A stretch of 53,916 nucleotides of DNA from Planctomycetota bacterium. GTDB lineage: Bacteria; Planctomycetota; UBA1135; GCA-002748355. A model generated the notes under the pieces. That model searched no databases, was not told where the DNA came from, and saw only the letters and a program-made list of their open reading frames with translations. The stretch spans positions 1 through 53,916 of the forward strand of contig NYZE01000053.1 of the NCBI GenBank assembly GCA_002685965.1. Direction: 5' to 3'. Of the stretch, positions 1 through 53,916 are shown in pieces; position 1 is the first letter of the stretch, and every line of letters starts with the position of its first letter. Position numbers and translations under genes: made by a program.

Positions 1-9
1 AAACGCTGC

Positions 10-2118
10 ATGAAGAGTCTCATTCTCGCTCCCCTGGCGGTCTGTGCCTGCGCGGCGCCGCCCTCGCCTCCGCCCGCTGGTGGTTTGCCCTGGAGCGCTC
101 CGGCGATCCAGGACAGCGTCTCGGTGCGGGACGGCCGCTCGCGCCGGCGGCTGGCGTTCGACGCGCTCCTGGACCGGCTGGCGCAAGTTGACGTGGTGTT
201 TCTCGGCGAGACCCACGACGACGAAACGACGCACCGCGTCGAGTTGGCCGTGCTCGATGGCTTGCTCGAGCGCCGCGCCGGGCGCGTCGTACTGGCGCTG
301 GAGATGTTCGAGCGCGACGTGCAGGATCGGCTCGATGCCTATCTGGCCGGGCGTATCGACGAGGCCGAGTTCCTCCGCACTGCCCGACCCTGGGGCAACT
401 ACCGCACGGCGTACCGCCCGCTGATCGAGCTCGCCAAGCGGAGCGGGATTCCAGTGGTCGCGTCGAACTTCCCGCGGCCGTTGCTCCGCCAGCTCGCCCG
501 CAAGGGCAAGGAAGTGCTCAACGCCGCGGAACCGGGGCACGCGCCGAAGCAGCTGTTCCCGAACACGCCGGCCTATTGGCGACGCACCGACAACGCCGTG
601 CGCAGTCATCGGCAGATGGCCCGCGGTGCTGCGGCCAAGGATCCCGAGCGGCTCTACACGACGCAGACGCTCTGGGACAACGCCATGGGCGAGGCGTGTG
701 CGCGGGCCTTGCGCGCGCACCCCGGGCACACCGTGCTCCACGTCAACGGCGGCTTTCACACCGCGCACTGGGATGGAACCGTGCGGCAGATGGCTTTGCG
801 CGCACCCAGTGCCAGCGTGGCGACGGTCGACATCGCGCCGAGCGCGCGTCCGCAAACGGCAGAGCTCGCCGGCAAGTCGAGTGCCGACTTCGTCGTGTTC
901 GCGGAGCGGCGGGCCAACGACCGGCGCAATGGGAGCTTCTCCGTCTGGGTGTCGCGCCGGCTGCGCTATCGCTTGCACGTGCCCAAGGGTGAGGGTCCTT
1001 GGCCTCTCCTGATCTGGTTGCCGGAAGACGGCCTGAATGCCGCCGACGGCGTCGCTCTGTGGCGGCGGCGCTTCGGCGACAAGGTCGCGATCGCGTCGCT
1101 CGAGGCGCCATACATCGAGACTGCCGACGATCTAGCCGAGGGTGGTCGCTGGTTCCGGGCGGACTCGTTCTACGACGATGTCGGGATGCTGCGTGGTGTC
1201 ATCGAGGACGTCTGGGCTCACGTCGTGCGTCACCACGCCATCGATGTCTACCGCGTTTGCCTGGCCGGTGTCGGCACCGGCGCGACGGTGGTTGGTGCCA
1301 CGGCATTGTGGAGCGATCGTCTAGGCGCGCACGCCGTTGCCATTGCGCCGCGGCGCTACCGCAAGATCGCCGACCTATCACTGCCGCTACCCGAGTTGCG
1401 CGATGCGCGCGACAAGGCACGCCCATCGTCGCTGACCGTCGTCGCCAACGAGGCGAGTCTGTCGTGGTGGCAGGGCGAGTGCGCCGCACACGCGGAGGTC
1501 GGGCTCGACAGTCGCGTGCGCGCGTGCGCCAGCGATGCCTGGCTCGACGAACTGGACCGGGAGAACGCGGTGCGCGTGGCCTTGTCATTGCCGTCGCGCC
1601 CGGCAGGCGACAAGCGCCGACACGTCGTTGCGACGAGCGTTCGCTCCCGCCATTGGGGACGCTTGCTCGCCGCGCAGCACCAGGCTGCAGGAGCGCTAGT
1701 GGCCGTGCTCGACACGGAACCAGTCACCGACGACTCGGAACCGATTCCGACGGATCCCGACCCGAGCAAGATGGGGTCGCGGCTGCCGCGCTGCCCTGGC
1801 GCCTTTGGCGGCACGACCGTCGTCGTCCTACCCGACTCCGCGTCTTCGGCGGAAGTCGAAGCGTGGGCGTCGTTGGAACGCGAGGACCCGATCCACAAGG
1901 GCAGTCCCTTTCACCGGCTACGCATCGCCGATGCAAAGCGTCCGCTTGCGAGCGTGCTGGAGAAGCTGCATGGCGAAAACCGCAAGAACGTCCTGATCGT
2001 ACCTGCCCTGTTCTGCGCTGACGGCACGACCATGCGTGCGCTCAGAAAGGTCGTGCGCGGCTTCGAAGACCGCATGACGCTGCGCTGGCGGCCTGGTCTC
2101 GGCGGTCTGGGTTCGTGA
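10..2118 (+). CDS. ChaN-like lipoprotein with degenerate hydrolase-like C-terminal half
   Basis: 702 aa. The N-terminus is a short lipoprotein-type signal (MKSLILAPLAVCACA, Cys12 or Cys14 as acylation site), so the protein is probably periplasmic and membrane-tethered. Residues about 60-280 match the ChaN/Tiki haem-binding-uptake family (FLGETHDD, then EMFERD and RPWGNYRTAYRPLIE), whose members bind haem or act in iron uptake. Residues about 310-480 look like an alpha/beta hydrolase fold, but the expected GxSxG elbow reads GVGTG, so a catalytic serine is not evident. The last 200 residues are not recognised. Ordinary ChaN proteins are about 300 aa, so this one is more than doubled. The start is the first ATG in the window and its upstream region is missing. 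The role in haem or iron handling is inferred from the family. Confidence 0.8.
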   Translation: MKSLILAPLAVCACAAPPSPPPAGGLPWSAPAIQDSVSVRDGRSRRRLAFDALLDRLAQVDVVFLGETHDDETTHRVELAVLDGLLERRAGRVVLALEMFERDVQDRLDAYLAGRIDEAEFLRTARPWGNYRTAYRPLIELAKRSGIPVVASNFPRPLLRQLARKGKEVLNAAEPGHAPKQLFPNTPAYWRRTDNAVRSHRQMARGAAAKDPERLYTTQTLWDNAMGEACARALRAHPGHTVLHVNGGFHTAHWDGTVRQMALRAPSASVATVDIAPSARPQTAELAGKSSADFVVFAERRANDRRNGSFSVWVSRRLRYRLHVPKGEGPWPLLIWLPEDGLNAADGVALWRRRFGDKVAIASLEAPYIETADDLAEGGRWFRADSFYDDVGMLRGVIEDVWAHVVRHHAIDVYRVCLAGVGTGATVVGATALWSDRLGAHAVAIAPRRYRKIADLSLPLPELRDARDKARPSSLTVVANEASLSWWQGECAAHAEVGLDSRVRACASDAWLDELDRENAVRVALSLPSRPAGDKRRHVVATSVRSRHWGRLLAAQHQAAGALVAVLDTEPVTDDSEPIPTDPDPSKMGSRLPRCPGAFGGTTVVVLPDSASSAEVEAWASLEREDPIHKGSPFHRLRIADAKRPLASVLEKLHGENRKNVLIVPALFCADGTTMRALRKVVRGFEDRMTLRWRPGLGGLGS

Positions 2119-2137
2119 CCGGCTGACCGGACCGGGC

Positions 2138-2167
2138 TTGCCAGGAGGGGCGTGGGTGGCCTAGCTT
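2138..2167 (+). promoter_or_regulatory. Promoter for the SelW-like selenoprotein gene
   Basis: TTGCCA (5/6 to the sigma-70 -35 consensus), an 18-nt spacer, then TAGCTT, which ends 6 nt before the ATG at 2174. A start site 6-7 nt after the -10 box would fall on or next to the start codon, so the transcript would be leaderless. Assignment is by eye. Confidence 0.45.
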
Positions 2168-2173
2168 TCCGCC

Positions 2174-2398
2174 ATGCACATCACGATCGAATACTGCGTT
2201 CTCTGAAACTACGAGCCGCAGGCGTCCAGTTTGGGCGCCGCGATTCGTGAGAAGCACGCGGATGCCGAGGTCGAGCTGATCGAGGGCGGCCGCGGCGACT
2301 TCGTCGTCAAGAACGATGGCGCCGAGCTCTGGAACAAGCGGGCGATGGGGGACGAGTTCCCCGAGAACGACGTGATCCTGGAGAAACTGGCTTCGTAG
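2174..2398 (+). CDS. SelW/Rdx-family selenoprotein (in-frame UGA = selenocysteine)
   Basis: 74 aa when the TGA at 2204-2206 is read as selenocysteine: it begins MHITIEYCVLUNYEPQA and ends with TAG. The CxxU motif (C8, U11) sits after the first beta strand and is followed by NYxPxA, the arrangement of the SelT/SelW/SelH (Rdx) thioredoxin-like family, which is thought to act in thiol redox reactions. The remainder (EVELIEGGRGDFVV, then a C-terminal helix) fits the 70-90 aa length of bacterial SelW-like proteins. The frame stays open for 63 codons after the TGA with coding-like GC-rich third positions. A hairpin at 2221-2239 fits a bacterial SECIS. An in-frame TAG 12 nt upstream leaves this ATG as the only reasonable start. 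No SD lies at the usual distance; the gene has its own -35/-10 and may be leaderless. The ORF track lacks it because of the TGA. SelA, SelB, SelC and SelD are not in this window. Confidence 0.92.
2221..2239 (+). promoter_or_regulatory. Predicted bacterial SECIS hairpin
   Basis: GGCGTCCA-GTT-TGGGCGCC forms an uninterrupted 8-bp stem (one G-U pair) with a 3-nt GUU loop inside the selW-like coding region. The loop starts 22 nt after the UGA, within the 16-37 nt typical of bacterial SECIS elements, and its first base is the G expected for SelB recognition. Confidence 0.8.
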
Positions 2399-2501
2399 CC
2401 GACGCGGGCGAGTGGGAGGGGACTCTCCGCTGGATGCGTCTGGCTGACCTGCTCGTTCGCCGGCCTCGACCAGAGGTTCGCCGGCGTCGAGGACGCGAAG
2501 A

Positions 2502-3893
2502 TCATTTCCGAGATCGTTTGATGCCGGTGGTCGACGTCGTTCGTTGGTCCGCGATGTCTGACGCGGTGGACAAACGAACCAGAGGTTTCGCACGCGCGAG
2601 CCGCGGGCTGACTGCTTCCGTGATGCGGACGCGCCAGACTTCGTTGCCGCGCGGACGATTGTCGTCCAACTCGACGCGGATGAAGGTACCGGTCAAGCCG
2701 CCGCGTGGGCCGGGCTTGTCTTCGACCAGCACATCCTGCTCGGTGCCGATGGATCGCTCGACGAAGGCCGCGCGCAGTTCGTCCTCGAGGGCGTGCATGG
2801 AGCGGCTGCGAGCCTGCTTGGTGGCCGGAACGACGTGTTCTGCCATGCGGGTCGCTGGCGTGCCCGAACGCTCCGAGTAGGTGAAGACGTGCAGATACGA
2901 GAGAGGGAGCGACGCGACCAGGTGCCTGCAGCTCTCGAACTCCTCCTCGGTCTCGCCGGGAAAGCCGACCATGACGTCGGCGCCGATGCCAGCTTCGGGG
3001 AAGCGCGACGCGATGCGCTCGATTACTCTGCGGTAGTCGGCAGCGTCGTAGGTCCGCCCCATGCGCCGTAACACCCGCGAGTCACCGTGCTGCAGCGGCA
3101 CGTGGAAGTGCGGGCAGAAGCTCGGCGAGGTGGCGATCACCTCCAGCAACGCATCACTCACCGTTGCGGGCTCGAGCGAGTTGAGGCGGTAGCGCAGTGG
3201 CAGCGAAAGCCCGTGCAGGGCACGCACGAGGTCGGCGAGTCGGTCGTCGCCGTCGAGGTCATGTCCCCAGCAGCCGGTGTTGACGCCAGTCAGCGCGACC
3301 TCTCGAAAGCCGCGCTCGGCGAGGTGCCGCGCTTCAGTAAGCACTGCGTCCGCCGCGCGACTCATGCTCGGCCCCCGCACGGACGGGATGATGCAATACG
3401 TACAGCGCTCATCGCAGCCGTCTTGGATCTTGAGCGTCGCGCGGGTGCGCAGACCGGGCGCCCCAGCGGCGCCGGCCCCATGAGCGAGGAAGCGCGTCGT
3501 GCGCGGTGCCTCACTGACCCAGAGGTCGCCACCGAGGCGGCGGTCATCGCGAAAGCGGAGGACGTGTTCGTAGAGATCGGCCTTCTCGCTGTTCCCGAGC
3601 ACAAGGTCGACACCGTCGAGCCCGCGTATGGCTGCAGGGTCACGTTGTGCGTAGCAGCCCGTGACCACGACGATGCCACCCTCGGGCTTGCGTCGGACCG
3701 CGCGCCGCGCGACTTTCCGCGATTCGGCGTCGGCCAGACCGGTCACCGTGCACGTGTTGATCACGTAGACGTCGGCCTCGTCGTCGAACGGCACGGACTG
3801 CCAGCCGGCACCGCGGAAGCGATCGTGCAGGCAGTCGATCTCACTGAAGTTGACGCGGCAGCCGAGGCTCTTGAACGCGACGCGTCCGCTCAT
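2502..3893 (-). CDS. mtaB: MtaB-type tRNA methylthiotransferase
   Basis: 463 aa, radical-SAM MiaB/RimO/MtaB family. The N-terminal UPF0004 domain shows LGCRVNFSE, INTCTVT and GCYAQRDP, supplying three Cys for the auxiliary [4Fe-4S] cluster. The radical-SAM motif CDERCTYC follows, and the C-terminal region resembles a TRAM domain. The LGCRVN start and overall order fit MtaB, which methylthiolates t6A to ms2t6A at position 37 of ANN-decoding tRNAs, better than MiaB. It lies 22 bp after the SGNH-like gene on the same strand and may be the third gene of the ilvE run. It converges on the selenoprotein gene. Confidence 0.88.
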   Translation of the reverse strand: MSGRVAFKSLGCRVNFSEIDCLHDRFRGAGWQSVPFDDEADVYVINTCTVTGLADAESRKVARRAVRRKPEGGIVVVTGCYAQRDPAAIRGLDGVDLVLGNSEKADLYEHVLRFRDDRRLGGDLWVSEAPRTTRFLAHGAGAAGAPGLRTRATLKIQDGCDERCTYCIIPSVRGPSMSRAADAVLTEARHLAERGFREVALTGVNTGCWGHDLDGDDRLADLVRALHGLSLPLRYRLNSLEPATVSDALLEVIATSPSFCPHFHVPLQHGDSRVLRRMGRTYDAADYRRVIERIASRFPEAGIGADVMVGFPGETEEEFESCRHLVASLPLSYLHVFTYSERSGTPATRMAEHVVPATKQARSRSMHALEDELRAAFVERSIGTEQDVLVEDKPGPRGGLTGTFIRVELDDNRPRGNEVWRVRITEAVSPRLARAKPLVRLSTASDIADQRTTSTTGIKRSRK

Positions 3894-3915
3894 GTCCGTG
3901 TAGGGAATGGCGGCT

Positions 3916-5052
3916 TCACTTGCACAAACCGAGGGTCAGCCCGTTCGTGAACGACAACCCGAGTGTCGCGCCCGAGTCGAGCGCGGCTGTCTGTACTTGC
4001 AGGAGTGCGCCGTGCAAACCGACGTCGTTCGGAATTGGCAGTGGCAGCTGGTGCGTGCCGTTGCCCGGACCAGAGCCCGAGGCCGCGCCGTAGAGCAGCA
4101 CCAGCGGGTTAGCCAGGATCGGGCCGGGTAGCTTGTCCAGCCCGAGCAGATACACGAGCGGGGCGCCGCCGAGCGTGGCCGACGTGCGTAGGCGAAAGTT
4201 CGCGTTGCCGACCTTGGGGAAGCCGGCCACTGGCTTGAGTACGGGCCAGTGCCCGCCGCTGCCCGTTGCGCCTCGACCGTACTCTTCGCTGTAGCAGCCT
4301 GTCAGTTCGCGCACGAGCAGGTTGTACCAGGCCTCGGCCATGAGCTTGTCGCCGGTGCTATTGGTGTGCGCGCGGTCGTTGGCGTAACAGCTCGGGAAGC
4401 AGCACCAGTGCAGGCCGTGCTGCTCCGGCCCGGGCTTGATCCAGCCCTTTTTTTGCTTGCCCGCCTCGACGAGGATGTGACCGACTGCCGGGTTCTCGAG
4501 CCAGGCCGACAGCGAGTTGCTCGGCTTGTATCGGTGCGCGCTGAAGTAGACCATCGCCGCACCCGTGCCGTTGGCGTGCAGGTGGTCGGCGATGCTCTGC
4601 AAGTTGCTCAAGAAGCGAACGAAGTTCGCGTCGGTCGTGTCTGCCTTGCGAATCGGGTAGGTCGCGTTGTTCGAGAACAGGCAAAGCGAGAGCATTGGGT
4701 GCGCTCGGCTCCGCAGCCGCGCATCGATGGTTCGGTAACCGCGTTGCGTTGGGTCGGCCCAGCGGAACGCTTCTTGGCCACCGATCCAGTTGTTGGTGAC
4801 GATGAACTTGACGCCTGCTAGTGGCGGTGCGGCGTCGAGCATCGGTTGCAGGAAGGTGTGGTAGCCGCGGTTCTCGCTGTGTCCGAAGATCTCGATCTGG
4901 ATCGTCTTCGCGGAGCCGAGGTCGACGATCCGCGGCGCCGCACTGTTGGTCCCGGCGAGCGGTGTTCCAGGTATCAGCGCACCGCAAACCGTAGGCTTGG
5001 TTTGTGCGGTTAGCGAAGTAGCCAACAACAACGGTGCGAGGCGGCGCAGCAT
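3916..5052 (-). CDS. Secreted SGNH-like protein with C-terminal planctomycete-type domain
   Basis: 378 aa from the ATG at 5052, two bases after the ilvE stop (the track start at 5073 lies inside ilvE). The signal peptide MLRRLAPLLLATSLTAQ predicts Gln at the mature N-terminus. The central 260 residues resemble an SGNH-type fold: an early GHSENRGY and a late DRAHTNSTGDKLMAEA like the DxxH block, but a clear GDSL serine block is not seen, so hydrolase activity is uncertain. The last about 95 residues (VGNANFRL...LPLPIPND...LQVQTAALD) form a beta-rich module that I recognise as recurrent at the C-termini of secreted planctomycete proteins; its function is unknown to me and it may serve surface attachment. 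Substrate unknown. Confidence 0.65.
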   Translation of the reverse strand: MLRRLAPLLLATSLTAQTKPTVCGALIPGTPLAGTNSAAPRIVDLGSAKTIQIEIFGHSENRGYHTFLQPMLDAAPPLAGVKFIVTNNWIGGQEAFRWADPTQRGYRTIDARLRSRAHPMLSLCLFSNNATYPIRKADTTDANFVRFLSNLQSIADHLHANGTGAAMVYFSAHRYKPSNSLSAWLENPAVGHILVEAGKQKKGWIKPGPEQHGLHWCCFPSCYANDRAHTNSTGDKLMAEAWYNLLVRELTGCYSEEYGRGATGSGGHWPVLKPVAGFPKVGNANFRLRTSATLGGAPLVYLLGLDKLPGPILANPLVLLYGAASGSGPGNGTHQLPLPIPNDVGLHGALLQVQTAALDSGATLGLSFTNGLTLGLCK

Positions 5053-5054
5053 GG

Positions 5055-5975
5055 TCAGAGCTTCGTGATCCACTCGGCAGCTCGTTCGTGGTCGCCACGC
5101 ACCAGGTTGAGATAGGCCGGCTGCAGTTTCTTCGTGATCGGGCCCGGGCTGGTCGGCAGATCGCGGTCGTCGACCCGTCGAATGGGGGTCAGTTCGGCCG
5201 CGGTGCCGGTCAAGAACGCTTCGTCGCAGTAGTACATCGAGCTGCGTCCGAACCTGCGCAGTTCGACGGGAATGCCATAGTCTTGCGCCAGTTGAAGGAT
5301 CGTGTCGCGCGTGATGCCGTGCAGGATGGCAGCCTCGTCCGGAGCGGTCATGAGCGCGCCGTCCTTGCCAATGAACAGGTTCTCGCCCGATGCTTCGGAT
5401 ACGAAGCCGTCGCGGTCGAGCAGGATCGCTTCGTCGATGCCGAGTGCCTTCACCTGCCGCTTTGCCATGAAGGATGTCACGTATTGCCCGGTGACCTTGG
5501 CGCGAATCGCGACCGAGTTCGGCGTCGACCTCTCATAGCTCGTCATCAGGCAGTGGATGCCGTTGCGTAGTCCGTCGTCCCCCAGATACGCACCCCATTC
5601 CCACACCGCGATCATCGTCATGACGGGGTTGCCGCCGCCGGCCAATCCCATCTCACCCTCGTCCAGCCATACCAGCGGTCGGATGTAGCACTCCTGGAAG
5701 TCGTTGGCGCGAATGACCTCCAGCGTCGCATCGCACAGATGGTCGATATTCCACGGCACGTTGATACCGAGCACGCACGCGGATTCGAGCAGTCGTTCCA
5801 TGTGCGCGCGCAGGCGGAACACGCCACCGCGACCGCTGCCGTTCTGCCGGTAGCAACGGATGCCCTCGAAGACGCCTGTCCCGTAGTGGAGGGTGTGGCT
5901 CAGCGCCGAGACGCGCACCTCCTGCACGGGCAGGATCTCGCCGTTGAGCCAAGCGAGAGTCTGGATCGAGGTCAT
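5055..5975 (-). CDS. ilvE: Branched-chain amino acid aminotransferase
   Basis: 306 aa, fold-type IV PLP aminotransferase of standard length. It shows SHTLHYGTGVFEGIR near the N-terminus, the PLP lysine at about K160 (RAKVTGQYV), EASGENLF, and the cofactor-phosphate loop LTGTAAELTPI. It catalyses the last step of valine, leucine and isoleucine synthesis with glutamate, in the cytoplasm. The start at 5975 has GGAG about 9 nt upstream. It heads a minus-strand run with the SGNH-like gene and possibly mtaB. No other branched-chain synthesis genes are nearby. Confidence 0.93.
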   Translation of the reverse strand: MTSIQTLAWLNGEILPVQEVRVSALSHTLHYGTGVFEGIRCYRQNGSGRGGVFRLRAHMERLLESACVLGINVPWNIDHLCDATLEVIRANDFQECYIRPLVWLDEGEMGLAGGGNPVMTMIAVWEWGAYLGDDGLRNGIHCLMTSYERSTPNSVAIRAKVTGQYVTSFMAKRQVKALGIDEAILLDRDGFVSEASGENLFIGKDGALMTAPDEAAILHGITRDTILQLAQDYGIPVELRRFGRSSMYYCDEAFLTGTAAELTPIRRVDDRDLPTSPGPITKKLQPAYLNLVRGDHERAAEWITKL

Positions 5976-6305
5976 GTGTGGGCTCCGGTTCGTTGGGGCT
6001 TCGCCGGGTCCACCAGGATCCGGTCATATCACGATAGAGCCGGCGTCATCGACCCGTGCTGCGCAAACTAGTAAGGCCGCCAGCCTCCCTGGTCAATTAT
6101 CCGGTTTGGCTCCACTCTTGGGTGGTGCCATGGGAACCGCGGGGAAGGCTGTTCGGCGCCGCAGAGGGCTGCCGGACCGGCCGGGCAGATCACGCGGCGG
6201 GAGTGATTCTCGAGTCTGCTCTTGAGAGGGCCTGGACGAGGTTGGTCCCTGGCTCCGTCACGGCGACCGAGTCTACGTGCCGCGCTTGGATCGCGCGCCG
6301 GCCCG
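5976..6305. other. Non-coding 330-bp region upstream of ilvE
   Basis: No convincing gene here; the short track ORFs (for example 6056-6322) have no recognisable domain or RBS. Apart from a weak ilvE promoter candidate I see no RNA gene or repeat. Confidence 0.5.
6068..6096 (-). promoter_or_regulatory. Candidate ilvE promoter
   Basis: Minus strand TTGACC (5/6), a 17-nt spacer, then TACTAG (3/6), about 90 nt before the ilvE start. The -10 is poor, so this is tentative. Confidence 0.25.
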
Positions 6306-7799
6306 CTACAAGTAGTTCATGAGAGTGCCAACGCTGCGAACAACAACGTCGGCGTCGACATCGGCGAACTCGTAGTCGCTTCGAGTGGTTTCGCCCGACA
6401 GGACGAGAACCGAGGTCAGGCGTGGGTCTGCACCGAGCGCGATGTCGGTGTAGAGGCGGTCGCCGATGACGACTGCGTCTTCTAGTGCGATCCCTGCGGC
6501 CTCGAGGACACCGGTGATGAAGTCGGGGTCCGGTTTGCCGAAGGTCCGCAGCGGCATCTGACCGGTGGTCATCTCGACGACCTTCATGAAGGTTCCGATG
6601 TCGGGCAGGTCGCCGTGCGGCGTCGGGCAGACGACGTCGAGATGCGTTGCGTAGTACGGGATGCCTGAGCGCACGAGCGAGGTCAGCTTCCCCAGCTTGG
6701 CAAAGGTCAGGTCCGTGTCGTACGTGAGCAGGCAAGCCTCGGGCGACTCTTCATCGAACTCGAAGCCCTCACTGCGGATGTAGTTCGACACCTCTTCGTT
6801 GGCGAGCCAATAGAGCCGCGTCAGCCTCTGCCGCTTCAAGTAGTGCAGCGCCGCTTGGATCGATACCAACACGTCGGCTTCTGAGACGTCGAAGCCGATG
6901 CGACGCAAGTTGCTGGCATGAGCGCCGGGGCTCCTCGAGGAGTTGTTGGTCAGAACGTAGACCTGTCGCCCCGTCGACTTGAGCCTCGAGAGGAAGCCCT
7001 CGGCCCCGTCGAGGATCGTGTCGGACAATGTCAGCGTGCCGTCGCGATCGACGAAGAAGACCTTCTTGTCGGCGAGCGAGGCGAGGCGCTCGTTGAACAT
7101 CAGCTCAGCTTCGGCCAAGTCGTCGTAGGTGTCGATCTCGTACCATCGGGCCTCGCCGATCTCACACGGCGTTGCCGTGAGCTCGCCGGAGCGGAACAGG
7201 TTGTCGAGCATGCGCTCGGTCCACTGGTTGCGATCGCCGCTGCCAATGATCCGTTCGAGTTCACCGACGACCCGGGTCAGGCCGACCGCATCGAGGCGGT
7301 AGGCATCGGTCGAGCGGCCCCACGACTCGGTGGCGCCGTATGTCTTCGAGATCCCGGAGATGCGGCCGTCCTCGACGAGCACCTTCATCGACTCCTCGTC
7401 CCAGGTGCCGCGATCGACGGCGACCGCCGAGCCTGTCATGGCGGCCAGGCCGGCGATCAGGTCGCTATCGAAGACAACGTCACCGTTCATCAGCAAGACG
7501 TCGCCCGTGAGGTGTTCGCGGGCGAGCCACAGGCTGAACATGTTGTTGGTCGAATCGTACTCGTTGTTGACGACGAAGGAGATGTCGAGGTTGGGGTGAG
7601 CGGTTGCGCAGTAATCGCGCACTTGCTCGGCGCGATAGCCGACCACGATCGCGACCTCTGTGATGCCGTTGCCGGCGAGCGCGTCGAGCAAGTGGCCGAG
7701 GATCGGCTTGCCAACGACCCTTACGAGCGTCTTGGGCTTGTCGTCGGTGATCGGCCGCAGGCGCGAGCCGACGCCGGCCGCGAGGATGATTGCTTTCAT
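6306..7799 (-). CDS. Sugar/polyol-phosphate nucleotidyltransferase fused to HAD-IIA phosphatase
   Basis: 497 aa from the ATG at 7799; the track start at 8051 lies inside the preceding gene. Residues 1-240 are a nucleotidyltransferase (AAGVGSRLRPITDDKPK, the GxGxRLxPxT...PK signature) of the LicC/RfbA-like type. Residues about 250-497 are a NagD-like HAD phosphatase: motif I DRDGTL, motif II TNNSS, motif III lysine in GKPDPDF, motif IV GDRLYTDI. The ATG overlaps the stop of the gpsA-like gene by 4 bp, so the two are translationally coupled. A dehydrogenase plus nucleotidyltransferase plus phosphatase would suit making a nucleotide-activated glycerol-type unit for surface glycan. The nucleotide and acceptor cannot be told from the sequence. 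Confidence 0.82.
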   Translation of the reverse strand: MKAIILAAGVGSRLRPITDDKPKTLVRVVGKPILGHLLDALAGNGITEVAIVVGYRAEQVRDYCATAHPNLDISFVVNNEYDSTNNMFSLWLAREHLTGDVLLMNGDVVFDSDLIAGLAAMTGSAVAVDRGTWDEESMKVLVEDGRISGISKTYGATESWGRSTDAYRLDAVGLTRVVGELERIIGSGDRNQWTERMLDNLFRSGELTATPCEIGEARWYEIDTYDDLAEAELMFNERLASLADKKVFFVDRDGTLTLSDTILDGAEGFLSRLKSTGRQVYVLTNNSSRSPGAHASNLRRIGFDVSEADVLVSIQAALHYLKRQRLTRLYWLANEEVSNYIRSEGFEFDEESPEACLLTYDTDLTFAKLGKLTSLVRSGIPYYATHLDVVCPTPHGDLPDIGTFMKVVEMTTGQMPLRTFGKPDPDFITGVLEAAGIALEDAVVIGDRLYTDIALGADPRLTSVLVLSGETTRSDYEFADVDADVVVRSVGTLMNYL

Positions 7800-8821
7800 C
7801 GTGTTTGATTGACCAACAACTGGCTGTTGAAGGTCGGGAGGTCGGTGCAGCCGGCGACGAAGTCGAACAATGCCGACAGGCGCGGATACTGATCCAGGTC
7901 GCCGACGCGACCGAGTGCCTTGATGGTGTTGACGCCTTCGACCGTCTTGCGCCCTTCGGTCATGACTTCGATGGCCTTGGCCAGAGTGAGGCCACGGCCG
8001 AGCAGGATCCCGAACTCTCGGTTGCGCGTGTTCCCGGTGCACGACAGCCACATGTCATTGCCCCACGCCTGGCTGCCGATCGTGAAGGTGGCCGGTTGCG
8101 CACCGAGTCGACTGACGGCCAGCTCTTCGACCTCCGCCGCCAGACGCGAGATCGTGTACGTCTGTGCACCGTGGGAAAGACCGGCGCCACTGGCGATACC
8201 AGCGCCGATCGCGACGACGCTCTTGAAAGCGGAAGCGCATTCCACGCCGACAAGGTCGTCGGTCGGGTAGATGAACAAGCGTGGAGATTGCAGTAGCTGT
8301 TGTAGCTCGCTGCGCATCTCGGCGTTGGCGCAGGCGAGGCTCGCGCCGAGCGGTTCGGCACCTATCAGATCGCTGGCGATCGTGCCGCCTGCGAGTAGCG
8401 CGTAGCTGGCCAGCTTGGAGCCAAGGGTCTCCTGCACGACAGAGGACAAGGGCTGGCCGGTCTCGTGGTCCAGGGCCTTGGCCGTGTTGAGCACGGCGAT
8501 CGGACGCGCTAGCCGCGGCGCGATGCTCGCCAGCACTTCGCGTGTTGCGTTCGACTCGACGGCGAGGATCAAGAGGTCGGCGTCGCGAATGGCATCGATG
8601 TTCGGCTCGACGGCGATCTCGTGGCTGATGCAGGTGCCGGAGTGGTGCCACGGGTGGTGACGATCGGCGTTCAGGCCGGCGCGGACCTCGGCGTTGCGGT
8701 CGAAGGCCCGGATCCTCCATGCGTCCGACGGCAGCTGTTCGCCGAGGTGCTTGAGCAGGGCAAAGCCGAAGTTTCCGACCCCGTAGAGAAACGCTGTCTT
8801 TGTTGCTTGTGCGACCTGCAT
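7796..8821 (-). CDS. gpsA: Glycerol-3-phosphate dehydrogenase (NAD(P)+)-like protein
   Basis: 341 aa from the ATG at 8821, chosen because GGGAG lies 6 nt upstream and the NAD-binding strand (FLYGVGNFGF, GxGxxG) follows directly. The track start at 8917 would add 32 unlikely residues. Lysines expected in this family are present (NTAKALDHETG and ECASAFKSVVAIGAG). The family reduces dihydroxyacetone phosphate to sn-glycerol-3-phosphate. Because it is coupled to the nucleotidyltransferase-HAD gene, this copy may serve surface-glycan synthesis rather than lipid synthesis, and could act on a related ketose phosphate. Divergent from the TPR gene at 8960. Confidence 0.82.
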   Translation of the reverse strand: MQVAQATKTAFLYGVGNFGFALLKHLGEQLPSDAWRIRAFDRNAEVRAGLNADRHHPWHHSGTCISHEIAVEPNIDAIRDADLLILAVESNATREVLASIAPRLARPIAVLNTAKALDHETGQPLSSVVQETLGSKLASYALLAGGTIASDLIGAEPLGASLACANAEMRSELQQLLQSPRLFIYPTDDLVGVECASAFKSVVAIGAGIASGAGLSHGAQTYTISRLAAEVEELAVSRLGAQPATFTIGSQAWGNDMWLSCTGNTRNREFGILLGRGLTLAKAIEVMTEGRKTVEGVNTIKALGRVGDLDQYPRLSALFDFVAGCTDLPTFNSQLLVNQTR

Positions 8822-8959
8822 GGCTGCTCCCGGTGCGAACGTGCGCCCCGATCCTCCCCTTGCATCGGCATTTAGGCGTAGCGGCGTGAAGCGGTGGGCC
8901 GGGATTCGGCTCATCACCGGTGGGCCGAGCAGCCGAAGAGAGTTCTGTTAGGAGAAGCC

Positions 8960-9715
8960 ATGGCCGAAGTCCTCGCCCCCCGGATCGATCCCCTCAGCCG
9001 CTTCATCGAAGGGCGTGGCATGCAGTTTTGTGCTGCGGGCGAGTCGCTCGTCGACGGAATGCCTGCGTTCTCGTTCGATGCGCCCCTCGATGTCACCGAT
9101 GCGAGCCAGAATTTCGTGGTCGCCGGTCTTGGCTGGTGGCAGAGCGATGCATCCGTCGAACTGCTCGGTGAGTGGCGTCGCGTGCTTGAGATTGGTGGCC
9201 GGGTGGCAGTGCTCGTCGATTCGCAGGACGTGGCAGTGGCTGTGGCCGCGCGCTGGCTCGAGAGCGAGTGCCGGCTGTGCATGGATCGGCCCGAGCAAGT
9301 GGACGGCACGGTGTGGCTGATCTCGGGTACGCGAAACTGTGAACTGACGCTGCGTCGTCTGTTCAGCGCGATCGGCGCCGAAGTTGCCCGTGCGGACCGG
9401 CCCGAGGCTTGGCGCAGCGAGTTCTTCTTCGACCTCGCCGGAGCCTTCCTCCAGGCCGGCGAAGGTCAGAAGGCGGCCGAGTGCTTCGCCGTCGTGCTCG
9501 CGTCGGATGCGGAGTCGCTCGAAGCCCGCGTTGGTCTTGCGCTCACGTCTCAGTCGGAGTGGAACGAAGCCCGCACCATCCTCAGCGAAGTGCTCAACAT
9601 CGATCCGGGCAACTCCCTGGCGACCGAGTGGCTGGACCTGTGTGGCCAGCACGCACCGTCGCCACAGAGCGACGATCCGGCCGTGTTGACGCCGAGTCGA
9701 CCGTGCCGCCGGTAG
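8960..9715 (+). CDS. TPR-containing protein with methyltransferase-like N-terminal region
   Basis: 251 aa. The start at 8960 has AGGAGA 4 nt upstream, a clear SD; the track start at 8894 is too early. Residues about 50-145 (SLVDGMPAFSF, then WRRVLEIGGRVAVLV) resemble the late strands of a class I SAM-methyltransferase fold without a recognisable SAM loop. Residues about 165-230 hold two TPR-like repeats (FDLAGAFLQAGEGQKAAECF, then the next motif). No signal peptide. It is followed by a family 2 glycosyltransferase after 32 bp, which suggests a role in glycan assembly. Function not known. Confidence 0.7.
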   Translation: MAEVLAPRIDPLSRFIEGRGMQFCAAGESLVDGMPAFSFDAPLDVTDASQNFVVAGLGWWQSDASVELLGEWRRVLEIGGRVAVLVDSQDVAVAVAARWLESECRLCMDRPEQVDGTVWLISGTRNCELTLRRLFSAIGAEVARADRPEAWRSEFFFDLAGAFLQAGEGQKAAECFAVVLASDAESLEARVGLALTSQSEWNEARTILSEVLNIDPGNSLATEWLDLCGQHAPSPQSDDPAVLTPSRPCRR

Positions 9716-9747
9716 AGCCGTTCCTGGATTCGCTCGAGAACGGGGTG

Positions 9748-10698
9748 ATGCCTGCCCCCGATGTCGTCGTCCTGGTTCTGCAATGGGGCCACGCTGACGA
9801 AACCGTGCGCTGCCTGCGCGCGCTCCGCGCTTCGCAAGGGGTGCGCTTCGAGGCCATCGTCATCGATAACGCTTCGTCTGATGCCGGTGCGGCCGACAAA
9901 GTGCGACATGCGCATCCTTGGGTAGAGGTCGTCGAGAACGAACACAACCTGGGGTTCGCTGGCGGCAACAACGTCGGGTTGCGCCGCCTGGTCAAGGCGC
10001 GCGCGACCGGCGCCTCGCCGCGTTGGTGTCTCTTGCTCAACAACGACGTCGAACTCACGCAGGACTGCCTAGCGGAGATGGTCGCGGTCGCCCAGGCCAA
10101 GCATGCTGGCGCGGTCGGCGCGCTCAACTTCGAGCGCGAGAGCGGTGCGATAGCGTCTTCGGGCGGTTTCATGCAGTGGCCATCAGGTACCTATCGCGAC
10201 GCCGGGCGTAGCGCTGCGATGCTCGGTGTGCCGCACGAAGTCGAGACCATCGCCGGATCGACCCTGCTGCTCGACCTCGACGCCCTCGTCGGTGTCGGCG
10301 TGCTCGATCCGGACTACTTCTGCGTCTATGAGGAAACCGATCTGTGCCTGCGCCTGGGTGCCGCGGGTCGTCGCCTCTGGCTCGTGCCCGCGGCCCACGC
10401 GCTCCACGCCGTCGGCGCAAGCACGTCCCGGCACATCCACCTCTACTTTCGCTTCCGCAACCGCTTCCGCTTCGTCCGCCGCTGGGGCGGGGCAGGTGCG
10501 GTGCGGCGTATGCTCCCCGGCCTCTGCTTCGAACTGCTCTGGCGGTTGCCGGTCTATACCGTGACGGGCCGACTGCGTGCCGCGACCAGTATCCTGCGCG
10601 GGGTGATGGACGGTATCAGGGGAGTCGTTGGGCACGGGCCGTTCGTTGCATCTGAGCCGCCGACGGACGACGGGCGCGTGCTACTCTCTAGCACGTGA
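9748..10698 (+). CDS. Family 2 glycosyltransferase (rhamnosyltransferase-like)
   Basis: 316 aa from the ATG at 9748; GTG codons at 9703 and 9745 are alternatives, while the track start at 9409 lies in the previous gene. GT-A fold: VVVLVLQWGHADET, the nucleotide-sugar region VIDNASSD, NLGFAGGNNVGL, and the metal-binding acidic motif LLNNDVEL. The order resembles WcaA/RfbN-type transferases that move sugars from nucleotide donors to lipid-linked glycans at the inner membrane. A hydrophobic C-terminal stretch suggests membrane association. Its TGA overlaps the GTG of the VWA gene. Donor and acceptor unknown. Confidence 0.85.
   Translation: MPAPDVVVLVLQWGHADETVRCLRALRASQGVRFEAIVIDNASSDAGAADKVRHAHPWVEVVENEHNLGFAGGNNVGLRRLVKARATGASPRWCLLLNNDVELTQDCLAEMVAVAQAKHAGAVGALNFERESGAIASSGGFMQWPSGTYRDAGRSAAMLGVPHEVETIAGSTLLLDLDALVGVGVLDPDYFCVYEETDLCLRLGAAGRRLWLVPAAHALHAVGASTSRHIHLYFRFRNRFRFVRRWGGAGAVRRMLPGLCFELLWRLPVYTVTGRLRAATSILRGVMDGIRGVVGHGPFVASEPPTDDGRVLLSST
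10682..10687 (+). promoter_or_regulatory. -10-like box before the VWA gene
   Basis: TACTCT ending 7 nt before the GTG at 10695, inside the end of the glycosyltransferase gene. No -35 seen. It follows the TANNNT spacing found at other SD-less starts in this window. Confidence 0.25.
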
Positions 10699-12338
10699 AC
10701 CGTGTCGCCTTTCCAGTCGCCCTCCTTGCTCTGGCCCTGCCTTCCGCCGGTCTCGCGCAGGGGCCGTCGCTCGCGGACGTTGCAGAGTACGAGGGGTGGC
10801 TCGAAGCCTACTCGCGTGGCCAGGTGCGTCTGCTCAAACGCGGGCGTCTCGATCGGCGTGCCGATCGCAAGTTGCGCGAGCTGTTTCAGAAGATCGCGTC
10901 CGGCCACGACATGGTTGCGGCGCGTCGGTTGTGGCAGGCCGCCGTCATTCAGCTACCCAAGGACATCGACAAGCACGACCGGCTTGCGGCGTTGCCTGGC
11001 AAGGTGCGTGGCCAGGCGAAGAAGCTGCTGGCCAGCATCGACGACGACGGGGTCGATCCGTGGTTGATCAAGCTGGCGACGCAACGGGGCGGCAAGGCGG
11101 GCAACCGCTACCGCGTGACTGCGATCGAGGTGCTCGGTCTGCGTGAGCGACCCGCGACTGGCCAGTTGCTCGCCAAGAACCTCGCCAAGTTCCAGATTCC
11201 GGAGCGCATCCAGGCGATCCTCGCGCTCGAGCGAACGGGGTCGTTCACCACGCTGCCGGTGTTGGTCAAGGCGCTCGGGGGCCGTGAGCCCAACTTGCGG
11301 ATCGCAGCCACCCAGGCCATCACCGGAATTCTCGCGCCGTTCAGCGACAAGACCCACGCCGCGAACACGAACGGCGGTGGCGATGCGGCCAAGTGGGTGC
11401 CGATCGTCGTTGACGAGTTCCAGAAGGTGATGCTGCGCGACAAGGTCTGGCAGGTTCGCTCCGCGATCTGTGACGGTCTGATGCGGCTCAAGACGCCTCG
11501 TGTGATTCCAGTTCTGATCGCCGGCCTCAAGCGCGAGTTGCACCTCGGCAAGTGGTCGAATCGCATGGTCGCGATTGCGTTCCACGATGCCCTCGAGCAG
11601 CTGACGGGGAAGGACCTGCCGCAGGACGCGCCGCACCTGTGGTCGGACTTCTGGGCGAAGGAAGGTCCGGGCTTTCGCTTCGCGACCGTCAACAAGGGCG
11701 CCAAGCCGCAGAAATCGGTCGATGCGAAGTACGCCAAGTACTTCAACGTGGACATCAAGACCAAGCGGCTGCTGTTCGTGATCGACTTCTCCGGCTCGAT
11801 GTCCGAGAAGGTCCGCCTGGTCGGTCGCTACGCCGGCGGTAACCAGCGCGTCAAGTACGAGCTGGTCAAGAAGGAGCTCGAGAAGGTCATCCGCGCCCTG
11901 CCGCGCGACGCGATCTGCAACGTGATCTTTTTCAACGATCGCGTCGGTGTCTGGCGCCGTGACGCGGAAGGCCGCCCCGAGCTCGTCAAGATGACCGATG
12001 GCAACAAGGCCGACCTGCTCCAGTACGTCTGGGAGACTGCGCCGAGCGGTGCGACCAACCTACACGGGGCGCTCAAGATGGCGCTGACGCTCGGCGAGCG
12101 CGGGGTCTACGACAAGCACTACAACGTGTCCTACGACACGGTGTTCGTGTTGTCCGACGGCGCACCTTCCGCCGGCGAGATCACCGACCCCATCCAGATC
12201 CTGGAGGAAGTCCGCAAGGGTAACCGGCTACGCCGCTTGAAAATCCACACGGTCGTGTTCGGCAACGCGCGGAACAACCTGAAGTTCATGAAGGGGCTTG
12301 CTGAGGAGAACGGCGGGCACTTCATGCAGGTGCGGTAA
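10695..12338 (+). CDS. Exported HEAT-repeat / von Willebrand factor A protein
   Basis: 547 aa starting with GTG in a 4-bp overlap with the glycosyltransferase stop. The signal peptide MNRVAFPVALLALALPSAGLAQ leaves Gln at +1. Residues about 90-320 carry HEAT-type helical repeats (VTAIEVLGLRERPATGQLL, LPVLVKALGG, VIPVLIAGLK). Residues 355-547 are a VWA domain with the MIDAS motif DFSGS (FVIDFSGSMSEK), the threonine region SGATNL, and LSDGAP. Such proteins probably bind metal and ligands in the periplasm. No operon partner identifies the ligand. Convergent with the HEAT-like gene 17 bp away. Confidence 0.85.
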   Translation: MNRVAFPVALLALALPSAGLAQGPSLADVAEYEGWLEAYSRGQVRLLKRGRLDRRADRKLRELFQKIASGHDMVAARRLWQAAVIQLPKDIDKHDRLAALPGKVRGQAKKLLASIDDDGVDPWLIKLATQRGGKAGNRYRVTAIEVLGLRERPATGQLLAKNLAKFQIPERIQAILALERTGSFTTLPVLVKALGGREPNLRIAATQAITGILAPFSDKTHAANTNGGGDAAKWVPIVVDEFQKVMLRDKVWQVRSAICDGLMRLKTPRVIPVLIAGLKRELHLGKWSNRMVAIAFHDALEQLTGKDLPQDAPHLWSDFWAKEGPGFRFATVNKGAKPQKSVDAKYAKYFNVDIKTKRLLFVIDFSGSMSEKVRLVGRYAGGNQRVKYELVKKELEKVIRALPRDAICNVIFFNDRVGVWRRDAEGRPELVKMTDGNKADLLQYVWETAPSGATNLHGALKMALTLGERGVYDKHYNVSYDTVFVLSDGAPSAGEITDPIQILEEVRKGNRLRRLKIHTVVFGNARNNLKFMKGLAEENGGHFMQVR

Positions 12339-12355
12339 GAGCGAGCCGTTCTTCC

Positions 12356-13348
12356 TCACGGGCGGATGGCCTGGAAGCGCTTCCGCTTCCGGATGGCGAG
12401 CGTCCTGCCGGCCTCTCCAGCGAGGGTCTTCCCGACGCTTTTCTCTACGACGGCCTTGGTGCTGCCGAGCGCCAGTAACGCGACTGCCGCCTCGCGGCGG
12501 ACGGTGCGGTTGCTTGTCGTGAGCAGTTGGGTGACCAACGGGCGAGCGGTGGCTGCGCCGGTGTCTGCGAGAAGGCGTGCGACGCGGATACGGGCGACGT
12601 CGTTGCGCAGGGCGGTGAGTGGGGCGGCGCGCAGTGTTGCGGCGACCGGGATCTCTTCGAGCAGGACGCGCGAAGCGAGCGGGGCAATGCCGTTGGCAGT
12701 GAGGTAGATGGCCCAGGCGACTCTGGCCGCGTGGTCTGGCGTGGTACGTGCGTCGGCGATGAGCAGGCCGACCAAGGCCGGTGAGGCGGTCTTCGCAGCG
12801 CTGTCGAGTGCGGCGCTAATGGCGGTCTTGGACCGTTGGTCCGCGGTCTCGAGACGAGGCAAGGTCGGTAGGGCCAGGGCCGCGTCCTCACGGACGCGGG
12901 GTGAAGCGTGTGCGAGCTGGTTGACGAGCAGGCCGATGCGGGCGGTGACGGCGGTCACTTTGACGAGTGCTCGGACTGCGTCGAGTGCGCCTCGATCGGT
13001 CATGACGATGCCACGGCCGCCGCCGCGCGTTGCCAGGCCGGAGCGGCGCTGATCGAGAAACAAGAGGACACGCTGGCCGCGCTTCAAGCCATGCAGGGCG
13101 CAGCCGCAGTGCCGATGTCCCGGCTCGACGAGGCGTGCCGCCGACGTCAGTGTCCCGCGTAGCACCTCGATCGGCGTGAACGTGACGGCCAGCGTCTCGT
13201 TGGCGAGCGCGACGTTCTCTATCGAAGCGTGCAGGATCAGCGGAGTAGACTTGGTCAAGCGCTCCAACGTCGTCGCCTGCTTCTGGCTTGCCAGTGGAGC
13301 AGTGACCAACAGCGTCAGGAAGAAAATACGCAACATGTTCTTATTCAC
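12356..13348 (-). CDS. Exported HEAT-like repeat protein
   Basis: 330 aa. GTG at 13348 overlaps the TGA of the 1006-aa gene by 4 bp; an in-frame ATG four codons later is an alternative. The signal peptide MLRIFFLTLLVTAPLAS is followed by QKQ. Residues about 30-125 resemble a small beta domain often found ahead of such repeats (LHASIENVALANETLAVTFT...RGQRVLLFL). Residues about 140-320 are alpha-helical with HEAT-like periodicity (VREDAALALPTL, LRNDVARIRVARLLADTG, VRREAAVALLALG). Probably periplasmic and expressed with the large Ig-like lipoprotein. Function unknown. Confidence 0.7.
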   Translation of the reverse strand: MNKNMLRIFFLTLLVTAPLASQKQATTLERLTKSTPLILHASIENVALANETLAVTFTPIEVLRGTLTSAARLVEPGHRHCGCALHGLKRGQRVLLFLDQRRSGLATRGGGRGIVMTDRGALDAVRALVKVTAVTARIGLLVNQLAHASPRVREDAALALPTLPRLETADQRSKTAISAALDSAAKTASPALVGLLIADARTTPDHAARVAWAIYLTANGIAPLASRVLLEEIPVAATLRAAPLTALRNDVARIRVARLLADTGAATARPLVTQLLTTSNRTVRREAAVALLALGSTKAVVEKSVGKTLAGEAGRTLAIRKRKRFQAIRP

Positions 13349-16300
13349 TTGAGCAGTACCGCTTCGCGGAGGTATGCGAGGTTGAGCGGCCGGAACGCAT
13401 ACTTGACCGACACCATGCTCTCGTAGCCGATAACGGCGCTCATGACGTCGGTGATCCCGGTCGAGGCGTTGTGCAAGGAGAGGTCTCCGTGCAGCCCGGC
13501 GCTCGGCATGCCCGGCGCCACGAGTCCGAGCGAGTGCCCGATCTCGTGCACGAGCACGATGCCCGTGACCTTGGCCAGGTCGTCCGCGGCCTTCATGATG
13601 GCGTTGTAGCGCACCCTCTCGTTCGGCGTGGCTTGGTTGTAGTTGAACGAAACGGCCAGTACGGTTGCATCGAGTGCGTGTGTTCCGGCCGGCGTGCCGC
13701 CCATGTGTGGTGACAGTCCACGGTAGGTGCGGCCGAAGATCGTCAGGTAGTGCGGGTAGAGGTCCAAGTAGAGGCGGGCCTGATACAGGAACAGCTCGCC
13801 GACAAACACGCCGAGTCCGGGCGACGTGCCGGCGTTGTTCTCGTTTGGCCTGGAGTTTCGATAGTCGAACAGCGCACGTCCGAGCACGCCCGTCGACGGG
13901 TCGCCGTAGCCGCGTCCCTGGCTGCCTTGTGGGTCCATGCCCCCGACCGCGATCTTCATGTGCGGGGCGCCGCAGGGTTTGCGCGTGACGAGACGCACAC
14001 TGACGCTGCCGTCCTTGCGTGCGCCGTTGGGAGCACGTCCGAACAGCTCGTTCGCGATGCGCAACACGCCGTCCGTGACCAGTTGGCGCATGCGTGCGTT
14101 GGTACCTACGGGGTCACCGGTGGCCATCAACCCGAGGTCGATCAGGTCCTCGTCGAAGTCGGCCTGTCCGTTGCCCTTGCCACCACGTTCGCGGTCAGAG
14201 TCGAACATGACGCGCACGATCTGCGTGCGTTCGAACGGTCGGACGTCAGGATTGGCGTCAGCTACCGTGAACTTGATCAGCTTCGTTTTGGCGAGGTTGC
14301 CGGACAGGTCCCGAATCGAAGCCGCCACGGTGTACTTGCCAGTAGCAAGTGCGTTGGCGTGGTCGATCTGCACCGAGGCCTGGCTCGCCGAGAAGGTCGT
14401 GAGCCCGAAGAGCGCCGCCGGCGTAGGCACGCTGCCCGGCCCGCTCAGTTGCACGAAGAGGCTGGTCGGGTCGACCGTGCTGCTGCCAGTGTCGAAGAAG
14501 GAGAGATCGATCGCGAAGCCGTAGGGCGGCACCACGAGCCCTTCGTTGCGCAGGGCGGAGATCTCGTTGACCGTCATCTTCAACTCGGGCGGGATCGAGT
14601 CGAAGTGGAAGCCTGTGCGGAAGGTCGACGTGGTCGCAGCGGTCGTCCAGTTCCCGTTTGCCAGACGCACTCCGCTCGCGCCGCCTCCGATGGTCACGCG
14701 GATCGTCTTGCCACCCGGTAGCGTGCCGCGCGGTTCGAACACGATGGCTCGGTTTCCCTTGTCGATCCTGAGGTCGCCCATCACGTGGTTGCCACCGACT
14801 TCCTTGACGGTGATGGACGTGTCCGTGACCGTTGTCGGGTCGACCGGGCCAGACGCGACGATTGCGATCTTGCTCGTCGATGCCACTGCGGCCGACGAGT
14901 CCATCGGCGAGATCCTGAAGACAGGGAGCTCGGCGGTAACGGATGTCGTGAACTCGAGCGTGAAGTCCTGTGCCATCGGGTTGCCGGCGCGATCGCGGAT
15001 GCCGTCGTAGCCGGACACGAGACGCAGCACGTAGTCCTCGCTCTGGGCCAACGTTGCTCCTGGTGTGACCAGGAGCTTGTTGCCGTCGTGCGAGATGGTC
15101 GGCGTGATGTAGACACTGCCACTGTCGCCGGTGAGCACGACGCTGACCCGCGACACGGTCGCGTTCTTGACCGGTTCGTTGAAGAAGAGCTCAAACTGCA
15201 CGTTGGGTGAGACCCGCACCGCGCCTGAACTCGGCACTGCGGTGGCGACGTTCGGGCCGGTCGTATCAAGACCGACGAAAAAACTCTTCGTGATCGATGT
15301 CGTCAGGCTGTTGCCGCTCACGTCGGTCAGGCCGGTGGCGCCACTGATGAACCGCACCGCGTAGGCCTGATGCGGAACCAGGGGCGCGGTCGGCATGAGC
15401 CGGACGACCTTCTTGTCACGCGAGGTCGACAGCGTGAATTCGATCGGGTTGTGGAAGGCGTTTTCGAGCACGAGGCCGGTCGGCTCGTAGCTGTCCGGGT
15501 CCATCGACTCGGAGAAGGTGTATTCCAGTCGGGCTCGTGGCGACACTCCTGATCCACCGTCACCGGGGTCGGACCCGGTGAGTGTCGGCGGCGTCGTGTC
15601 GGCGGCCGTCGTGAACTGCACGCTCCAGTTCTGTGCGAGTGGGTTGCCCGAGCGATCGCGCAGGCCGCTCGGGCCACCGCGTGCGCTGATCACGAACCGG
15701 CGCTCGCCGGGCAGATCCTGGTAGGGCGTGACTCCAATCGTGTCGCTGATCGAGGTGATGTCAGCCTCGAACGGCGTTCCCCAGATGTCCTTGATGGCCA
15801 CGGTCCCACTGTTGATCGATGTGGAGTCGAGGTCTTCGTCGAAGTTCAACGCGAAGCCGATGGTGCGAGTGACTCCGGTCTCGTTGTTCGAGACCGATGC
15901 CGACCTCAGCGTCGGGGGCACGTCGTCGAACGTGCGAAAGCGGAACGAGTAAGTCATGTCCAGCGTGCGGAATGACTTGTCGCACAACGTCGGCTGCAAC
16001 GTCAGTGTGTAGTCCGTCGCCTTTGCGAGGACATTCGCCGGCGTGAAGACGACCACTGTGTCGCCCTGCTTGGTCGTGAACGTGCCAGGGATGGGGGCGC
16101 CGGGGCCAACGGTCAGGCTGATGTCGTCCTCGTGCACCGACAGAGAATCGACCGGGCCGTCGAAGGAGATCTCGATCGTGGTGTCGACCGGCACCTGAAG
16201 GCCGTCGTCGCTTGGCGAATGCTCGATGATGCCGAGGTTGCCGATCCCGCCGCCGATGGACCCGCCGGCGCCTCCCGACTCGCCGCCCAATCCGCACGAG

Positions 16301-16365
16301 CAGACGGCCAGCAGCCCGACAAGTGCCGGGAAACGAAAGCCCGACCAAGACGAGTACGTCGCCAT
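13345..16365 (-). CDS. Large Ig-like (SbsA-type) lipoprotein with putative zinc-peptidase domain
   Basis: 1006 aa. The N-terminus is a lipoprotein signal (ALVGLLAVCSCG) followed by a Gly/Ser linker (GGESGGAGGSIGGGIGN). Residues about 50-620 contain roughly five SbsA-type Ig-like repeats, each with a DxSGNxL-like turn (LRDRSGNPLAQ, LTDVSGNSLTT, IRDRAGNPMAQ) and a closing FTT strand. The last about 300 residues hold an HExxHxxG motif near residue 938 (LVHEIGHSLGL), typical of metzincin-type zinc peptidases. The usual third ligand 11 residues on is not His, though an LHGD lies further downstream. Probably surface-exposed and adhesive or proteolytic. A terminator-like hairpin lies just before the start codon. 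Confidence 0.8.
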   Translation of the reverse strand: MATYSSWSGFRFPALVGLLAVCSCGLGGESGGAGGSIGGGIGNLGIIEHSPSDDGLQVPVDTTIEISFDGPVDSLSVHEDDISLTVGPGAPIPGTFTTKQGDTVVVFTPANVLAKATDYTLTLQPTLCDKSFRTLDMTYSFRFRTFDDVPPTLRSASVSNNETGVTRTIGFALNFDEDLDSTSINSGTVAIKDIWGTPFEADITSISDTIGVTPYQDLPGERRFVISARGGPSGLRDRSGNPLAQNWSVQFTTAADTTPPTLTGSDPGDGGSGVSPRARLEYTFSESMDPDSYEPTGLVLENAFHNPIEFTLSTSRDKKVVRLMPTAPLVPHQAYAVRFISGATGLTDVSGNSLTTSITKSFFVGLDTTGPNVATAVPSSGAVRVSPNVQFELFFNEPVKNATVSRVSVVLTGDSGSVYITPTISHDGNKLLVTPGATLAQSEDYVLRLVSGYDGIRDRAGNPMAQDFTLEFTTSVTAELPVFRISPMDSSAAVASTSKIAIVASGPVDPTTVTDTSITVKEVGGNHVMGDLRIDKGNRAIVFEPRGTLPGGKTIRVTIGGGASGVRLANGNWTTAATTSTFRTGFHFDSIPPELKMTVNEISALRNEGLVVPPYGFAIDLSFFDTGSSTVDPTSLFVQLSGPGSVPTPAALFGLTTFSASQASVQIDHANALATGKYTVAASIRDLSGNLAKTKLIKFTVADANPDVRPFERTQIVRVMFDSDRERGGKGNGQADFDEDLIDLGLMATGDPVGTNARMRQLVTDGVLRIANELFGRAPNGARKDGSVSVRLVTRKPCGAPHMKIAVGGMDPQGSQGRGYGDPSTGVLGRALFDYRNSRPNENNAGTSPGLGVFVGELFLYQARLYLDLYPHYLTIFGRTYRGLSPHMGGTPAGTHALDATVLAVSFNYNQATPNERVRYNAIMKAADDLAKVTGIVLVHEIGHSLGLVAPGMPSAGLHGDLSLHNASTGITDVMSAVIGYESMVSVKYAFRPLNLAYLREAVLLK

Positions 16366-16376
16366 GAAAAAGGAAC

Positions 16377-16393
16377 CCCCAAGTCCGTTGGGG
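16377..16393 (-). terminator. Terminator-like hairpin just upstream of the Ig-like gene
   Basis: Minus strand CCCCAA-CGGAC-TTGGGG (6-bp stem, 5-nt loop) followed by GTTCCTTTTT and then, after one base, the ATG at 16365. It has the form of an intrinsic terminator, though the T-run starts 5 nt after the stem. It could end the HtrA-YfhO-WalJ transcript or attenuate the Ig-like gene. Confidence 0.5.
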
Positions 16394-16488
16394 CATCCTT
16401 CGTCGTTGTTAGAGGTCTACTTGAAGGCGGCCCGGTCGAGCCGTACCAACGAGTCGTCGTCTACCTCGTGTGGGCGTGTTTCACGGGG

Positions 16489-16506
16489 TTGCGCGTCGAT
16501 GCGCAA
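16489..16506 (-). other. Hairpin TTGCGC/GCGCAA downstream of the WalJ-like gene
   Basis: A perfect 6-bp inverted repeat with a 6-nt loop, 24 nt after the WalJ-like stop and without a T-tract. It may stabilise the mRNA 3' end. Otherwise the gap 16394-16530 shows nothing clear. Confidence 0.35.
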
Positions 16507-16530
16507 GTTGGCCAACTCCCGATGGTGTCG

Positions 16531-17316
16531 TTAAATCCGACACTCGGGGCGGTCGAGTAGCGATGGCGTACTGACCTCGTGTTGCAGCGCAAGCCGGATC
16601 TCGGAGTCCAAGCCCAGGCGGGTCAGGGCCTTTCGTGCTGCCTCATGCGCCAGCTCGGGCGCGTTGTTGACCAAGGAGAGATGTGCCTGCCACAGCACTC
16701 TCAGTCTTGGGCTTGCGACTTGCTGCAGCAGGTGCGCTGCCTGCGCATTGGACAAGTGGCCGCGGCGGGAGGCGATACGGTCCTGAAGCTTCGGCTCGTA
16801 GGGTCCCTCGCGCAACATGCGCGGGTCGTAGTTGAACTCGAGGTACAGCAGGTCGAGGTCGCGTAGCATCTGGGTCAAGGCGCCACCCGTGCTGCCGAGA
16901 TCGGTAACGACGCCGATGCGCAGGCCGTCGCATTCAACGAGGTAGGCCATTGTCTCGGGAGCGTCGTGCGAGACTCGGGTCGGACTGAGGCGGAAGCCCG
17001 CGATGTCAAAGGGGCGTCCTGGGTAGACCCGTTCCAGTCGTGGAATCGAGCGCTGGTGTTCGGCCGTGCGCTCAGTGGCGTAGAGCGGCACGCCAGAGCG
17101 TCGTGCGATGCGCCCGGCGCTGCGCGTGTGATCGAGGTGTCGATGCGTCAGCACGACGCCAGCCAGCTCGCTCGTGGGTTGGCCAGCGGCGCGGAGTCGC
17201 TGTTGCATCGTTGCCCAGTTGAGCCCGGCATCGATCAGGATCGCTCCGGTGCTGTTGCGAATGAGCACGGAGTTGCCATGGCTGCCGGAGCCGAGTGGTT
17301 GGAACAAGAGACTCAC
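16531..17316 (-). CDS. WalJ/YycJ-like metallo-beta-lactamase-fold hydrolase
   Basis: 261 aa starting with GTG at 17316, which overlaps the TGA of the YfhO-like gene by 4 bp; the track start at 17604 lies within that gene. The N-terminus (VSLLFQPLGSGSHGNSVLI) and metal-binding motif HRHLDH (HxHxDH) place it in the metallo-beta-lactamase superfamily, closest by eye to YycJ/WalJ/VicX, which are thought to be exonucleases or phosphodiesterases. Further histidines (RVSHDAPE and GHLSN) are in plausible places. Cytoplasmic. Its position at the end of an envelope operon is reminiscent of walJ next to htrA-type genes in Firmicutes. Confidence 0.8.
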   Translation of the reverse strand: MSLLFQPLGSGSHGNSVLIRNSTGAILIDAGLNWATMQQRLRAAGQPTSELAGVVLTHRHLDHTRSAGRIARRSGVPLYATERTAEHQRSIPRLERVYPGRPFDIAGFRLSPTRVSHDAPETMAYLVECDGLRIGVVTDLGSTGGALTQMLRDLDLLYLEFNYDPRMLREGPYEPKLQDRIASRRGHLSNAQAAHLLQQVASPRLRVLWQAHLSLVNNAPELAHEAARKALTRLGLDSEIRLALQHEVSTPSLLDRPECRI

Positions 17317-19988
17317 GTAGGCGAACTCTCGCCGAAGGGCGTCTCCGTGTCCACGACGTGGGGATCGCGCCTGGTCTGGTGACCGTACCACCAGCAGAGC
17401 GCGATGATCAGGACCGCGGCCGAGAACGCTGTCAACAGCAGTCCGCGGATGAACGGCGAAGTGCTGTAGACGAAGCGCACGTCGTGTTTGCCAGGAGGAA
17501 TCCACAACGCGCGGAAGCACAGGTTGGCGCGGTGCCAGTCCGCCTTGTTGTCGTCGATGGTCGTGTGCCAGTGAGGCAGGGCCGTGTCGGTCAGCACGAG
17601 CCACGCGCCCGGACAGTCATCGATCAGCAGCCGTAGCTCGCTCGTTGTGTCCTCGAGGAAGCGCACCTTCGCCGCCGCGATCTTCGTTGGGTCTGCCATC
17701 GCGTCCAGGTGTGCGATGGCCGTGCTCGGTTGCAGCAGCACGCGCGCACGTGGGTCGAAGTCCTTCGCGATCAGTCGTTGCACGGCCGTGTCGTCGTCGC
17801 CGACCACCTCCGCTTCCGGCACGAGGAAAGCACGCGGCAGTGCCGTCTTGCGTTCGTAGATCCAGAAGCCACCGCTCGGACCGATCAGCGGCTTCGTCGC
17901 GGGCGGACCGAGCTTCGGGATCTCCTCGTTGCTCAACAGGTAGCGAATGCCGAACAGGTCGAACAGCCCGCGTTGCAGGCGGTCGTCGGCCGGCAGCGTG
18001 CGTACCCAGTACTCGCGCAGCATCTGACTCGGCCCGTAGAGCTCGCGGAATGGGCGCCAGCTACGTTTGTCGACCCACTGGTAGCAGTTGAGGTCGCGGA
18101 TGCCCTCGGGGATGAGGAGGTTCGGCGGGAGTGCGGTCGGGGCCGTCGGTGTGCTCCCGACGCGCGCGACCATGAAGCCCCCTGACTCACGGTGTGCGAC
18201 GCGCTGCTCGCGCAGGAAACGATGCACTGGCGTGTCCGGCTCGTTTCGGTGTGGGAAGCTCGGGTTGATGTGCCGAGCGCCGAGAACCAGTTCCAGCGCG
18301 GTGAGCCCGATCGCGAGCCATGGCAGCATGGTGCGCATGTTGCCGATGCGCCGGCTCTGCAGTAGCACCAGCCAGACGGTGATCGCTACGAAACAGAGCG
18401 CTGCGATGCCCGCCTGGTCCGACATGTGCTGCAGCGCGGGTACCGTCGTGCTGCCGAATAGCCCTTCGAGTGTCTTCGCATTGCCTGCGACGTCGGGATA
18501 AGAGGACATCCATCCCTTGGCGATGCCGTCGGTCATCCAGCGTATGGCGCCCGCGCCGTCGCTGGCGATGGAAGCCGTGTAGAGCCAGACCGCTGTGCAC
18601 GCGACCGCAAAGGCGCTCGGTACCGCGATCGCTACGCCGCGAAGTCGGCGCGTCAACGTCGGTGCGACTTCGAGTCCCATCGCGGCGAGGGCGGCGCCGA
18701 AGAAGCACACCGGCGCCATCATCCGGAAGGGTGAGGATGCTTGGAACGCCGGGAACCAGCCCACGAGACCGTAAGCGACGCCGCCCGTGGCCAGCGCCGC
18801 AAACAGCAGCAGCGCCGATACCGCAAAGTAGCGGAAGCGAACGGTCGGCCTGAACAACGCGAGGAACATGCACACGAGTGGCAGGCTGCCGAGCCAGATT
18901 GCGTACTCGGTGTAGTTGAAGTTGATCGGGAAGTGCAGCTTGCCGGTCGCCGGGTCGGCGCGCGACCAGAGCATGTGGATCAGCGGATTTTTCGAGTATG
19001 GCAGTTCCGGGCTTTCGATCCCGCTGCCGAACGGCGCTGACATGAAGAAACCGAGCAGGCCCGCGGGGTCGAATCCCTGCGCCGTCAGATTGGCGGTGGT
19101 TTGATTGAGATCGCGTTCCGTGTTGGGAAAGTGATCGAGCATCGGCACGAGTTGCACGGCGGCGAGACCGATCGCGCACAGGACGGCGCAGCCGAACCAG
19201 GCGCCGAGTGCTACTGCCGAGCCCGTGCCTTCCCCGCGCAGTGCGCGCAGCGCCAGCACGAGGACATAGAGGCCGAACGCGAACGAGATCGCGAGTGCGT
19301 ATGGCGGGAAGCCGCTCAGCCAGCACAAGCCGAGGCTCACTGCCAAGCCGCACAGGGCCGGAATGCGCGCCACGCCGCGCTGCTTGGAGAGACGCTCGAG
19401 TGCCCAGAACCCGGCCGGTAGCCAGAGCAGGGTCTCCATCCGCATGTAGAAGTGACCATTCGCCGCGAGCGTTCCCGACAGTTGGAACACGACCGCTCCA
19501 AACAACGCCGGTCCGATGCACAGGCCGATCTCGCGCAGAAAACCGAACATGAACACGCCCGCGAGCGTGAACGCGATCCACGCCACAAACCCGAAGGCTC
19601 GGTTCGGATCGAAGGCCAGGAAGAACCAGTGAAGGGGCTGTGCGAAGCCGCTGACCGCTGTTGCGAACAGTGGCGCGCCGGCGCGCACATAGGGATTCCA
19701 GTGTGGGAAGCGTCCCTCTTCGATCTCTGCGCGCGCGAGCCGATACTCGGGTGCGCACACCTGCGATTTTTCGGTGATGTCCCAGTTGCTACCGGCCTTG
19801 CGGTTGTCGATTTCCGCCTGGTCGAGCGCGCAGCTGAGCGGCGGAAAGGTCGTGCTGTCGAAGGGCAAGTAGTCGAAGCCCCGGAACAACGGCTCCCACA
19901 GCAGCACGGCGGGCAGCGCAACGAGCACGAGTAGTGCAAGGAGTGTGGCGCGGCGGCGTGGTCCGCTGCTCGGTAGTCGTGGCTTCAT
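17313..19988 (-). CDS. YfhO-family polytopic membrane protein (second copy)
   Basis: 891 aa. The start ATG overlaps the stop of the first YfhO-like gene by 4 bp. An N-terminal TM (LLALLVLVALPAVLLW) is followed by FRGFDYLPFDS and then about a dozen hydrophobic segments up to residue about 550. A soluble periplasmic region comes next, and the protein ends with a TM. The motif FPHWNPYVRAGAPLFA is typical of YfhO proteins, which are GT-C-like and have been linked to glycosylation of cell-wall polymers. It is paired with a 841-aa relative, suggesting either different acceptors or a heterodimer. No catalytic residue can be assigned with confidence. Confidence 0.78.
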   Translation of the reverse strand: MKPRLPSSGPRRRATLLALLVLVALPAVLLWEPLFRGFDYLPFDSTTFPPLSCALDQAEIDNRKAGSNWDITEKSQVCAPEYRLARAEIEEGRFPHWNPYVRAGAPLFATAVSGFAQPLHWFFLAFDPNRAFGFVAWIAFTLAGVFMFGFLREIGLCIGPALFGAVVFQLSGTLAANGHFYMRMETLLWLPAGFWALERLSKQRGVARIPALCGLAVSLGLCWLSGFPPYALAISFAFGLYVLVLALRALRGEGTGSAVALGAWFGCAVLCAIGLAAVQLVPMLDHFPNTERDLNQTTANLTAQGFDPAGLLGFFMSAPFGSGIESPELPYSKNPLIHMLWSRADPATGKLHFPINFNYTEYAIWLGSLPLVCMFLALFRPTVRFRYFAVSALLLFAALATGGVAYGLVGWFPAFQASSPFRMMAPVCFFGAALAAMGLEVAPTLTRRLRGVAIAVPSAFAVACTAVWLYTASIASDGAGAIRWMTDGIAKGWMSSYPDVAGNAKTLEGLFGSTTVPALQHMSDQAGIAALCFVAITVWLVLLQSRRIGNMRTMLPWLAIGLTALELVLGARHINPSFPHRNEPDTPVHRFLREQRVAHRESGGFMVARVGSTPTAPTALPPNLLIPEGIRDLNCYQWVDKRSWRPFRELYGPSQMLREYWVRTLPADDRLQRGLFDLFGIRYLLSNEEIPKLGPPATKPLIGPSGGFWIYERKTALPRAFLVPEAEVVGDDDTAVQRLIAKDFDPRARVLLQPSTAIAHLDAMADPTKIAAAKVRFLEDTTSELRLLIDDCPGAWLVLTDTALPHWHTTIDDNKADWHRANLCFRALWIPPGKHDVRFVYSTSPFIRGLLLTAFSAAVLIIALCWWYGHQTRRDPHVVDTETPFGESSPT

Positions 19989-22510
19989 GCGCGCTGCCGC
20001 CGACCGGCGAGCACGAGGATGACAAGCGCGATGAGCGACGCCAGCGACACGACGCAGCCGAACATGAACGAGCGCGGTGCGTAACGCAACACCACGTCGG
20101 CGCCCTTACCCGAGGGCACCAGTGCGGCCTGCAGGGCGCCGAAGGCAGGCACGATGTCTCGCCACTCTCCGTCATTGACGCGGTAGCTCCAACCTGGAGC
20201 CCAGGCTTGCGAAACGAACAGGACCGTCGGCGCTTTGCTCGTGTAGCGCAGCCGCACGCTCGATGCCCGCCACTCCACGACCTCGACCCGCGCATTCGGA
20301 TCAGGCGCGACGCTGGCCGTCGCTTCGTCGGTCAAAGACGTCAGACACCCTTGACCGGCGAACACCTCGTCGAGGACGGTGGCCACTTCTTGTCGTGCGG
20401 CCGGACTGTCGTGGTCCCAGATGCGGTGGAGCGCTTGCTCGTAGCGTGCCGTCAGATCCGGCGACGCCACGGTTCCGAAGAGGCGGACGAGGGGTGCGGG
20501 TTCGTTCGCGAGCCAGAAGCCCGGCTGCCCCGCTGTTCGCCAGTCGGGGCCGGGCGACTCCCGAGCGACCAAGGCCTGTGCCGCTACCAGGGGCAACAGC
20601 GGCGAAGCCAGGCTCTTCGGATCGAAGAGTCCGGCAACACCGGCGCCGCGCGAGGCGCTCTTGGCGTCGATGGCGTGGAAGAACTGCTCCATGCGCAGCA
20701 GTTGCAGGGGGCCGTAGCCGCATGCGTCGGCGCCCCCGAGCACAAGCGGCAGGTTCGGTGGCAGAGAGCGAACATCCCTGGCCGAGGTCGCTTCAGGATC
20801 GAGCCGGATCAGGCGGGCCGGGGCACCGTTCTTTGGTTGTGGCACCGGGAGCTCGACATCCAACGAAGCGAGCGCAGGTGCCGGGGTCGCCTGCCATGCG
20901 ATCGGCAGCATCTGCATCGCGCCCGCAACCAGGAAGGCGAGCAAGGGTGCGCGCCGTCCAAATGCTGCGCCGGTTACGAGCGCGGCACCGAGGCAGCCGA
21001 GGCCGATGACCAGCAACGCTTGGTTCGCGGCGAGTTCACCGCTCGCGAAGTTCTCGCTTGCCGTTCCCGCGGGAAGGCCCCACCGGCGATCCTGGACTCC
21101 AGCTGCCCATGTGGCGAAGTCCGCTTCCCCGGTTGTGAGCAGCAACAGGGCGAACCCGGCGATGGTCGCGCCGATTACGAGCGTGGCGACGCGAGTCGAT
21201 CGATTCGGTTCGCGAAAGCCGAGGCCGGCGAGGATCGGCAGGCACAGCGCCGGCACGAGCAGCAACCTGCGGAAGTCACCGACGCGCGCGCCTGGCAACA
21301 AGGATGCGATGTCGATCAGACCGGGAGTCGCGACGGCAGCGAGCAACGCGAGCAAGCTAGCGCTGCCGAGGAACCAAACGCCGACCCGCACCTTCTCGTC
21401 GCGCAATCGCCTCAGTGCTCCGATCGCGAACAGCAACGCCCACGCTCCCATGCCCACCGCGGTCTCGGTGTGGTTGAAAGTGCCGGCGCTGAGCGGCCCC
21501 CGGCGTTCCATCGGCACGAGCAGCAGTGAGAGCCAGGTGGGGCGCGGATTGTCTGGCCCACGCGGGGTCATGTCACCGGGCGCCGCGAGCTGGCTCGGCA
21601 ACAACAGATCGAGCCAATGCGTCGGCGACAGGGCGGACGCGCGCAGCGCCTCCAGCGTGGCTGGCGTTCGCGACGCGAGTTGCGACAGCTCGAGTGTCGG
21701 CGCCAGCTGTAACGCTGCCAGCGTAGTACCGAGACCGAGTCCGAGCGGTATGAGCAGGGCAGGCTTCCATGCGACGCCACGCCCAGCGACCCTGTCCTCG
21801 AGGAGCAGGAGCGCCGTGAATCCGAGCACCAGGTAGCCGAGCAACACGCTGGCCTGCGCGAAACCCGCAAGCCATGACAGGCACGTGCAGATGGTCAAGC
21901 ATGCCATTGGCAGGATCCGCGTTGCGCCGCCCGGTCGGAGCAGCGCGTGCGACGCCTCGAGTGCCGGCAGGATCCAGAGTGCGGCGAAGAAGATCATCGG
22001 ATGGTGCACGTGCGCGCTTGCCCAACTCGACAGCACGAGCGTGCCGTTGGCGAACAACGAGCCGGCCTCGGTCGCCCCGAGGCGTCGCGCCAGCCGGTAG
22101 GCGAACAGTCCAGCGAGTACCAGGTGGAGCAAGTAGCTCCACGCGTAGACCCCGGCCGGGTTGAACAGCGCGAACGCGATCGCGGTCGGATAGAAGGCAC
22201 GCGAAGTCGCCTGCGCGAGCAAGGGCATGCCGCACGACATTCGCGGCTCCCAGAGAGGCACTTCTCCCCGCGCCCACGACTCGCCGACGGCCGTGTCGTA
22301 GGGCAGGAACTGCAGCACCTTGTCGCGCCGGTGCGGAACGGTTGCGGCGTCGATGGCACGGCGTTCGTCCTCGGTCAGCGCGTTAGTGAGCGGCGCGAAA
22401 CCGCGAACGTCTTGCGGCAACAGCGCGTAGCCGGGCACGAGGGCCTTGCCGAGACAGCAGAGGCCGAGAGCAAGAGCGAGGAAGATGGCGCGCGTCTGGC
22501 GCAGCTGCAT
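19985..22510 (-). CDS. YfhO-family polytopic membrane protein (first copy)
   Basis: 841 aa starting 9 bp after the HtrA stop. Same architecture as its downstream neighbour: an N-terminal TM, a periplasmic loop with VPLWEPRMSCGMPLLAQ (the counterpart of the other copy's WNPYVRAGAPLF), about 12 TM segments to residue about 550, a soluble region, then a final TM (FMFGCVVSLASLIALVILVLAG). The overall similarity looks distant, so this is an old duplication. GT-C-like transferase activity with a lipid-linked sugar donor is the family-based guess. Confidence 0.78.
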   Translation of the reverse strand: MQLRQTRAIFLALALGLCCLGKALVPGYALLPQDVRGFAPLTNALTEDERRAIDAATVPHRRDKVLQFLPYDTAVGESWARGEVPLWEPRMSCGMPLLAQATSRAFYPTAIAFALFNPAGVYAWSYLLHLVLAGLFAYRLARRLGATEAGSLFANGTLVLSSWASAHVHHPMIFFAALWILPALEASHALLRPGGATRILPMACLTICTCLSWLAGFAQASVLLGYLVLGFTALLLLEDRVAGRGVAWKPALLIPLGLGLGTTLAALQLAPTLELSQLASRTPATLEALRASALSPTHWLDLLLPSQLAAPGDMTPRGPDNPRPTWLSLLLVPMERRGPLSAGTFNHTETAVGMGAWALLFAIGALRRLRDEKVRVGVWFLGSASLLALLAAVATPGLIDIASLLPGARVGDFRRLLLVPALCLPILAGLGFREPNRSTRVATLVIGATIAGFALLLLTTGEADFATWAAGVQDRRWGLPAGTASENFASGELAANQALLVIGLGCLGAALVTGAAFGRRAPLLAFLVAGAMQMLPIAWQATPAPALASLDVELPVPQPKNGAPARLIRLDPEATSARDVRSLPPNLPLVLGGADACGYGPLQLLRMEQFFHAIDAKSASRGAGVAGLFDPKSLASPLLPLVAAQALVARESPGPDWRTAGQPGFWLANEPAPLVRLFGTVASPDLTARYEQALHRIWDHDSPAARQEVATVLDEVFAGQGCLTSLTDEATASVAPDPNARVEVVEWRASSVRLRYTSKAPTVLFVSQAWAPGWSYRVNDGEWRDIVPAFGALQAALVPSGKGADVVLRYAPRSFMFGCVVSLASLIALVILVLAGRRQRA

Positions 22511-22519
22511 GCAGAGCTT

Positions 22520-23683
22520 CTACTGTTGTAGTCCGGTGAGACGAACCCTGACGCGGGATGTGCGACGTTCGGCGACTCGGTAGACGCGAACGGTGACTTC
22601 GTCGTCGATCCTATAGTTTTTGAGGGTCTCTTTCAGTTCGTCGCCATCATGGATCACCTTGTCTTCGATGCCGACGATGACGTCGCCGGTGATGATCTTG
22701 CCCGCTGCCGATTGCATCAAGCGCTTGAGTCCGGCCGCTTCGGCCGGACTGCCCTGCGCAAAGCGGAAGACGCCGACACCCGTGACCCCTAGCTCGTCCC
22801 GCACTCTGCGGTTCACGTCCGTGCGGAACGTGATGCCAAGACCGGGCCGTAGCAGTCTGCCCCTGCGGATCAGTTCGGTGGTGACGTCGTTGACGGTGTC
22901 GACCGGGATTGCGAAGCCGATACCCGACGACGATCGTGAGCGACTGATGATGGAGGTGTTGACGCCGATCAACAGGCCTGCGCTATCGATCAACGGTCCG
23001 CCCGAGTTGCCGGGGTTGATCGCGGCGTCAGTCTGGATCACGCCGTCGATCAGCACGCCGTTTGGTGCCCTGATCTGGCGCCCCAGCGCCGAGATGATGC
23101 CCTTGGTCAAGGTCAGGTCGAGGCCGAACGGATTGCCGATCGCGTAGCTGTTCTGTCCGACCTCAAGGCTCGCCGACTTGCCGAGCGCGATCGGTTTGAG
23201 GAACTCCTTGGGTGCGTCGATCTTGAGCACTGCGAGGTCCTTGCTCACCACCATTCCGACCAGGGTCGCCCAGTAGCTACGCTTGTTGGCGAGCGAGACG
23301 CGCCACCGCTTTGCGGCCCTCGCGACGTGGTAGTTGGTGACGATGTTGCCGCTGTCGTCCCAGACGAAGCCGGAGCCGGTTCCCTCGGCGTTCTCCTCGA
23401 AGATGCCCCTGCTGCCGCCCGTCACGGCGGTGATGTAGACCACCGAGGGCGAGATTTGACGAAAGATCTCGATCGTACGCTGCTCGTCGGAGTGGAGGTC
23501 GCCCCGGTAGACGATCGCCCGGGGCTTGGCCGACGGGTCGTGCAGGGCTGGGCCGCCAGACGTGGTAATGCGCCAAAGGAGCATCCCGGCGAGGAGCATT
23601 CCGGCGAGGATCGGCCACAGGTAAATCGGGGGCTTGTGGCCCCTGCGATAAGGCTGCCGGGAGTAGGGTTCAGATATCGACAT
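22520..23683 (-). CDS. HtrA/DegS-like membrane-anchored serine protease with PDZ
   Basis: 387 aa. A single N-terminal TM (about residues 20-36, LWPILAGMLLAGMLLW) anchors a periplasmic trypsin-like domain with the triad H119 (VTNYHVA), D149 (SKDLAVLKI) and S227 (NPGNSGGPL). One PDZ domain follows at about 285-385 (GVGVFRFAQGSPAEAAGL and GDVIVGIEDKVI). The single anchor plus single PDZ matches DegS-type regulatory or quality-control proteases of S1C. It heads a run with two YfhO-like genes and a WalJ-like gene, so it may look after envelope assembly. A -10-like TAGAAT on the minus strand lies 40 nt before the start. Confidence 0.88.
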   Translation of the reverse strand: MSISEPYSRQPYRRGHKPPIYLWPILAGMLLAGMLLWRITTSGGPALHDPSAKPRAIVYRGDLHSDEQRTIEIFRQISPSVVYITAVTGGSRGIFEENAEGTGSGFVWDDSGNIVTNYHVARAAKRWRVSLANKRSYWATLVGMVVSKDLAVLKIDAPKEFLKPIALGKSASLEVGQNSYAIGNPFGLDLTLTKGIISALGRQIRAPNGVLIDGVIQTDAAINPGNSGGPLIDSAGLLIGVNTSIISRSRSSSGIGFAIPVDTVNDVTTELIRRGRLLRPGLGITFRTDVNRRVRDELGVTGVGVFRFAQGSPAEAAGLKRLMQSAAGKIITGDVIVGIEDKVIHDGDELKETLKNYRIDDEVTVRVYRVAERRTSRVRVRLTGLQQ

Positions 23684-23723
23684 GAACTGTCGGATTTTGC
23701 GGGCCGATGAAAGGCTATCCCGA

Positions 23724-23733
23724 ATTCTATACT
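23724..23733. promoter_or_regulatory. Overlapping divergent -10 boxes (htrA-like / GT39-like)
   Basis: The sequence ATTCTATACT contains TATACT on the plus strand (26 nt before the GT39-like ATG) and TAGAAT on the minus strand (40 nt before the HtrA start). Both match TATAAT at 5/6. No good -35 boxes. Competition between the two promoters is possible. Confidence 0.45.
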
Positions 23734-23759
23734 TGGAACGGGGTCTTGCCCGCTAACGA

Positions 23760-25325
23760 ATGACCGATCCGATGGACATCGACGCACTTCTCGACGACCC
23801 GAAGCCCAAGGTGAGGCCGCAACCGCCGCCGGAGACGGCGATCGTCGAGCGAGATCCCCCGTGGAGTTGGCACCACATTGTCCTCTTGGCGGCCATCACG
23901 CTGCTCGCGGGGATGCTGCGGCTCTACAAGCTCGACCAGTGGAGCTTCTGGATCGACGAGGTCCACACGCTGCGCGATGCCGTCCTGAAATCACCGGATC
24001 AGTTCTGGGGCTCGCCGACGAGTCGCTATCCGGTCGGCTACCTGCTCCTGCGCTGGATCCAACCGCTGCTGCCGGGGTCCGCAGAAGGCAGCTACCGGCT
24101 TCTGTTCGCGTTCTTCGGCATCGCCTCCGTGCCATTGCTCGCGGTTTTCGTGCGACGGTTGCTCGGCACAGGCCCAGGGCTCGTGGCCGGCCTGTTTCTC
24201 GCCCTCTCGCCCTGGCATCTCTATTGGTCGCAGAACTGCCGCGTCTACACGGTGCTGCTGTTCCTGGCCCTGGCCGGGTTCATGGCCTTCTGGATCGGCA
24301 CCGAGAAGGGCAGCGGGCTCTGGTTTGTGATCGCCGACCTGATGCTCGTCCTTGCCGCGGCGTCGCATCCGTGCGCGGTACTGATCCTGCCGGCGTTCTT
24401 CGTGTACCTGGCGCTTCTACGCACACGCATCGTCGAGTGGCCGAGCCGCCTCGGCAAACGCGCGCTGATGTGGTTCTTGATCCCGATCGCCCTCGCGTCG
24501 GGTCTGGCGATCACGACGGTGACCAAGGCTTGGCTGTCCTACGAGGGCGCCAAGTCGGGCTGGTCGCTGCCGCACCTCATGAACACGACGGTCTACTTCG
24601 TGCGTCTGCCTATCCTCGGCGCGTCACTGATCGGGGTGATTCTGCTCTGGCAGCGCAGCAGGCGGACCTGTTTGTTCCTCGCCGGGATGCTGGTCCTGCC
24701 GACCATCGGGGTCGGAATCGCGTCCCTCTGGGTGCGCGCGACGGCCCAGTATCTGTTCTTCACACTGCCGATTTGGTGCGCGCTTGCGGGCTTCGGTATG
24801 TGGGCGCTTGCCGAGCGGGCGGCGTTTGGCATGCAGCGCTCGAAGCTGGTCCTGCAGGGGCTGCTGATCTCGTTGGTGGTGTTCGACCTCGCCGCGCAGG
24901 ACCACCTCTACTTCCACTATCGCTACGGCGATCGACCGCGATGGCGGGATGCGGCCAACTACATCGAGCACAGTGGTTCACCGCAGGACATTGTCGCTAG
25001 CACGAACACGCCCTGCCTCGAGTGGTATCTCAACCCGGCGATGCCGATGGGGATGATCCCGGATTCGCTCGACAGCAATCGCATTGCCGTCAAGCTCCTC
25101 GCCAAGTGGACCCTAGATGACGTCAAGGGGTGGCAACGACAGGCAGGCGAGAATCGCAGCCGCGTCTGGATCGTCGTGACCGAACCCGAGCTCTACGAGA
25201 TGAATCCGAGGCGGGATTGGGACGTGTGGCTGCGCGAGAACTTCCGCCAGGTGAGACGCTTCGCGAACTGGGCGGGGCCGAAGGATATGACTGTGTTGGT
25301 GTATCTGTACGAGCCGACAGACTGA
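23760..25325 (+). CDS. GT39/ArnT-like membrane glycosyltransferase
   Basis: 521 aa. A 35-residue Pro-rich cytoplasmic tail precedes the first TM (HHIVLLAAITLLAGML). The following loop holds WSFWIDEVHTLRD, with the Asp-Glu pair characteristic of GT-C enzymes of the PMT/ArnT type in the first extracytoplasmic loop. About ten TM segments follow, then a soluble C-terminal region from about residue 400. Such enzymes move a sugar from a polyprenyl-phosphate to lipid A, proteins or other glycans on the outer face of the inner membrane. Divergent from the HtrA/YfhO operon, and followed by a histidine phosphatase after 2 bp. Confidence 0.8.
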   Translation: MTDPMDIDALLDDPKPKVRPQPPPETAIVERDPPWSWHHIVLLAAITLLAGMLRLYKLDQWSFWIDEVHTLRDAVLKSPDQFWGSPTSRYPVGYLLLRWIQPLLPGSAEGSYRLLFAFFGIASVPLLAVFVRRLLGTGPGLVAGLFLALSPWHLYWSQNCRVYTVLLFLALAGFMAFWIGTEKGSGLWFVIADLMLVLAAASHPCAVLILPAFFVYLALLRTRIVEWPSRLGKRALMWFLIPIALASGLAITTVTKAWLSYEGAKSGWSLPHLMNTTVYFVRLPILGASLIGVILLWQRSRRTCLFLAGMLVLPTIGVGIASLWVRATAQYLFFTLPIWCALAGFGMWALAERAAFGMQRSKLVLQGLLISLVVFDLAAQDHLYFHYRYGDRPRWRDAANYIEHSGSPQDIVASTNTPCLEWYLNPAMPMGMIPDSLDSNRIAVKLLAKWTLDDVKGWQRQAGENRSRVWIVVTEPELYEMNPRRDWDVWLRENFRQVRRFANWAGPKDMTVLVYLYEPTD

Positions 25326-25327
25326 CG

Positions 25328-25972
25328 GTGCTGAGATCCCGTATTCATCTTTGCCGGCATGGCGAAGTCGACAAGGCCTGGCGCTCGCGGATCTACGGTG
25401 CTTCGGACGTGGCCCTCGCCGACGCTGGCAAGGCACGCTTCGATGCAATTGCCGATGATCTGGCGCGCATCGAGTTCGCGGCGATCTACGCCAGTGACCT
25501 TGAACGGGCCAAGGACGGGGCCGGGCGCATCGCTGCGGCGTGCCGGCTTGAGGTCGTCATCGACCCGCGTTTGCGCGAGATCGACCGGGGTGAGTGGGTC
25601 GGCTTGACCCTCGATGAGATCGAGGAGCGCTGGCCTGGCGGCGTCGATGCCTACCTCGCAGACCCGAATGGCTACGCCGGCCACGGCGGCGAGACCCATC
25701 GCGACCTGGCTGACCGGGTGTGGCCAGTTTTGGAGGAGTTGGCCGACCGGCACGTGGGCGAGCAGGTGCTCGTCGTGTGCCACGGCCAGCTGATGCGGGC
25801 GGTCGTGGCGCGGGCGCTCGGGATCAGCGGGGCCCGGTCGCTTAACCTGATGACGGGTAACGGTGGGCTGACGACCGTCGATCGCTTTGACGATGGCGTG
25901 TGGGTCGTGCAAGCGGTCAACGCCCCGACGCTGCGCGGCGGTGAGTGGGGCGGCCGGGAGTTCAAGCCTTGA
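25328..25972 (+). CDS. Histidine phosphatase family protein
   Basis: 214 aa from GTG at 25328, 2 bp after the GT39-like stop; the track start at 25130 lies inside that gene. The phosphoglycerate-mutase-like RHG motif is near the N-terminus (HLCRHGEVDK), with the second histidine in VVCHGQLMRA and the acid region in REIDRGEWVG. It is shorter and simpler than the gpmA product at 47 kb and resembles CobC/PhoE-type phosphatases. Substrate unknown. Coupling to a membrane glycosyltransferase may be coincidental. Confidence 0.82.
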   Translation: MLRSRIHLCRHGEVDKAWRSRIYGASDVALADAGKARFDAIADDLARIEFAAIYASDLERAKDGAGRIAAACRLEVVIDPRLREIDRGEWVGLTLDEIEERWPGGVDAYLADPNGYAGHGGETHRDLADRVWPVLEELADRHVGEQVLVVCHGQLMRAVVARALGISGARSLNLMTGNGGLTTVDRFDDGVWVVQAVNAPTLRGGEWGGREFKP

Positions 25973-25986
25973 GGCCGGCCTTGGCC

Positions 25987-25992
25987 TAGAAT
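25987..25992 (+). promoter_or_regulatory. -10 box for leaderless rbfA
   Basis: TAGAAT (5/6) ending 7 nt before the rbfA ATG, in a 27-bp intergenic gap without an SD. The predicted transcript starts at or within a base of the ATG. Confidence 0.45.
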
Positions 25993-25999
25993 CACCCCC

Positions 26000-26383
26000 A
26001 TGGGTGAGCACAAGGGTCGTGGGTTCGACGCCAAGAAGCGCCGTCTCGCCGACGAACTGGCGTGTTTCTTCCTCAACGAGCTGAACGATGACCGGCTAGT
26101 TGGCTGCGAGTTCACGGGTTGTGACCTGTCTGCGGATCTCCGCCACCTGACGGTGTTCTACTTGCTCCCGGTGCGCGCCGGCGAGGAGGCCGAGCGTGCG
26201 ATATCAGGGGTGCAGGGGGTGGTCGAAGACCGCGCTTTCGAGGTGTTGCAGCGGCGGCCAGAGGCGCGGTTCAAATACGATCGCGGCGCTGCCAACCAGC
26301 GGCGCGTCGGTGAGATTCTCGAGGAGTTGCGCGGCGAAGGCCAGCTACCGCCGAAGGAGGGCGGAAGCACGACCCGCGATTGA
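26000..26383 (+). CDS. rbfA: Ribosome-binding factor A
   Basis: 127 aa, usual RbfA length. Single KH-like domain with RRLADELACFFLNEL, then DDRLVGCEFTGCDLSADLRHLTVFY (the counterpart of DPRLxxVTVTxVxxSxDLxxAxVY), and a C-terminal FKYDRGAANQRRVGEILEEL. RbfA binds the 30S subunit and assists 16S rRNA 5'-end maturation, particularly in the cold. It usually sits near infB, nusA or truB, none of which is here. It is likely transcribed with the transketolase gene. The start is the ATG 7 nt after a TAGAAT box. Confidence 0.85.
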   Translation: MGEHKGRGFDAKKRRLADELACFFLNELNDDRLVGCEFTGCDLSADLRHLTVFYLLPVRAGEEAERAISGVQGVVEDRAFEVLQRRPEARFKYDRGAANQRRVGEILEELRGEGQLPPKEGGSTTRD

Positions 26384-26441
26384 GTTATCATCCGCCGCCC
26401 TCTCCGACTTGCCCCTCCGATTTGCACCCCTCTGCAACGTG

Positions 26442-26447
26442 TATAGA
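26442..26447 (+). promoter_or_regulatory. -10-like box at the transketolase start
   Basis: TATAGA lies 1 nt before the ATG at 26449 and 7 nt before a second in-frame ATG at 26455. If it is a promoter, the real start is more likely 26455. Confidence 0.3.
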
Positions 26448-26448
26448 G

Positions 26449-28749
26449 ATGACGATGACGACCCCCCTCCAACTCACCCTCGACCAACTCGAGGCCGACT
26501 ACGGCAACATCGACAAGGTTCGCCTGTTCATCGATCAGTTCATCGACATCATGCTCAACCATCGGCAGAGCGGCCATCCAGGCGGCTCGCGGTCGAAGGC
26601 GCACATGATGGCGGCGCTGATGACGACCGGCGCGATGCGTTGGGATGTTCGTGACCCGACCAAGGCGCTCGCGGATCGTTTCGTGCTCGTTGCCGGACAC
26701 ACGACACCGTTGCTCTACGGAGCGCTCGCGGTCGTCAATCAGGCGATGGCGCTGCGTCACGAGTGGACGGGCGACGCGCGCTTCGCCGTCAAGGGTGGTC
26801 CTGAGCGGATCCTGATGCCGCCGGACTTGCTGACGTTCCGCAGCCACGGTGGGCTTGCCGGGCACGCGGAGTTCGAGGGCAAGTCGCTGTTGGTCAAGTT
26901 CAACACCGGGCCATCCGGCCACGGCGCGCCGGCGGCAGTCGGTGAGGCGCTGGCGCTCAAGCACGCCGGGTGTGGCGACGTCAGGGTGTTTGCGATGGAG
27001 GGGGAGGGCGGTCACTCGGCTGGCTGCCACCACGAGTCGAAGAACAGCGCCTACGGGCTGGGGTTGAGCAACCTCGTCTACCTGATGGACTGGAACGACG
27101 CTGGCATCGACGTCAACGCCTACAGCTCGGTCGTGCACGGCGCGCCTGAGGATTGGTTCCGTCCGTATGGGTTCCGCGTCAGCGGCACGGAGCAGGGCAG
27201 CGACATGGCGAGCATCGTGCCGGCGCTGTGGGATGCTGCTTGCGGTGACAATCCCGAGGGGCGGCCGAGTGTTTGCTGGTTCAAGACGGTGAAGGGGCGC
27301 GGCTACGTCGTCACCGGGTACAAGTCGCACGGCGCGGCGCACAAGCGCAACCACGAGAACTTCTGGACCTGTCGGCAGGAGTTCATGGACACCTACGGTG
27401 CGGAGTTCGCGGGGCACGGCGACGGCGACCCGGGAATGCCGGCCGCGAGCGAGCAGGCGGCGAGCCACCTGAGGACGGTGAACGACGCAATGGCGGCTGA
27501 CCGCGAGTTCGTCGAGTGGCTGACCGATCGCCTCGTGGCCATCGGCGACAGCGTTCCCGAGCGCGTGGGCGGGCAGCGCGTGGACCCGACGGTCGACTTG
27601 CTGCGCGACGATGCGACGTTCACCGACTACGAGAACTACCCGGCCGAGTTGTTCGCGGCGCCGGGGAGCAAGCAGCCGAACCGCAAGGCGCTCGAGTTGC
27701 TGGGGGCGTTCTGGAACTCCTACGCGCTGGAGAAGCACGGTCGGCCGCTCGTGCTCGCGATGGCCGCCGACCTCGCGGAATCGACCAACATCGCCGGCTT
27801 CATGAAGGACTTCGGAGGGCGCAAGGGCACCGGATGGTACGAGCGCGCCTCGAACACGATCGGCGCACTCCTGCCGCAGCAGATCACAGAGTTCACGAAC
27901 GCCGGGATCTGCGCCGGGCTCGGGACGGTCAACTTCGCCGACGACCCCGAGAACAAGTTCTGCGGCTATGTCGGTGCGTGTGCGACCTACGGCTCGTTCT
28001 CGTATCTGAAGTACGGCATGTTTCGGCTCTTCTCGCAGCTGGCGCAGGATTGCGACATCAAGACCGGGCGCGTCCTGTGGATCGCGGGCCACTCCGGCCC
28101 CGAGACTGCCGAGGACGCACGCACGCACTTCGGGATCTTCTCTCCCGGCGTAACGCAGCTGTTCCCGGATGGACACGTGATCAACCTGCATCCGTGGGAG
28201 CACAACGAAGTCGCACCGATGCTCGGGGCTGCCTTCGCTACCGACGTGCCCGTCATTGCCCTGCACCTGACGCGACCGCCGGTCGAGATCCCGGATCGCG
28301 ATGTGCTCGGGATGGCGTCACACTTCGATGCGGCCAAGGGCGCCTACGTGCTGCGGCAGTTCGATGACCGTGAGCGAGCTGGCGTGGTGCTGTGCCAGGG
28401 CACGAGCGTCGTCGCCAACATCGTCAAAATCTTGCCGTGGCTTGCCTCCGACGGCCCCAACGTCAAGATCGTCTGTTGCACGTCGCGCGAGTTGTTCGTG
28501 CGCCAGAGCCAGGAGTATCAAGACGGCGTCCTGCCCGAAGCCGAGTGGCACGATTCGATGCTCTGTGCCACGCAGGGCCGCCGCGTCTGCCGCGACTGGA
28601 TCCCCGACCGCCGCCTTGAGCAGTGGGCCCTGACGCCGGACTTCGACGACGCCTGGCGCACCGGCGGCTCCGTCGACGAGATCGTCGCCGAAGCCCACCT
28701 CGACCCCGACAGCCTCAAGGCCGGCATTTCCCGCTACGCCGCCCGCTAG
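26449..28749 (+). CDS. Transketolase (divergent, long form)
   Basis: 766 aa from the ATG at 26449 (26455 is also possible; the track start overlaps rbfA). Thiamine-diphosphate enzyme with SGHPGGS near the N-terminus, a GPSGHGAP motif, the ThDP/metal motif GEGGHSAG...DWN, and a pyrimidine-binding domain containing AADLAESTNIAGF. The C-terminal domain carries HSGPE and VVLCQGTSVV. Transketolases move two-carbon units in the pentose phosphate or Calvin-type cycles. At about 100 residues longer than the common enzyme and with unusual first-domain sequence, it belongs to a divergent branch, and substrate range cannot be assumed. Cytoplasmic. A 6-bp hairpin follows the stop. Confidence 0.85.
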   Translation: MTMTTPLQLTLDQLEADYGNIDKVRLFIDQFIDIMLNHRQSGHPGGSRSKAHMMAALMTTGAMRWDVRDPTKALADRFVLVAGHTTPLLYGALAVVNQAMALRHEWTGDARFAVKGGPERILMPPDLLTFRSHGGLAGHAEFEGKSLLVKFNTGPSGHGAPAAVGEALALKHAGCGDVRVFAMEGEGGHSAGCHHESKNSAYGLGLSNLVYLMDWNDAGIDVNAYSSVVHGAPEDWFRPYGFRVSGTEQGSDMASIVPALWDAACGDNPEGRPSVCWFKTVKGRGYVVTGYKSHGAAHKRNHENFWTCRQEFMDTYGAEFAGHGDGDPGMPAASEQAASHLRTVNDAMAADREFVEWLTDRLVAIGDSVPERVGGQRVDPTVDLLRDDATFTDYENYPAELFAAPGSKQPNRKALELLGAFWNSYALEKHGRPLVLAMAADLAESTNIAGFMKDFGGRKGTGWYERASNTIGALLPQQITEFTNAGICAGLGTVNFADDPENKFCGYVGACATYGSFSYLKYGMFRLFSQLAQDCDIKTGRVLWIAGHSGPETAEDARTHFGIFSPGVTQLFPDGHVINLHPWEHNEVAPMLGAAFATDVPVIALHLTRPPVEIPDRDVLGMASHFDAAKGAYVLRQFDDRERAGVVLCQGTSVVANIVKILPWLASDGPNVKIVCCTSRELFVRQSQEYQDGVLPEAEWHDSMLCATQGRRVCRDWIPDRRLEQWALTPDFDDAWRTGGSVDEIVAEAHLDPDSLKAGISRYAAR

Positions 28750-28766
28750 CCAGGTTTGACTGAAGG

Positions 28767-28784
28767 CGGGGGCAGACCTCCCCG
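28767..28784 (+). terminator. Hairpin after the transketolase gene
   Basis: CGGGGG-CAGACC-TCCCCG, 6-bp stem with one G-U pair, 18 nt after the stop. No T-tract, so an intrinsic terminator is possible but unproven. Confidence 0.35.
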
Positions 28785-28794
28785 TCCAATCAAC

Positions 28795-28826
28795 TTGAAC
28801 GCTTCACCGTGCAAGGTGGTTAGACT
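28795..28826 (+). promoter_or_regulatory. Candidate promoter for the NSS transporter
   Basis: TTGAAC, a long 20-nt spacer, then TAGACT ending 9 nt before the ATG at 28836. There is no SD, and the -10 position fits the leaderless pattern seen elsewhere. Confidence 0.35.
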
Positions 28827-28835
28827 CCGGGCCTT

Positions 28836-30404
28836 ATGACGGAGCAACGCGCCCAGTGGAAGTCCAAGATGGGCTTCATCCTGGCGGCATCGGGGTCGGC
28901 GATCGGGCTCGGGAACATCGTCGTCTTCTCGGGGAACGCTTACAAGTTTGGCGGCGGTGCGTTCTACCTGCCCTACTTCGTTGCGCTCTTCCTGATCGGG
29001 ATCCCCGTGATGATCATGGAGTTCGGGCTCGGCGGGATGACCCGCAAGAGCTTCCCGATCGCGATGCGGCAGGCCGGTGGCCGCGCCGGCGAGTGGGTCG
29101 GTTGGTTCGCGATCCTGAACGCGGGGATCATCTCGATCTGGTACGTCACGCTGCTTGCGTGGGTCGTCGGGATGGGGCTCGGCGCGATGACCAACAAGGT
29201 CTTCGTCGATACTGTGACCGTGGATTGGGTCGGCGGTACCGGTGCGCCGATGCAGGGCCCGCAGGGCTACTTCTTCCAGATGATCGCGGGCTGGCTGCCG
29301 GTCGTGTGCGTCATTGTCGTGTGGGCACTCAACGTGATCATCACGTGGCGCGGCACGCAGACGATCGAGAAGGCCGTCAAGGTGTTCGTGCCCCTGATGT
29401 GGGTCGCGATGATCCTGCTCGTCGTGCAAGGCCTGTTCTTCCTCGACGGCGGCTTCGATGGAGGGAAGGTCCTGTTCACGCCACACAAAGAAGCGCTCGG
29501 GCAGCTCTCGGTCTGGCAGGGATCAGTCAGCCAGATCCTGTTCACGCTGTCGCTTGGCTTCGGTGTCATGACGGCGTACGCGAGCTACCTGCCCAAGAAG
29601 TCGGACATGACGCACAACGCGGTCACGACGAGCCTCTTGAACTGCGGCTTCGAGTGGATCGCTGGCGCTGCGATCTTCTCGATACTGTTCGTCTACGCGA
29701 TCGAGCCCAAGGCATCGACGCTGGCGATGATGTACTTCACCGTGCCTTGGGGCATCAAGGCCCTGCCGGTCAACCACCAGGTCTTCGGCACTGCGTTTTT
29801 CTTGTTGCTGCTGGTCGCCGGTCTCACCTCGAGCATCTCGCTCGTCGAAGCCGTCGTCGCCGCGGCTCGCGACAAGTTCCGTGCGTCGCGCATGAAAGTC
29901 CTCGCGATCGTCTTCGTGATAGGTGTCGTTGGATCGGTGCTGTGCAGCCTGCCGACGATCGTCGACCAGGACCTGAAAGAGACCGGAACGCTCGGCCTGC
30001 TGCTGGTTGATCTCTTTGGCCACTGGTCGTTCGACACCGGCTTGATCATCGTCGCGATTCTCGAGTGCATCGTGATCGGCTGGGTGATGGGGGTCGACAA
30101 GATCCGGGCCTACGTCAACGACAACAGTCGCTTCAACCTGGGCCTTTGGTTCAACGCACTCATCAAGTGGGTTATTCCAGGGTCGTTGTCGTACATCCTG
30201 ATCTACAACTTCGTCGAGTACGACGCCAAGAAGGGTGCGCTCTACGGCTCAACCTATGCGGCCAAGTTCGGCCTGCCCGAAGGCCCGCTCGCGTCGATCG
30301 TCGCGGCGTTGCCGATCATCGCGCTCGTGGTCTGGGTCGTCGGCACTGCCGGCGTCGCGCTGTGGCTTACCCGGTCCAAGGGCGCCGAGGAGGAAACGGC
30401 ATGA
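28836..30404 (+). CDS. Neurotransmitter:sodium symporter (NSS/SNF) family transporter
   Basis: 522 aa, LeuT-fold. The N-terminal W...SKMGFILAASGSAIGLGNIVVF carries the unwound TM1 sodium/substrate region; about 12 TM segments follow. GMTRKSFPIAMRQAGGRAGEW corresponds to the first intracellular loop. Members import amino acids with sodium across the inner membrane. The ATGA overlap with the next gene, which encodes a one-TM exported protein, suggests an accessory subunit. Substrate cannot be assigned by eye. Confidence 0.88.
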   Translation: MTEQRAQWKSKMGFILAASGSAIGLGNIVVFSGNAYKFGGGAFYLPYFVALFLIGIPVMIMEFGLGGMTRKSFPIAMRQAGGRAGEWVGWFAILNAGIISIWYVTLLAWVVGMGLGAMTNKVFVDTVTVDWVGGTGAPMQGPQGYFFQMIAGWLPVVCVIVVWALNVIITWRGTQTIEKAVKVFVPLMWVAMILLVVQGLFFLDGGFDGGKVLFTPHKEALGQLSVWQGSVSQILFTLSLGFGVMTAYASYLPKKSDMTHNAVTTSLLNCGFEWIAGAAIFSILFVYAIEPKASTLAMMYFTVPWGIKALPVNHQVFGTAFFLLLLVAGLTSSISLVEAVVAAARDKFRASRMKVLAIVFVIGVVGSVLCSLPTIVDQDLKETGTLGLLLVDLFGHWSFDTGLIIVAILECIVIGWVMGVDKIRAYVNDNSRFNLGLWFNALIKWVIPGSLSYILIYNFVEYDAKKGALYGSTYAAKFGLPEGPLASIVAALPIIALVVWVVGTAGVALWLTRSKGAEEETA

Positions 30405-30835
30405 GGCTAGCGCTCGCGACTCTCCTGTTGTGCGGAGCGCTGTCGGCGCAAACGCGCACTCTCCATATCGAAGGCTACGTCGCGGGCAAGCCGTATCTCG
30501 TGGTGAACAAAGAGACGACGATCGTGGCGAGGGCCGGCAGCATGAAGTCCCTCACTGTCACCTACCGTCCCGGCAGCGAGGTGGAAGAGAAAGAGACCGT
30601 CAAGGTCACGGGGGGCATCGCAATGTGGAAGCCCAAGTCCGCCGGTCTCGCCAAGTTCGACGCGATGATCAAGCCGCCCGATAGTGCCGCCAAACCCGCT
30701 CCATACAGCGAGATCGTGTCGATCCGATTCGACAGCGCCGTCAGCTTGGGCCTGATCGTCATGCTGTTCGCCGGGTTGATCCTGTTCGGCGGCGCCTACG
30801 TTTCCGTTCGCGCCTTGCTGCGCGAGGAAACCTAG
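30401..30835 (+). CDS. Small exported single-TM protein coupled to the NSS transporter
   Basis: 144 aa. The ATG overlaps the NSS stop by 4 bp and is preceded by GAGGAGG, a strong SD inside the transporter's last codons. Signal peptide MRLALATLLLCGALSAQ (Gln at +1), then about 85 residues of probable periplasmic beta-rich domain, and a C-terminal TM (SLGLIVMLFAGLILFGGAYV) with a short tail. Type I topology and tight coupling suggest a transporter subunit or chaperone; MetS and collectrin are known small NSS partners, but this sequence is not recognisably related to either. Its TAG and the mqnE stop share one CTAG. Confidence 0.7.
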   Translation: MRLALATLLLCGALSAQTRTLHIEGYVAGKPYLVVNKETTIVARAGSMKSLTVTYRPGSEVEEKETVKVTGGIAMWKPKSAGLAKFDAMIKPPDSAAKPAPYSEIVSIRFDSAVSLGLIVMLFAGLILFGGAYVSVRALLREET

Positions 30836-31947
30836 GCGGGCTGCAGCGTTTCGTACGTCGTATCGCGGAGCACCGGCTCGAAGCCCGCGCTCTCGATCAA
30901 GTGCACCAACTCGTCGCGGGGCAGCAGCATTGGTGCGGTTGTCCCGGCGTCGTGCGTGATGCGCTCCTCGGTCACGGTGCCGTCGAGGTCGTTGGCGCCG
31001 AAGCTCTGCGCGGTCTGCGCCAGACGCGGCGTCATCATGACCCAGTAGGCCTTGACGTTCTGGAAGTTGTCGAGCATGAGCCGGCCGACCGCGATGTTGC
31101 GCATGTCGTTCCAGCCCGTTGTCACGTCCCCGTACTTCTGTAGCCGCGTGTTGTAAGGCCAGAAGGCGAGCGGGATGAAGGTCATGAAGTTGCCGGTTTC
31201 GTCCTGCAGCTCGCGCAGCTTGACCAGGTGCTCGACGCGCTCGGGCACTTTCTCGACGTGACCGTAGAGAAGCGTCGCGTTCATCTTGAAGCCGTTCTGC
31301 TGGACCTTGCGCGCGGTGGCCAGCCAGTCGTTCGGCCCGATCTTGTCCATGAACACGGCACGCCACACGCGATCCGACAGCACCTCGGCGCCACCGCCCG
31401 GGCACGAACCGAGCCCCGCCTCGCGCAGGTCGGCGAAGACCTCGACTTCGCTCTTGCCCGAGATCTTCAGCATGTGGTCGATCTCGACCATCGTGAACGC
31501 CTTGACGTGCACGTCGGGCTTGCCGCGCTTGGCTGCGCGAACGATGTCGAGGTAGTAGTCGTAGCCCATGTCGGGGTGGATGCCGGCGACCATGTGCACC
31601 TCGCCGAGGTCGGTGCCGCGGAACCCCTTCAACCGCGCCTCGATGTCGTCGGGTGTCATCAAGTAGGCGCGCTCTTCACCGGGCTTGGCGGCGAAGGCGC
31701 AGAACCTGCACGAGTACATGCAGATGTTCGTGTAGTCGATGTGCAGGTTGATGTTGAAGAACGTCGTGCGTCCGTGCTTGGCGAGCCGCACGCGGTGCGC
31801 CAGCGCGCCGACCGCAGAGAGGCTAGGGTGCTCGTAGAGCTTCACCCCGTCGTCGAAGGACAGTCGCTCGCCGGCGTCGACCTTGCGCCGGATCTCGCCA
31901 AGCCCGACAGCGTCGATGAGTCGATCGTCTGGAGAGAAATCGATCAT
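30832..31947 (-). CDS. mqnE: Aminofutalosine synthase MqnE
   Basis: 371 aa radical-SAM enzyme: CMYSCRFC is the CxxxCxxC cluster motif, followed by HVKAFTMVEIDHM and GGGAEVLSDRVW, typical of MqnE. It joins 3-[(1-carboxyvinyl)oxy]benzoate and SAM to give aminofutalosine, the second committed step of futalosine-pathway menaquinone synthesis. The ATG overlaps the mqnC stop by 4 bp, so the order mqnC-mqnE is translationally coupled. Other mqn genes (mqnA, mqnB, mqnD) are not in the window. Confidence 0.92.
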   Translation of the reverse strand: MIDFSPDDRLIDAVGLGEIRRKVDAGERLSFDDGVKLYEHPSLSAVGALAHRVRLAKHGRTTFFNINLHIDYTNICMYSCRFCAFAAKPGEERAYLMTPDDIEARLKGFRGTDLGEVHMVAGIHPDMGYDYYLDIVRAAKRGKPDVHVKAFTMVEIDHMLKISGKSEVEVFADLREAGLGSCPGGGAEVLSDRVWRAVFMDKIGPNDWLATARKVQQNGFKMNATLLYGHVEKVPERVEHLVKLRELQDETGNFMTFIPLAFWPYNTRLQKYGDVTTGWNDMRNIAVGRLMLDNFQNVKAYWVMMTPRLAQTAQSFGANDLDGTVTEERITHDAGTTAPMLLPRDELVHLIESAGFEPVLRDTTYETLQPA

Positions 31948-33035
31948 GCCGGCACCGGCTCGAGCAGCTCATACAGCATGTTGCGCCGCCTCGGCGTGAA
32001 GCCAGCGTCCACGATATGGCGCTCGATCTGATCGATCGAAGTCATGTTGTCACAGCCGGCCGAGCTGACAACGTTCTCCTCGAGCATCGCCGAGCCAAAG
32101 TCATTGGCGCCGATCCCGACGCCGACCTGGCACACCTTGACGCCCTGCGTGACCCACGAGCTCTGCACGTTCTCGAAGTTATCGAGGTAGATGCGCGAAA
32201 ACGCGAGCATGCGTAAGTACTCGTGCGACGTCGCTTTTTTGTTGGTCTGCAGCCATTCGTCGGCCATCGGCGTGTGATCGGGCTGGAAGGTCCACGGGAT
32301 GAACGCCGTGAAGACCCCGCACTCGTCCTGGAGCTGACGCAGGCGTTCGAGGTGCTCGATACGCTCGGGCAGGGTTTCGACGTGCCCGAACATCATCGTC
32401 GCGGTCGTGCGCAGCCCGAGCTCGCATGCATCACGCATGACATCGAGCCACTCGTCAGTCGTCGCCTTCTTGCGCGCGATCACGTCGCGCACGCGGTCGA
32501 CGAGGATCTCGGCGCCGCCGCCCGGGATCGAATCGAGCCCGGCGTCCATCAGCTCTTGGATGACCCACTTGACCGGCTGCTTGTCGATATGCGACAGGTG
32601 CACGATCTCGGGCGGACTCATGCCGTGGATCCACAGCCATGGGTAGTGCTCCTTGAGGTCGCGGAACAGCTCCGCGAACCACGCCGTCTTGAGCTCGTGG
32701 TGGTGCCCACCCTGCAGCAGCACCTGGACGCCACCCGCGTCGCGCAGTTCGTCGATCTTCTTGTAGATCACCTCGCGTGGCAGCACGTAGGCCTCACTGT
32801 CACCCGGCCGCCGGTAGAAAGCGCAAAATGTGCAGTCGGTGATGCACACGTTCGTCGGGTTGACGTTGCGATCGATGATGTAGGTGACGACGCCGTCGTC
32901 GTGAAAGCGCCGCCGCACCGCGTCCCCGAGCATGCCCAGAGTCGTCAGCTCCGCCTCCTGGTAGAGAGTCAGGCCTTCGTCGAAGGTGAGTCGTTCACCG
33001 TCGAGGACCTTGTTGATCGTGCGCTCGAGACTCAT
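31944..33035 (-). CDS. mqnC: Cyclic dehypoxanthinyl futalosine synthase MqnC
   Basis: 363 aa from the ATG at 33035; the track start at 33437 lies inside the neighbouring permease. Radical-SAM motif CITDCTFC, then GGHHHELKTAWF and GGGAEILVDRVR, typical of MqnC. It cyclises dehypoxanthine futalosine, forming the naphthalene ring precursor of menaquinone. The start has no SD but a TACTCT box 9 nt upstream with TTGTGG 17 nt further. It heads the mqnC-mqnE pair and implies menaquinone-based respiration by the futalosine route. Confidence 0.92.
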   Translation of the reverse strand: MSLERTINKVLDGERLTFDEGLTLYQEAELTTLGMLGDAVRRRFHDDGVVTYIIDRNVNPTNVCITDCTFCAFYRRPGDSEAYVLPREVIYKKIDELRDAGGVQVLLQGGHHHELKTAWFAELFRDLKEHYPWLWIHGMSPPEIVHLSHIDKQPVKWVIQELMDAGLDSIPGGGAEILVDRVRDVIARKKATTDEWLDVMRDACELGLRTTATMMFGHVETLPERIEHLERLRQLQDECGVFTAFIPWTFQPDHTPMADEWLQTNKKATSHEYLRMLAFSRIYLDNFENVQSSWVTQGVKVCQVGVGIGANDFGSAMLEENVVSSAGCDNMTSIDQIERHIVDAGFTPRRRNMLYELLEPVPA

Positions 33036-33044
33036 CGGCGGGGG

Positions 33045-33073
33045 AGAGTAGCCTGCGAAACCGACCCCCACAA
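33045..33073 (-). promoter_or_regulatory. Promoter for mqnC-mqnE
   Basis: Minus strand TTGTGG, 17-nt spacer, TACTCT ending 9 nt before the mqnC ATG. Spacing predicts a leader of 0-3 nt. Confidence 0.45.
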
Positions 33074-33088
33074 GGCGCCCCGCGGGCG

Positions 33089-34414
33089 CTAGGCCCGCTT
33101 GCGGATCAACAGCCACACCGGCAGGCCGGCGCAGAGGATGCCGAGGCCGATCAGCGCGTTCTGCCGGTTGTCGGCGTCGAACAACCTGTGCGTGTCGACG
33201 AACAGGACCGCCGCGATGAACACCGCAGGAGTGAGCGGATAGCCGAGGCATCGATGCGGACGCGGCGTGTCCGGTCGACTGCGTCGTAGCCGGTAGACCG
33301 CCGCGACGGTCAGCCCGTAGAAGATCAACGCGACGAACACGACGAAGTCGGTCAGGTCGCGGAACTCCTTCATCACGTAGATCAGGACGATCGCCCAGGC
33401 CGCCTGCGCCCAGATCGCGACGATCGGCGTCTGCCACCTGGTGTGAATGTGAGTCAGACTCTTGGGCGCCAACCCGTCCCTGGCCACGGTGGACAGACCG
33501 CGCGCCGACGAGAGCATGTTGGGGTTCGCGGCGCCGAACACCGACAGGCAGACCATCGCCGACAGGATCATCATCCCTGTGCCGCCGAAGATGCGGCCGA
33601 CGGCCGCAGCGGGCACTTCGATCTCCTTTGTCATGCCACGCATCTCGCCGACTGGTACGAGCGAGAAATAGGCACCGTTCACGACAAGGTAGAGCGCGAT
33701 CAGGATCAGGAGGCCGAAGATCAGGCCTAGCGGGAGGTCACGCGTTGGCCGTTTCAACTCGGCGGCGCTGAACGGTAGCTGGTGCCAACCCTCGTAGGCC
33801 CAGAAGATCGCGACACTCGCCGCGACCAGCCCGCTGAGCGCGAACGCCGGAGCCGGCGCGCTCGTCACCGTCTCCGGAGCACTCGAGAGGAGAGCGCCGA
33901 CGACGATCATGAGCAAGGAGCCGATCTTGGCGAACGTCGTGACGTTCTGCAGCAGTGCACCCCATCTGACGCCGACGCTGTTGACTGCCGCGAGCAAGAG
34001 GATCATCCCTGCTGCGCAGCCCAAGGCGGCGGGTTTGCCCAGTTTGACCGCGAGCAGCGACTCCACTCCCATCGTGAACGCGACGCCGAGCGCCGACATC
34101 GTTCCCGTGTTGATCACGAGGAAGTAGCACCACGCGAACAGGAACGCGATCGGTTGTCCCCACGCCTCGCGCAGGAAGGTGTACTGACCCCCGGCACCGG
34201 GCATCATCGCCCCGAGTTCGGCGTAGGCGAGGGCGCCGCACAGGCAAACGAGTCCGAGACTGATCCACAGTGCGTAGATCGACCAAGGCCCGGGCATGCT
34301 TTGTGCTACATCGAGCGGCTTGTAGAAGATGCCTGAACCGATCACCGAGCCGACGGTAATCATGATCGCGCTGGTGAGGCCGAGGCTCTTGCGCAGCGGT
34401 ACCGAGTCGCTCAT
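33089..34414 (-). CDS. APC-family amino acid permease
   Basis: 441 aa with about 12 TM segments. The first TM has the substrate-binding break SVIGSGIF of APC transporters (LTSAIMITVGSVIGSGIFYKP), followed by ALAYAELGAMMPGAGGQY, the standard TM3 motif. The rest resembles LAT/Cat-type exchangers or importers. Inner-membrane amino acid uptake is the family role; the substrate is unknown. It sits 53 bp upstream of mqnC on the same strand, but mqnC appears to have its own promoter. The start at 34414 has TATAGT 10 nt upstream and no SD. Confidence 0.88.
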   Translation of the reverse strand: MSDSVPLRKSLGLTSAIMITVGSVIGSGIFYKPLDVAQSMPGPWSIYALWISLGLVCLCGALAYAELGAMMPGAGGQYTFLREAWGQPIAFLFAWCYFLVINTGTMSALGVAFTMGVESLLAVKLGKPAALGCAAGMILLLAAVNSVGVRWGALLQNVTTFAKIGSLLMIVVGALLSSAPETVTSAPAPAFALSGLVAASVAIFWAYEGWHQLPFSAAELKRPTRDLPLGLIFGLLILIALYLVVNGAYFSLVPVGEMRGMTKEIEVPAAAVGRIFGGTGMMILSAMVCLSVFGAANPNMLSSARGLSTVARDGLAPKSLTHIHTRWQTPIVAIWAQAAWAIVLIYVMKEFRDLTDFVVFVALIFYGLTVAAVYRLRRSRPDTPRPHRCLGYPLTPAVFIAAVLFVDTHRLFDADNRQNALIGLGILCAGLPVWLLIRKRA

Positions 34415-34424
34415 GGGCGGGCGG

Positions 34425-34430
34425 ACTATA
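34425..34430 (-). promoter_or_regulatory. -10 box for the APC permease
   Basis: Minus strand TATAGT (5/6) ending 10 nt before the ATG. No recognisable -35. Confidence 0.4.
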
Positions 34431-34476
34431 GGGTCCCTGGGTGTTCTCCGCGTAGCGCCTGTGGTCAGATAGGCCT

Positions 34477-35430
34477 ATGCGCCTCCTCCCCCTCGCTCTG
34501 CTGGTAGCCTTGGCGCCCACGCTCGGTGCCCAGCGAACCGTGGCTTCACGGCCCGTCCAGTCGAAGCTTGCTCAGTCGCGGCCAGCCGTGCCGAAGGCGC
34601 TGCAGCGCGTTGCCGTGATCGGTGCGAGCCTGAGCGACGGCTTTGGCGCCACGCCCCTGTCGCGGCTGCTCAACAAGGCCATCGCGGGCAAGGCCGGTCG
34701 CCAGCCGGTGGCGCGCCTGGCCAGTTCGATGTTCTTTGCGCGACCCCTCGTGGGCGGCCGTCAGCAGATCGACCGCGCCATCAAACGTGAGGCGACGCTG
34801 GTCGTGGGTGCCGACTACCTGTTCTGGTACGCCTACGGTTTCCCGGGGGGCATTCGTCAACGTGCCGGCAAGGCGGTCGAGTTGCGGACGACGGACCGCG
34901 CCGGGCGTGATCTGGCGATCCGCGGCTGGCAGCTGGCGCAGGGACTCGCCGAGCTCGAGCGGCTCGACGTGCGCGTCGTGATCGGCGACCTTCCGGACAT
35001 GACCGGCGCCCATCCGATGATGCTCAAGCCCGCACAGATTCCGAGTCGCGCAACGCTGGACAAGCTCAACGAGCGCATCCGTGCGTGGGCCGCGCCTCGC
35101 AAGAACGTGCTGCTACTGCCGATGGCGGAATGGATGACCCAGCTGCGTGCAGGGAAGCTGTCGCTTCCGAACCGCAAGGGGGGCGGTGAGCCGATACGTC
35201 TTTCTGCTGAGAAGATGATGTCGTGGGATCGGCTGCATCCGACCAAGTTGGGCACGGTCGTGTTCTGTAGCCTGCTGGTCGACAAGCTGCGCTCCTGGGT
35301 CGGGCAGCCGATCGCGGATTCGCTCCACTTCGACACATGGCGCATCCTTGATGACTCGGCCCTCGCGACCGAACTCGAGGAGCCATCCAAGAGGCTATCG
35401 ACCCGGCCAGCCAGGAAGTCGCGCAAGTAG
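34477..35430 (+). CDS. Secreted SGNH/GDSL-type hydrolase
   Basis: 317 aa. Signal peptide MRLLPLALLVALAPTLGAQ leaves Gln at +1. The mature protein starts with a basic/Ser-rich linker, then VAVIGASLSDGFG, in which S51 takes the place of the GDSL serine, and near the C-terminus DRLHPTKLG supplies the DxxH catalytic pair. Family members are esterases, lipases or carbohydrate deacetylases. Unlike the SGNH-like protein at 4-5 kb it keeps both key blocks and lacks the extra C-terminal module. The DUF5916-type gene follows after 11 bp, so the two are probably co-transcribed. Confidence 0.78.
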   Translation: MRLLPLALLVALAPTLGAQRTVASRPVQSKLAQSRPAVPKALQRVAVIGASLSDGFGATPLSRLLNKAIAGKAGRQPVARLASSMFFARPLVGGRQQIDRAIKREATLVVGADYLFWYAYGFPGGIRQRAGKAVELRTTDRAGRDLAIRGWQLAQGLAELERLDVRVVIGDLPDMTGAHPMMLKPAQIPSRATLDKLNERIRAWAAPRKNVLLLPMAEWMTQLRAGKLSLPNRKGGGEPIRLSAEKMMSWDRLHPTKLGTVVFCSLLVDKLRSWVGQPIADSLHFDTWRILDDSALATELEEPSKRLSTRPARKSRK

Positions 35431-35441
35431 CGTCGCCGAAC

Positions 35442-37619
35442 GTGCGCACTCCGATCGTCCTTGGTTTGTTTCTCACAGTCGCCGTGGGTGCAGCCTTACG
35501 CGCACAGACGCACGCGCCGACGCGAGTTGCCAATGACAGCATTCGCCTGGACGGGGTGCTCGGCGAGCAGGCCTGGAAGGACGCTCCCCTGCTGCGCGAC
35601 CTGGTGCAGGTAGAGCCGATCGAGGGCGTGCCACCGTCGCGCCGCACCGACGTGCGGATTTGCTACGACGATCAACACTTCTACCTCGCGATCCTCTGCC
35701 ACGACAACCCGGGTGAGGTCCGCGCTCGTGTCATGGAGCGCGACGCGAGACTCGATCCCGACGACCGCTGCGAGTGGTGGATCGATACTTTCCACGACCG
35801 GCGTTTTGCGTTCTGGTTCCAAGTTGGTGCGGGCGGCAGTCGGGGCGACGCGCTGATCTCGAGCAACGGCGATCGCTTCAACAAGAGCTGGGACGGGATC
35901 TGGGACGCTCGCGTGCGTCGCACGAAGCTCGGCTGGCAGGCCGAGATCGCGATTCCGTTCAAGACGCTGGCATTCAAGCGAGGAGCCGGAACCTGGGGTT
36001 TCAATTTTGTCCGCCACCGCAAGGTCAACGAAGAAGAGATGCGCTGGGCATCGCCGCTCGTCGCCTACCGCTTCTTCCGCATCAGCCGTGGCGGCACCCT
36101 GACCGGGCTCACGGGCATCAACCAGGGCCTGGGGCTCGACGTCGTGCCGTATGTCAAGAGCTCGGTCTCGCGCGACCGCCGTGTTTCGACGGGCGCGTCC
36201 GTCACCGGCGATGCCGGTGGCGAGCTGTACTACCGCATCACGCCGGAGCTGAGGTTCGTGCTCACGTTCCGTACCGACTTTGCGGAGACCGAGGTCGACA
36301 AGCGGCAGGTCAACCTGACGCGCTTCCCGCTGTTCTTCCCCGAGAAGCGTGGTTTCTTCCTCGAGGACGCGGGTTTGTTCGAGTTCGGCATTCCGCGTAG
36401 TCGACGTGGCGGCGGCAGCTCGCGCGGCAGTCTCATGCCGTTCTTCTCGCGCCGCATTGGCCTGTCGGAGGCGGATGAGACCGCGGTGCCTATCTTGACC
36501 GGCGGCAAGCTGACCGGCCGCGTCGACGAGTGGAACGTCGGTCTACTCGGCACTGCACTCGACGAGCACGGTGACCAAGACCGGCGCGCGGTTGGCGTCG
36601 CGCGCATCTCCCGCAACATCGGCGACGAGTCGTCGGTCGGGATGATAGTGACTGCCGGTGATCCCAACAGCGACGCGCGGGCGTTCACTGGGGGTGTCGA
36701 CTTCAAGCTCGGCGACTCGGAGTTCTTCGGCAATGGTCGTGCGCTGCGCTTTTGGGGCTACGCGCTCGGCACCTCGACCGAGGGCGCCGGCGGCGATGAC
36801 TTCGCCTTCGGTGGCCGCGGCAGCTACCAGGCCGCTGACTTCTCCCAGGACGTGTCGGTTTCTTCGGTCGGCGAGAGATTCGACCCGCGGCTCGGCTTCG
36901 TTCCACGTACCGGCCACTCCCTCAGAGGAACCAGCCGGCTGACCTGGCGTGGCGATGGCGAGGGGATGATTCGGACCGCGCGCGTGAGCGTGTCTCCATC
37001 CATGCGCATGTTCACGAACGGCGACACCGAAAGCTGGCGGGTAACGGTCAACTGGCTCGATCTCGAGTTCGAGTCGGGCGACCGCATCGACATCGATTTG
37101 TTCCACGGGTTCGAGCGGATCCCGGACGCTTTCGAGGTTCACAGCGGCATCTTCGTGCCGGCGGCGGACTACGACTACACACGACACCGCTTGTTCGTGC
37201 AGACGAGCAACAAACGCATGGTCGAGTGCTCAGGCCGGGTCGAGGTTGGCGACCTCTATTCGGGGCAGCTCCTGCGTTGGTCGGTCGAAGCGACGGTGCG
37301 GCCGTGTCCGCTGATCACCGTCGCCGCACAGTACGAGGAGTTTCGCGTCAGCCTGGACGAGGGCGACTTCACGGCGCGACTCGGGCAAGCGCGGCTTGAT
37401 GCGGCGTTCTCTCCCGACCTATCGCTGCGGAGCCTGCTGCAATACGACACGGACACACGCAACCTGTCCGTGCAGTCCCGGCTGCGCTGGACGATCGAGC
37501 CGGGCCGTGATCTCTTCCTGCTCGGTGTCTTCGGCTGGGAGAAGGCGAGCGACGATGCGCCGCTCGTGTCGACGACTCAGGACGTGACGATCAAGCTCGC
37601 CTACTCGACGCGCTTCTGA
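35442..37619 (+). CDS. DUF5916-type outer-membrane protein with CBM9-like N-terminal domain
   Basis: 725 aa, GTG start. The signal peptide MRTPIVLGLFLTVAVGAALRAQ leaves Gln at +1. Residues about 30-210 resemble a CBM9-like domain (IRLDGVLGEQAWKDAP, ICYDDQHFYLAILCHD, RCEWWIDTFHDRRFAFWFQV). The remainder is rich in alternating hydrophobic/aromatic strands with ITPELRFVLTFRTDFAETEVDKRQVNLTRFPLFFPEKRGFFLED, a hallmark of DUF5916 proteins, and probably forms an outer-membrane beta-barrel. The C-terminus (VTIKLAYSTRF) ends in Phe, as many barrels do. Function unknown. Its 3' end overlaps that of the convergent RRM gene by 19 bp. Confidence 0.8.
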   Translation: MRTPIVLGLFLTVAVGAALRAQTHAPTRVANDSIRLDGVLGEQAWKDAPLLRDLVQVEPIEGVPPSRRTDVRICYDDQHFYLAILCHDNPGEVRARVMERDARLDPDDRCEWWIDTFHDRRFAFWFQVGAGGSRGDALISSNGDRFNKSWDGIWDARVRRTKLGWQAEIAIPFKTLAFKRGAGTWGFNFVRHRKVNEEEMRWASPLVAYRFFRISRGGTLTGLTGINQGLGLDVVPYVKSSVSRDRRVSTGASVTGDAGGELYYRITPELRFVLTFRTDFAETEVDKRQVNLTRFPLFFPEKRGFFLEDAGLFEFGIPRSRRGGGSSRGSLMPFFSRRIGLSEADETAVPILTGGKLTGRVDEWNVGLLGTALDEHGDQDRRAVGVARISRNIGDESSVGMIVTAGDPNSDARAFTGGVDFKLGDSEFFGNGRALRFWGYALGTSTEGAGGDDFAFGGRGSYQAADFSQDVSVSSVGERFDPRLGFVPRTGHSLRGTSRLTWRGDGEGMIRTARVSVSPSMRMFTNGDTESWRVTVNWLDLEFESGDRIDIDLFHGFERIPDAFEVHSGIFVPAADYDYTRHRLFVQTSNKRMVECSGRVEVGDLYSGQLLRWSVEATVRPCPLITVAAQYEEFRVSLDEGDFTARLGQARLDAAFSPDLSLRSLLQYDTDTRNLSVQSRLRWTIEPGRDLFLLGVFGWEKASDDAPLVSTTQDVTIKLAYSTRF

Positions 37620-38257
37620 GGCGGGTCGTCGTCGGTCGGGATCTGGATCCCGCTGCCCGTGCCGGTGTCGTCCTCGTTGCCGATTTCGACGCCGTCGATC
37701 GAACTCAAGTCGAAGTCTTTGCCATCAGCGTCCTCGTGGTAGCTGGCGAACAAGTCGATGTCGTCGTCGTCATCGTCATCGAAGCCGAAGCGATTCTTGG
37801 CGCCACCGCGCACCTTCTCCACCGGGCGACCCTGAGCGGGAGCGCCGAGGCGCTTCTCCCGATCCCCGCCGCCGGCTGGCTTGGGTTTTCGTTCGGCGCG
37901 ACGGCGTAGTTGTTCGGAACCACCCTCGCGTGGAGGAGCGCCGCTGCGCGGGGGACCGCTGCGTGGCGGACCGCTGCGTGGCGGACCGCTGCGTGGCGGT
38001 CCACCTGGTGCGCGTGGCTCGGCTTCCTTGAGCCTGAGTTGGCGACCCTTGAGGTCGGAGTTGTCCAGCGAAGCCAGCGCTTTCTTGCCCGCGTCGTCGG
38101 CCTCCATCTCGACGAAGCCGAAGCCGCGCGACTTGCCGGTCTCCTTGTCGAGGATGACACGTGCGAACGTGACACTCCCGAACGCTGAGAAAGCTGTCTT
38201 GAGATCCTCGTCCGTCACCTGGAAGGCGAGGTTCCCTGCGAAGATTCGAAACGACAT
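37601..38257 (-). CDS. RRM-type RNA-binding protein with GPPRS repeats and acidic tail
   Basis: 218 aa from the ATG at 38257; the long track extension to 39529 is antisense to the AGCS gene. Residues 1-78 are one RRM with RNP2 (IFAGNL) and RNP1 (KSRGFGFVEM). Next is a basic, disordered stretch with four GPPRS-type repeats encoded by 15-bp DNA repeats, then a Lys/Arg-rich part (RRRAERKPKP). The tail is acidic (FDDDDDDDIDLF). Stand-alone bacterial RRM proteins are known in cyanobacteria and several other phyla, sometimes as cold-responsive RNA chaperones. The basic-then-acidic disordered tail suggests self-association. No SD is evident. Confidence 0.88.
   Translation of the reverse strand: MSFRIFAGNLAFQVTDEDLKTAFSAFGSVTFARVILDKETGKSRGFGFVEMEADDAGKKALASLDNSDLKGRQLRLKEAEPRAPGGPPRSGPPRSGPPRSGPPRSGAPPREGGSEQLRRRAERKPKPAGGGDREKRLGAPAQGRPVEKVRGGAKNRFGFDDDDDDDIDLFASYHEDADGKDFDLSSIDGVEIGNEDDTGTGSGIQIPTDDDPPQKRVE
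37946..38005 (-). repeat. 15-bp tandem repeat, four units, within the RRM gene
   Basis: Four consecutive 15-bp units read on the plus strand (core GCGTGGCGGACCGCT); units 2 and 3 are identical and 1 and 4 diverge slightly. They encode the Gly-Pro-Pro-Arg-Ser repeats. A unit length that is a multiple of 3 allows copy-number change without frameshift. Confidence 0.85.
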
Positions 38258-38470
38258 GGGGTGGGGGGGAAAGTGGTCTGTCAGGACGGAGGGAAAGCTG
38301 GCCCTCGCACGCTGCAGGATAGCACGGATAAGGGGGCAAGGCGCGTGCACTTCGGGCACTTGGCTTGCTCGGTCCACAAGCTCTACCGCGAGCGCGTGAC
38401 GTGGCGGCGTCCCGGCGGGGCACGCCCATCGGGTAGCGGCCGGGGCTGGGCGAGTGGAGTTGGCCCTCTG
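38258..38470. other. Non-coding gap between the divergent RRM and AGCS genes
   Basis: GC-rich and lacking an ORF with coding features. I find no clear RRM promoter; a TATCCT on the minus strand near 38320 is only a weak -10 candidate. Confidence 0.4.
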
Positions 38471-38500
38471 TGGACTCTGCCCGGGAGTCGCCCGTAGACT
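38471..38500 (+). promoter_or_regulatory. Promoter for the AGCS symporter
   Basis: TGGACT (4/6), 18-nt spacer, TAGACT (4/6). The -10 ends 3 nt before GTG 38504 and 9 nt before the in-frame GTG 38510, so 38510 may be the true start of a leaderless message. Confidence 0.4.
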
Positions 38501-38503
38501 GCC

Positions 38504-40039
38504 GTGCTGGTGCTCGTCGCCGTGCTCGGTGCAAACCGAGCGGCCGCAGGGCACCAGATTGACACCCCTCCCCCCTCCCCCCTGGATTGCACGAGGAAGC
38601 CGTTGCAGGAGTTTTTCGACGACGCCGCGACCATCGCCTGGGGCTTGCCCTTCATCTTGATGCTCGGCGGGGTCGGGCTGTGGTTCACGATCCGGCTCGG
38701 CTTTCCACAGTTCCGGCGCTTCGGCCACGCCGTTCAGATCGGGCGTGGCAAGTACGACGAAGAGGATGATCCGGGCGAGGTCACGCACTTTCAGGCGTTG
38801 TGTGCGGCCCTGTCGGCGACCGTCGGCGTAGGCAACATCGGTGGCGTCGCGACGGCGATCTGGTGGGGCGGGCCCGGTGCCGCGATCTGGATGGCGCTGT
38901 TTGGCGTCTTCGGAATGGTCACGAAGTTCGCTTCCTGCACGCTGGCGTTGCGCTACCGAGTTGTCGATGGCGAGGGGCACATGCTCGGCGGACCGATGGA
39001 GTCTCTGACGCGTGGGCTGGGGAAGAACTTCAAGTGGCTCGCGGTGCTGTTCGCGGTGTGCGCCGTGATCTCGTCGTTCGGCGGCGGGAACATGGTGCAG
39101 GCGAACGAGATGGCCGCGGCGTTCGTCGACGAGTTCGGGGCAGGCATGCCGGCGGCACTCACCGAGGAGTTCGAGTTGTTCGGTGACCAGCGCACGAACG
39201 TGCTCAGGGTCATCCTCGGGCTCGGCCTTGCGATGGCCGTTGGCCTCGTGATCATCGGCGGCATCAAGCGCATCGGTCAGGTCGCAGGTGTGCTCGTGCC
39301 GGTGATGGCGGTGCTCTACGTCGGTGGCGCGGCAACGATCATCCTGATCAACATCGACCGAGTGCCCGAGATGCTCGCGGACATGGTAACGATGGCGTTT
39401 GGCGGCGACGTCGGCAAGAAGGTAGCGGGCGGTGCGGTCGGCATGACCTTCTTGCAGGCGCTGACGTGGGGCGCGAGACGTGCGGTGTTCTCGAACGAGG
39501 CCGGCCTTGGCTCGGCGCCGATCGCGCATGCGGCGGCCAAGACCAAGGAGCCGATCCGCGAAGGGCTCGTCGCGATGCTCGGGCCGTTCATCGACACGGT
39601 CGTGATCTGCATGATGACGGCGCTCGTGATCTCGCTAACAGGGGTCTGGGAGGATCCGAAGTTCGCCGAGAACGGGGCGGTGCTGACCAAGGAAGCGTTC
39701 GCCGTAGGCCTTCCGGAGGGCTGGGGCTGGGTCGGTCGGCTGACGGTTGCGATCGGCTTGATCCTGTTCGCGATCTCGACCGCGATCTCGTGGTCGTACT
39801 ATGGCGACCGTTGCGTGACCTTCTTGTTCGGATTGAGGGCCGTGACGCCGTACCGCATTGTCTACGTGTTCTTCCTGTTCCTCGGTGCGAACATCTCCGG
39901 CGGAATCGTCTGGAAATTTGCTGACGTCGCGAACGCGGCGATGGCGTTCTGGCACATTGTCGGGCTGCTCGGCATGAGCAGCGTCGTGGTGACGCTCTAC
40001 CGTGACTACTTCTCGCGCGACCAACGACCAACGAGGTGA
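38504..40039 (+). CDS. AGCS-family sodium:amino acid symporter
   Basis: 511 aa (505 if the start is GTG 38510). A hydrophobic N-terminus is followed by WGLPFILMLGGVGLWFTIRLGFPQ, the family's first long TM, then CAALSATVGVGNIGGVATAIWWGGPGA and GAGMPAAL. About ten TM segments are visible. AGCS proteins import alanine or glycine with Na+ or H+ across the inner membrane. A 164-aa multi-TM protein follows after 4 bp, and then a small lipoprotein, all co-directional. Confidence 0.9.
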   Translation: MLVLVAVLGANRAAAGHQIDTPPPSPLDCTRKPLQEFFDDAATIAWGLPFILMLGGVGLWFTIRLGFPQFRRFGHAVQIGRGKYDEEDDPGEVTHFQALCAALSATVGVGNIGGVATAIWWGGPGAAIWMALFGVFGMVTKFASCTLALRYRVVDGEGHMLGGPMESLTRGLGKNFKWLAVLFAVCAVISSFGGGNMVQANEMAAAFVDEFGAGMPAALTEEFELFGDQRTNVLRVILGLGLAMAVGLVIIGGIKRIGQVAGVLVPVMAVLYVGGAATIILINIDRVPEMLADMVTMAFGGDVGKKVAGGAVGMTFLQALTWGARRAVFSNEAGLGSAPIAHAAAKTKEPIREGLVAMLGPFIDTVVICMMTALVISLTGVWEDPKFAENGAVLTKEAFAVGLPEGWGWVGRLTVAIGLILFAISTAISWSYYGDRCVTFLFGLRAVTPYRIVYVFFLFLGANISGGIVWKFADVANAAMAFWHIVGLLGMSSVVVTLYRDYFSRDQRPTR

Positions 40040-40043
40040 GGCG

Positions 40044-40538
40044 ATGGGATTTGCTTGCCTACTGAGCTTGGTGTTTCCGGTGGCCGGCTTGGTCGTGATG
40101 CTGGTGCTGTCGCCGGAAGAAGGCTTCGATCCGGACACCGGCTACCTCGGCTGGTTCATAGCCGGCGGCGTGGCGCAGGGCGTCGCAGCGCTCATGTTCT
40201 TGCGCCCAAAGCCGAGTGGGTGGCGGAGTGGGTGGTTTCTGCTGTGGGTCGCGAGCGTAGCCTACATGGGTGCCTACGCCGACGTCTGGCTGCAGCACAA
40301 GCCGGTGGCCCAGAAGATCGTCGACTTCGGGAGAGCCGGCGACCTCGAAGCGGTGGCCAGGCTCATGGTGCAGGAGAGCGGCTTCAACCTGCTTGAGTGG
40401 ACGTTCGCAGTCCTGTTTGTCACAGCTTTCTTCACGATCGCGGCGTTCGTGACCAAGGAGGCACGCGCCGTCTACGGACTCGAGGATCGCGACGTCGAGG
40501 ACCCGCTGGCGTTCAAGGCCCATTACGGCATCCAGTGA
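40044..40538 (+). CDS. Small four-TM membrane protein downstream of AGCS
   Basis: 164 aa from the ATG at 40044, 4 bp after the symporter stop; GAGG is 9 nt upstream. Predicted TM segments are near residues 2-20 (CLLSLVFPVAGLVVMLV), 35-50, 60-78 (WFLLWVASVAYMGAYA) and 112-130 (WTFAVLFVTAFFTIAAFV). The third and fourth are separated by an amphipathic stretch (HKPVAQKIVDFGRAGDLEA). No known domain recognised. Tight coupling suggests a partner of the symporter. Confidence 0.65.
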   Translation: MGFACLLSLVFPVAGLVVMLVLSPEEGFDPDTGYLGWFIAGGVAQGVAALMFLRPKPSGWRSGWFLLWVASVAYMGAYADVWLQHKPVAQKIVDFGRAGDLEAVARLMVQESGFNLLEWTFAVLFVTAFFTIAAFVTKEARAVYGLEDRDVEDPLAFKAHYGIQ

Positions 40539-40870
40539 GAAGGCTGGCCGGGTTGCTGCTGATGGCGGCAGCGTGTGCTGGAGCGCCCGTTCCCGCACCG
40601 TCCGGCGTGCGGGTGGATGTTCACATCCACGACTCCGAGTCGGTGACCTTCGATGGCCGGCGGATGAAGTGGGGAGACTTCTTCGGGGCCATGAAGGCGA
40701 TGGTCCAGGCCGCGACGGGGCCCGATGACCTGCCCTTCATCTACATGGAGACGGATGACCCGTTTAAGGGGGCGGGCGGCTACGACTCGCGGCGCGCAAT
40801 CGATATGAACCGCTTCCTCGGTGGGCTCGCCGGGGCGGGCGTCCGGTCGTTCCAGTTGCCGGACCGGTGA
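40535..40870 (+). CDS. Small putative lipoprotein, ExbD-like pattern
   Basis: 111 aa, GTG start overlapping the previous stop by 4 bp. A short signal with lipobox-like Cys (RLAGLLLMAAACAG) is followed by VRVDVHIHDSESVTFDGRRMKWGDFFGAMK, a strand-strand-helix order loosely like ExbD/TolR periplasmic domains, but the N-terminal TM with its Asp is absent. Function unknown. Third gene of the AGCS run. Confidence 0.6.
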   Translation: MRRLAGLLLMAAACAGAPVPAPSGVRVDVHIHDSESVTFDGRRMKWGDFFGAMKAMVQAATGPDDLPFIYMETDDPFKGAGGYDSRRAIDMNRFLGGLAGAGVRSFQLPDR

Positions 40871-40896
40871 TCAGGTTCTAGAAGAGCCGTTAGAAT
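40868..40896 (+). promoter_or_regulatory. Candidate promoter for the 147-aa membrane protein gene
   Basis: TGATCA (3/6), 17-nt spacer, TAGAAT (5/6), 53 nt before the ATG at 40950. The leader contains GGGGG but no clean SD. Confidence 0.35.
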
Positions 40897-40949
40897 CAAA
40901 ATTTCCCCGGACCCATGTCGTAGGGGGAGCACTTCTCGAGGCAGGGTCG

Positions 40950-41393
40950 ATGCAGGAGACGACAGTGAGTGAGCTGGGGAAAGCCGTCACCGGTTGGGGA
41001 TCTTACGGTGGCGACTACGAGTCGATTTTCATTTTGGCGATCGTGTTCGGCAGTCTTTTTGGCTTCCTGCTCGTGCTCCTGCTGCTCAACCACCGGCGCA
41101 AGATGGCCGAGATGCGCTACAACGCGCTCGAAACCCTGGCCAAGTCGGGCCAGCTGACCGCGGACCGGATCGACGAGTATCTCAACCCCGCCCGGCGGCG
41201 GATGCACTTCTGGCTGACGGTGGCCTGGTTCGGTCTGTTTGGCGGCATCACGTTGATCGTCGTCGGCGGTGTCGCCGGCGGCCGTGATGGGGGAGACGTG
41301 ATGATGGTGGGCGTGGGCCTGGCGATTGCTGCGACTTGCGGGCTCTCTGCCCCGATCTTCTTGCGCGAGGTGCGCAAAGAGGAGCTGCTGTAG
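40950..41393 (+). CDS. Small membrane protein, DUF6249-like
   Basis: 147 aa from the ATG at 40950; the track start at 40821 overlaps the lipoprotein gene. One TM (SIFILAIVFGSLFGFLLVLLLL) is followed by a charged segment (HRRKMAEMRYNALETLAKSGQ), then two TMs (WLTVAWFGLFGGITLIVVGGV and VGVGLAIAATCGLSAPIF). The arrangement resembles DUF6249 membrane proteins, a family without a known role. A DUF523 gene follows in another frame, overlapping or abutting it. Confidence 0.6.
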   Translation: MQETTVSELGKAVTGWGSYGGDYESIFILAIVFGSLFGFLLVLLLLNHRRKMAEMRYNALETLAKSGQLTADRIDEYLNPARRRMHFWLTVAWFGLFGGITLIVVGGVAGGRDGGDVMMVGVGLAIAATCGLSAPIFLREVRKEELL

Positions 41394-41818
41394 CGGCGAT
41401 CCTCGTCAGCGCCTGCTTGCTCGGCTGTCGTTGCCGCTGGGACGGACGCGACAAGCTCGATGCAGCGCTCGTGGGCCGCATCGGTAGTGATGCCGTGGCG
41501 TTTTGCCCCGAGGAAGCGGCCGGGCTGGGCACGCCTCGTCCGCGCGCGAGCTTCCAAGGTGGCGACGGCGAAGCGGTCTGGTCAGGCAAAGCGCGCGTGC
41601 TCGACGAGCACGGCAGGGATGTGACCCGCGACTTCAAACGTGGGGCGGCCCGCGCCCTTGCCGCGGCTCTTGGCGCAGGTTTGACGAGCGCAGTGCTGAA
41701 AGAGGGTTCGCCGTCATGCGGCACGGGGTGGGTCGAGGTGGAAGGTGTGCGGGTAGGCGGCGTCGGCGTGACCGCAGCACTCTTCGCGCGCGCAGGATTG
41801 ATGACCGCGCCCGCCTGA
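41336..41818 (+). CDS. DUF523 family protein
   Basis: 160 aa if read from TTG 41336 as in the track. The conserved domain starts at ILVSACLLGCRCRWDG (41399) and includes FCPEEAAGLGTPRP, LKEGSPSCG and the usual GVTAALFARAGL end. DUF523 proteins are about 140-150 aa, contain conserved Cys residues, and have no firmly established function to my knowledge. No ATG or GTG is available in frame near the domain, so the start is either the upstream TTG, overlapping the 147-aa gene by 58 bp, or a non-canonical codon such as ATC 41399. Confidence 0.8.
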   Translation: MRALCPDLLARGAQRGAAVAAILVSACLLGCRCRWDGRDKLDAALVGRIGSDAVAFCPEEAAGLGTPRPRASFQGGDGEAVWSGKARVLDEHGRDVTRDFKRGAARALAAALGAGLTSAVLKEGSPSCGTGWVEVEGVRVGGVGVTAALFARAGLMTAPA

Positions 41819-42107
41819 GGAGCAAGCACGCCGCCGGGTCCCTTCCGCGAACGCGGTACTCGGCGATCCTGGAACCATCCCCGAGTGGAGGCCCAAAGGG
41901 CCTCTAGAAGGGCTCGGGCGGCGCTCGAAGCGCCATGCCCGCTGGGCGACGGCGGTCTCGCGCGCGCAGTTCGACCAGCTGGAGCGCGAGTTGGCTGCGT
42001 GCCGGGATCTCCTCGAGCCGGAGCAGGCAGGCTTGCGCCAAGCCTGGCTCTTCCTTGGCAGGAATGGCCAGCCAGTTGCCGCGGCCACATCCGCCGTCCA
42101 TAAGTAG
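41805..42107 (+). CDS. Possible small protein without a canonical start codon
   Basis: A 100-codon open frame between DUF523 and xdhC, closed by TAG 4 bp before the xdhC GTG. The later part looks protein-like with GC-rich third positions (AQFDQLERELAACRDLLEP, then GLRQAWLFLGRNGQPVAA). No ATG or GTG occurs in it, and the first TTG is late, so the track omits it. It could be a real gene with a rare start, a decayed gene, or an open frame by chance. Confidence 0.3.
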   Translation, partial: PRPPEEQARRRVPSANAVLGDPGTIPEWRPKGPLEGLGRRSKRHARWATAVSRAQFDQLERELAACRDLLEPEQAGLRQAWLFLGRNGQPVAAATSAVHK

Positions 42108-42111
42108 GGGT

Positions 42112-42927
42112 GTGGTTGATGTCTTCGAGGAGATCGTCGAGCTGAGGCGGCGAGGTGTGCCGGCCGCGCTTTGTACGATCATCGGCACGCGTGGGTCGAC
42201 GCCGGGCCGTGAGGCGATGCGCATGCTCGTGTGCGCCGACGGCACCTTCCTCGGGACGATCGGTGGTGGCTGTCTCGAGGCGGAGGTCTACGAGGCGGCC
42301 AAGGAAGTCATCCGCGACGAGAAGACACGCACGCTGAGCTTCAAGCTGACCGAGTTCGATACGCCCGAGAACGGTCTGCTCTGTGGCGGAGAAGTGACGG
42401 TCTTCGTTGAGCCGATCACGACGCCGACGCTTCTGCTCTTCGGTGGCGGGCACATCTCGAAAGTCGTGTGTCACCTGGCGACGCTCGCTGGTTTCCGCGT
42501 CAGCATTGCCGAGGATCGAGCCGAGTTCTGCACGGTCGACCGCTTTCCTGAGGCGACCGGTCTGCATGTCGGCGCCATGACGACCCTGGCCAAAGAACTC
42601 CCACTCGGACCGGGCACCTACGTCGTGATCGTGACGCGAGGCCACAAGGGCGACGGCGAAGTGCTGGCGGGGCTCGCTGAGCGCGCGCAGAGTGGTGCCA
42701 AAGCCGATCAGCCCCGCTACCTCGGTATGATCGGCAGTCGGTCAAAGCGCACCGTGCTATTCCGCAAGCTTCACAAAGAGGTGGCTGTTCCCCAGGAGTG
42801 GCTCGACCGAGTGCGTTCGCCGGTCGGGCTCAAGATCGGGGCGCGCAGCCACGAGGAGATTGCCGTGGCCATCGTCGCCGAGATGATTGCCGTGCGGCGT
42901 GGTGCGCCGGATCTCCGCGCTCCCTGA
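42112..42927 (+). CDS. XdhC/CoxI-family molybdenum hydroxylase accessory protein
   Basis: 271 aa from GTG 42112, where homology begins (VVDVFEEIVELRRRGVPAAL); ATG 42064 is an alternative. The N-terminal XdhC/CoxI domain has TIIGTRGSTPG and TIGGGCLEAEVYE, where the conserved Cys contributes to cofactor handling. The C-terminal Rossmann domain shows LLFGGGHISKVV and GMIGSRSKR. XdhC-type proteins bind and sulfurate the molybdopterin cofactor for xanthine dehydrogenase or CO-dehydrogenase-like enzymes. No hydroxylase gene is present here. Confidence 0.88.
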   Translation: MVDVFEEIVELRRRGVPAALCTIIGTRGSTPGREAMRMLVCADGTFLGTIGGGCLEAEVYEAAKEVIRDEKTRTLSFKLTEFDTPENGLLCGGEVTVFVEPITTPTLLLFGGGHISKVVCHLATLAGFRVSIAEDRAEFCTVDRFPEATGLHVGAMTTLAKELPLGPGTYVVIVTRGHKGDGEVLAGLAERAQSGAKADQPRYLGMIGSRSKRTVLFRKLHKEVAVPQEWLDRVRSPVGLKIGARSHEEIAVAIVAEMIAVRRGAPDLRAP

Positions 42928-43099
42928 ACCCCTGGCGAGGGTTATGCGTTATTGCGGCCAGTCTTCGGGCCACCCGGTGCCGCGGGGCAGCTACCGGCGG
43001 CAGCCTTCGGTTGTTCCTCCCGGCGACCCCTGGCATATTGTTCGCGCCAAAGCTCGCCCCAGCCTTCGGCTGACCCCCTTCTCGGCCCTATCGAGTGAG
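42928..43099 (+). other. Intergenic region with two CAGCCTTCGG copies
   Basis: No gene. Two direct copies of CAGCCTTCGG (43001 and 43060), each able to form a 4-5-bp hairpin with a following Y-TG, and two copies of ACCCCTGGC (42929 and 43026). I see no firm promoter. Confidence 0.3.
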
Positions 43100-44191
43100 A
43101 TGACATCCCGCGCGATTGCATTCCTTGCCGTCCTGTTCCTGGCTGCTCCGGCAGTTGCCCAACAGGACACTATCTGGCTGACCGATGGCACCAAGAAGCA
43201 GAGGGTGCGCGTCACGGCCTTCGACTTCCTCAAGATCGAATTCCGCTCGGGTAGCAACCTCGAGACGTTACCGCGCGAGAAGGTCTTGCGGTTCGTGCCT
43301 GGACAACGGGCGCTCGACAGGTACTTCAACAAGGCACGCAAGTACGAGGCCGACGAAGAGTTCGGTGATGCCTTCACATCCTGGATCGGGGCTGCGGAGA
43401 AGCTGCTCACGAACGCGAGGCTCAGGGTGTTTGCGCAGTATGCCTACTGGAGAGCCTTTGACATCGCGCGCAGCCACGGCAAGCCCGAGGACGAGAGAGA
43501 GTGCCTCGACGGGCTCGAGAAGAAGGTGACGAACTCGGGCTACTGGCCCGACATCTGGCGGTTTCGACTCGGCTTGGTGCGGAACGTCGCGGCGGCGCAG
43601 AAGGCGCGCAAGCCACGCGAGAAGTATCAGGCCCGGGTGGAACAGTTCAGCAAGTGGGTTGAGGACAACAATCTGTCCGAGCGCTACAGCATCGAAGCGA
43701 AACTGTTCAAACTCGACGCCAAGACGCTGCTCGCGCAGGTCAGCGCCAAGCAACGGCAGGACCAACTGAACAAGCTTCTGTCGGAGGTGGAGGGCGTCTA
43801 TCCCGATCTCGCGACGGTCATCAACCTCGAGTTCGCCTACGCCGTCCTTGCGGGCAACAAGCACGAAGACGCGCGCAAGCTGTTCACGACGATCGTGAAC
43901 GACAAGGCTGCGAACAGCGACACGAAGGCGCGGGCCTACCTCGGCCGCGGTCACGCGTGGATGAGCAAGCCGGGGCGCACGTCAGACGACGCGCGGCGCG
44001 CGTTGCTCGACTACATGCGCGTGTCTACGCTGTTTCCGAAGAGTGACGCCGAGATCGTCGGCGAGGCGCTGTTCAAGGCCATGGACGCCTACGAAGCTTG
44101 GAACGGTCCGGAGAAGAAGGCCAATATCCGTCGCATCAAGAGCAGACTCAAGCTCCGCTACGCCGACAGCACCTGGGCCAAGAAGCGCTGA
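43100..44191 (+). CDS. Exported TPR-like protein
   Basis: 363 aa from the ATG at 43100 (the track start at 42887 lies in xdhC). Signal peptide MTSRAIAFLAVLFLAAPAVA followed by QQD. Residues about 25-65 form a small beta-domain (WLTDGTKKQRVRVTAFDFLKIEFR). Residues about 75-350 are helical repeats with TPR-like periodicity (DRYFNKARKYEADEEFGDAF, FAYAVLAGNKHEDARKLF, ARAYLGRGHAWMSKPGRTSDD). Probably a periplasmic scaffold. No catalytic residues recognised. Confidence 0.75.
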   Translation: MTSRAIAFLAVLFLAAPAVAQQDTIWLTDGTKKQRVRVTAFDFLKIEFRSGSNLETLPREKVLRFVPGQRALDRYFNKARKYEADEEFGDAFTSWIGAAEKLLTNARLRVFAQYAYWRAFDIARSHGKPEDERECLDGLEKKVTNSGYWPDIWRFRLGLVRNVAAAQKARKPREKYQARVEQFSKWVEDNNLSERYSIEAKLFKLDAKTLLAQVSAKQRQDQLNKLLSEVEGVYPDLATVINLEFAYAVLAGNKHEDARKLFTTIVNDKAANSDTKARAYLGRGHAWMSKPGRTSDDARRALLDYMRVSTLFPKSDAEIVGEALFKAMDAYEAWNGPEKKANIRRIKSRLKLRYADSTWAKKR

Positions 44192-44304
44192 CGTACTCGC
44201 CGGCTGCGTTGTGAGGCGGCTTCGTTGGCTGCGTCGACTGGCTCGCGTTTCGAACACTGAAGCTCGTCGTTGCTTACGGCTTTCAGGCTCTACTTTGGCC
44301 TGCG

Positions 44305-44346
44305 CTGCGCAGCGTCTGGCCGCGCGGATCGCCACGCTGTGCGCAG
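44305..44346 (+). other. Long imperfect inverted repeat after the TPR gene
   Basis: CTGCGCAGCG pairs with CGCTGTGCGCAG (2-nt bulge) around a 20-nt loop. It could mark the mRNA 3' end. The region 44192-44477 otherwise holds no convincing gene. Confidence 0.35.
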
Positions 44347-44406
44347 ACGTGTAGCGGTGTCTCCAAGAAAGTAGCTCAAAGACACTCTCGCCGTTTCCTT
44401 CCTAGT

Positions 44407-44426
44407 GCACCGCAGGGTTGCGGTGC
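44407..44426 (+). other. Perfect 8-bp hairpin upstream of the ECF sigma gene
   Basis: GCACCGCA-GGGT-TGCGGTGC, 52 nt before the GTG start. It may be a terminator for upstream transcription or a leader structure; there is no T-tract. Confidence 0.45.
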
Positions 44427-44477
44427 TGTTGCCCCGGAAGAGTCGGGCCGACAGGTTTGCACCAGAGGAGGGGAAGG

Positions 44478-45008
44478 GTGGAGCAGCAGTGGTCAAGCTG
44501 GCGCCGCTGCGCGCGCGGCTACTTCAGGCGGCGTCTTCGGGACGAGAACGAGATTGACGAACTCGTTCAGGAGACGTGTGTGCGTGCGTGGATCAGCGGT
44601 CGTGATGGTCGCGGGGTCCGCGTCCAACGCTCTTGGGTTCTCGGAATCAGTTGGCGCGTCTACGCCGACTACTGCCGCGATGCGCGGATGCGGCGTCGGC
44701 TGCCGTACGGTTGCGTGGCTGACGTACCGGGTGTGGTTCGAGAGCGAACACTGCGCGTGTGCGATGGCGAATATCGCCTGAGCCACCTCCTGCGCATTCT
44801 CTACGAGGAAGTGCACAACTTGTCTGGCGATGACCGGTCGCTTGTTGGCGACCGGCTTCGCGGGCTCCGCGTTAGCGAGGTCGCTCGGCTCCACGACATG
44901 ACGGTTCATATGGTCAAGCGGCGTCTGTACCGGGGGAGGCGACGGCTCAAAGCGGCCATCTTGGAACGATTGCAGGAGGACGAGGATGTTGTTCAGTTCA
45001 TCAAGTAG
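44478..45008 (+). CDS. ECF-type RNA polymerase sigma factor
   Basis: 176 aa from GTG 44478, chosen for the GAGGAGGGG upstream; the track start at 44418 is too early. Region 2 is recognisable as RDENEIDELVQETCVRAW, and region 4 as LRGLRVSEVARLHDMTVHMVKRRLYRGRRRLK with a helix-turn-helix. The linker is Arg-rich. It overlaps the next gene, an exported TPR protein, by 23 bp instead of being followed by an anti-sigma factor, so its control is unclear. It probably directs a small envelope-related regulon. Confidence 0.82.
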   Translation: MEQQWSSWRRCARGYFRRRLRDENEIDELVQETCVRAWISGRDGRGVRVQRSWVLGISWRVYADYCRDARMRRRLPYGCVADVPGVVRERTLRVCDGEYRLSHLLRILYEEVHNLSGDDRSLVGDRLRGLRVSEVARLHDMTVHMVKRRLYRGRRRLKAAILERLQEDEDVVQFIK

Positions 45009-45804
45009 GGTGTTTCTCGCGGTCTTGGCGGCGCTCGCGTGGAGTGACGCGGGCGTGGCTCAGGGCGGCAAGGGGTCGGCCAAACCCAAGATCGTCAAAG
45101 CCAAGATCGGCAAGGAAGCGCGCACGGCGCTGGCTGCTGCGGGTCGGCTGTCTCGAGTTCGGCAGGGCTCGAGTGTCGTCGAGCGTCAGAAAATCCTCGA
45201 GAAGGCGCAGGCCGCGTTCGCCAAGGTTGCCCGGAAGTTCGCCAGCCAGGATGCGGTCGTCGGCGAGGCGGCCTTCCGACGCGGGCAACTACTCGGGCGC
45301 CTCGGCCGGATCAACGAGGCGCTCGCTGCGTTTCGGCGGGCGGGGGACAAGGCCAAGGCTGGCTTCGGGACGCGTGCGAGGCTCGAGGCGGGTCACGTCC
45401 AGCGTCGCGAGAAGCTGTACCCGGACGCGCTGGAGAGCTATCGACTCGCCGCGACTGCCGGCGGTGCATACGGCAATCGGGCGCGCCTCTGGATAGGCAA
45501 GACGCTGATCAATCTGGGACGTGTGCCGGACGCGCGCCGGGAGTGGCAGGCACTCGGCACCGACCGCACCATGGATGCCTACCTGCGCATCCAGGCCTTT
45601 GACGACCTCGCGATGAGCTATGTGAAGGAGAAGAAGATCGGCGCTGCGAAACGGGTGATCGCCGACGCCGAGGATGCGCTGTCTAGCGAGACCGCTGGAG
45701 AAGACAAGCGGGCACGTGTCTTGCGCAAAAAGCTCGGTCGCATGCGTGCCCGCAAGAGCATAGCCAAGGCGGCGGAGAGGGCTCTCGAATCCAGGAGACG
45801 CTGA
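44986..45804 (+). CDS. Exported TPR protein coupled to the ECF sigma factor
   Basis: 272 aa. The ATG lies 23 bp inside the sigma gene, after GAGGACGAGG. Signal peptide MLFSSSSRVFLAVLAALAWSDAGVA followed by QGG, then a Lys-rich linker (KPKIVKAKIGKEA). Residues about 75-240 contain four or five TPR-like helix pairs (AAFRRGQLLGRLGRINEALAAF, ARLEAGHVQRREKLYPDALESY, ARLWIGKTLINLGRVPDARREW). The C-terminus is basic. It has no TM beyond the signal, so it is not a typical anti-sigma factor. Periplasmic. Confidence 0.75.
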   Translation: MLFSSSSRVFLAVLAALAWSDAGVAQGGKGSAKPKIVKAKIGKEARTALAAAGRLSRVRQGSSVVERQKILEKAQAAFAKVARKFASQDAVVGEAAFRRGQLLGRLGRINEALAAFRRAGDKAKAGFGTRARLEAGHVQRREKLYPDALESYRLAATAGGAYGNRARLWIGKTLINLGRVPDARREWQALGTDRTMDAYLRIQAFDDLAMSYVKEKKIGAAKRVIADAEDALSSETAGEDKRARVLRKKLGRMRARKSIAKAAERALESRRR

Positions 45805-45878
45805 AGTCTGCCCACGTGTTACCTGTCCGAGGGGCTCCGGATCGCCGCAAGGGGCGCGGGGCTCCTCACCTTTTCGTG

Positions 45879-45884
45879 TACGAT
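45879..45884 (+). promoter_or_regulatory. -10-like box for the 370-aa exported protein gene
   Basis: TACGAT (4/6) ending 8 nt before the ATG at 45893, with CCCCTCCC in between. No -35 or SD. Confidence 0.35.
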
Positions 45885-45892
45885 CCCCTCCC

Positions 45893-47005
45893 ATGTTGCG
45901 GGCAGGCGCGGCGTTGATGCTGCTTGGGTCGTGCGCGGTCGGGCAGGGTAAGCTCCTCTATCCAAAGGCGCGGTTCCAGTACGCCTATCCGATGCACGCC
46001 GTCGAGTTGCGCCGGTTCGACACCGGTTGGGTGCGGCAAGCGGCGGTGCCCAAACGGTGGGTCGCGGACCTGGTCACGTGGCCGGTGCCGATCCCCGAGT
46101 CCGGAATAGAGAGCTTTGGCGATGGCCAGCACGTCGTGCTTTCGACCAAGGGGGAGTACACCGACGACACCGTCCACTTCCTCGACTTTGCGATCGTCGT
46201 GGCGCAGCAAGCCGGTTCGGCCTTCAAGGTCGAAGTGAGCCATCACCGTACGGCTGTCTGGGGCTGCATCCACGCGTGGCGCTATCTCGAGTGGGCCGGC
46301 GACAGCAAGGACATTCCCGAGTCGTATCCGATCTGGGCGATGTACGAGCTGGTCTACACTGGCATCGAGTCCGGCAAGGGCGTGTTCTCGTCGACCAACG
46401 CCTACCGCGTGTCGCACCTGCGAGTCGGCGGTGCCGGCGAGGAGTTCATCGGCGAGATCGCGAGCTACATCGGTTCGGGTGAGGACAACGTCGAGCGCAC
46501 GGGTCTGCGGTTCCGGCGCCGCAAGATCCACTTCTCGGTCGAGGTCGCGGTGCACGGTGGCCGCGCTCTGGCCAAGTGGACGCGAGGCGCGACGCAGGGT
46601 GAGTGGCGCGAGGACCCGGTCCACGACATCGAGCACATGAAGGACTGGCGCGAGCAGGTCAACGAGGTGCACGCGAACCCGCCGAAGCCCAAGCCGATGG
46701 AGTCGGAGTTCTTTTGTCTCCTGGGCTCCAAGAAGCGTGGCCTGAGACCCGCCAAGGTCTCGTCAATCCTCGACACCAAGACCTGGGCCAAGCGACGAGA
46801 GGAGAAGGAGCGGCCGCTCCACCTGTTCTCGGACGCCACCCGCTTTGCCTACAAGCCCGTGCTCCGCAAACGCACCGGCTTCGTCCGCCGCCAGGGCAAC
46901 AAGTACAAGTTCGTCTGCAAACGACTCGGCATCAGCCACCCCCTCGACGTACCCAAGGACCTCGAGCCGATCCTGGCGGCGTGGCTGGACAACTTCCCCA
47001 GGTGA
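45893..47005 (+). CDS. Exported protein of unknown function
   Basis: 370 aa. N-terminal signal MLRAGAALMLLGSCAVG followed by QGK, giving Gln at +1 if cleaved by signal peptidase I; LLGSC could instead be a lipobox. The body has Trp/Tyr-rich stretches (FQYAYPMHAVELRRFDTGWVRQA, WGCIHAWRYLEWAGDSKDIPESYPIWAMYEL) and an HHRTAVWGC segment. A basic C-terminal quarter follows (KKRGLRPAKVSSI, KTWAKRREEKERP, LRKRTGFVRRQGNKYKF). I recognise no domain. It is monocistronic by spacing (87 bp from the previous gene, 79 bp before gpmA) and has a -10-like box adjacent to the start. Confidence 0.65.
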   Translation: MLRAGAALMLLGSCAVGQGKLLYPKARFQYAYPMHAVELRRFDTGWVRQAAVPKRWVADLVTWPVPIPESGIESFGDGQHVVLSTKGEYTDDTVHFLDFAIVVAQQAGSAFKVEVSHHRTAVWGCIHAWRYLEWAGDSKDIPESYPIWAMYELVYTGIESGKGVFSSTNAYRVSHLRVGGAGEEFIGEIASYIGSGEDNVERTGLRFRRRKIHFSVEVAVHGGRALAKWTRGATQGEWREDPVHDIEHMKDWREQVNEVHANPPKPKPMESEFFCLLGSKKRGLRPAKVSSILDTKTWAKRREEKERPLHLFSDATRFAYKPVLRKRTGFVRRQGNKYKFVCKRLGISHPLDVPKDLEPILAAWLDNFPR

Positions 47006-47071
47006 TGGGGAGGGCGTCCTGGCCTGATCGGGTCTGGACGTAGAGGTTTGCTCCGCTTCGCCCCGCTGCTC

Positions 47072-47077
47072 TACGAT
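47072..47077 (+). promoter_or_regulatory. -10 box for gpmA
   Basis: TACGAT (4/6) ending 7 nt before the ATG at 47085; TTGCTC lies 18 nt upstream as a weak -35. No SD. Confidence 0.4.
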
Positions 47078-47084
47078 CCTCCAC

Positions 47085-47765
47085 ATGTTGGTCCTGCTTC
47101 GTCATGGTCAGAGTGTCTGGAACCTCGAGAACCGTTTCACCGGCTGGGTGGATGTCGGCCTCAGTGAGAAGGGGGTGGAAGAGGCCAGGGAGGCCGGCCG
47201 CTCGATGCGCAGGGAGGGCCTTCGCTTTGATGTCTGCAGAACATCACGGCAGCGTCGCGCGATCCTGACGGCGACGTTGGCGCTGGACGAGATGGACCAG
47301 CTCTGGCTGCCGATGCACAAGCACTGGCGGCTCAACGAGCGACACTACGGTGGGCTTACTGGTCTCGACAAGGCCGAGACCGCCGCCGAGCATGGCGCCG
47401 ACCAGGTGCATATCTGGCGCCGCAGCTACGACACGCCGCCCCCTGAGCTGTCCGACGACGATGAGCGGCACCCGAAGAACGATCCGGCCTATGCCGACCT
47501 CGCGCCCGAACTCAAGCCTGCGACCGAGTGCTTGGCGGACGTCGTTGCCCGCATGATTCCGTACTGGTACGACCACATCGCGCCCGATTTGATCGCCGGC
47601 AAGGCTGTACTCGTCGCTGCGCACGGCAACTCGCTGCGCGCCCTCTGCAAGCACCTCGACGGCATTTCCGACGCGGACATCCCCAACCTCGAGATCCCGA
47701 CCGGCAAACCGCTCGTCTACGAACTGGACGCCGAGCTTCGGCCGACGTCGAAGCGATACCTCTAG
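47085..47765 (+). CDS. gpmA: 2,3-bisphosphoglycerate-dependent phosphoglycerate mutase
   Basis: 226 aa, slightly shorter than the 230-250 aa norm. [21 protein letters not shown] contains the phospho-accepting H7. The general-acid region [11 protein letters not shown] and the second catalytic His in [15 protein letters not shown] are intact. It interconverts 3- and 2-phosphoglycerate in glycolysis. The segment [17 protein letters not shown] differs from the usual AYTSxLxRA, but no key residue is lost. Cytoplasmic. It converges on the PLP-enzyme gene with a strong hairpin between them. Confidence 0.9.
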
Positions 47766-47774
47766 GCGCTGTTA

Positions 47775-47802
47775 CTGGCAGAACAGCGTTGTGCTCTGCC
47801 AG
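47775..47802. terminator. Hairpin between convergent gpmA and the PLP-enzyme gene
   Basis: CTGGCAGA and TCTGCCAG form a perfect 8-bp stem with a 12-nt loop. Its position between two convergent stops suggests a bidirectional terminator, although no T-tract follows on either strand. Confidence 0.5.
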
Positions 47803-47846
47803 CATTTGATGTGCCACGTCAACGTCTACGGATACGCCTTGTTCTG

Positions 47847-49154
47847 CTAGGTGACCCCGTGCCGTGCCGCGTGTTCCATCGCTTCGCAGAAGCGGCCCAA
47901 CTCCTCCAGCGTCGTGTAGACGCCGGGACTGATGCGCAGCCCGCGAAACTCATCGTGGTTGATGCACGTGGTGTGAATGCGGTGCTTGTCCCACAGCCAG
48001 GAGGCAAGCTTGGCAGGCGCGATGCCGCGCAGTTGCACGTTGGCGATGCCGCTGGAGAAACCAGGCTTCAAGCTGGTGTGCAGGCGAAAACGGTCGTTCT
48101 CCACCAGGCGTTTGGCCCAGTAGTCGCGCAGGTACAGGTAGCGGGCCTCCTTGCGCGCGCCGCCGATGCCCTGGTGAAAGGTCAAGGCTTCGGCGATCGC
48201 GAGTGCGTTGGCAGCCGGATGGGTGCCGATCTGCTCGAACTTGCGAATGTCCGCATCGAGTCCGTCGTCGGCCGCCATCATCGGCCACAGCCCTTCGATC
48301 TTGTTTTGGCGCACGTAGAGCAGGCCCGTGCCGTGGGGTGCCGACAACCACTTGTGCAGGCTCGTTGCGTAGTAGTCGCAGTCGAGATGCGAGATCTTGA
48401 AGTCGAGGTGCCCGAGTGCGTGTGCGCCATCGACGATGACGGGAATCCCGCGTCGGCGCGCCATCTGCACGACGTCTCGCACCGGAAGCACCTGGCCCGT
48501 GATATTGATTACGTGGCACATCAGGATCAGTTTGGTGCGCTTGCTGATGGCCTCCTCGAAGCGTCGCACGATCTCGGCCGCGTCTTCGCACGGCGTTGGG
48601 ATCGATATCCGCTTCATGACGATGCCCTCGCGCCGTTCACGTTGGCGGAAGGTCGTGATCATCCGTGGATAGTCTTGGTTGGTCGTCAGCACTTCGTCGC
48701 CGGCGCGCAGGTCGATGCCCAGTTGGCAGATCTGCAGACCCTCGGAAGCATTTCGCGTGATCGCGACCTCCTCGGCGTCGACGTCCCACTCGCGCGCGAG
48801 CCGCTTGCGCACACCTTCTCGCCGCGGCTCGAGGACACGCCACATGTTGTAGCTCGGGGCTTCATGCGAAAAGTCGAGGTGCCGCTTCATTGCGTCTTGC
48901 GCGAGCTTCGTCGCCGGGCTGACGCCGCCATTGTTCAGGTTGACTATCGATCGGTCGACCGTGAACGCGCGCGCGACCTCCGCCCAGAAGTCCTCGCGCG
49001 CTGCGATTTCCCCGGCCGTCGCCGTGTCGCTGGCCAACTCCCGCAATCGCCCCAGCACGTCGGGCAGATTCGATGCTGCCAGCGACGCGCCACCGACCAA
49101 GGGGACCGAGAGCGCACCGAGAAACTCCCTGCGGGATGGCATGGGGGAGATCAT
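47847..49154 (-). CDS. Tat-exported class V PLP-dependent aminotransferase-like enzyme
   Basis: 435 aa (431 if the ATG at 49142 is used). The N-terminal MPSRREFLGALSVPLVGGAS is a twin-arginine signal. The fold-type I domain shows NNGGVSPAT, ITRNASEGLQI, VDGAHALGHLDF and the PLP lysine in SLHKWLSAPHGTGLL. The pattern resembles isopenicillin-N-epimerase/cysteine-desulfurase-like class V proteins, many of which carry Tat signals. Being folded with its cofactor before export fits Tat. It follows the RidA lipoprotein by 12 bp, so the two probably act in the same compartment. Substrate unknown. Confidence 0.82.
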   Translation of the reverse strand: MISPMPSRREFLGALSVPLVGGASLAASNLPDVLGRLRELASDTATAGEIAAREDFWAEVARAFTVDRSIVNLNNGGVSPATKLAQDAMKRHLDFSHEAPSYNMWRVLEPRREGVRKRLAREWDVDAEEVAITRNASEGLQICQLGIDLRAGDEVLTTNQDYPRMITTFRQRERREGIVMKRISIPTPCEDAAEIVRRFEEAISKRTKLILMCHVINITGQVLPVRDVVQMARRRGIPVIVDGAHALGHLDFKISHLDCDYYATSLHKWLSAPHGTGLLYVRQNKIEGLWPMMAADDGLDADIRKFEQIGTHPAANALAIAEALTFHQGIGGARKEARYLYLRDYWAKRLVENDRFRLHTSLKPGFSSGIANVQLRGIAPAKLASWLWDKHRIHTTCINHDEFRGLRISPGVYTTLEELGRFCEAMEHAARHGVT

Positions 49155-49166
49155 AGCGCAGGGTCC

Positions 49167-49592
49167 TTACCGCACCGCCGTCACCATGATCTCTACGAGG
49201 GCGTCCTTGGGTAGTCGGGCTGCTTGAACGGCGGCGCGGGCGGGCGGACCGTTCTTGAAGCGGGCGGCATAGATGCGGTTCATCGCTGCATAGTCGTTGA
49301 GGTCGGCGAGGAAGACGATCACTTGGACGACGTTGTCGAAGTCAGTGCCGGCGGCGGCGAGGACGGCTTCGATGTTGTAGAGGACGCGTTCGGTTTGGGC
49401 CTCGATACCCGTGGCCATCTTGCCGGTAGCGGGGTCGATGGCGATCTGGCCGGCGCACCAGACCGTGTTGCCGACGCGGATGGCCTGAGAATAGGGTCCA
49501 ATGGCGGCGGGAGCGCGGTCGGTCGAGATGACCTGCTTGGCGGGTGCTGCACAGGCACCGAGGCAGAGAACGAGAGCGAGAGCGAGCTTCAT
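49167..49592 (-). CDS. RidA-family enamine/imine deaminase, predicted lipoprotein
   Basis: 141 aa from the ATG at 49592, which overlaps the previous stop by 4 bp; the longer track start would bury the signal. The N-terminal MKLALALVLCLGACAAPAK is a clear lipoprotein signal (LGAC). The rest is a full YjgF/YER057c/UK114 (RidA) domain: APAAIGPYSQAIRVGNTVWCAGQIAIDPATG, ARFKNGPPARAAVQAARLPKDALVEI with the conserved Arg and Glu. Cytoplasmic RidA hydrolyses reactive 2-aminoacrylate-type enamines from PLP enzymes. An exported RidA beside an exported PLP enzyme suggests the same task in the periplasm. Confidence 0.88.
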   Translation of the reverse strand: MKLALALVLCLGACAAPAKQVISTDRAPAAIGPYSQAIRVGNTVWCAGQIAIDPATGKMATGIEAQTERVLYNIEAVLAAAGTDFDNVVQVIVFLADLNDYAAMNRIYAARFKNGPPARAAVQAARLPKDALVEIMVTAVR

Positions 49593-51841
49593 TTGGAGTC
49601 CTCGGTCTTCGATGGGGGTTTGCCGAGCAGGTATTGGCCGGGCCACCACTGATCGTCGTGTCCGTAGTCAGCCGCGGCGTGCAGCGTCAGGTAGGGGTTG
49701 CGCAAGTGTGGGCGCGCGAGTGCGCAGAGGTCGGCGCGGCCGGCGGCGAGAATCGTGTTGGCGTGGTCCGTGCCGAGGATCGCGCCGACCGCCATGACAG
49801 GAATGCCGACCTCGTAGCGGATCTGCTCGGCGAACGGAACCTGGAACATGCGGCCGTAGATGGGTTCTGAGGCTGTGACGTTGCCGGAGGACGAAACGTC
49901 GATCAGATCGAGTCCGTGCTCGTGCAACAAGCGCGCGACGATGACCGAGTCGTCAGCGGTCAGTCCACCGTCATCGTCGAGCCAGTCCGTTGCGGAGATG
50001 CGCACGGAGAGCGGCTTGGCTGCTGGCCACGTGCGCCGGACCGCGTCGAACACTTCGAGCGGGTAGCGCATGCGCGCTTCGATTTCGCCGCCGTATACGT
50101 CACGCCTCCGATTGGTCAACGGAGAGATGAAGTTGGACAGAAGATAGCCATGTGCCATGTGCAGCTCGACTAGGTCGAAGCCGCAGTCCTCGGCCATCTC
50201 GGTGGCCCGCACGAAGGCATCGCGCACGTCGTTCATGTCGGCGCGATCCATCTCCTTCGGTACCTGATGGCCGTCGGCGAAGGCGAGCGGCGATGGCGCC
50301 ATCGTTGGCCACGCCTCACTCGCGGGCAGCGGCACGTCCCACCCGTCCCACGGGTGCGAGCACGACCCCTTGCGCCCTGCGTGCGCGAGCTGCAAGCCGA
50401 TCTTTGCGGGCGTTTCGGTGTGCACGAAGTCGGTGATGCGCTTCCAGGCCGCGACGTGTGCCGTGTCGTACATGCCCGCGCAGGCTGGCGTGATGCGGCC
50501 GTTCGTCGTCACGTTGGTCATCTCGGTGAGCACGAGTGCGGCGCCGCCGATAGCGCGGCTGCCGAGGTGCACCAGATGCCAGTCGGTGACCGTTCCATCG
50601 ACCGCCGAGTACTGGCACATGGGTGATACGACCATGCGATTGGCGAGTTCGAGGTCGCGCAATCGGAACGGTGCAAAGATCGGCGCCGCCAACGGTGCCG
50701 TCCCCTCCTCTTCGGCGAACCTCTCGGTGACAAGTTCGACCAGCGCCGGGTCGCGTATGCCAAGGTTGTCGTAGGTGATCTGCTTGCTGCGCGACATCAA
50801 GTTGAACTTGAAGCGCACCGGGTCCTGGCCGAGATACCGGGCCGAGTTCTCGAACCACTCGAGACTCGTTTGTGCCGCCTTCTGCGTCTTGAGCACGTCG
50901 ACGAACCGTGCTTCTTCATAAGCCTGGAGCACGCGTGGCACGTCGGCCGTGCCCAGTTCCTTGAACGCCTCTGTCAGCGCGATCGCGTCCTCCATCGCCA
51001 GTTTCGTCCCGGAGCCGATCGAGAAGTGCGCGGTGTGCGCCGAGTCGCCCATCAACACCACGTTCTCGTGGTGCCAGGTCTTACACTTGACGGTTGGGAA
51101 CGACCGCCAAAGGGAGCGATTGGTCAGGAGATGCGCACCGTCGAGTTCCTCGGCGAATAGCGCTTCACACCATCGCGCAGATTCCTCCTCGTCCATCACG
51201 TCGAGGCCCGCCCGCTTCCACGCGTCTTCGCGACACTCGACGATCCACGTGGCGCGGCCCTCCTCGAACGGGTAGGCGTGCACCTGGAACAAGCCGTGCT
51301 CGGTCTCCTTGAAAATGAAGGTGAATGCGTCGAGCACCCGGTCCGACCCGAACCAAGCGAACTTGCACTTACGCATGTCGATGTGCGGGCGAAACGTCTC
51401 CTTGTAGCGGTCGCGCACGAGGGAGTTGTAGCCGTCACAACCGATCACGAGGTCGGCGTCACGCAGCGCTTCGAAGTCGGCGATCTCGCTGCCGAAGTGT
51501 AGATCCACACCGAGGGCGCGACAGCGGTCCTGCAGGATCAACAGGAGCTTCTTGCGCGATAGTCCACAGAAGCCGTGTCCGGTCGAGTGCGTGCACGTGC
51601 CACGGTAGAACGTGTTGATGCCCTGCCAATAGATGAAGTTATTGCGGATCTCGTTGAAGCTCTCCGGGTCGGCGCCTTCGAGGTTGTCGAGCGTCTCGTC
51701 CGAGAACACGACGCCCCAGCCGAAGGTGTCGTCGTGCTTGTTGCGTTCGTGCACGGTGACCTCAGCGTTAGGGAGCGCCTTCTTGATCAAGATTCCGAAG
51801 AAGAGCCCTGCGGGTCCGCCGCCGATCGAGATGATCCTCAT
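49589..51841 (-). CDS. 2-Aminobenzoyl-CoA monooxygenase/reductase- or salicylyl-CoA 5-hydroxylase-like fusion
   Basis: 750 aa. The N-terminal domain (1-380) is a group A FAD monooxygenase: GGGPAGLFFGILIKK (GxGxxG), the distal DG-type region LVIGCDGYNSLVRD, and GDSAHTAHFSIGSGTKLAMEDA. The second domain (388-745) is of the old yellow enzyme family: FAPFRLRDLELANRMVVSPMCQYSAVDG, HAGRKGSC and FGFDLVELHMAHGYLLSNFISPLTN. This order is that of 2-aminobenzoyl-CoA monooxygenase/reductase and of salicylyl-CoA 5-hydroxylase, both acting on aromatic CoA thioesters. The 4-bp overlaps on both sides couple it to a 73-aa gene and a RidA lipoprotein. No CoA ligase or other ring-degradation gene is visible, so the substrate is uncertain. 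Confidence 0.85.
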   Translation of the reverse strand: MRIISIGGGPAGLFFGILIKKALPNAEVTVHERNKHDDTFGWGVVFSDETLDNLEGADPESFNEIRNNFIYWQGINTFYRGTCTHSTGHGFCGLSRKKLLLILQDRCRALGVDLHFGSEIADFEALRDADLVIGCDGYNSLVRDRYKETFRPHIDMRKCKFAWFGSDRVLDAFTFIFKETEHGLFQVHAYPFEEGRATWIVECREDAWKRAGLDVMDEEESARWCEALFAEELDGAHLLTNRSLWRSFPTVKCKTWHHENVVLMGDSAHTAHFSIGSGTKLAMEDAIALTEAFKELGTADVPRVLQAYEEARFVDVLKTQKAAQTSLEWFENSARYLGQDPVRFKFNLMSRSKQITYDNLGIRDPALVELVTERFAEEEGTAPLAAPIFAPFRLRDLELANRMVVSPMCQYSAVDGTVTDWHLVHLGSRAIGGAALVLTEMTNVTTNGRITPACAGMYDTAHVAAWKRITDFVHTETPAKIGLQLAHAGRKGSCSHPWDGWDVPLPASEAWPTMAPSPLAFADGHQVPKEMDRADMNDVRDAFVRATEMAEDCGFDLVELHMAHGYLLSNFISPLTNRRRDVYGGEIEARMRYPLEVFDAVRRTWPAAKPLSVRISATDWLDDDGGLTADDSVIVARLLHEHGLDLIDVSSSGNVTASEPIYGRMFQVPFAEQIRYEVGIPVMAVGAILGTDHANTILAAGRADLCALARPHLRNPYLTLHAAADYGHDDQWWPGQYLLGKPPSKTEDSK

Positions 51842-52059
51842 GATTCGTTCACTGCCTTGCGAAACTGGGTCGCTGCGTTGGCTTCGACCGACAGCGTGTT
51901 GTCCTGCTTGGACCAGTGCCGTTCATCGGCGAGAGCGCCGCGCAGCCCGCCGATCTCGTTCTTGTCGATCATCACCGTGACGGATGTCCAGGACAGTCGG
52001 AAGGCGTGCGTCTCGCGCAGGGAGGCAAGGCCGTCCGCAACGTGCAGAAACCGCTTCAC
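51838..52059 (-). CDS. 73-aa protein of unknown function in the NuoF-like operon
   Basis: GTG at 52059 overlaps the NuoF-like stop (GTGA), and its TGA overlaps the monooxygenase ATG, so the gene is held by 4-bp overlaps on both sides. It reads MKRFLHVADGLASLRETHAF... and ends FRKAVNES. It has no Cys, no signal and no TM, is predicted to be a small mixed helix/strand cytoplasmic protein, and matches no family I recognise. The track's 145-aa ORF includes it but starts inside the neighbour. Confidence 0.6.
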   Translation of the reverse strand: MKRFLHVADGLASLRETHAFRLSWTSVTVMIDKNEIGGLRGALADERHWSKQDNTLSVEANAATQFRKAVNES

Positions 52060-53294
52060 TGCGCCTTTGCCTCGAAGTCGGCGCCAAACAACCGGGCGCC
52101 GCTGAGCACGGGCGCCGCTGCCATCTCGATCAACGAGCAGTCGCCCTTGCCTCGCGTGAACGCTGCGACCTTCTCCATTTGGCCGAGGTAGTCGCCCTTC
52201 ACACCGGACAGGACTCCCTTCAACACGTGCGCGAGCTGGCTGGTCTGCATGCGGCACGGCGGGCACTGGCCACATTGTTCATCCATGAAGAACTGTGCGA
52301 TTTTGGCGACCCGTGCCACCACGTCGTCACCCTCGAGGAAGAGGTGCACGCCGCCGCAGCCCGGTGAGCTGCCGAGCTCGGCGAGTGTCTCGTAGCCGAT
52401 TGGCACGTCGAGATGTTCGGCGCCGAGGAAAGCGCACGATAGAGCCGGCAACACGGCACGAATGGCCCGCCCGCCCGTAATCCCGCCGCCACATTCCTCG
52501 ATGAGTTGCCGATAGGTGGCGCCGAACGGAAGCTCGTACACGCCCGGTCGGTTCACTTCCGACCCGAGCGTGAACAGCATCGTGCCCTTGCTCTCCGCGG
52601 TGCCGATGGCCGCGTAGTTCTCTGGGCCGTGCTGCACGATCCACGGCACGTGGGCGAGCGTCTCGACGTTGTTGACGGTCGTTGGTGATCCGTGCACGCC
52701 ACTTTGTCCTGGGTACGGCGGCTTGCTGCGTGGCTTGCCCTCGCCGCCCTCGATCGAGTCGATCGCCGCAGTCTCTTCGCCGGCAACGTAAGTCATGGGT
52801 GCTCGATGGATCTCGATGTCGAACGAGAACGAGCTGCCCATGATGTGTTCGCCGAGCATGCCCTCGCGGCGTGCCTCGTCGATCGCGGCTTGGGCTGACG
52901 CGATTGGCCCGGCCATGTTATCGATCAAGTACAGCCATCCACGGCTGGCCCCGGTCGCGAAGCCGCACAGCAGCATCCCCTCGATCACCTTGTGCGGATA
53001 GTGCTCGACGAGGAACTTGTCCTTGTCGCTGCCAGGCTCGTGCTCGCCGCCGTTGGCGACGACGTATTTCTGCTCCGCTGTTGCTTCGAGCGCCAGCCGC
53101 CACTTGGTGGCGGCCGGGAAGCGGGCGCCGCCGCGACCGCGCAGGCCAGCGGCCTCGATCAGGTCGACCAGACGGTGCGGCGGGGTGTCGGCCAGCGCGC
53201 TGGCGATCGCCTGGTAGCCCTGGTCCTGGCGGTACCTGGCCAGGGTCTGGGGGCTGCGGCGGTTCTTGTCAGTAAGGAGAATGGGCGGCCTCAT
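52056..53294 (-). CDS. NuoF-like FMN/iron-sulfur NADH-binding protein
   Basis: 412 aa. The NADH/FMN site GLRGRGGARFPAATKW and FNM-type loops are present, together with an intermediate SLBB-like region (GVYELPFGATYRQLIEECGGG). The C-terminal [4Fe-4S] site reads CGQCPPCRMQT...GDCSLIE (CxxCxxC plus a distant Cys). It lacks the NuoE thioredoxin-like and NuoG domains. There are no other complex I genes nearby, so it is probably a stand-alone electron-entry subunit, similar in idea to NuoF-like proteins in hydrogenases, formate dehydrogenases and BamH. It heads the operon, and AATGAT 11 nt before the ATG with TTAAGG 17 nt further up is a weak promoter candidate. Confidence 0.85.
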   Translation of the reverse strand: MRPPILLTDKNRRSPQTLARYRQDQGYQAIASALADTPPHRLVDLIEAAGLRGRGGARFPAATKWRLALEATAEQKYVVANGGEHEPGSDKDKFLVEHYPHKVIEGMLLCGFATGASRGWLYLIDNMAGPIASAQAAIDEARREGMLGEHIMGSSFSFDIEIHRAPMTYVAGEETAAIDSIEGGEGKPRSKPPYPGQSGVHGSPTTVNNVETLAHVPWIVQHGPENYAAIGTAESKGTMLFTLGSEVNRPGVYELPFGATYRQLIEECGGGITGGRAIRAVLPALSCAFLGAEHLDVPIGYETLAELGSSPGCGGVHLFLEGDDVVARVAKIAQFFMDEQCGQCPPCRMQTSQLAHVLKGVLSGVKGDYLGQMEKVAAFTRGKGDCSLIEMAAAPVLSGARLFGADFEAKAQ

Positions 53295-53370
53295 CGCTGG
53301 GTCACATCATTGCCTGGGGTGCAGGGAGCCTTAACCACCCGTTCCGAAACCTCGCTGAAGTTGTGCGCGC

Positions 53371-53376
53371 TATTCT
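53371..53376 (+). promoter_or_regulatory. -10 box for the ankyrin-repeat gene
   Basis: TATTCT (4/6) ending 9 nt before the ATG at 53386. GGGAG, an SD-like motif, lies in between, so either a leaderless or short-leader transcript is possible. Confidence 0.35.
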
Positions 53377-53385
53377 GGGAGCGCC

Positions 53386-53916
53386 ATGGGACAGCGCACT
53401 CTTTGGGTACTCGTGTTTGGCCAGTTCGTGCTACTGGCCTTCCTCCTCATGCGCGAGCCGCCGGCCGCCGCGGAGTTGGCGGGGCCGCTCGGCGTCGAAT
53501 CGTCGCCCGAGGACCTCGAGCAATTGAGGAAGACGATGGCGGCTTTGGCGGGCCGAGTCCGCGGGCTCGAGACCTCGCCTCGGGTGCAGGGCCGGGCCAC
53601 CGGGCGTGAAGTCGTGCCGGGCGCCGAACTCGTCGACCTGCAGCGGCGGATAGCCAGGCTCGAGGAGCGCTGGACTACATTGGCCCAGGGGCAGCAGCCC
53701 CTACCCACGCCGTTCACGGTTCCTCGCATCGACAGCGAGGGCCTCACAGGCGCCGCCGCGGGCGGCGACCTCGACAAGGTGCAGGAACTCTTGGCCGGCG
53801 GTATGGACATCGAGGCAAAGGGGGCGCGTGGCTTCACGGCACTGACCGCGGCAATACATCAGGACAAGAACGGTGTTGCCAAGGAGTTGATCCGCCGTGG
53901 CGCCGACGTCAACGCG
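53386..53916 (+). CDS. Membrane-anchored ankyrin-repeat protein (cut by the window end)
   Basis: 177 codons visible, no stop before the window edge, hence absent from the track. The ATG is preceded by GGGAGCGCC. N-terminal TM (LWVLVFGQFVLLAFLLM), then a coiled-coil-like periplasmic segment with heptads (EDLEQLRKTMAALAGRVRGLE, LVDLQRRIARLEERWTTLAQ). Ankyrin repeats start near residue 125 (GLTGAAAGGDLDKVQELLAGGMDIEAKGARGFTAL, then IRRGADVNA). Ankyrin repeats act in protein binding. Partner unknown. Divergent from the NuoF-like operon. Confidence 0.78.
   Translation, partial: MGQRTLWVLVFGQFVLLAFLLMREPPAAAELAGPLGVESSPEDLEQLRKTMAALAGRVRGLETSPRVQGRATGREVVPGAELVDLQRRIARLEERWTTLAQGQQPLPTPFTVPRIDSEGLTGAAAGGDLDKVQELLAGGMDIEAKGARGFTALTAAIHQDKNGVAKELIRRGADVNA

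Follow-up and report, generated by a model that had tools for sequence, protein, structure and literature searches.

A predicted stand-alone SelW-like selenoprotein gene with an in-frame TGA and a bacterial SECIS hairpin in a Planctomycetota genome

The region at positions 2174-2398 of the analysed DNA (the window, a stretch of 53,916 nucleotides from a Planctomycetota bacterium) was identified as a stand-alone gene for a SelW-like selenoprotein of the SelT/SelW/SelH group (Rdx, PF10262), and we put the probability of this reading at about 97%. The call was confirmed by the sequence itself, the family assignment, a fold model, the presence of complete selenocysteine (Sec) machinery, the conserved position of the TGA and the covariation of the hairpin behind it. 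As judged from the sequence, the apparent stop codon UGA of this gene would serve for the insertion of Sec into a small thioredoxin-like redox protein. The features of the locus were as follows.

2174..2398, plus strand: selW-like coding sequence of 74 aa with predicted Sec at residue 11 (CxxU), stop codon TAG at 2396-2398
2195..2206, plus strand: redox motif C8-V-L-U11, with the Cys codon at 2195-2197 and the Sec TGA at 2204-2206
2221..2239, plus strand: predicted bacterial SECIS hairpin, with arms at 2221-2228 and 2232-2239 and the loop GUU at 2229-2231

The reading frame started with ATG at 2174, passed through the TGA at 2204-2206 and ended with TAG at 2396-2398, giving 74 codons in total. 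Past the TGA there were 63 sense codons before the natural stop, just as the earlier note on this DNA had stated. Since another in-frame TAG was located at 2162-2164, just upstream of the ATG, the ATG at 2174 was the sole plausible start, and inspection by eye of the region 5' of it found no Shine-Dalgarno sequence at normal spacing. The GC contents at the first, second and third codon positions past the TGA were 0.68, 0.37 and 0.89, respectively. This pattern resembled that of the flanking genes and bore out the GC-rich third positions that had been claimed for the frame. When the TGA was read as Sec, the product was MHITIEYCVLUNYEPQASSLGAAIREKHADAEVELIEGGRGDFVVKNDGAELWNKRAMGDEFPENDVILEKLAS.

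With U entered as C, the product matched the Pfam family Rdx (PF10262) from residue 2 to 72 with 51.9 bits (cut-off 22.6, E 8.8e-14), and it also exceeded the cut-off of TIGR02174 (CXXU_selWTH; 47.3 bits against 34.2). The search of the whole genome with the Rdx profile again recovered this locus above the cut-off, and phmmer matched the product to SelW-related structures and to MIEN1 (C17orf37). The structure was modelled on 29 relatives with Cys in place of Sec, and the predicted fold showed a mean pLDDT of 94.5. The motif C8-V-L-U11 was located after the first strand (residues 2-8) and before the helix of residues 14-27, as in the CxxU/CxxC arrangement of this family, and both Cys8 and the Sec position were invariant in the alignment of the 29 relatives. 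The best 21 matches in Foldseek were all SelW-like structures (2ojl, 2fa8, 2oka, 2obk, 3dex and 2p0g; E 4e-7 to 3e-5); MIEN1 and mouse SelW came next, and thioredoxins after them. The model superposed on the solved bacterial SelW-like structures with TM-scores of 0.85-0.92 (Foldseek), corresponding to the thioredoxin-like SelW fold. The assignment to the SelT/SelW/SelH family, first proposed from the letters of the DNA, was thus upheld by both family profiles and by the predicted fold.

The assembly containing the window (3.57 Mb, 167 contigs, about 93% complete) was searched for the Sec machinery. The earlier note had predicted that the organism encodes Sec, naming the search for selA, selB, selC and selD as the check and their absence as grounds for refutation, and all four were found. 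The genome carried one tRNA-Sec gene (selC) above the Rfam cut-off (73.4 bits, anticodon UCA), along with selB (331.6 bits), selA (445 bits) and selD (348 bits); selA and selD lay on one strand, 54 nt apart.

The selD gene (L018, G000:C2:6586-7506, minus strand) itself contained an in-frame TGA, within SSSGGUVAKM, followed by a stable hairpin. It is a candidate for a Sec-type SelD, a form known elsewhere, and the genome thus holds at least two selenoprotein candidates.

The stem downstream of the selW-like TGA, GGCGTCCA-GTT-TGGGCGCC at 2221-2239, was perfectly paired (8/8). The perfect 8-bp stem and the GUU loop were as described earlier, but the distance of 22 nt from the TGA applied to the loop, the stem beginning 14 nt after the TGA. 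The 66-nt fold around the hairpin gave a z-score of -3.1, and when the stretch was recoded synonymously, all 8 pairs were retained in only 1.5% of cases. The hairpins of the relatives kept a mean of 7.2 of the 8 pairs, compared to 5.2 in synonymous recodings; one-mismatch cases were common, and the fifth pair was most often affected. Across the eight pairs in 45 distinct sequences, pairing was kept in 90% of the cells, and cells with both bases changed numbered 41 when 15 were expected by shuffling. The covariation score was 0.369 compared to 0.168 for shuffled data (0/500 shuffles), and the register was unique, as sliding it by 1-3 positions dropped the pairing to 22-55%. Covariation was strongest for columns 21:33 (CG19/GC17/others), a pair that joined two third codon positions, and protein constraint was therefore no explanation for it. 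All 63 distinct sequences had G as the first loop base, and 59 had U as the second. Among the nine homologues of Cys or Gly type that were read, seven kept at most 5 of the 8 pairs, while two Gly-type copies kept 7, so that the contrast between the Sec-type genes and these homologues was clear but not absolute. The covariance model built for the SelW SECIS detected the selW-like site in its own genome with E 3e-11, the next best hit being at E 0.57. The model revealed no further selenoproteins in this genome because it was too specific to the SelW family. Rfam gave no match within the window at gathering scores.

The selW-like gene was present in six of the eight genomes of the same family (own genome included), each with exactly one in-frame TGA. 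In the sample of 392 genomes of the phylum, 136 matched SelW-like and 134 carried a TGA-bearing copy. Among the Sec-type genes read, U aligned with U at the same CxxU residue in 69 of 69, in agreement with the earlier placement of the TGA at the redox Cys/Sec position; seven of these genes came from assemblies labelled Gemmatimonadota, Holophagae, Chloroflexi and Puniceispirillum. The earlier note had also considered that relatives might show a stop with no conservation beyond it. Instead, the TGA was kept at the same residue and the protein was strongly conserved past it, with post-TGA dN/dS of about 0.3-0.7 against five of seven relatives by a simple method that was saturated for the other two pairs. 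Of the 134 genomes carrying a TGA-type copy, 117 yielded a tRNA-Sec gene, compared to 133 of the 258 others, a difference (Fisher p 5e-13) that is indicative only because the genomes are related. For 17 TGA-type genomes no tRNA-Sec was found; many of these assemblies were incomplete, and the filters applied in the large search were stricter.

These observations bear directly on the possibility that the TGA is a genuine stop codon or a nonsense mutation in a decaying Cys-type selW pseudogene, formed by a change of TGC or TGT to TGA. The Cys codons are indeed only one base away from TGA, and the gene is short. However, the same TGA was found in 134 of the 392 phylum genomes and in the seven genes from other named groups, the Sec machinery was complete, the protein was conserved past the TGA together with a covarying hairpin, and the Cys type, from which such a pseudogene would derive, was the rare state among the matches in the phylum. 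The shared TGA and the constraint beyond it already refuted this explanation, and we regard it as very improbable.

The expectation that some SelW-like proteins have Cys in place of Sec was met by at least one gene, L061, an apparent Cys orthologue in which the hairpin was mostly lost. Two other Cys-type genes, L062 and L069, were separate paralogues in genomes that also held a TGA-type copy, and five genomes with a Sec-type SelW contained a second SelW-like copy of CxxG type, in which glycine takes the place of Sec (L063-L067). As Cys-type genes were rare among the SelW-like matches in the phylum, the Sec form is supported as overwhelmingly retained among the genes read. It has also been considered that, in a phylum keeping SelW-like proteins overwhelmingly as Sec with few Cys orthologues, the CxxG second copies of some lineages might have a non-redox or regulatory role next to the Sec protein; this is speculation, and we hold it to be rather doubtful. 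The Sec/SECIS DNA of the window (2204-2239) was identical at 35 of 36 nt to that of L022 from Gemmatimonadales, although the SelW proteins were only about 49% identical. Joint constraint on protein and RNA, or gene transfer, could explain this identity. The two genes flanking the selW-like gene in the window encode a ChaN-like protein and a radical SAM protein of the MtaB type. In relatives, neither of them turned up within 1.5 kb of the selW-like gene, and the gene context therefore gave no functional support.

Decoding of the TGA as an amino acid other than Sec (e.g. Trp or Cys) by general or local recoding would be compatible with the sequence of the selW-like gene taken alone. The genome, however, possessed a dedicated tRNA-Sec(UCA) along with SelA, SelB and SelD, and the SECIS hairpin that followed the TGA carried the conserved G in its loop. 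In addition, some relatives (e.g. L038 and L043) appeared to end the same gene with TGA as the final stop, indicating that UGA is not generally reassigned there. We thus consider recoding to an amino acid other than Sec hardly credible.

The combination of a TGA, a long open frame, a G-loop hairpin of 7-8 bp and CxxU/UxxC was expected about 0.6 times per shuffled window of the same composition, and a mechanical scan of the window for a TGA with a hairpin and CxxU/UxxC indeed picked up one further case at 28717 on the minus strand. This site was antisense to a transketolase ORF and showed no Pfam match, and was rejected as a chance look-alike. The hairpin and the motif alone are therefore no proof; for the selW-like gene they were suggestive but insufficient, and homology and covariation were decisive. 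The least probable alternative of all was a chance frame, with the real gene lying either antisense (minus-strand ORFs 2042-2593 or 2209-2505) or downstream, in a shorter ORF from TTG 2231. In its favour, both antisense frames were open, and the TTG ORF of 55 aa might be called by a gene finder. These readings were rejected for lack of a family match (neither antisense frame matched Pfam), whereas the read-through sense frame matched Rdx from residue 2 to 72 and its protein was kept on either side of the TGA in relatives. This homology on both sides refuted the alternative.

Elsewhere in the window, two minus-strand ORFs each combined two domains: a nucleotidyl-transferase and a HAD-type hydrolase in 6306-8051, and an FAD-binding monooxygenase and an FMN oxidoreductase of the Old Yellow Enzyme type in 49589-51841.

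In bacterial Sec decoding, SelB binds a hairpin in the mRNA and delivers Sec-tRNA-Sec to the UGA. For the selenoprotein gene at 2174-2398, we infer from the parts present that SelA, with selenophosphate derived from SelD, would generate Sec-tRNA(UCA), and that SelB would bind the SECIS hairpin just 3' of the UGA at 2204-2206 and deliver the charged tRNA. Translation past the UGA would then run to the TAG at 2396, yielding a thioredoxin-like product of 74 aa in which the redox centre, C8-x-x-U11, would be placed after strand 1 and before helix 1. The CxxU motif and the modelled fold indicate that a redox role is the most likely one, probably thiol/disulphide (selenylsulphide) exchange in which either protein partners or small thiols, e.g. 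glutathione, would take part.

Bacterial SelW-like selenoproteins with CxxU were already described in 2005-2006 and 2008 (PMC1088965; PMC1794560; GOS, PMC2398784), and together with SelD they have been reported as the most widespread selenoproteins in marine samples (PMC1088965, PMC1794560, PMC2398784). Few Cys homologues of SelW-like proteins occur in Sec-using organisms (PMC1794560). The Sargasso Sea study of 2005 regarded the function as unclear but probably redox and noted interaction with glutathione (PMC1088965). The SelW gene of Campylobacter was overlooked by annotation (PMC4607533), and for SelW of C. jejuni, translation past the UGA to the full-length product was demonstrated by Ribo-seq and proteomics (PMC11955535). 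The latter is the closest direct precedent for read-through; in the window gene, Sec insertion is predicted from sequence. The window protein matched the family of Campylobacter SelW (NF041051, SelTWH_Campy) over residues 3-72 with E 4.8e-21, but its score of 74.8 bits, with C standing for U, was below the curated cut-off of 88, and by this curated criterion it is therefore a sister of the equivalog rather than a member. The solved SelW-related proteins (2ojl, 2fa8, 2oka, 2obk, 2p0g and 3dex) share the thioredoxin-like fold at 24-31% identity, and the alignments of 3dex and 2ojl had Cys where the window gene has Sec. For the planctomycetes P1 and P2, Sec machinery and selenoproteins were described, SelW not being mentioned in the main text (PMC4807772).

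The gene is of a kind that standard gene finders drop or truncate, and its call was clean and well supported. The comparative set of 69 Sec-type genes with the Cys and Gly forms could improve the annotation models for SelW-like genes in the phylum, while general knowledge of selenoproteins is unchanged. As the family, the misses in annotation and the scarcity of Cys homologues had all been described, the window gene represents one more member of this family. It shares with the known bacterial SelW-like selenoproteins the same CxxU site, the Rdx family, the SECIS just past the UGA and the small apical loop containing G, and differs from them only in host lineage and sequence.

Follow-up and report, generated by a model that had tools for sequence, protein, structure and literature searches.

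Two overlapping genes in positions 1 to 53,916 of contig NYZE01000053.1 of a Planctomycetota bacterium (a stretch called the window here) probably direct the synthesis of CDP-glycerol or a closely related CDP-polyol, judging from sequence comparisons. One encodes a GpsA-like dehydrogenase, the other a LicC-type nucleotidyltransferase fused to a HAD-IIA phosphatase (Table 1). This reading is built on the structure of the two genes, their intact motifs, the placement of the dehydrogenase in a clade of its own, the recurrent pairing of such dehydrogenases with LicC-type transferases, and the CDP-alcohol neighbourhood of their relatives.

Both reading frames are open, on the minus strand and where the original prediction had placed them, and the dehydrogenase gene overlaps the gene downstream of it. 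The dehydrogenase frame begins with ATG at 8821-8819, with a GGGAG run just upstream, and its TGA stop (7798-7796) shares an ATGA with the ATG (7799-7797) of the fusion gene, which ends at 6306; the two are presumed to be translationally coupled through this overlap. GC content at the third codon position is 0.79-0.80 in both genes, the same as in neighbouring genes, and, measured against the rest of the window, the pair has normal codon adaptation values of 0.66 and 0.71 (neighbours, 0.59-0.77), making contamination or a spurious reading frame unlikely. A consensus scan of the intergenic region (8822-8959) found neither a sigma-70-like promoter nor an intrinsic terminator.

Table 1. Features of the two-gene module and its immediate surroundings, in window coordinates.
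Feature	Position	Strand	Basis or remark
Transferase-phosphatase fusion gene, 497 aa	6306..7799	-	LicC-type cytidylyltransferase (predicted) + HAD-IIA phosphatase
HAD-IIA phosphatase domain, residues 239-497	6306..7085	-	PDB match TM1742 (1vjr), catalytic motifs complete
LicC/COG1213-type nucleotidyltransferase domain, residues 1-238	7086..7799	-	LicC match, invariant residues, Asn105/Lys139 signature
ATGA overlap: dehydrogenase stop / fusion start	7796..7799	-	Sequence
GpsA-fold dehydrogenase gene, 341 aa	7796..8821	-	PF01210/PF07479 above cut-off
Divergent intergenic region, module vs TPR/GT2 genes	8822..8959	.	
TPR-type gene	8894/8960-9715	opposite to module	Between module and GT2
GT2 glycosyltransferase, rhamnosyltransferase-like	about 9745-10698	+	Neighbour only

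The dehydrogenase resembles GpsA in carrying both of its Pfam domains, NAD_Gly3P_dh_N (PF01210, 62.1 bits) and NAD_Gly3P_dh_C (PF07479, 79 bits), each above cut-off, and in retaining the catalytic set (K115, K200, D256, R266, and N267). The original prediction was to count as refuted if this were the only gpsA of the genome and complemented lipid synthesis; an ordinary copy is, however, present on contig C105, where PF01210 scores 136 bits and the window gene reaches 64. The window protein misses every NCBIfam GpsA cut-off (best score 172.7 bits, cut-off 257), and in a tree of 13 variant dehydrogenases and 47 ordinary GpsA proteins the two sets are split by a branch with SH-aLRT 100, so that it is not placed among the housekeeping proteins. 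A profile built from it and its 12 closest relatives gave 504 and 458 bits in two of 392 Planctomycetota genomes and at most 214 in the rest; within the class, this genome alone of 154 has the variant, which marks it as an accessory gene. Members of the variant clade come from Planctomycetota (Phycisphaerales), Patescibacteria, Poribacteria, and Thermoplasmata archaea, with 14 variant loci recovered from a scan of genome contigs using a two-row dehydrogenase alignment as query. Viral contigs gave no match to the dehydrogenase profile, and plasmid searches returned ordinary GpsA only.

The variant further differs from GpsA around its active site, as well as in its pairing with cytidylyltransferases (below). 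The conserved GP motif has become GG at residues 145-146, a two-residue insertion places an invariant Trp (W253) beside the active-site Asp, and the window protein has Ser201 directly after its second catalytic Lys, a place where Asn is almost invariant. The protein is predicted to reduce dihydroxyacetone phosphate (DHAP) or a close ketone phosphate; given the altered pocket (Ser201 and the inserted Trp), the substrate may not be DHAP itself.

The N-terminal domain of the fusion protein matches NTP_transf_3/NTP_transferase (Pfam, above cut-off, residues 1-128), and its closest PDB sequence is LicC (1jyk; E 6.4e-19 across residues 1-230). R13, K23, D107, E221, and D223 are invariant in 29 of 29 relatives, while T84, N86, and S89 correspond by spacing to T88, N90, and T93 of CpgD, residues that contact ribose and cytosine there (PMC13228409). 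The CTP and metal residues are kept as in CpgD and LicC, and CTP is the predicted substrate. The domain has the character of a LicC-type enzyme, a kind that works on CTP and a small alcohol phosphate, and not that of a typical sugar-1-phosphate transferase. In fold and in these residues (R13, K23, T84, N86, S89, D107, and E221) the domain is like LicC, PntC, and CpgD; it is unlike them in having Asn at position 105 in place of Glu or Asp, as well as in its fused phosphatase.

Position 105 bears on the choice of substrate, since its counterpart in Tde-PntC, Glu104 (LicC Asp105), sits near the substrate amine (PMC6697681); this equivalence comes from motif register and not from superposed structures, with the register taken from the metal Asp and another alignment; the HMMER alignment to LicC is off by one near 105. 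All the transferases that go with a glycerol-phosphate dehydrogenase or with Glyphos_transf have Asn at this position, part of a signature that also includes Lys139. Glu occupies it in PEP-mutase-linked rhizobial genes, three CDP-OH_P-linked genes, and one unassigned gene. The transferase tree places the window domain among PEP-mutase-linked and CDP-OH_P-linked relatives (support 99/96) and not with the other paired transferases; despite this grouping with Glu-type genes, Asn105 argues against an amine substrate.

That this transferase is fused to a HAD-IIA phosphatase, as originally proposed, is borne out by several lines of evidence. Pfam Hydrolase_6 (PF13344) and Hydrolase_like match residues 248-491, both above cut-off; the HAD-IIA subfamily model TIGR01460 gives 104.2 bits (cut-off 100.15); and HAD motifs I-IV are all present (D251xD253, T284, K422, and GD447xxxxD452). 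The nearest PDB entry is TM1742 (1vjr; E 5.7e-49), a stand-alone enzyme, unlike this one, but with all motifs in common and 36% identity. An AlphaFold model made with a 14-row alignment has two confident domains (mean pLDDT 92.8; 37.5 from the single sequence), and Foldseek likewise puts its C-terminal half on HAD-IIA phosphatases, TM1742 among them with a target TM-score of 0.93. The same search also returned the PntC-AEPT fusion, and a fold search against viral structures gave generic nucleotidyltransferase and glycosyltransferase folds only. The fusion is as unusual as had been supposed: no second transferase-phosphatase fusion was found in 294 genomes of the phylum, 154 of the order, or 72,556 plasmids, the last of which hold NTP and HAD genes separately, never fused; nor did the fusion protein alone match anything in the genome contigs scan. 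The HAD domain could be working on an intermediate of the pathway, could be moving a phosphate, as has been proposed for CDP-2-glycerol, or could be a by-stander.

Comparison of gene neighbourhoods, which the original prediction had suggested as a check, places relatives of the pair next to genes that use CDP-glycerol or CDP-alcohols. At 11 of the 14 variant loci the dehydrogenase has a LicC-type NTP gene no more than 1.5 kb away, against none of 57 ordinary gpsA loci. At the other loci the transferase precedes the dehydrogenase, often overlapping or nearly so; in the window this order is reversed. The paired transferases form three separate lineages (Phycisphaerales, Thermoplasmata, and the window), which implies more than one origin or rearrangement of the pairing. 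Among Thermoplasmata loci tested for the domain, the pair adjoins Glyphos_transf (PF04464, the CDP-glycerol glycerophosphotransferase family) in L082 and L086, and a CDP-alcohol phosphotransferase (PF01066, CDP-OH_P_transf) in L083 and L086. Related Planctomycetota transferases have both Fe-ADH_2 (the sn-glycerol-1-phosphate dehydrogenase family) and Glyphos_transf beside them at L028/L126 and L127, and Glyphos_transf only at L132, L137, L140, and L143, a set that includes the window's own order. The locus of the Phycisphaerales pair also holds glycosyltransferases and sulfotransferases.

In Planctomycetota family f44, Glyphos_transf, a LicC-type transferase, and Fe-ADH_2 form a cassette (L126:7549-10488 and L127:7142-10197), possibly a bacterial CDP-1-glycerol route. 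Within the window's order, a LicC-type transferase repeatedly adjoins a Glyphos_transf-like gene (L136-L140 and L143), with a response-regulator gene also adjoining it in L136, L138, L139, and L143; this set is likely a polyol-phosphate decoration cassette. In Planctomycetota family f20, a Glu105 LicC-type transferase adjoins a CDP-alcohol phosphotransferase (L021:121-828, L024:1-528, and L026:2492-3169), possibly as part of an amino-alcohol lipid head group route. Sulfotransferase-type genes recur beside modules in bacteria and one archaeon: L082:11063-11917, L075:11773-12714, and L078:8244-9239, for which PF13469 was confirmed, and L127:10353-11402 and L132:5228-6193, called by sequence similarity only.

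The original comparison with CDP-glycerol-type capsule building blocks stands in part. A glycerol-like CDP unit is favoured by the separate gpsA, the LicC-type transferase, and the neighbours of relatives, but a capsule role is not: neither Glyphos_transf (PF04464, TagF-like) nor LicD (PF04991) was detected in the genome (93% complete), so a CDP-glycerol user is either missing or unrecognised, and the window proteins scanned included no recognisable product of a polymerase, flippase, or capsule export gene. Only two PF01066 proteins turned up in the genome, both away from the module; these may be the usual phospholipid synthases. As the assembly is 93% complete and in 167 contigs, absence of a gene from it is not proof. 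The GT2 gene, said to lie divergently nearby, does lie on the opposite strand, with a TPR-type gene between it and the module. The window was rejected as a capsule locus, the neighbours of the module being ilvE, a MiaB-type enzyme, and VWA/HEAT, Big_5, and YfhO-type proteins, and any capsule link of the module is weak.

Other genes of the window include one at 13345-16365 for a 1006-aa protein with five Big_5 immunoglobulin-like domains, with a HEAT-repeat protein gene after it; two at 17313-22510 for large membrane proteins side by side, one YfhO-like and one weakly DUF7657-like; and one at 49589-51841 in which a FAD_binding_3 domain is fused to an NADH:flavin oxidoreductase (Oxidored_FMN) domain.

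In the route that we propose, the GpsA-like enzyme would reduce DHAP or a close ketone phosphate to a polyol phosphate, as its fold and catalytic residues suggest, apart from the housekeeping gpsA that serves lipids; the LicC-type domain would then join this to CTP, giving a CDP-polyol and pyrophosphate. In the third and most uncertain step, the fused HAD-IIA domain would dephosphorylate one of the pathway's small phospho-alcohols, perhaps the product once transfer has taken place, much as happens when inositol-phosphate osmolytes are made, or perhaps surplus glycerol phosphate; confidence in this specific role is low. The CDP-polyol would pass through a transferase to a surface glycan, a lipid head group, or a solute. 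We infer the substrates, products, phosphatase role, and end product of the module, and the neighbourhood arguments for the route are drawn from related loci rather than this genome. A broader proposal, and a doubtful one, is that bacteria and archaea share a new nucleotide-activation route: enzymes of a distinct GpsA-like clade would supply a polyol phosphate, perhaps one other than sn-glycerol-3-phosphate, to a LicC-type glycerol-phosphate cytidylyltransferase, and the phosphatase fused to it here would process an intermediate to an undescribed CDP-polyol or product.

The phosphatase domain could be a housekeeping HAD-IIA phosphatase, of the phosphoglycolate or glycerol-phosphate type, joined to the transferase by chance and with no part in the pathway. 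It is the only PF13344 match, and the sole HAD-IIA domain, found in the genome, and the genes nearest to it (48-51% identity), in other Planctomycetota, stand alone among unrelated neighbours, as this would predict; genomes of the same family, however, have no comparable HAD domain (E 1e-25), so that within the family it does not count as a conserved housekeeping gene, and the fusion is in frame and complete, with a short linker. On balance chance fusion seems unlikely. A CDP-2-glycerol route, in which the HAD domain moves or removes a phosphate and glycerol-2-phosphate is activated with CTP instead of sn-glycerol-3-phosphate, would account for the presence of a phosphatase fold on the transferase. 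The pneumococcal Gtp1-Gtp2-Gtp3 trio divides its labour alike, to go by annotations (gtp1, "putative glycerol-2-phosphate dehydrogenase"; gtp2, "putative nucleotidyl transferase"; gtp3, "putative phosphotransferase"; PMC3493582), but as three separate genes in a capsule locus. With no related HAD gene in the DNA around any of the 14 variant loci, such a route is quite unlikely here. Also improbable is synthesis of a compatible solute or other phosphodiester, in which a CDP-polyol is joined to another polyol phosphate and the phosphate left over is taken off by the HAD domain. The di-myo-inositol phosphate and diglycerol phosphate routes would naturally end with a phosphatase, IPCT-DIPPS shares the NTP fold of the transferase domain, and relatives of that domain adjoin CDP-alcohol phosphotransferases; set against this, searches of the genome gave just two PF01066 proteins, neither close to the module and both perhaps committed to phospholipids.

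The substrate would be a different one altogether, aminoethylphosphonate (AEP) or phosphocholine, if the NTP domain worked in the manner of PntC or LicC. Its nearest full-domain relatives (39-41% identity) are rhizobial plasmid genes adjoining PEP mutase, and the tree agrees; its Asn105, however, is neither Glu nor Asp, and it has the EExMKV motif of the polyol-context group rather than the PntC-like one. No PEP mutase gene is among the neighbouring genes in the window, and the genome gave a single PF13714 match, a weak one of 61 bits, in a 445-aa frame that lies on a different contig and would fit an isocitrate-lyase-type protein. We know of no role for a GpsA-like dehydrogenase in AEP or choline routes. 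Amino-alcohol or phosphonate activation is accordingly very improbable, and a link to PEP mutase was rejected on Asn105 and the weak PF13714 match. The preferred reading, synthesis of CDP-glycerol or a related CDP-polyol, has points against it as well: the undetected CDP-glycerol user, the clustering of the NTP domain outside the other paired transferases, the reversed gene order, the lack of a HAD gene among relatives of the pair, and a dehydrogenase pocket altered enough that DHAP may not be its substrate.

COG1213 enzymes are reported to use phosphocholine, AEP, phosphoglutamine, inositol-1-phosphate, and, recently, phosphoglycerate (PMC12275187, PMC6697681); glycerol phosphate is not among the substrates reported in these studies, and a LicC-type enzyme for it would extend the family by a close step. 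The glycerol-phosphate cytidylyltransferases known so far resemble TagD, apart from one that resembles FAD synthetase (PMC8262930). The reaction predicted for the window transferase, glycerol phosphate and CTP to CDP-glycerol, is that of TagD and Cps3B, but the transferase belongs to an unrelated fold family and lacks the HxGH and RTxGISTT motifs of TagD-type enzymes.

If the proposal is correct, there would be a third, LicC-type route to CDP-glycerol, with a dedicated dehydrogenase, beside the TagD-like and FAD-synthetase-like ones. With transferase and phosphatase on a single chain, what the phosphatase does could be tested directly, and annotators would have a means of separating the variant dehydrogenases from housekeeping GpsA, for which they are readily mistaken. 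CDP-glycerol supplies teichoic-acid-like polymers, and glycerol-phosphate decoration would become predictable in phyla so far not suspected of it, Thermoplasmata archaea and Planctomycetota among them.
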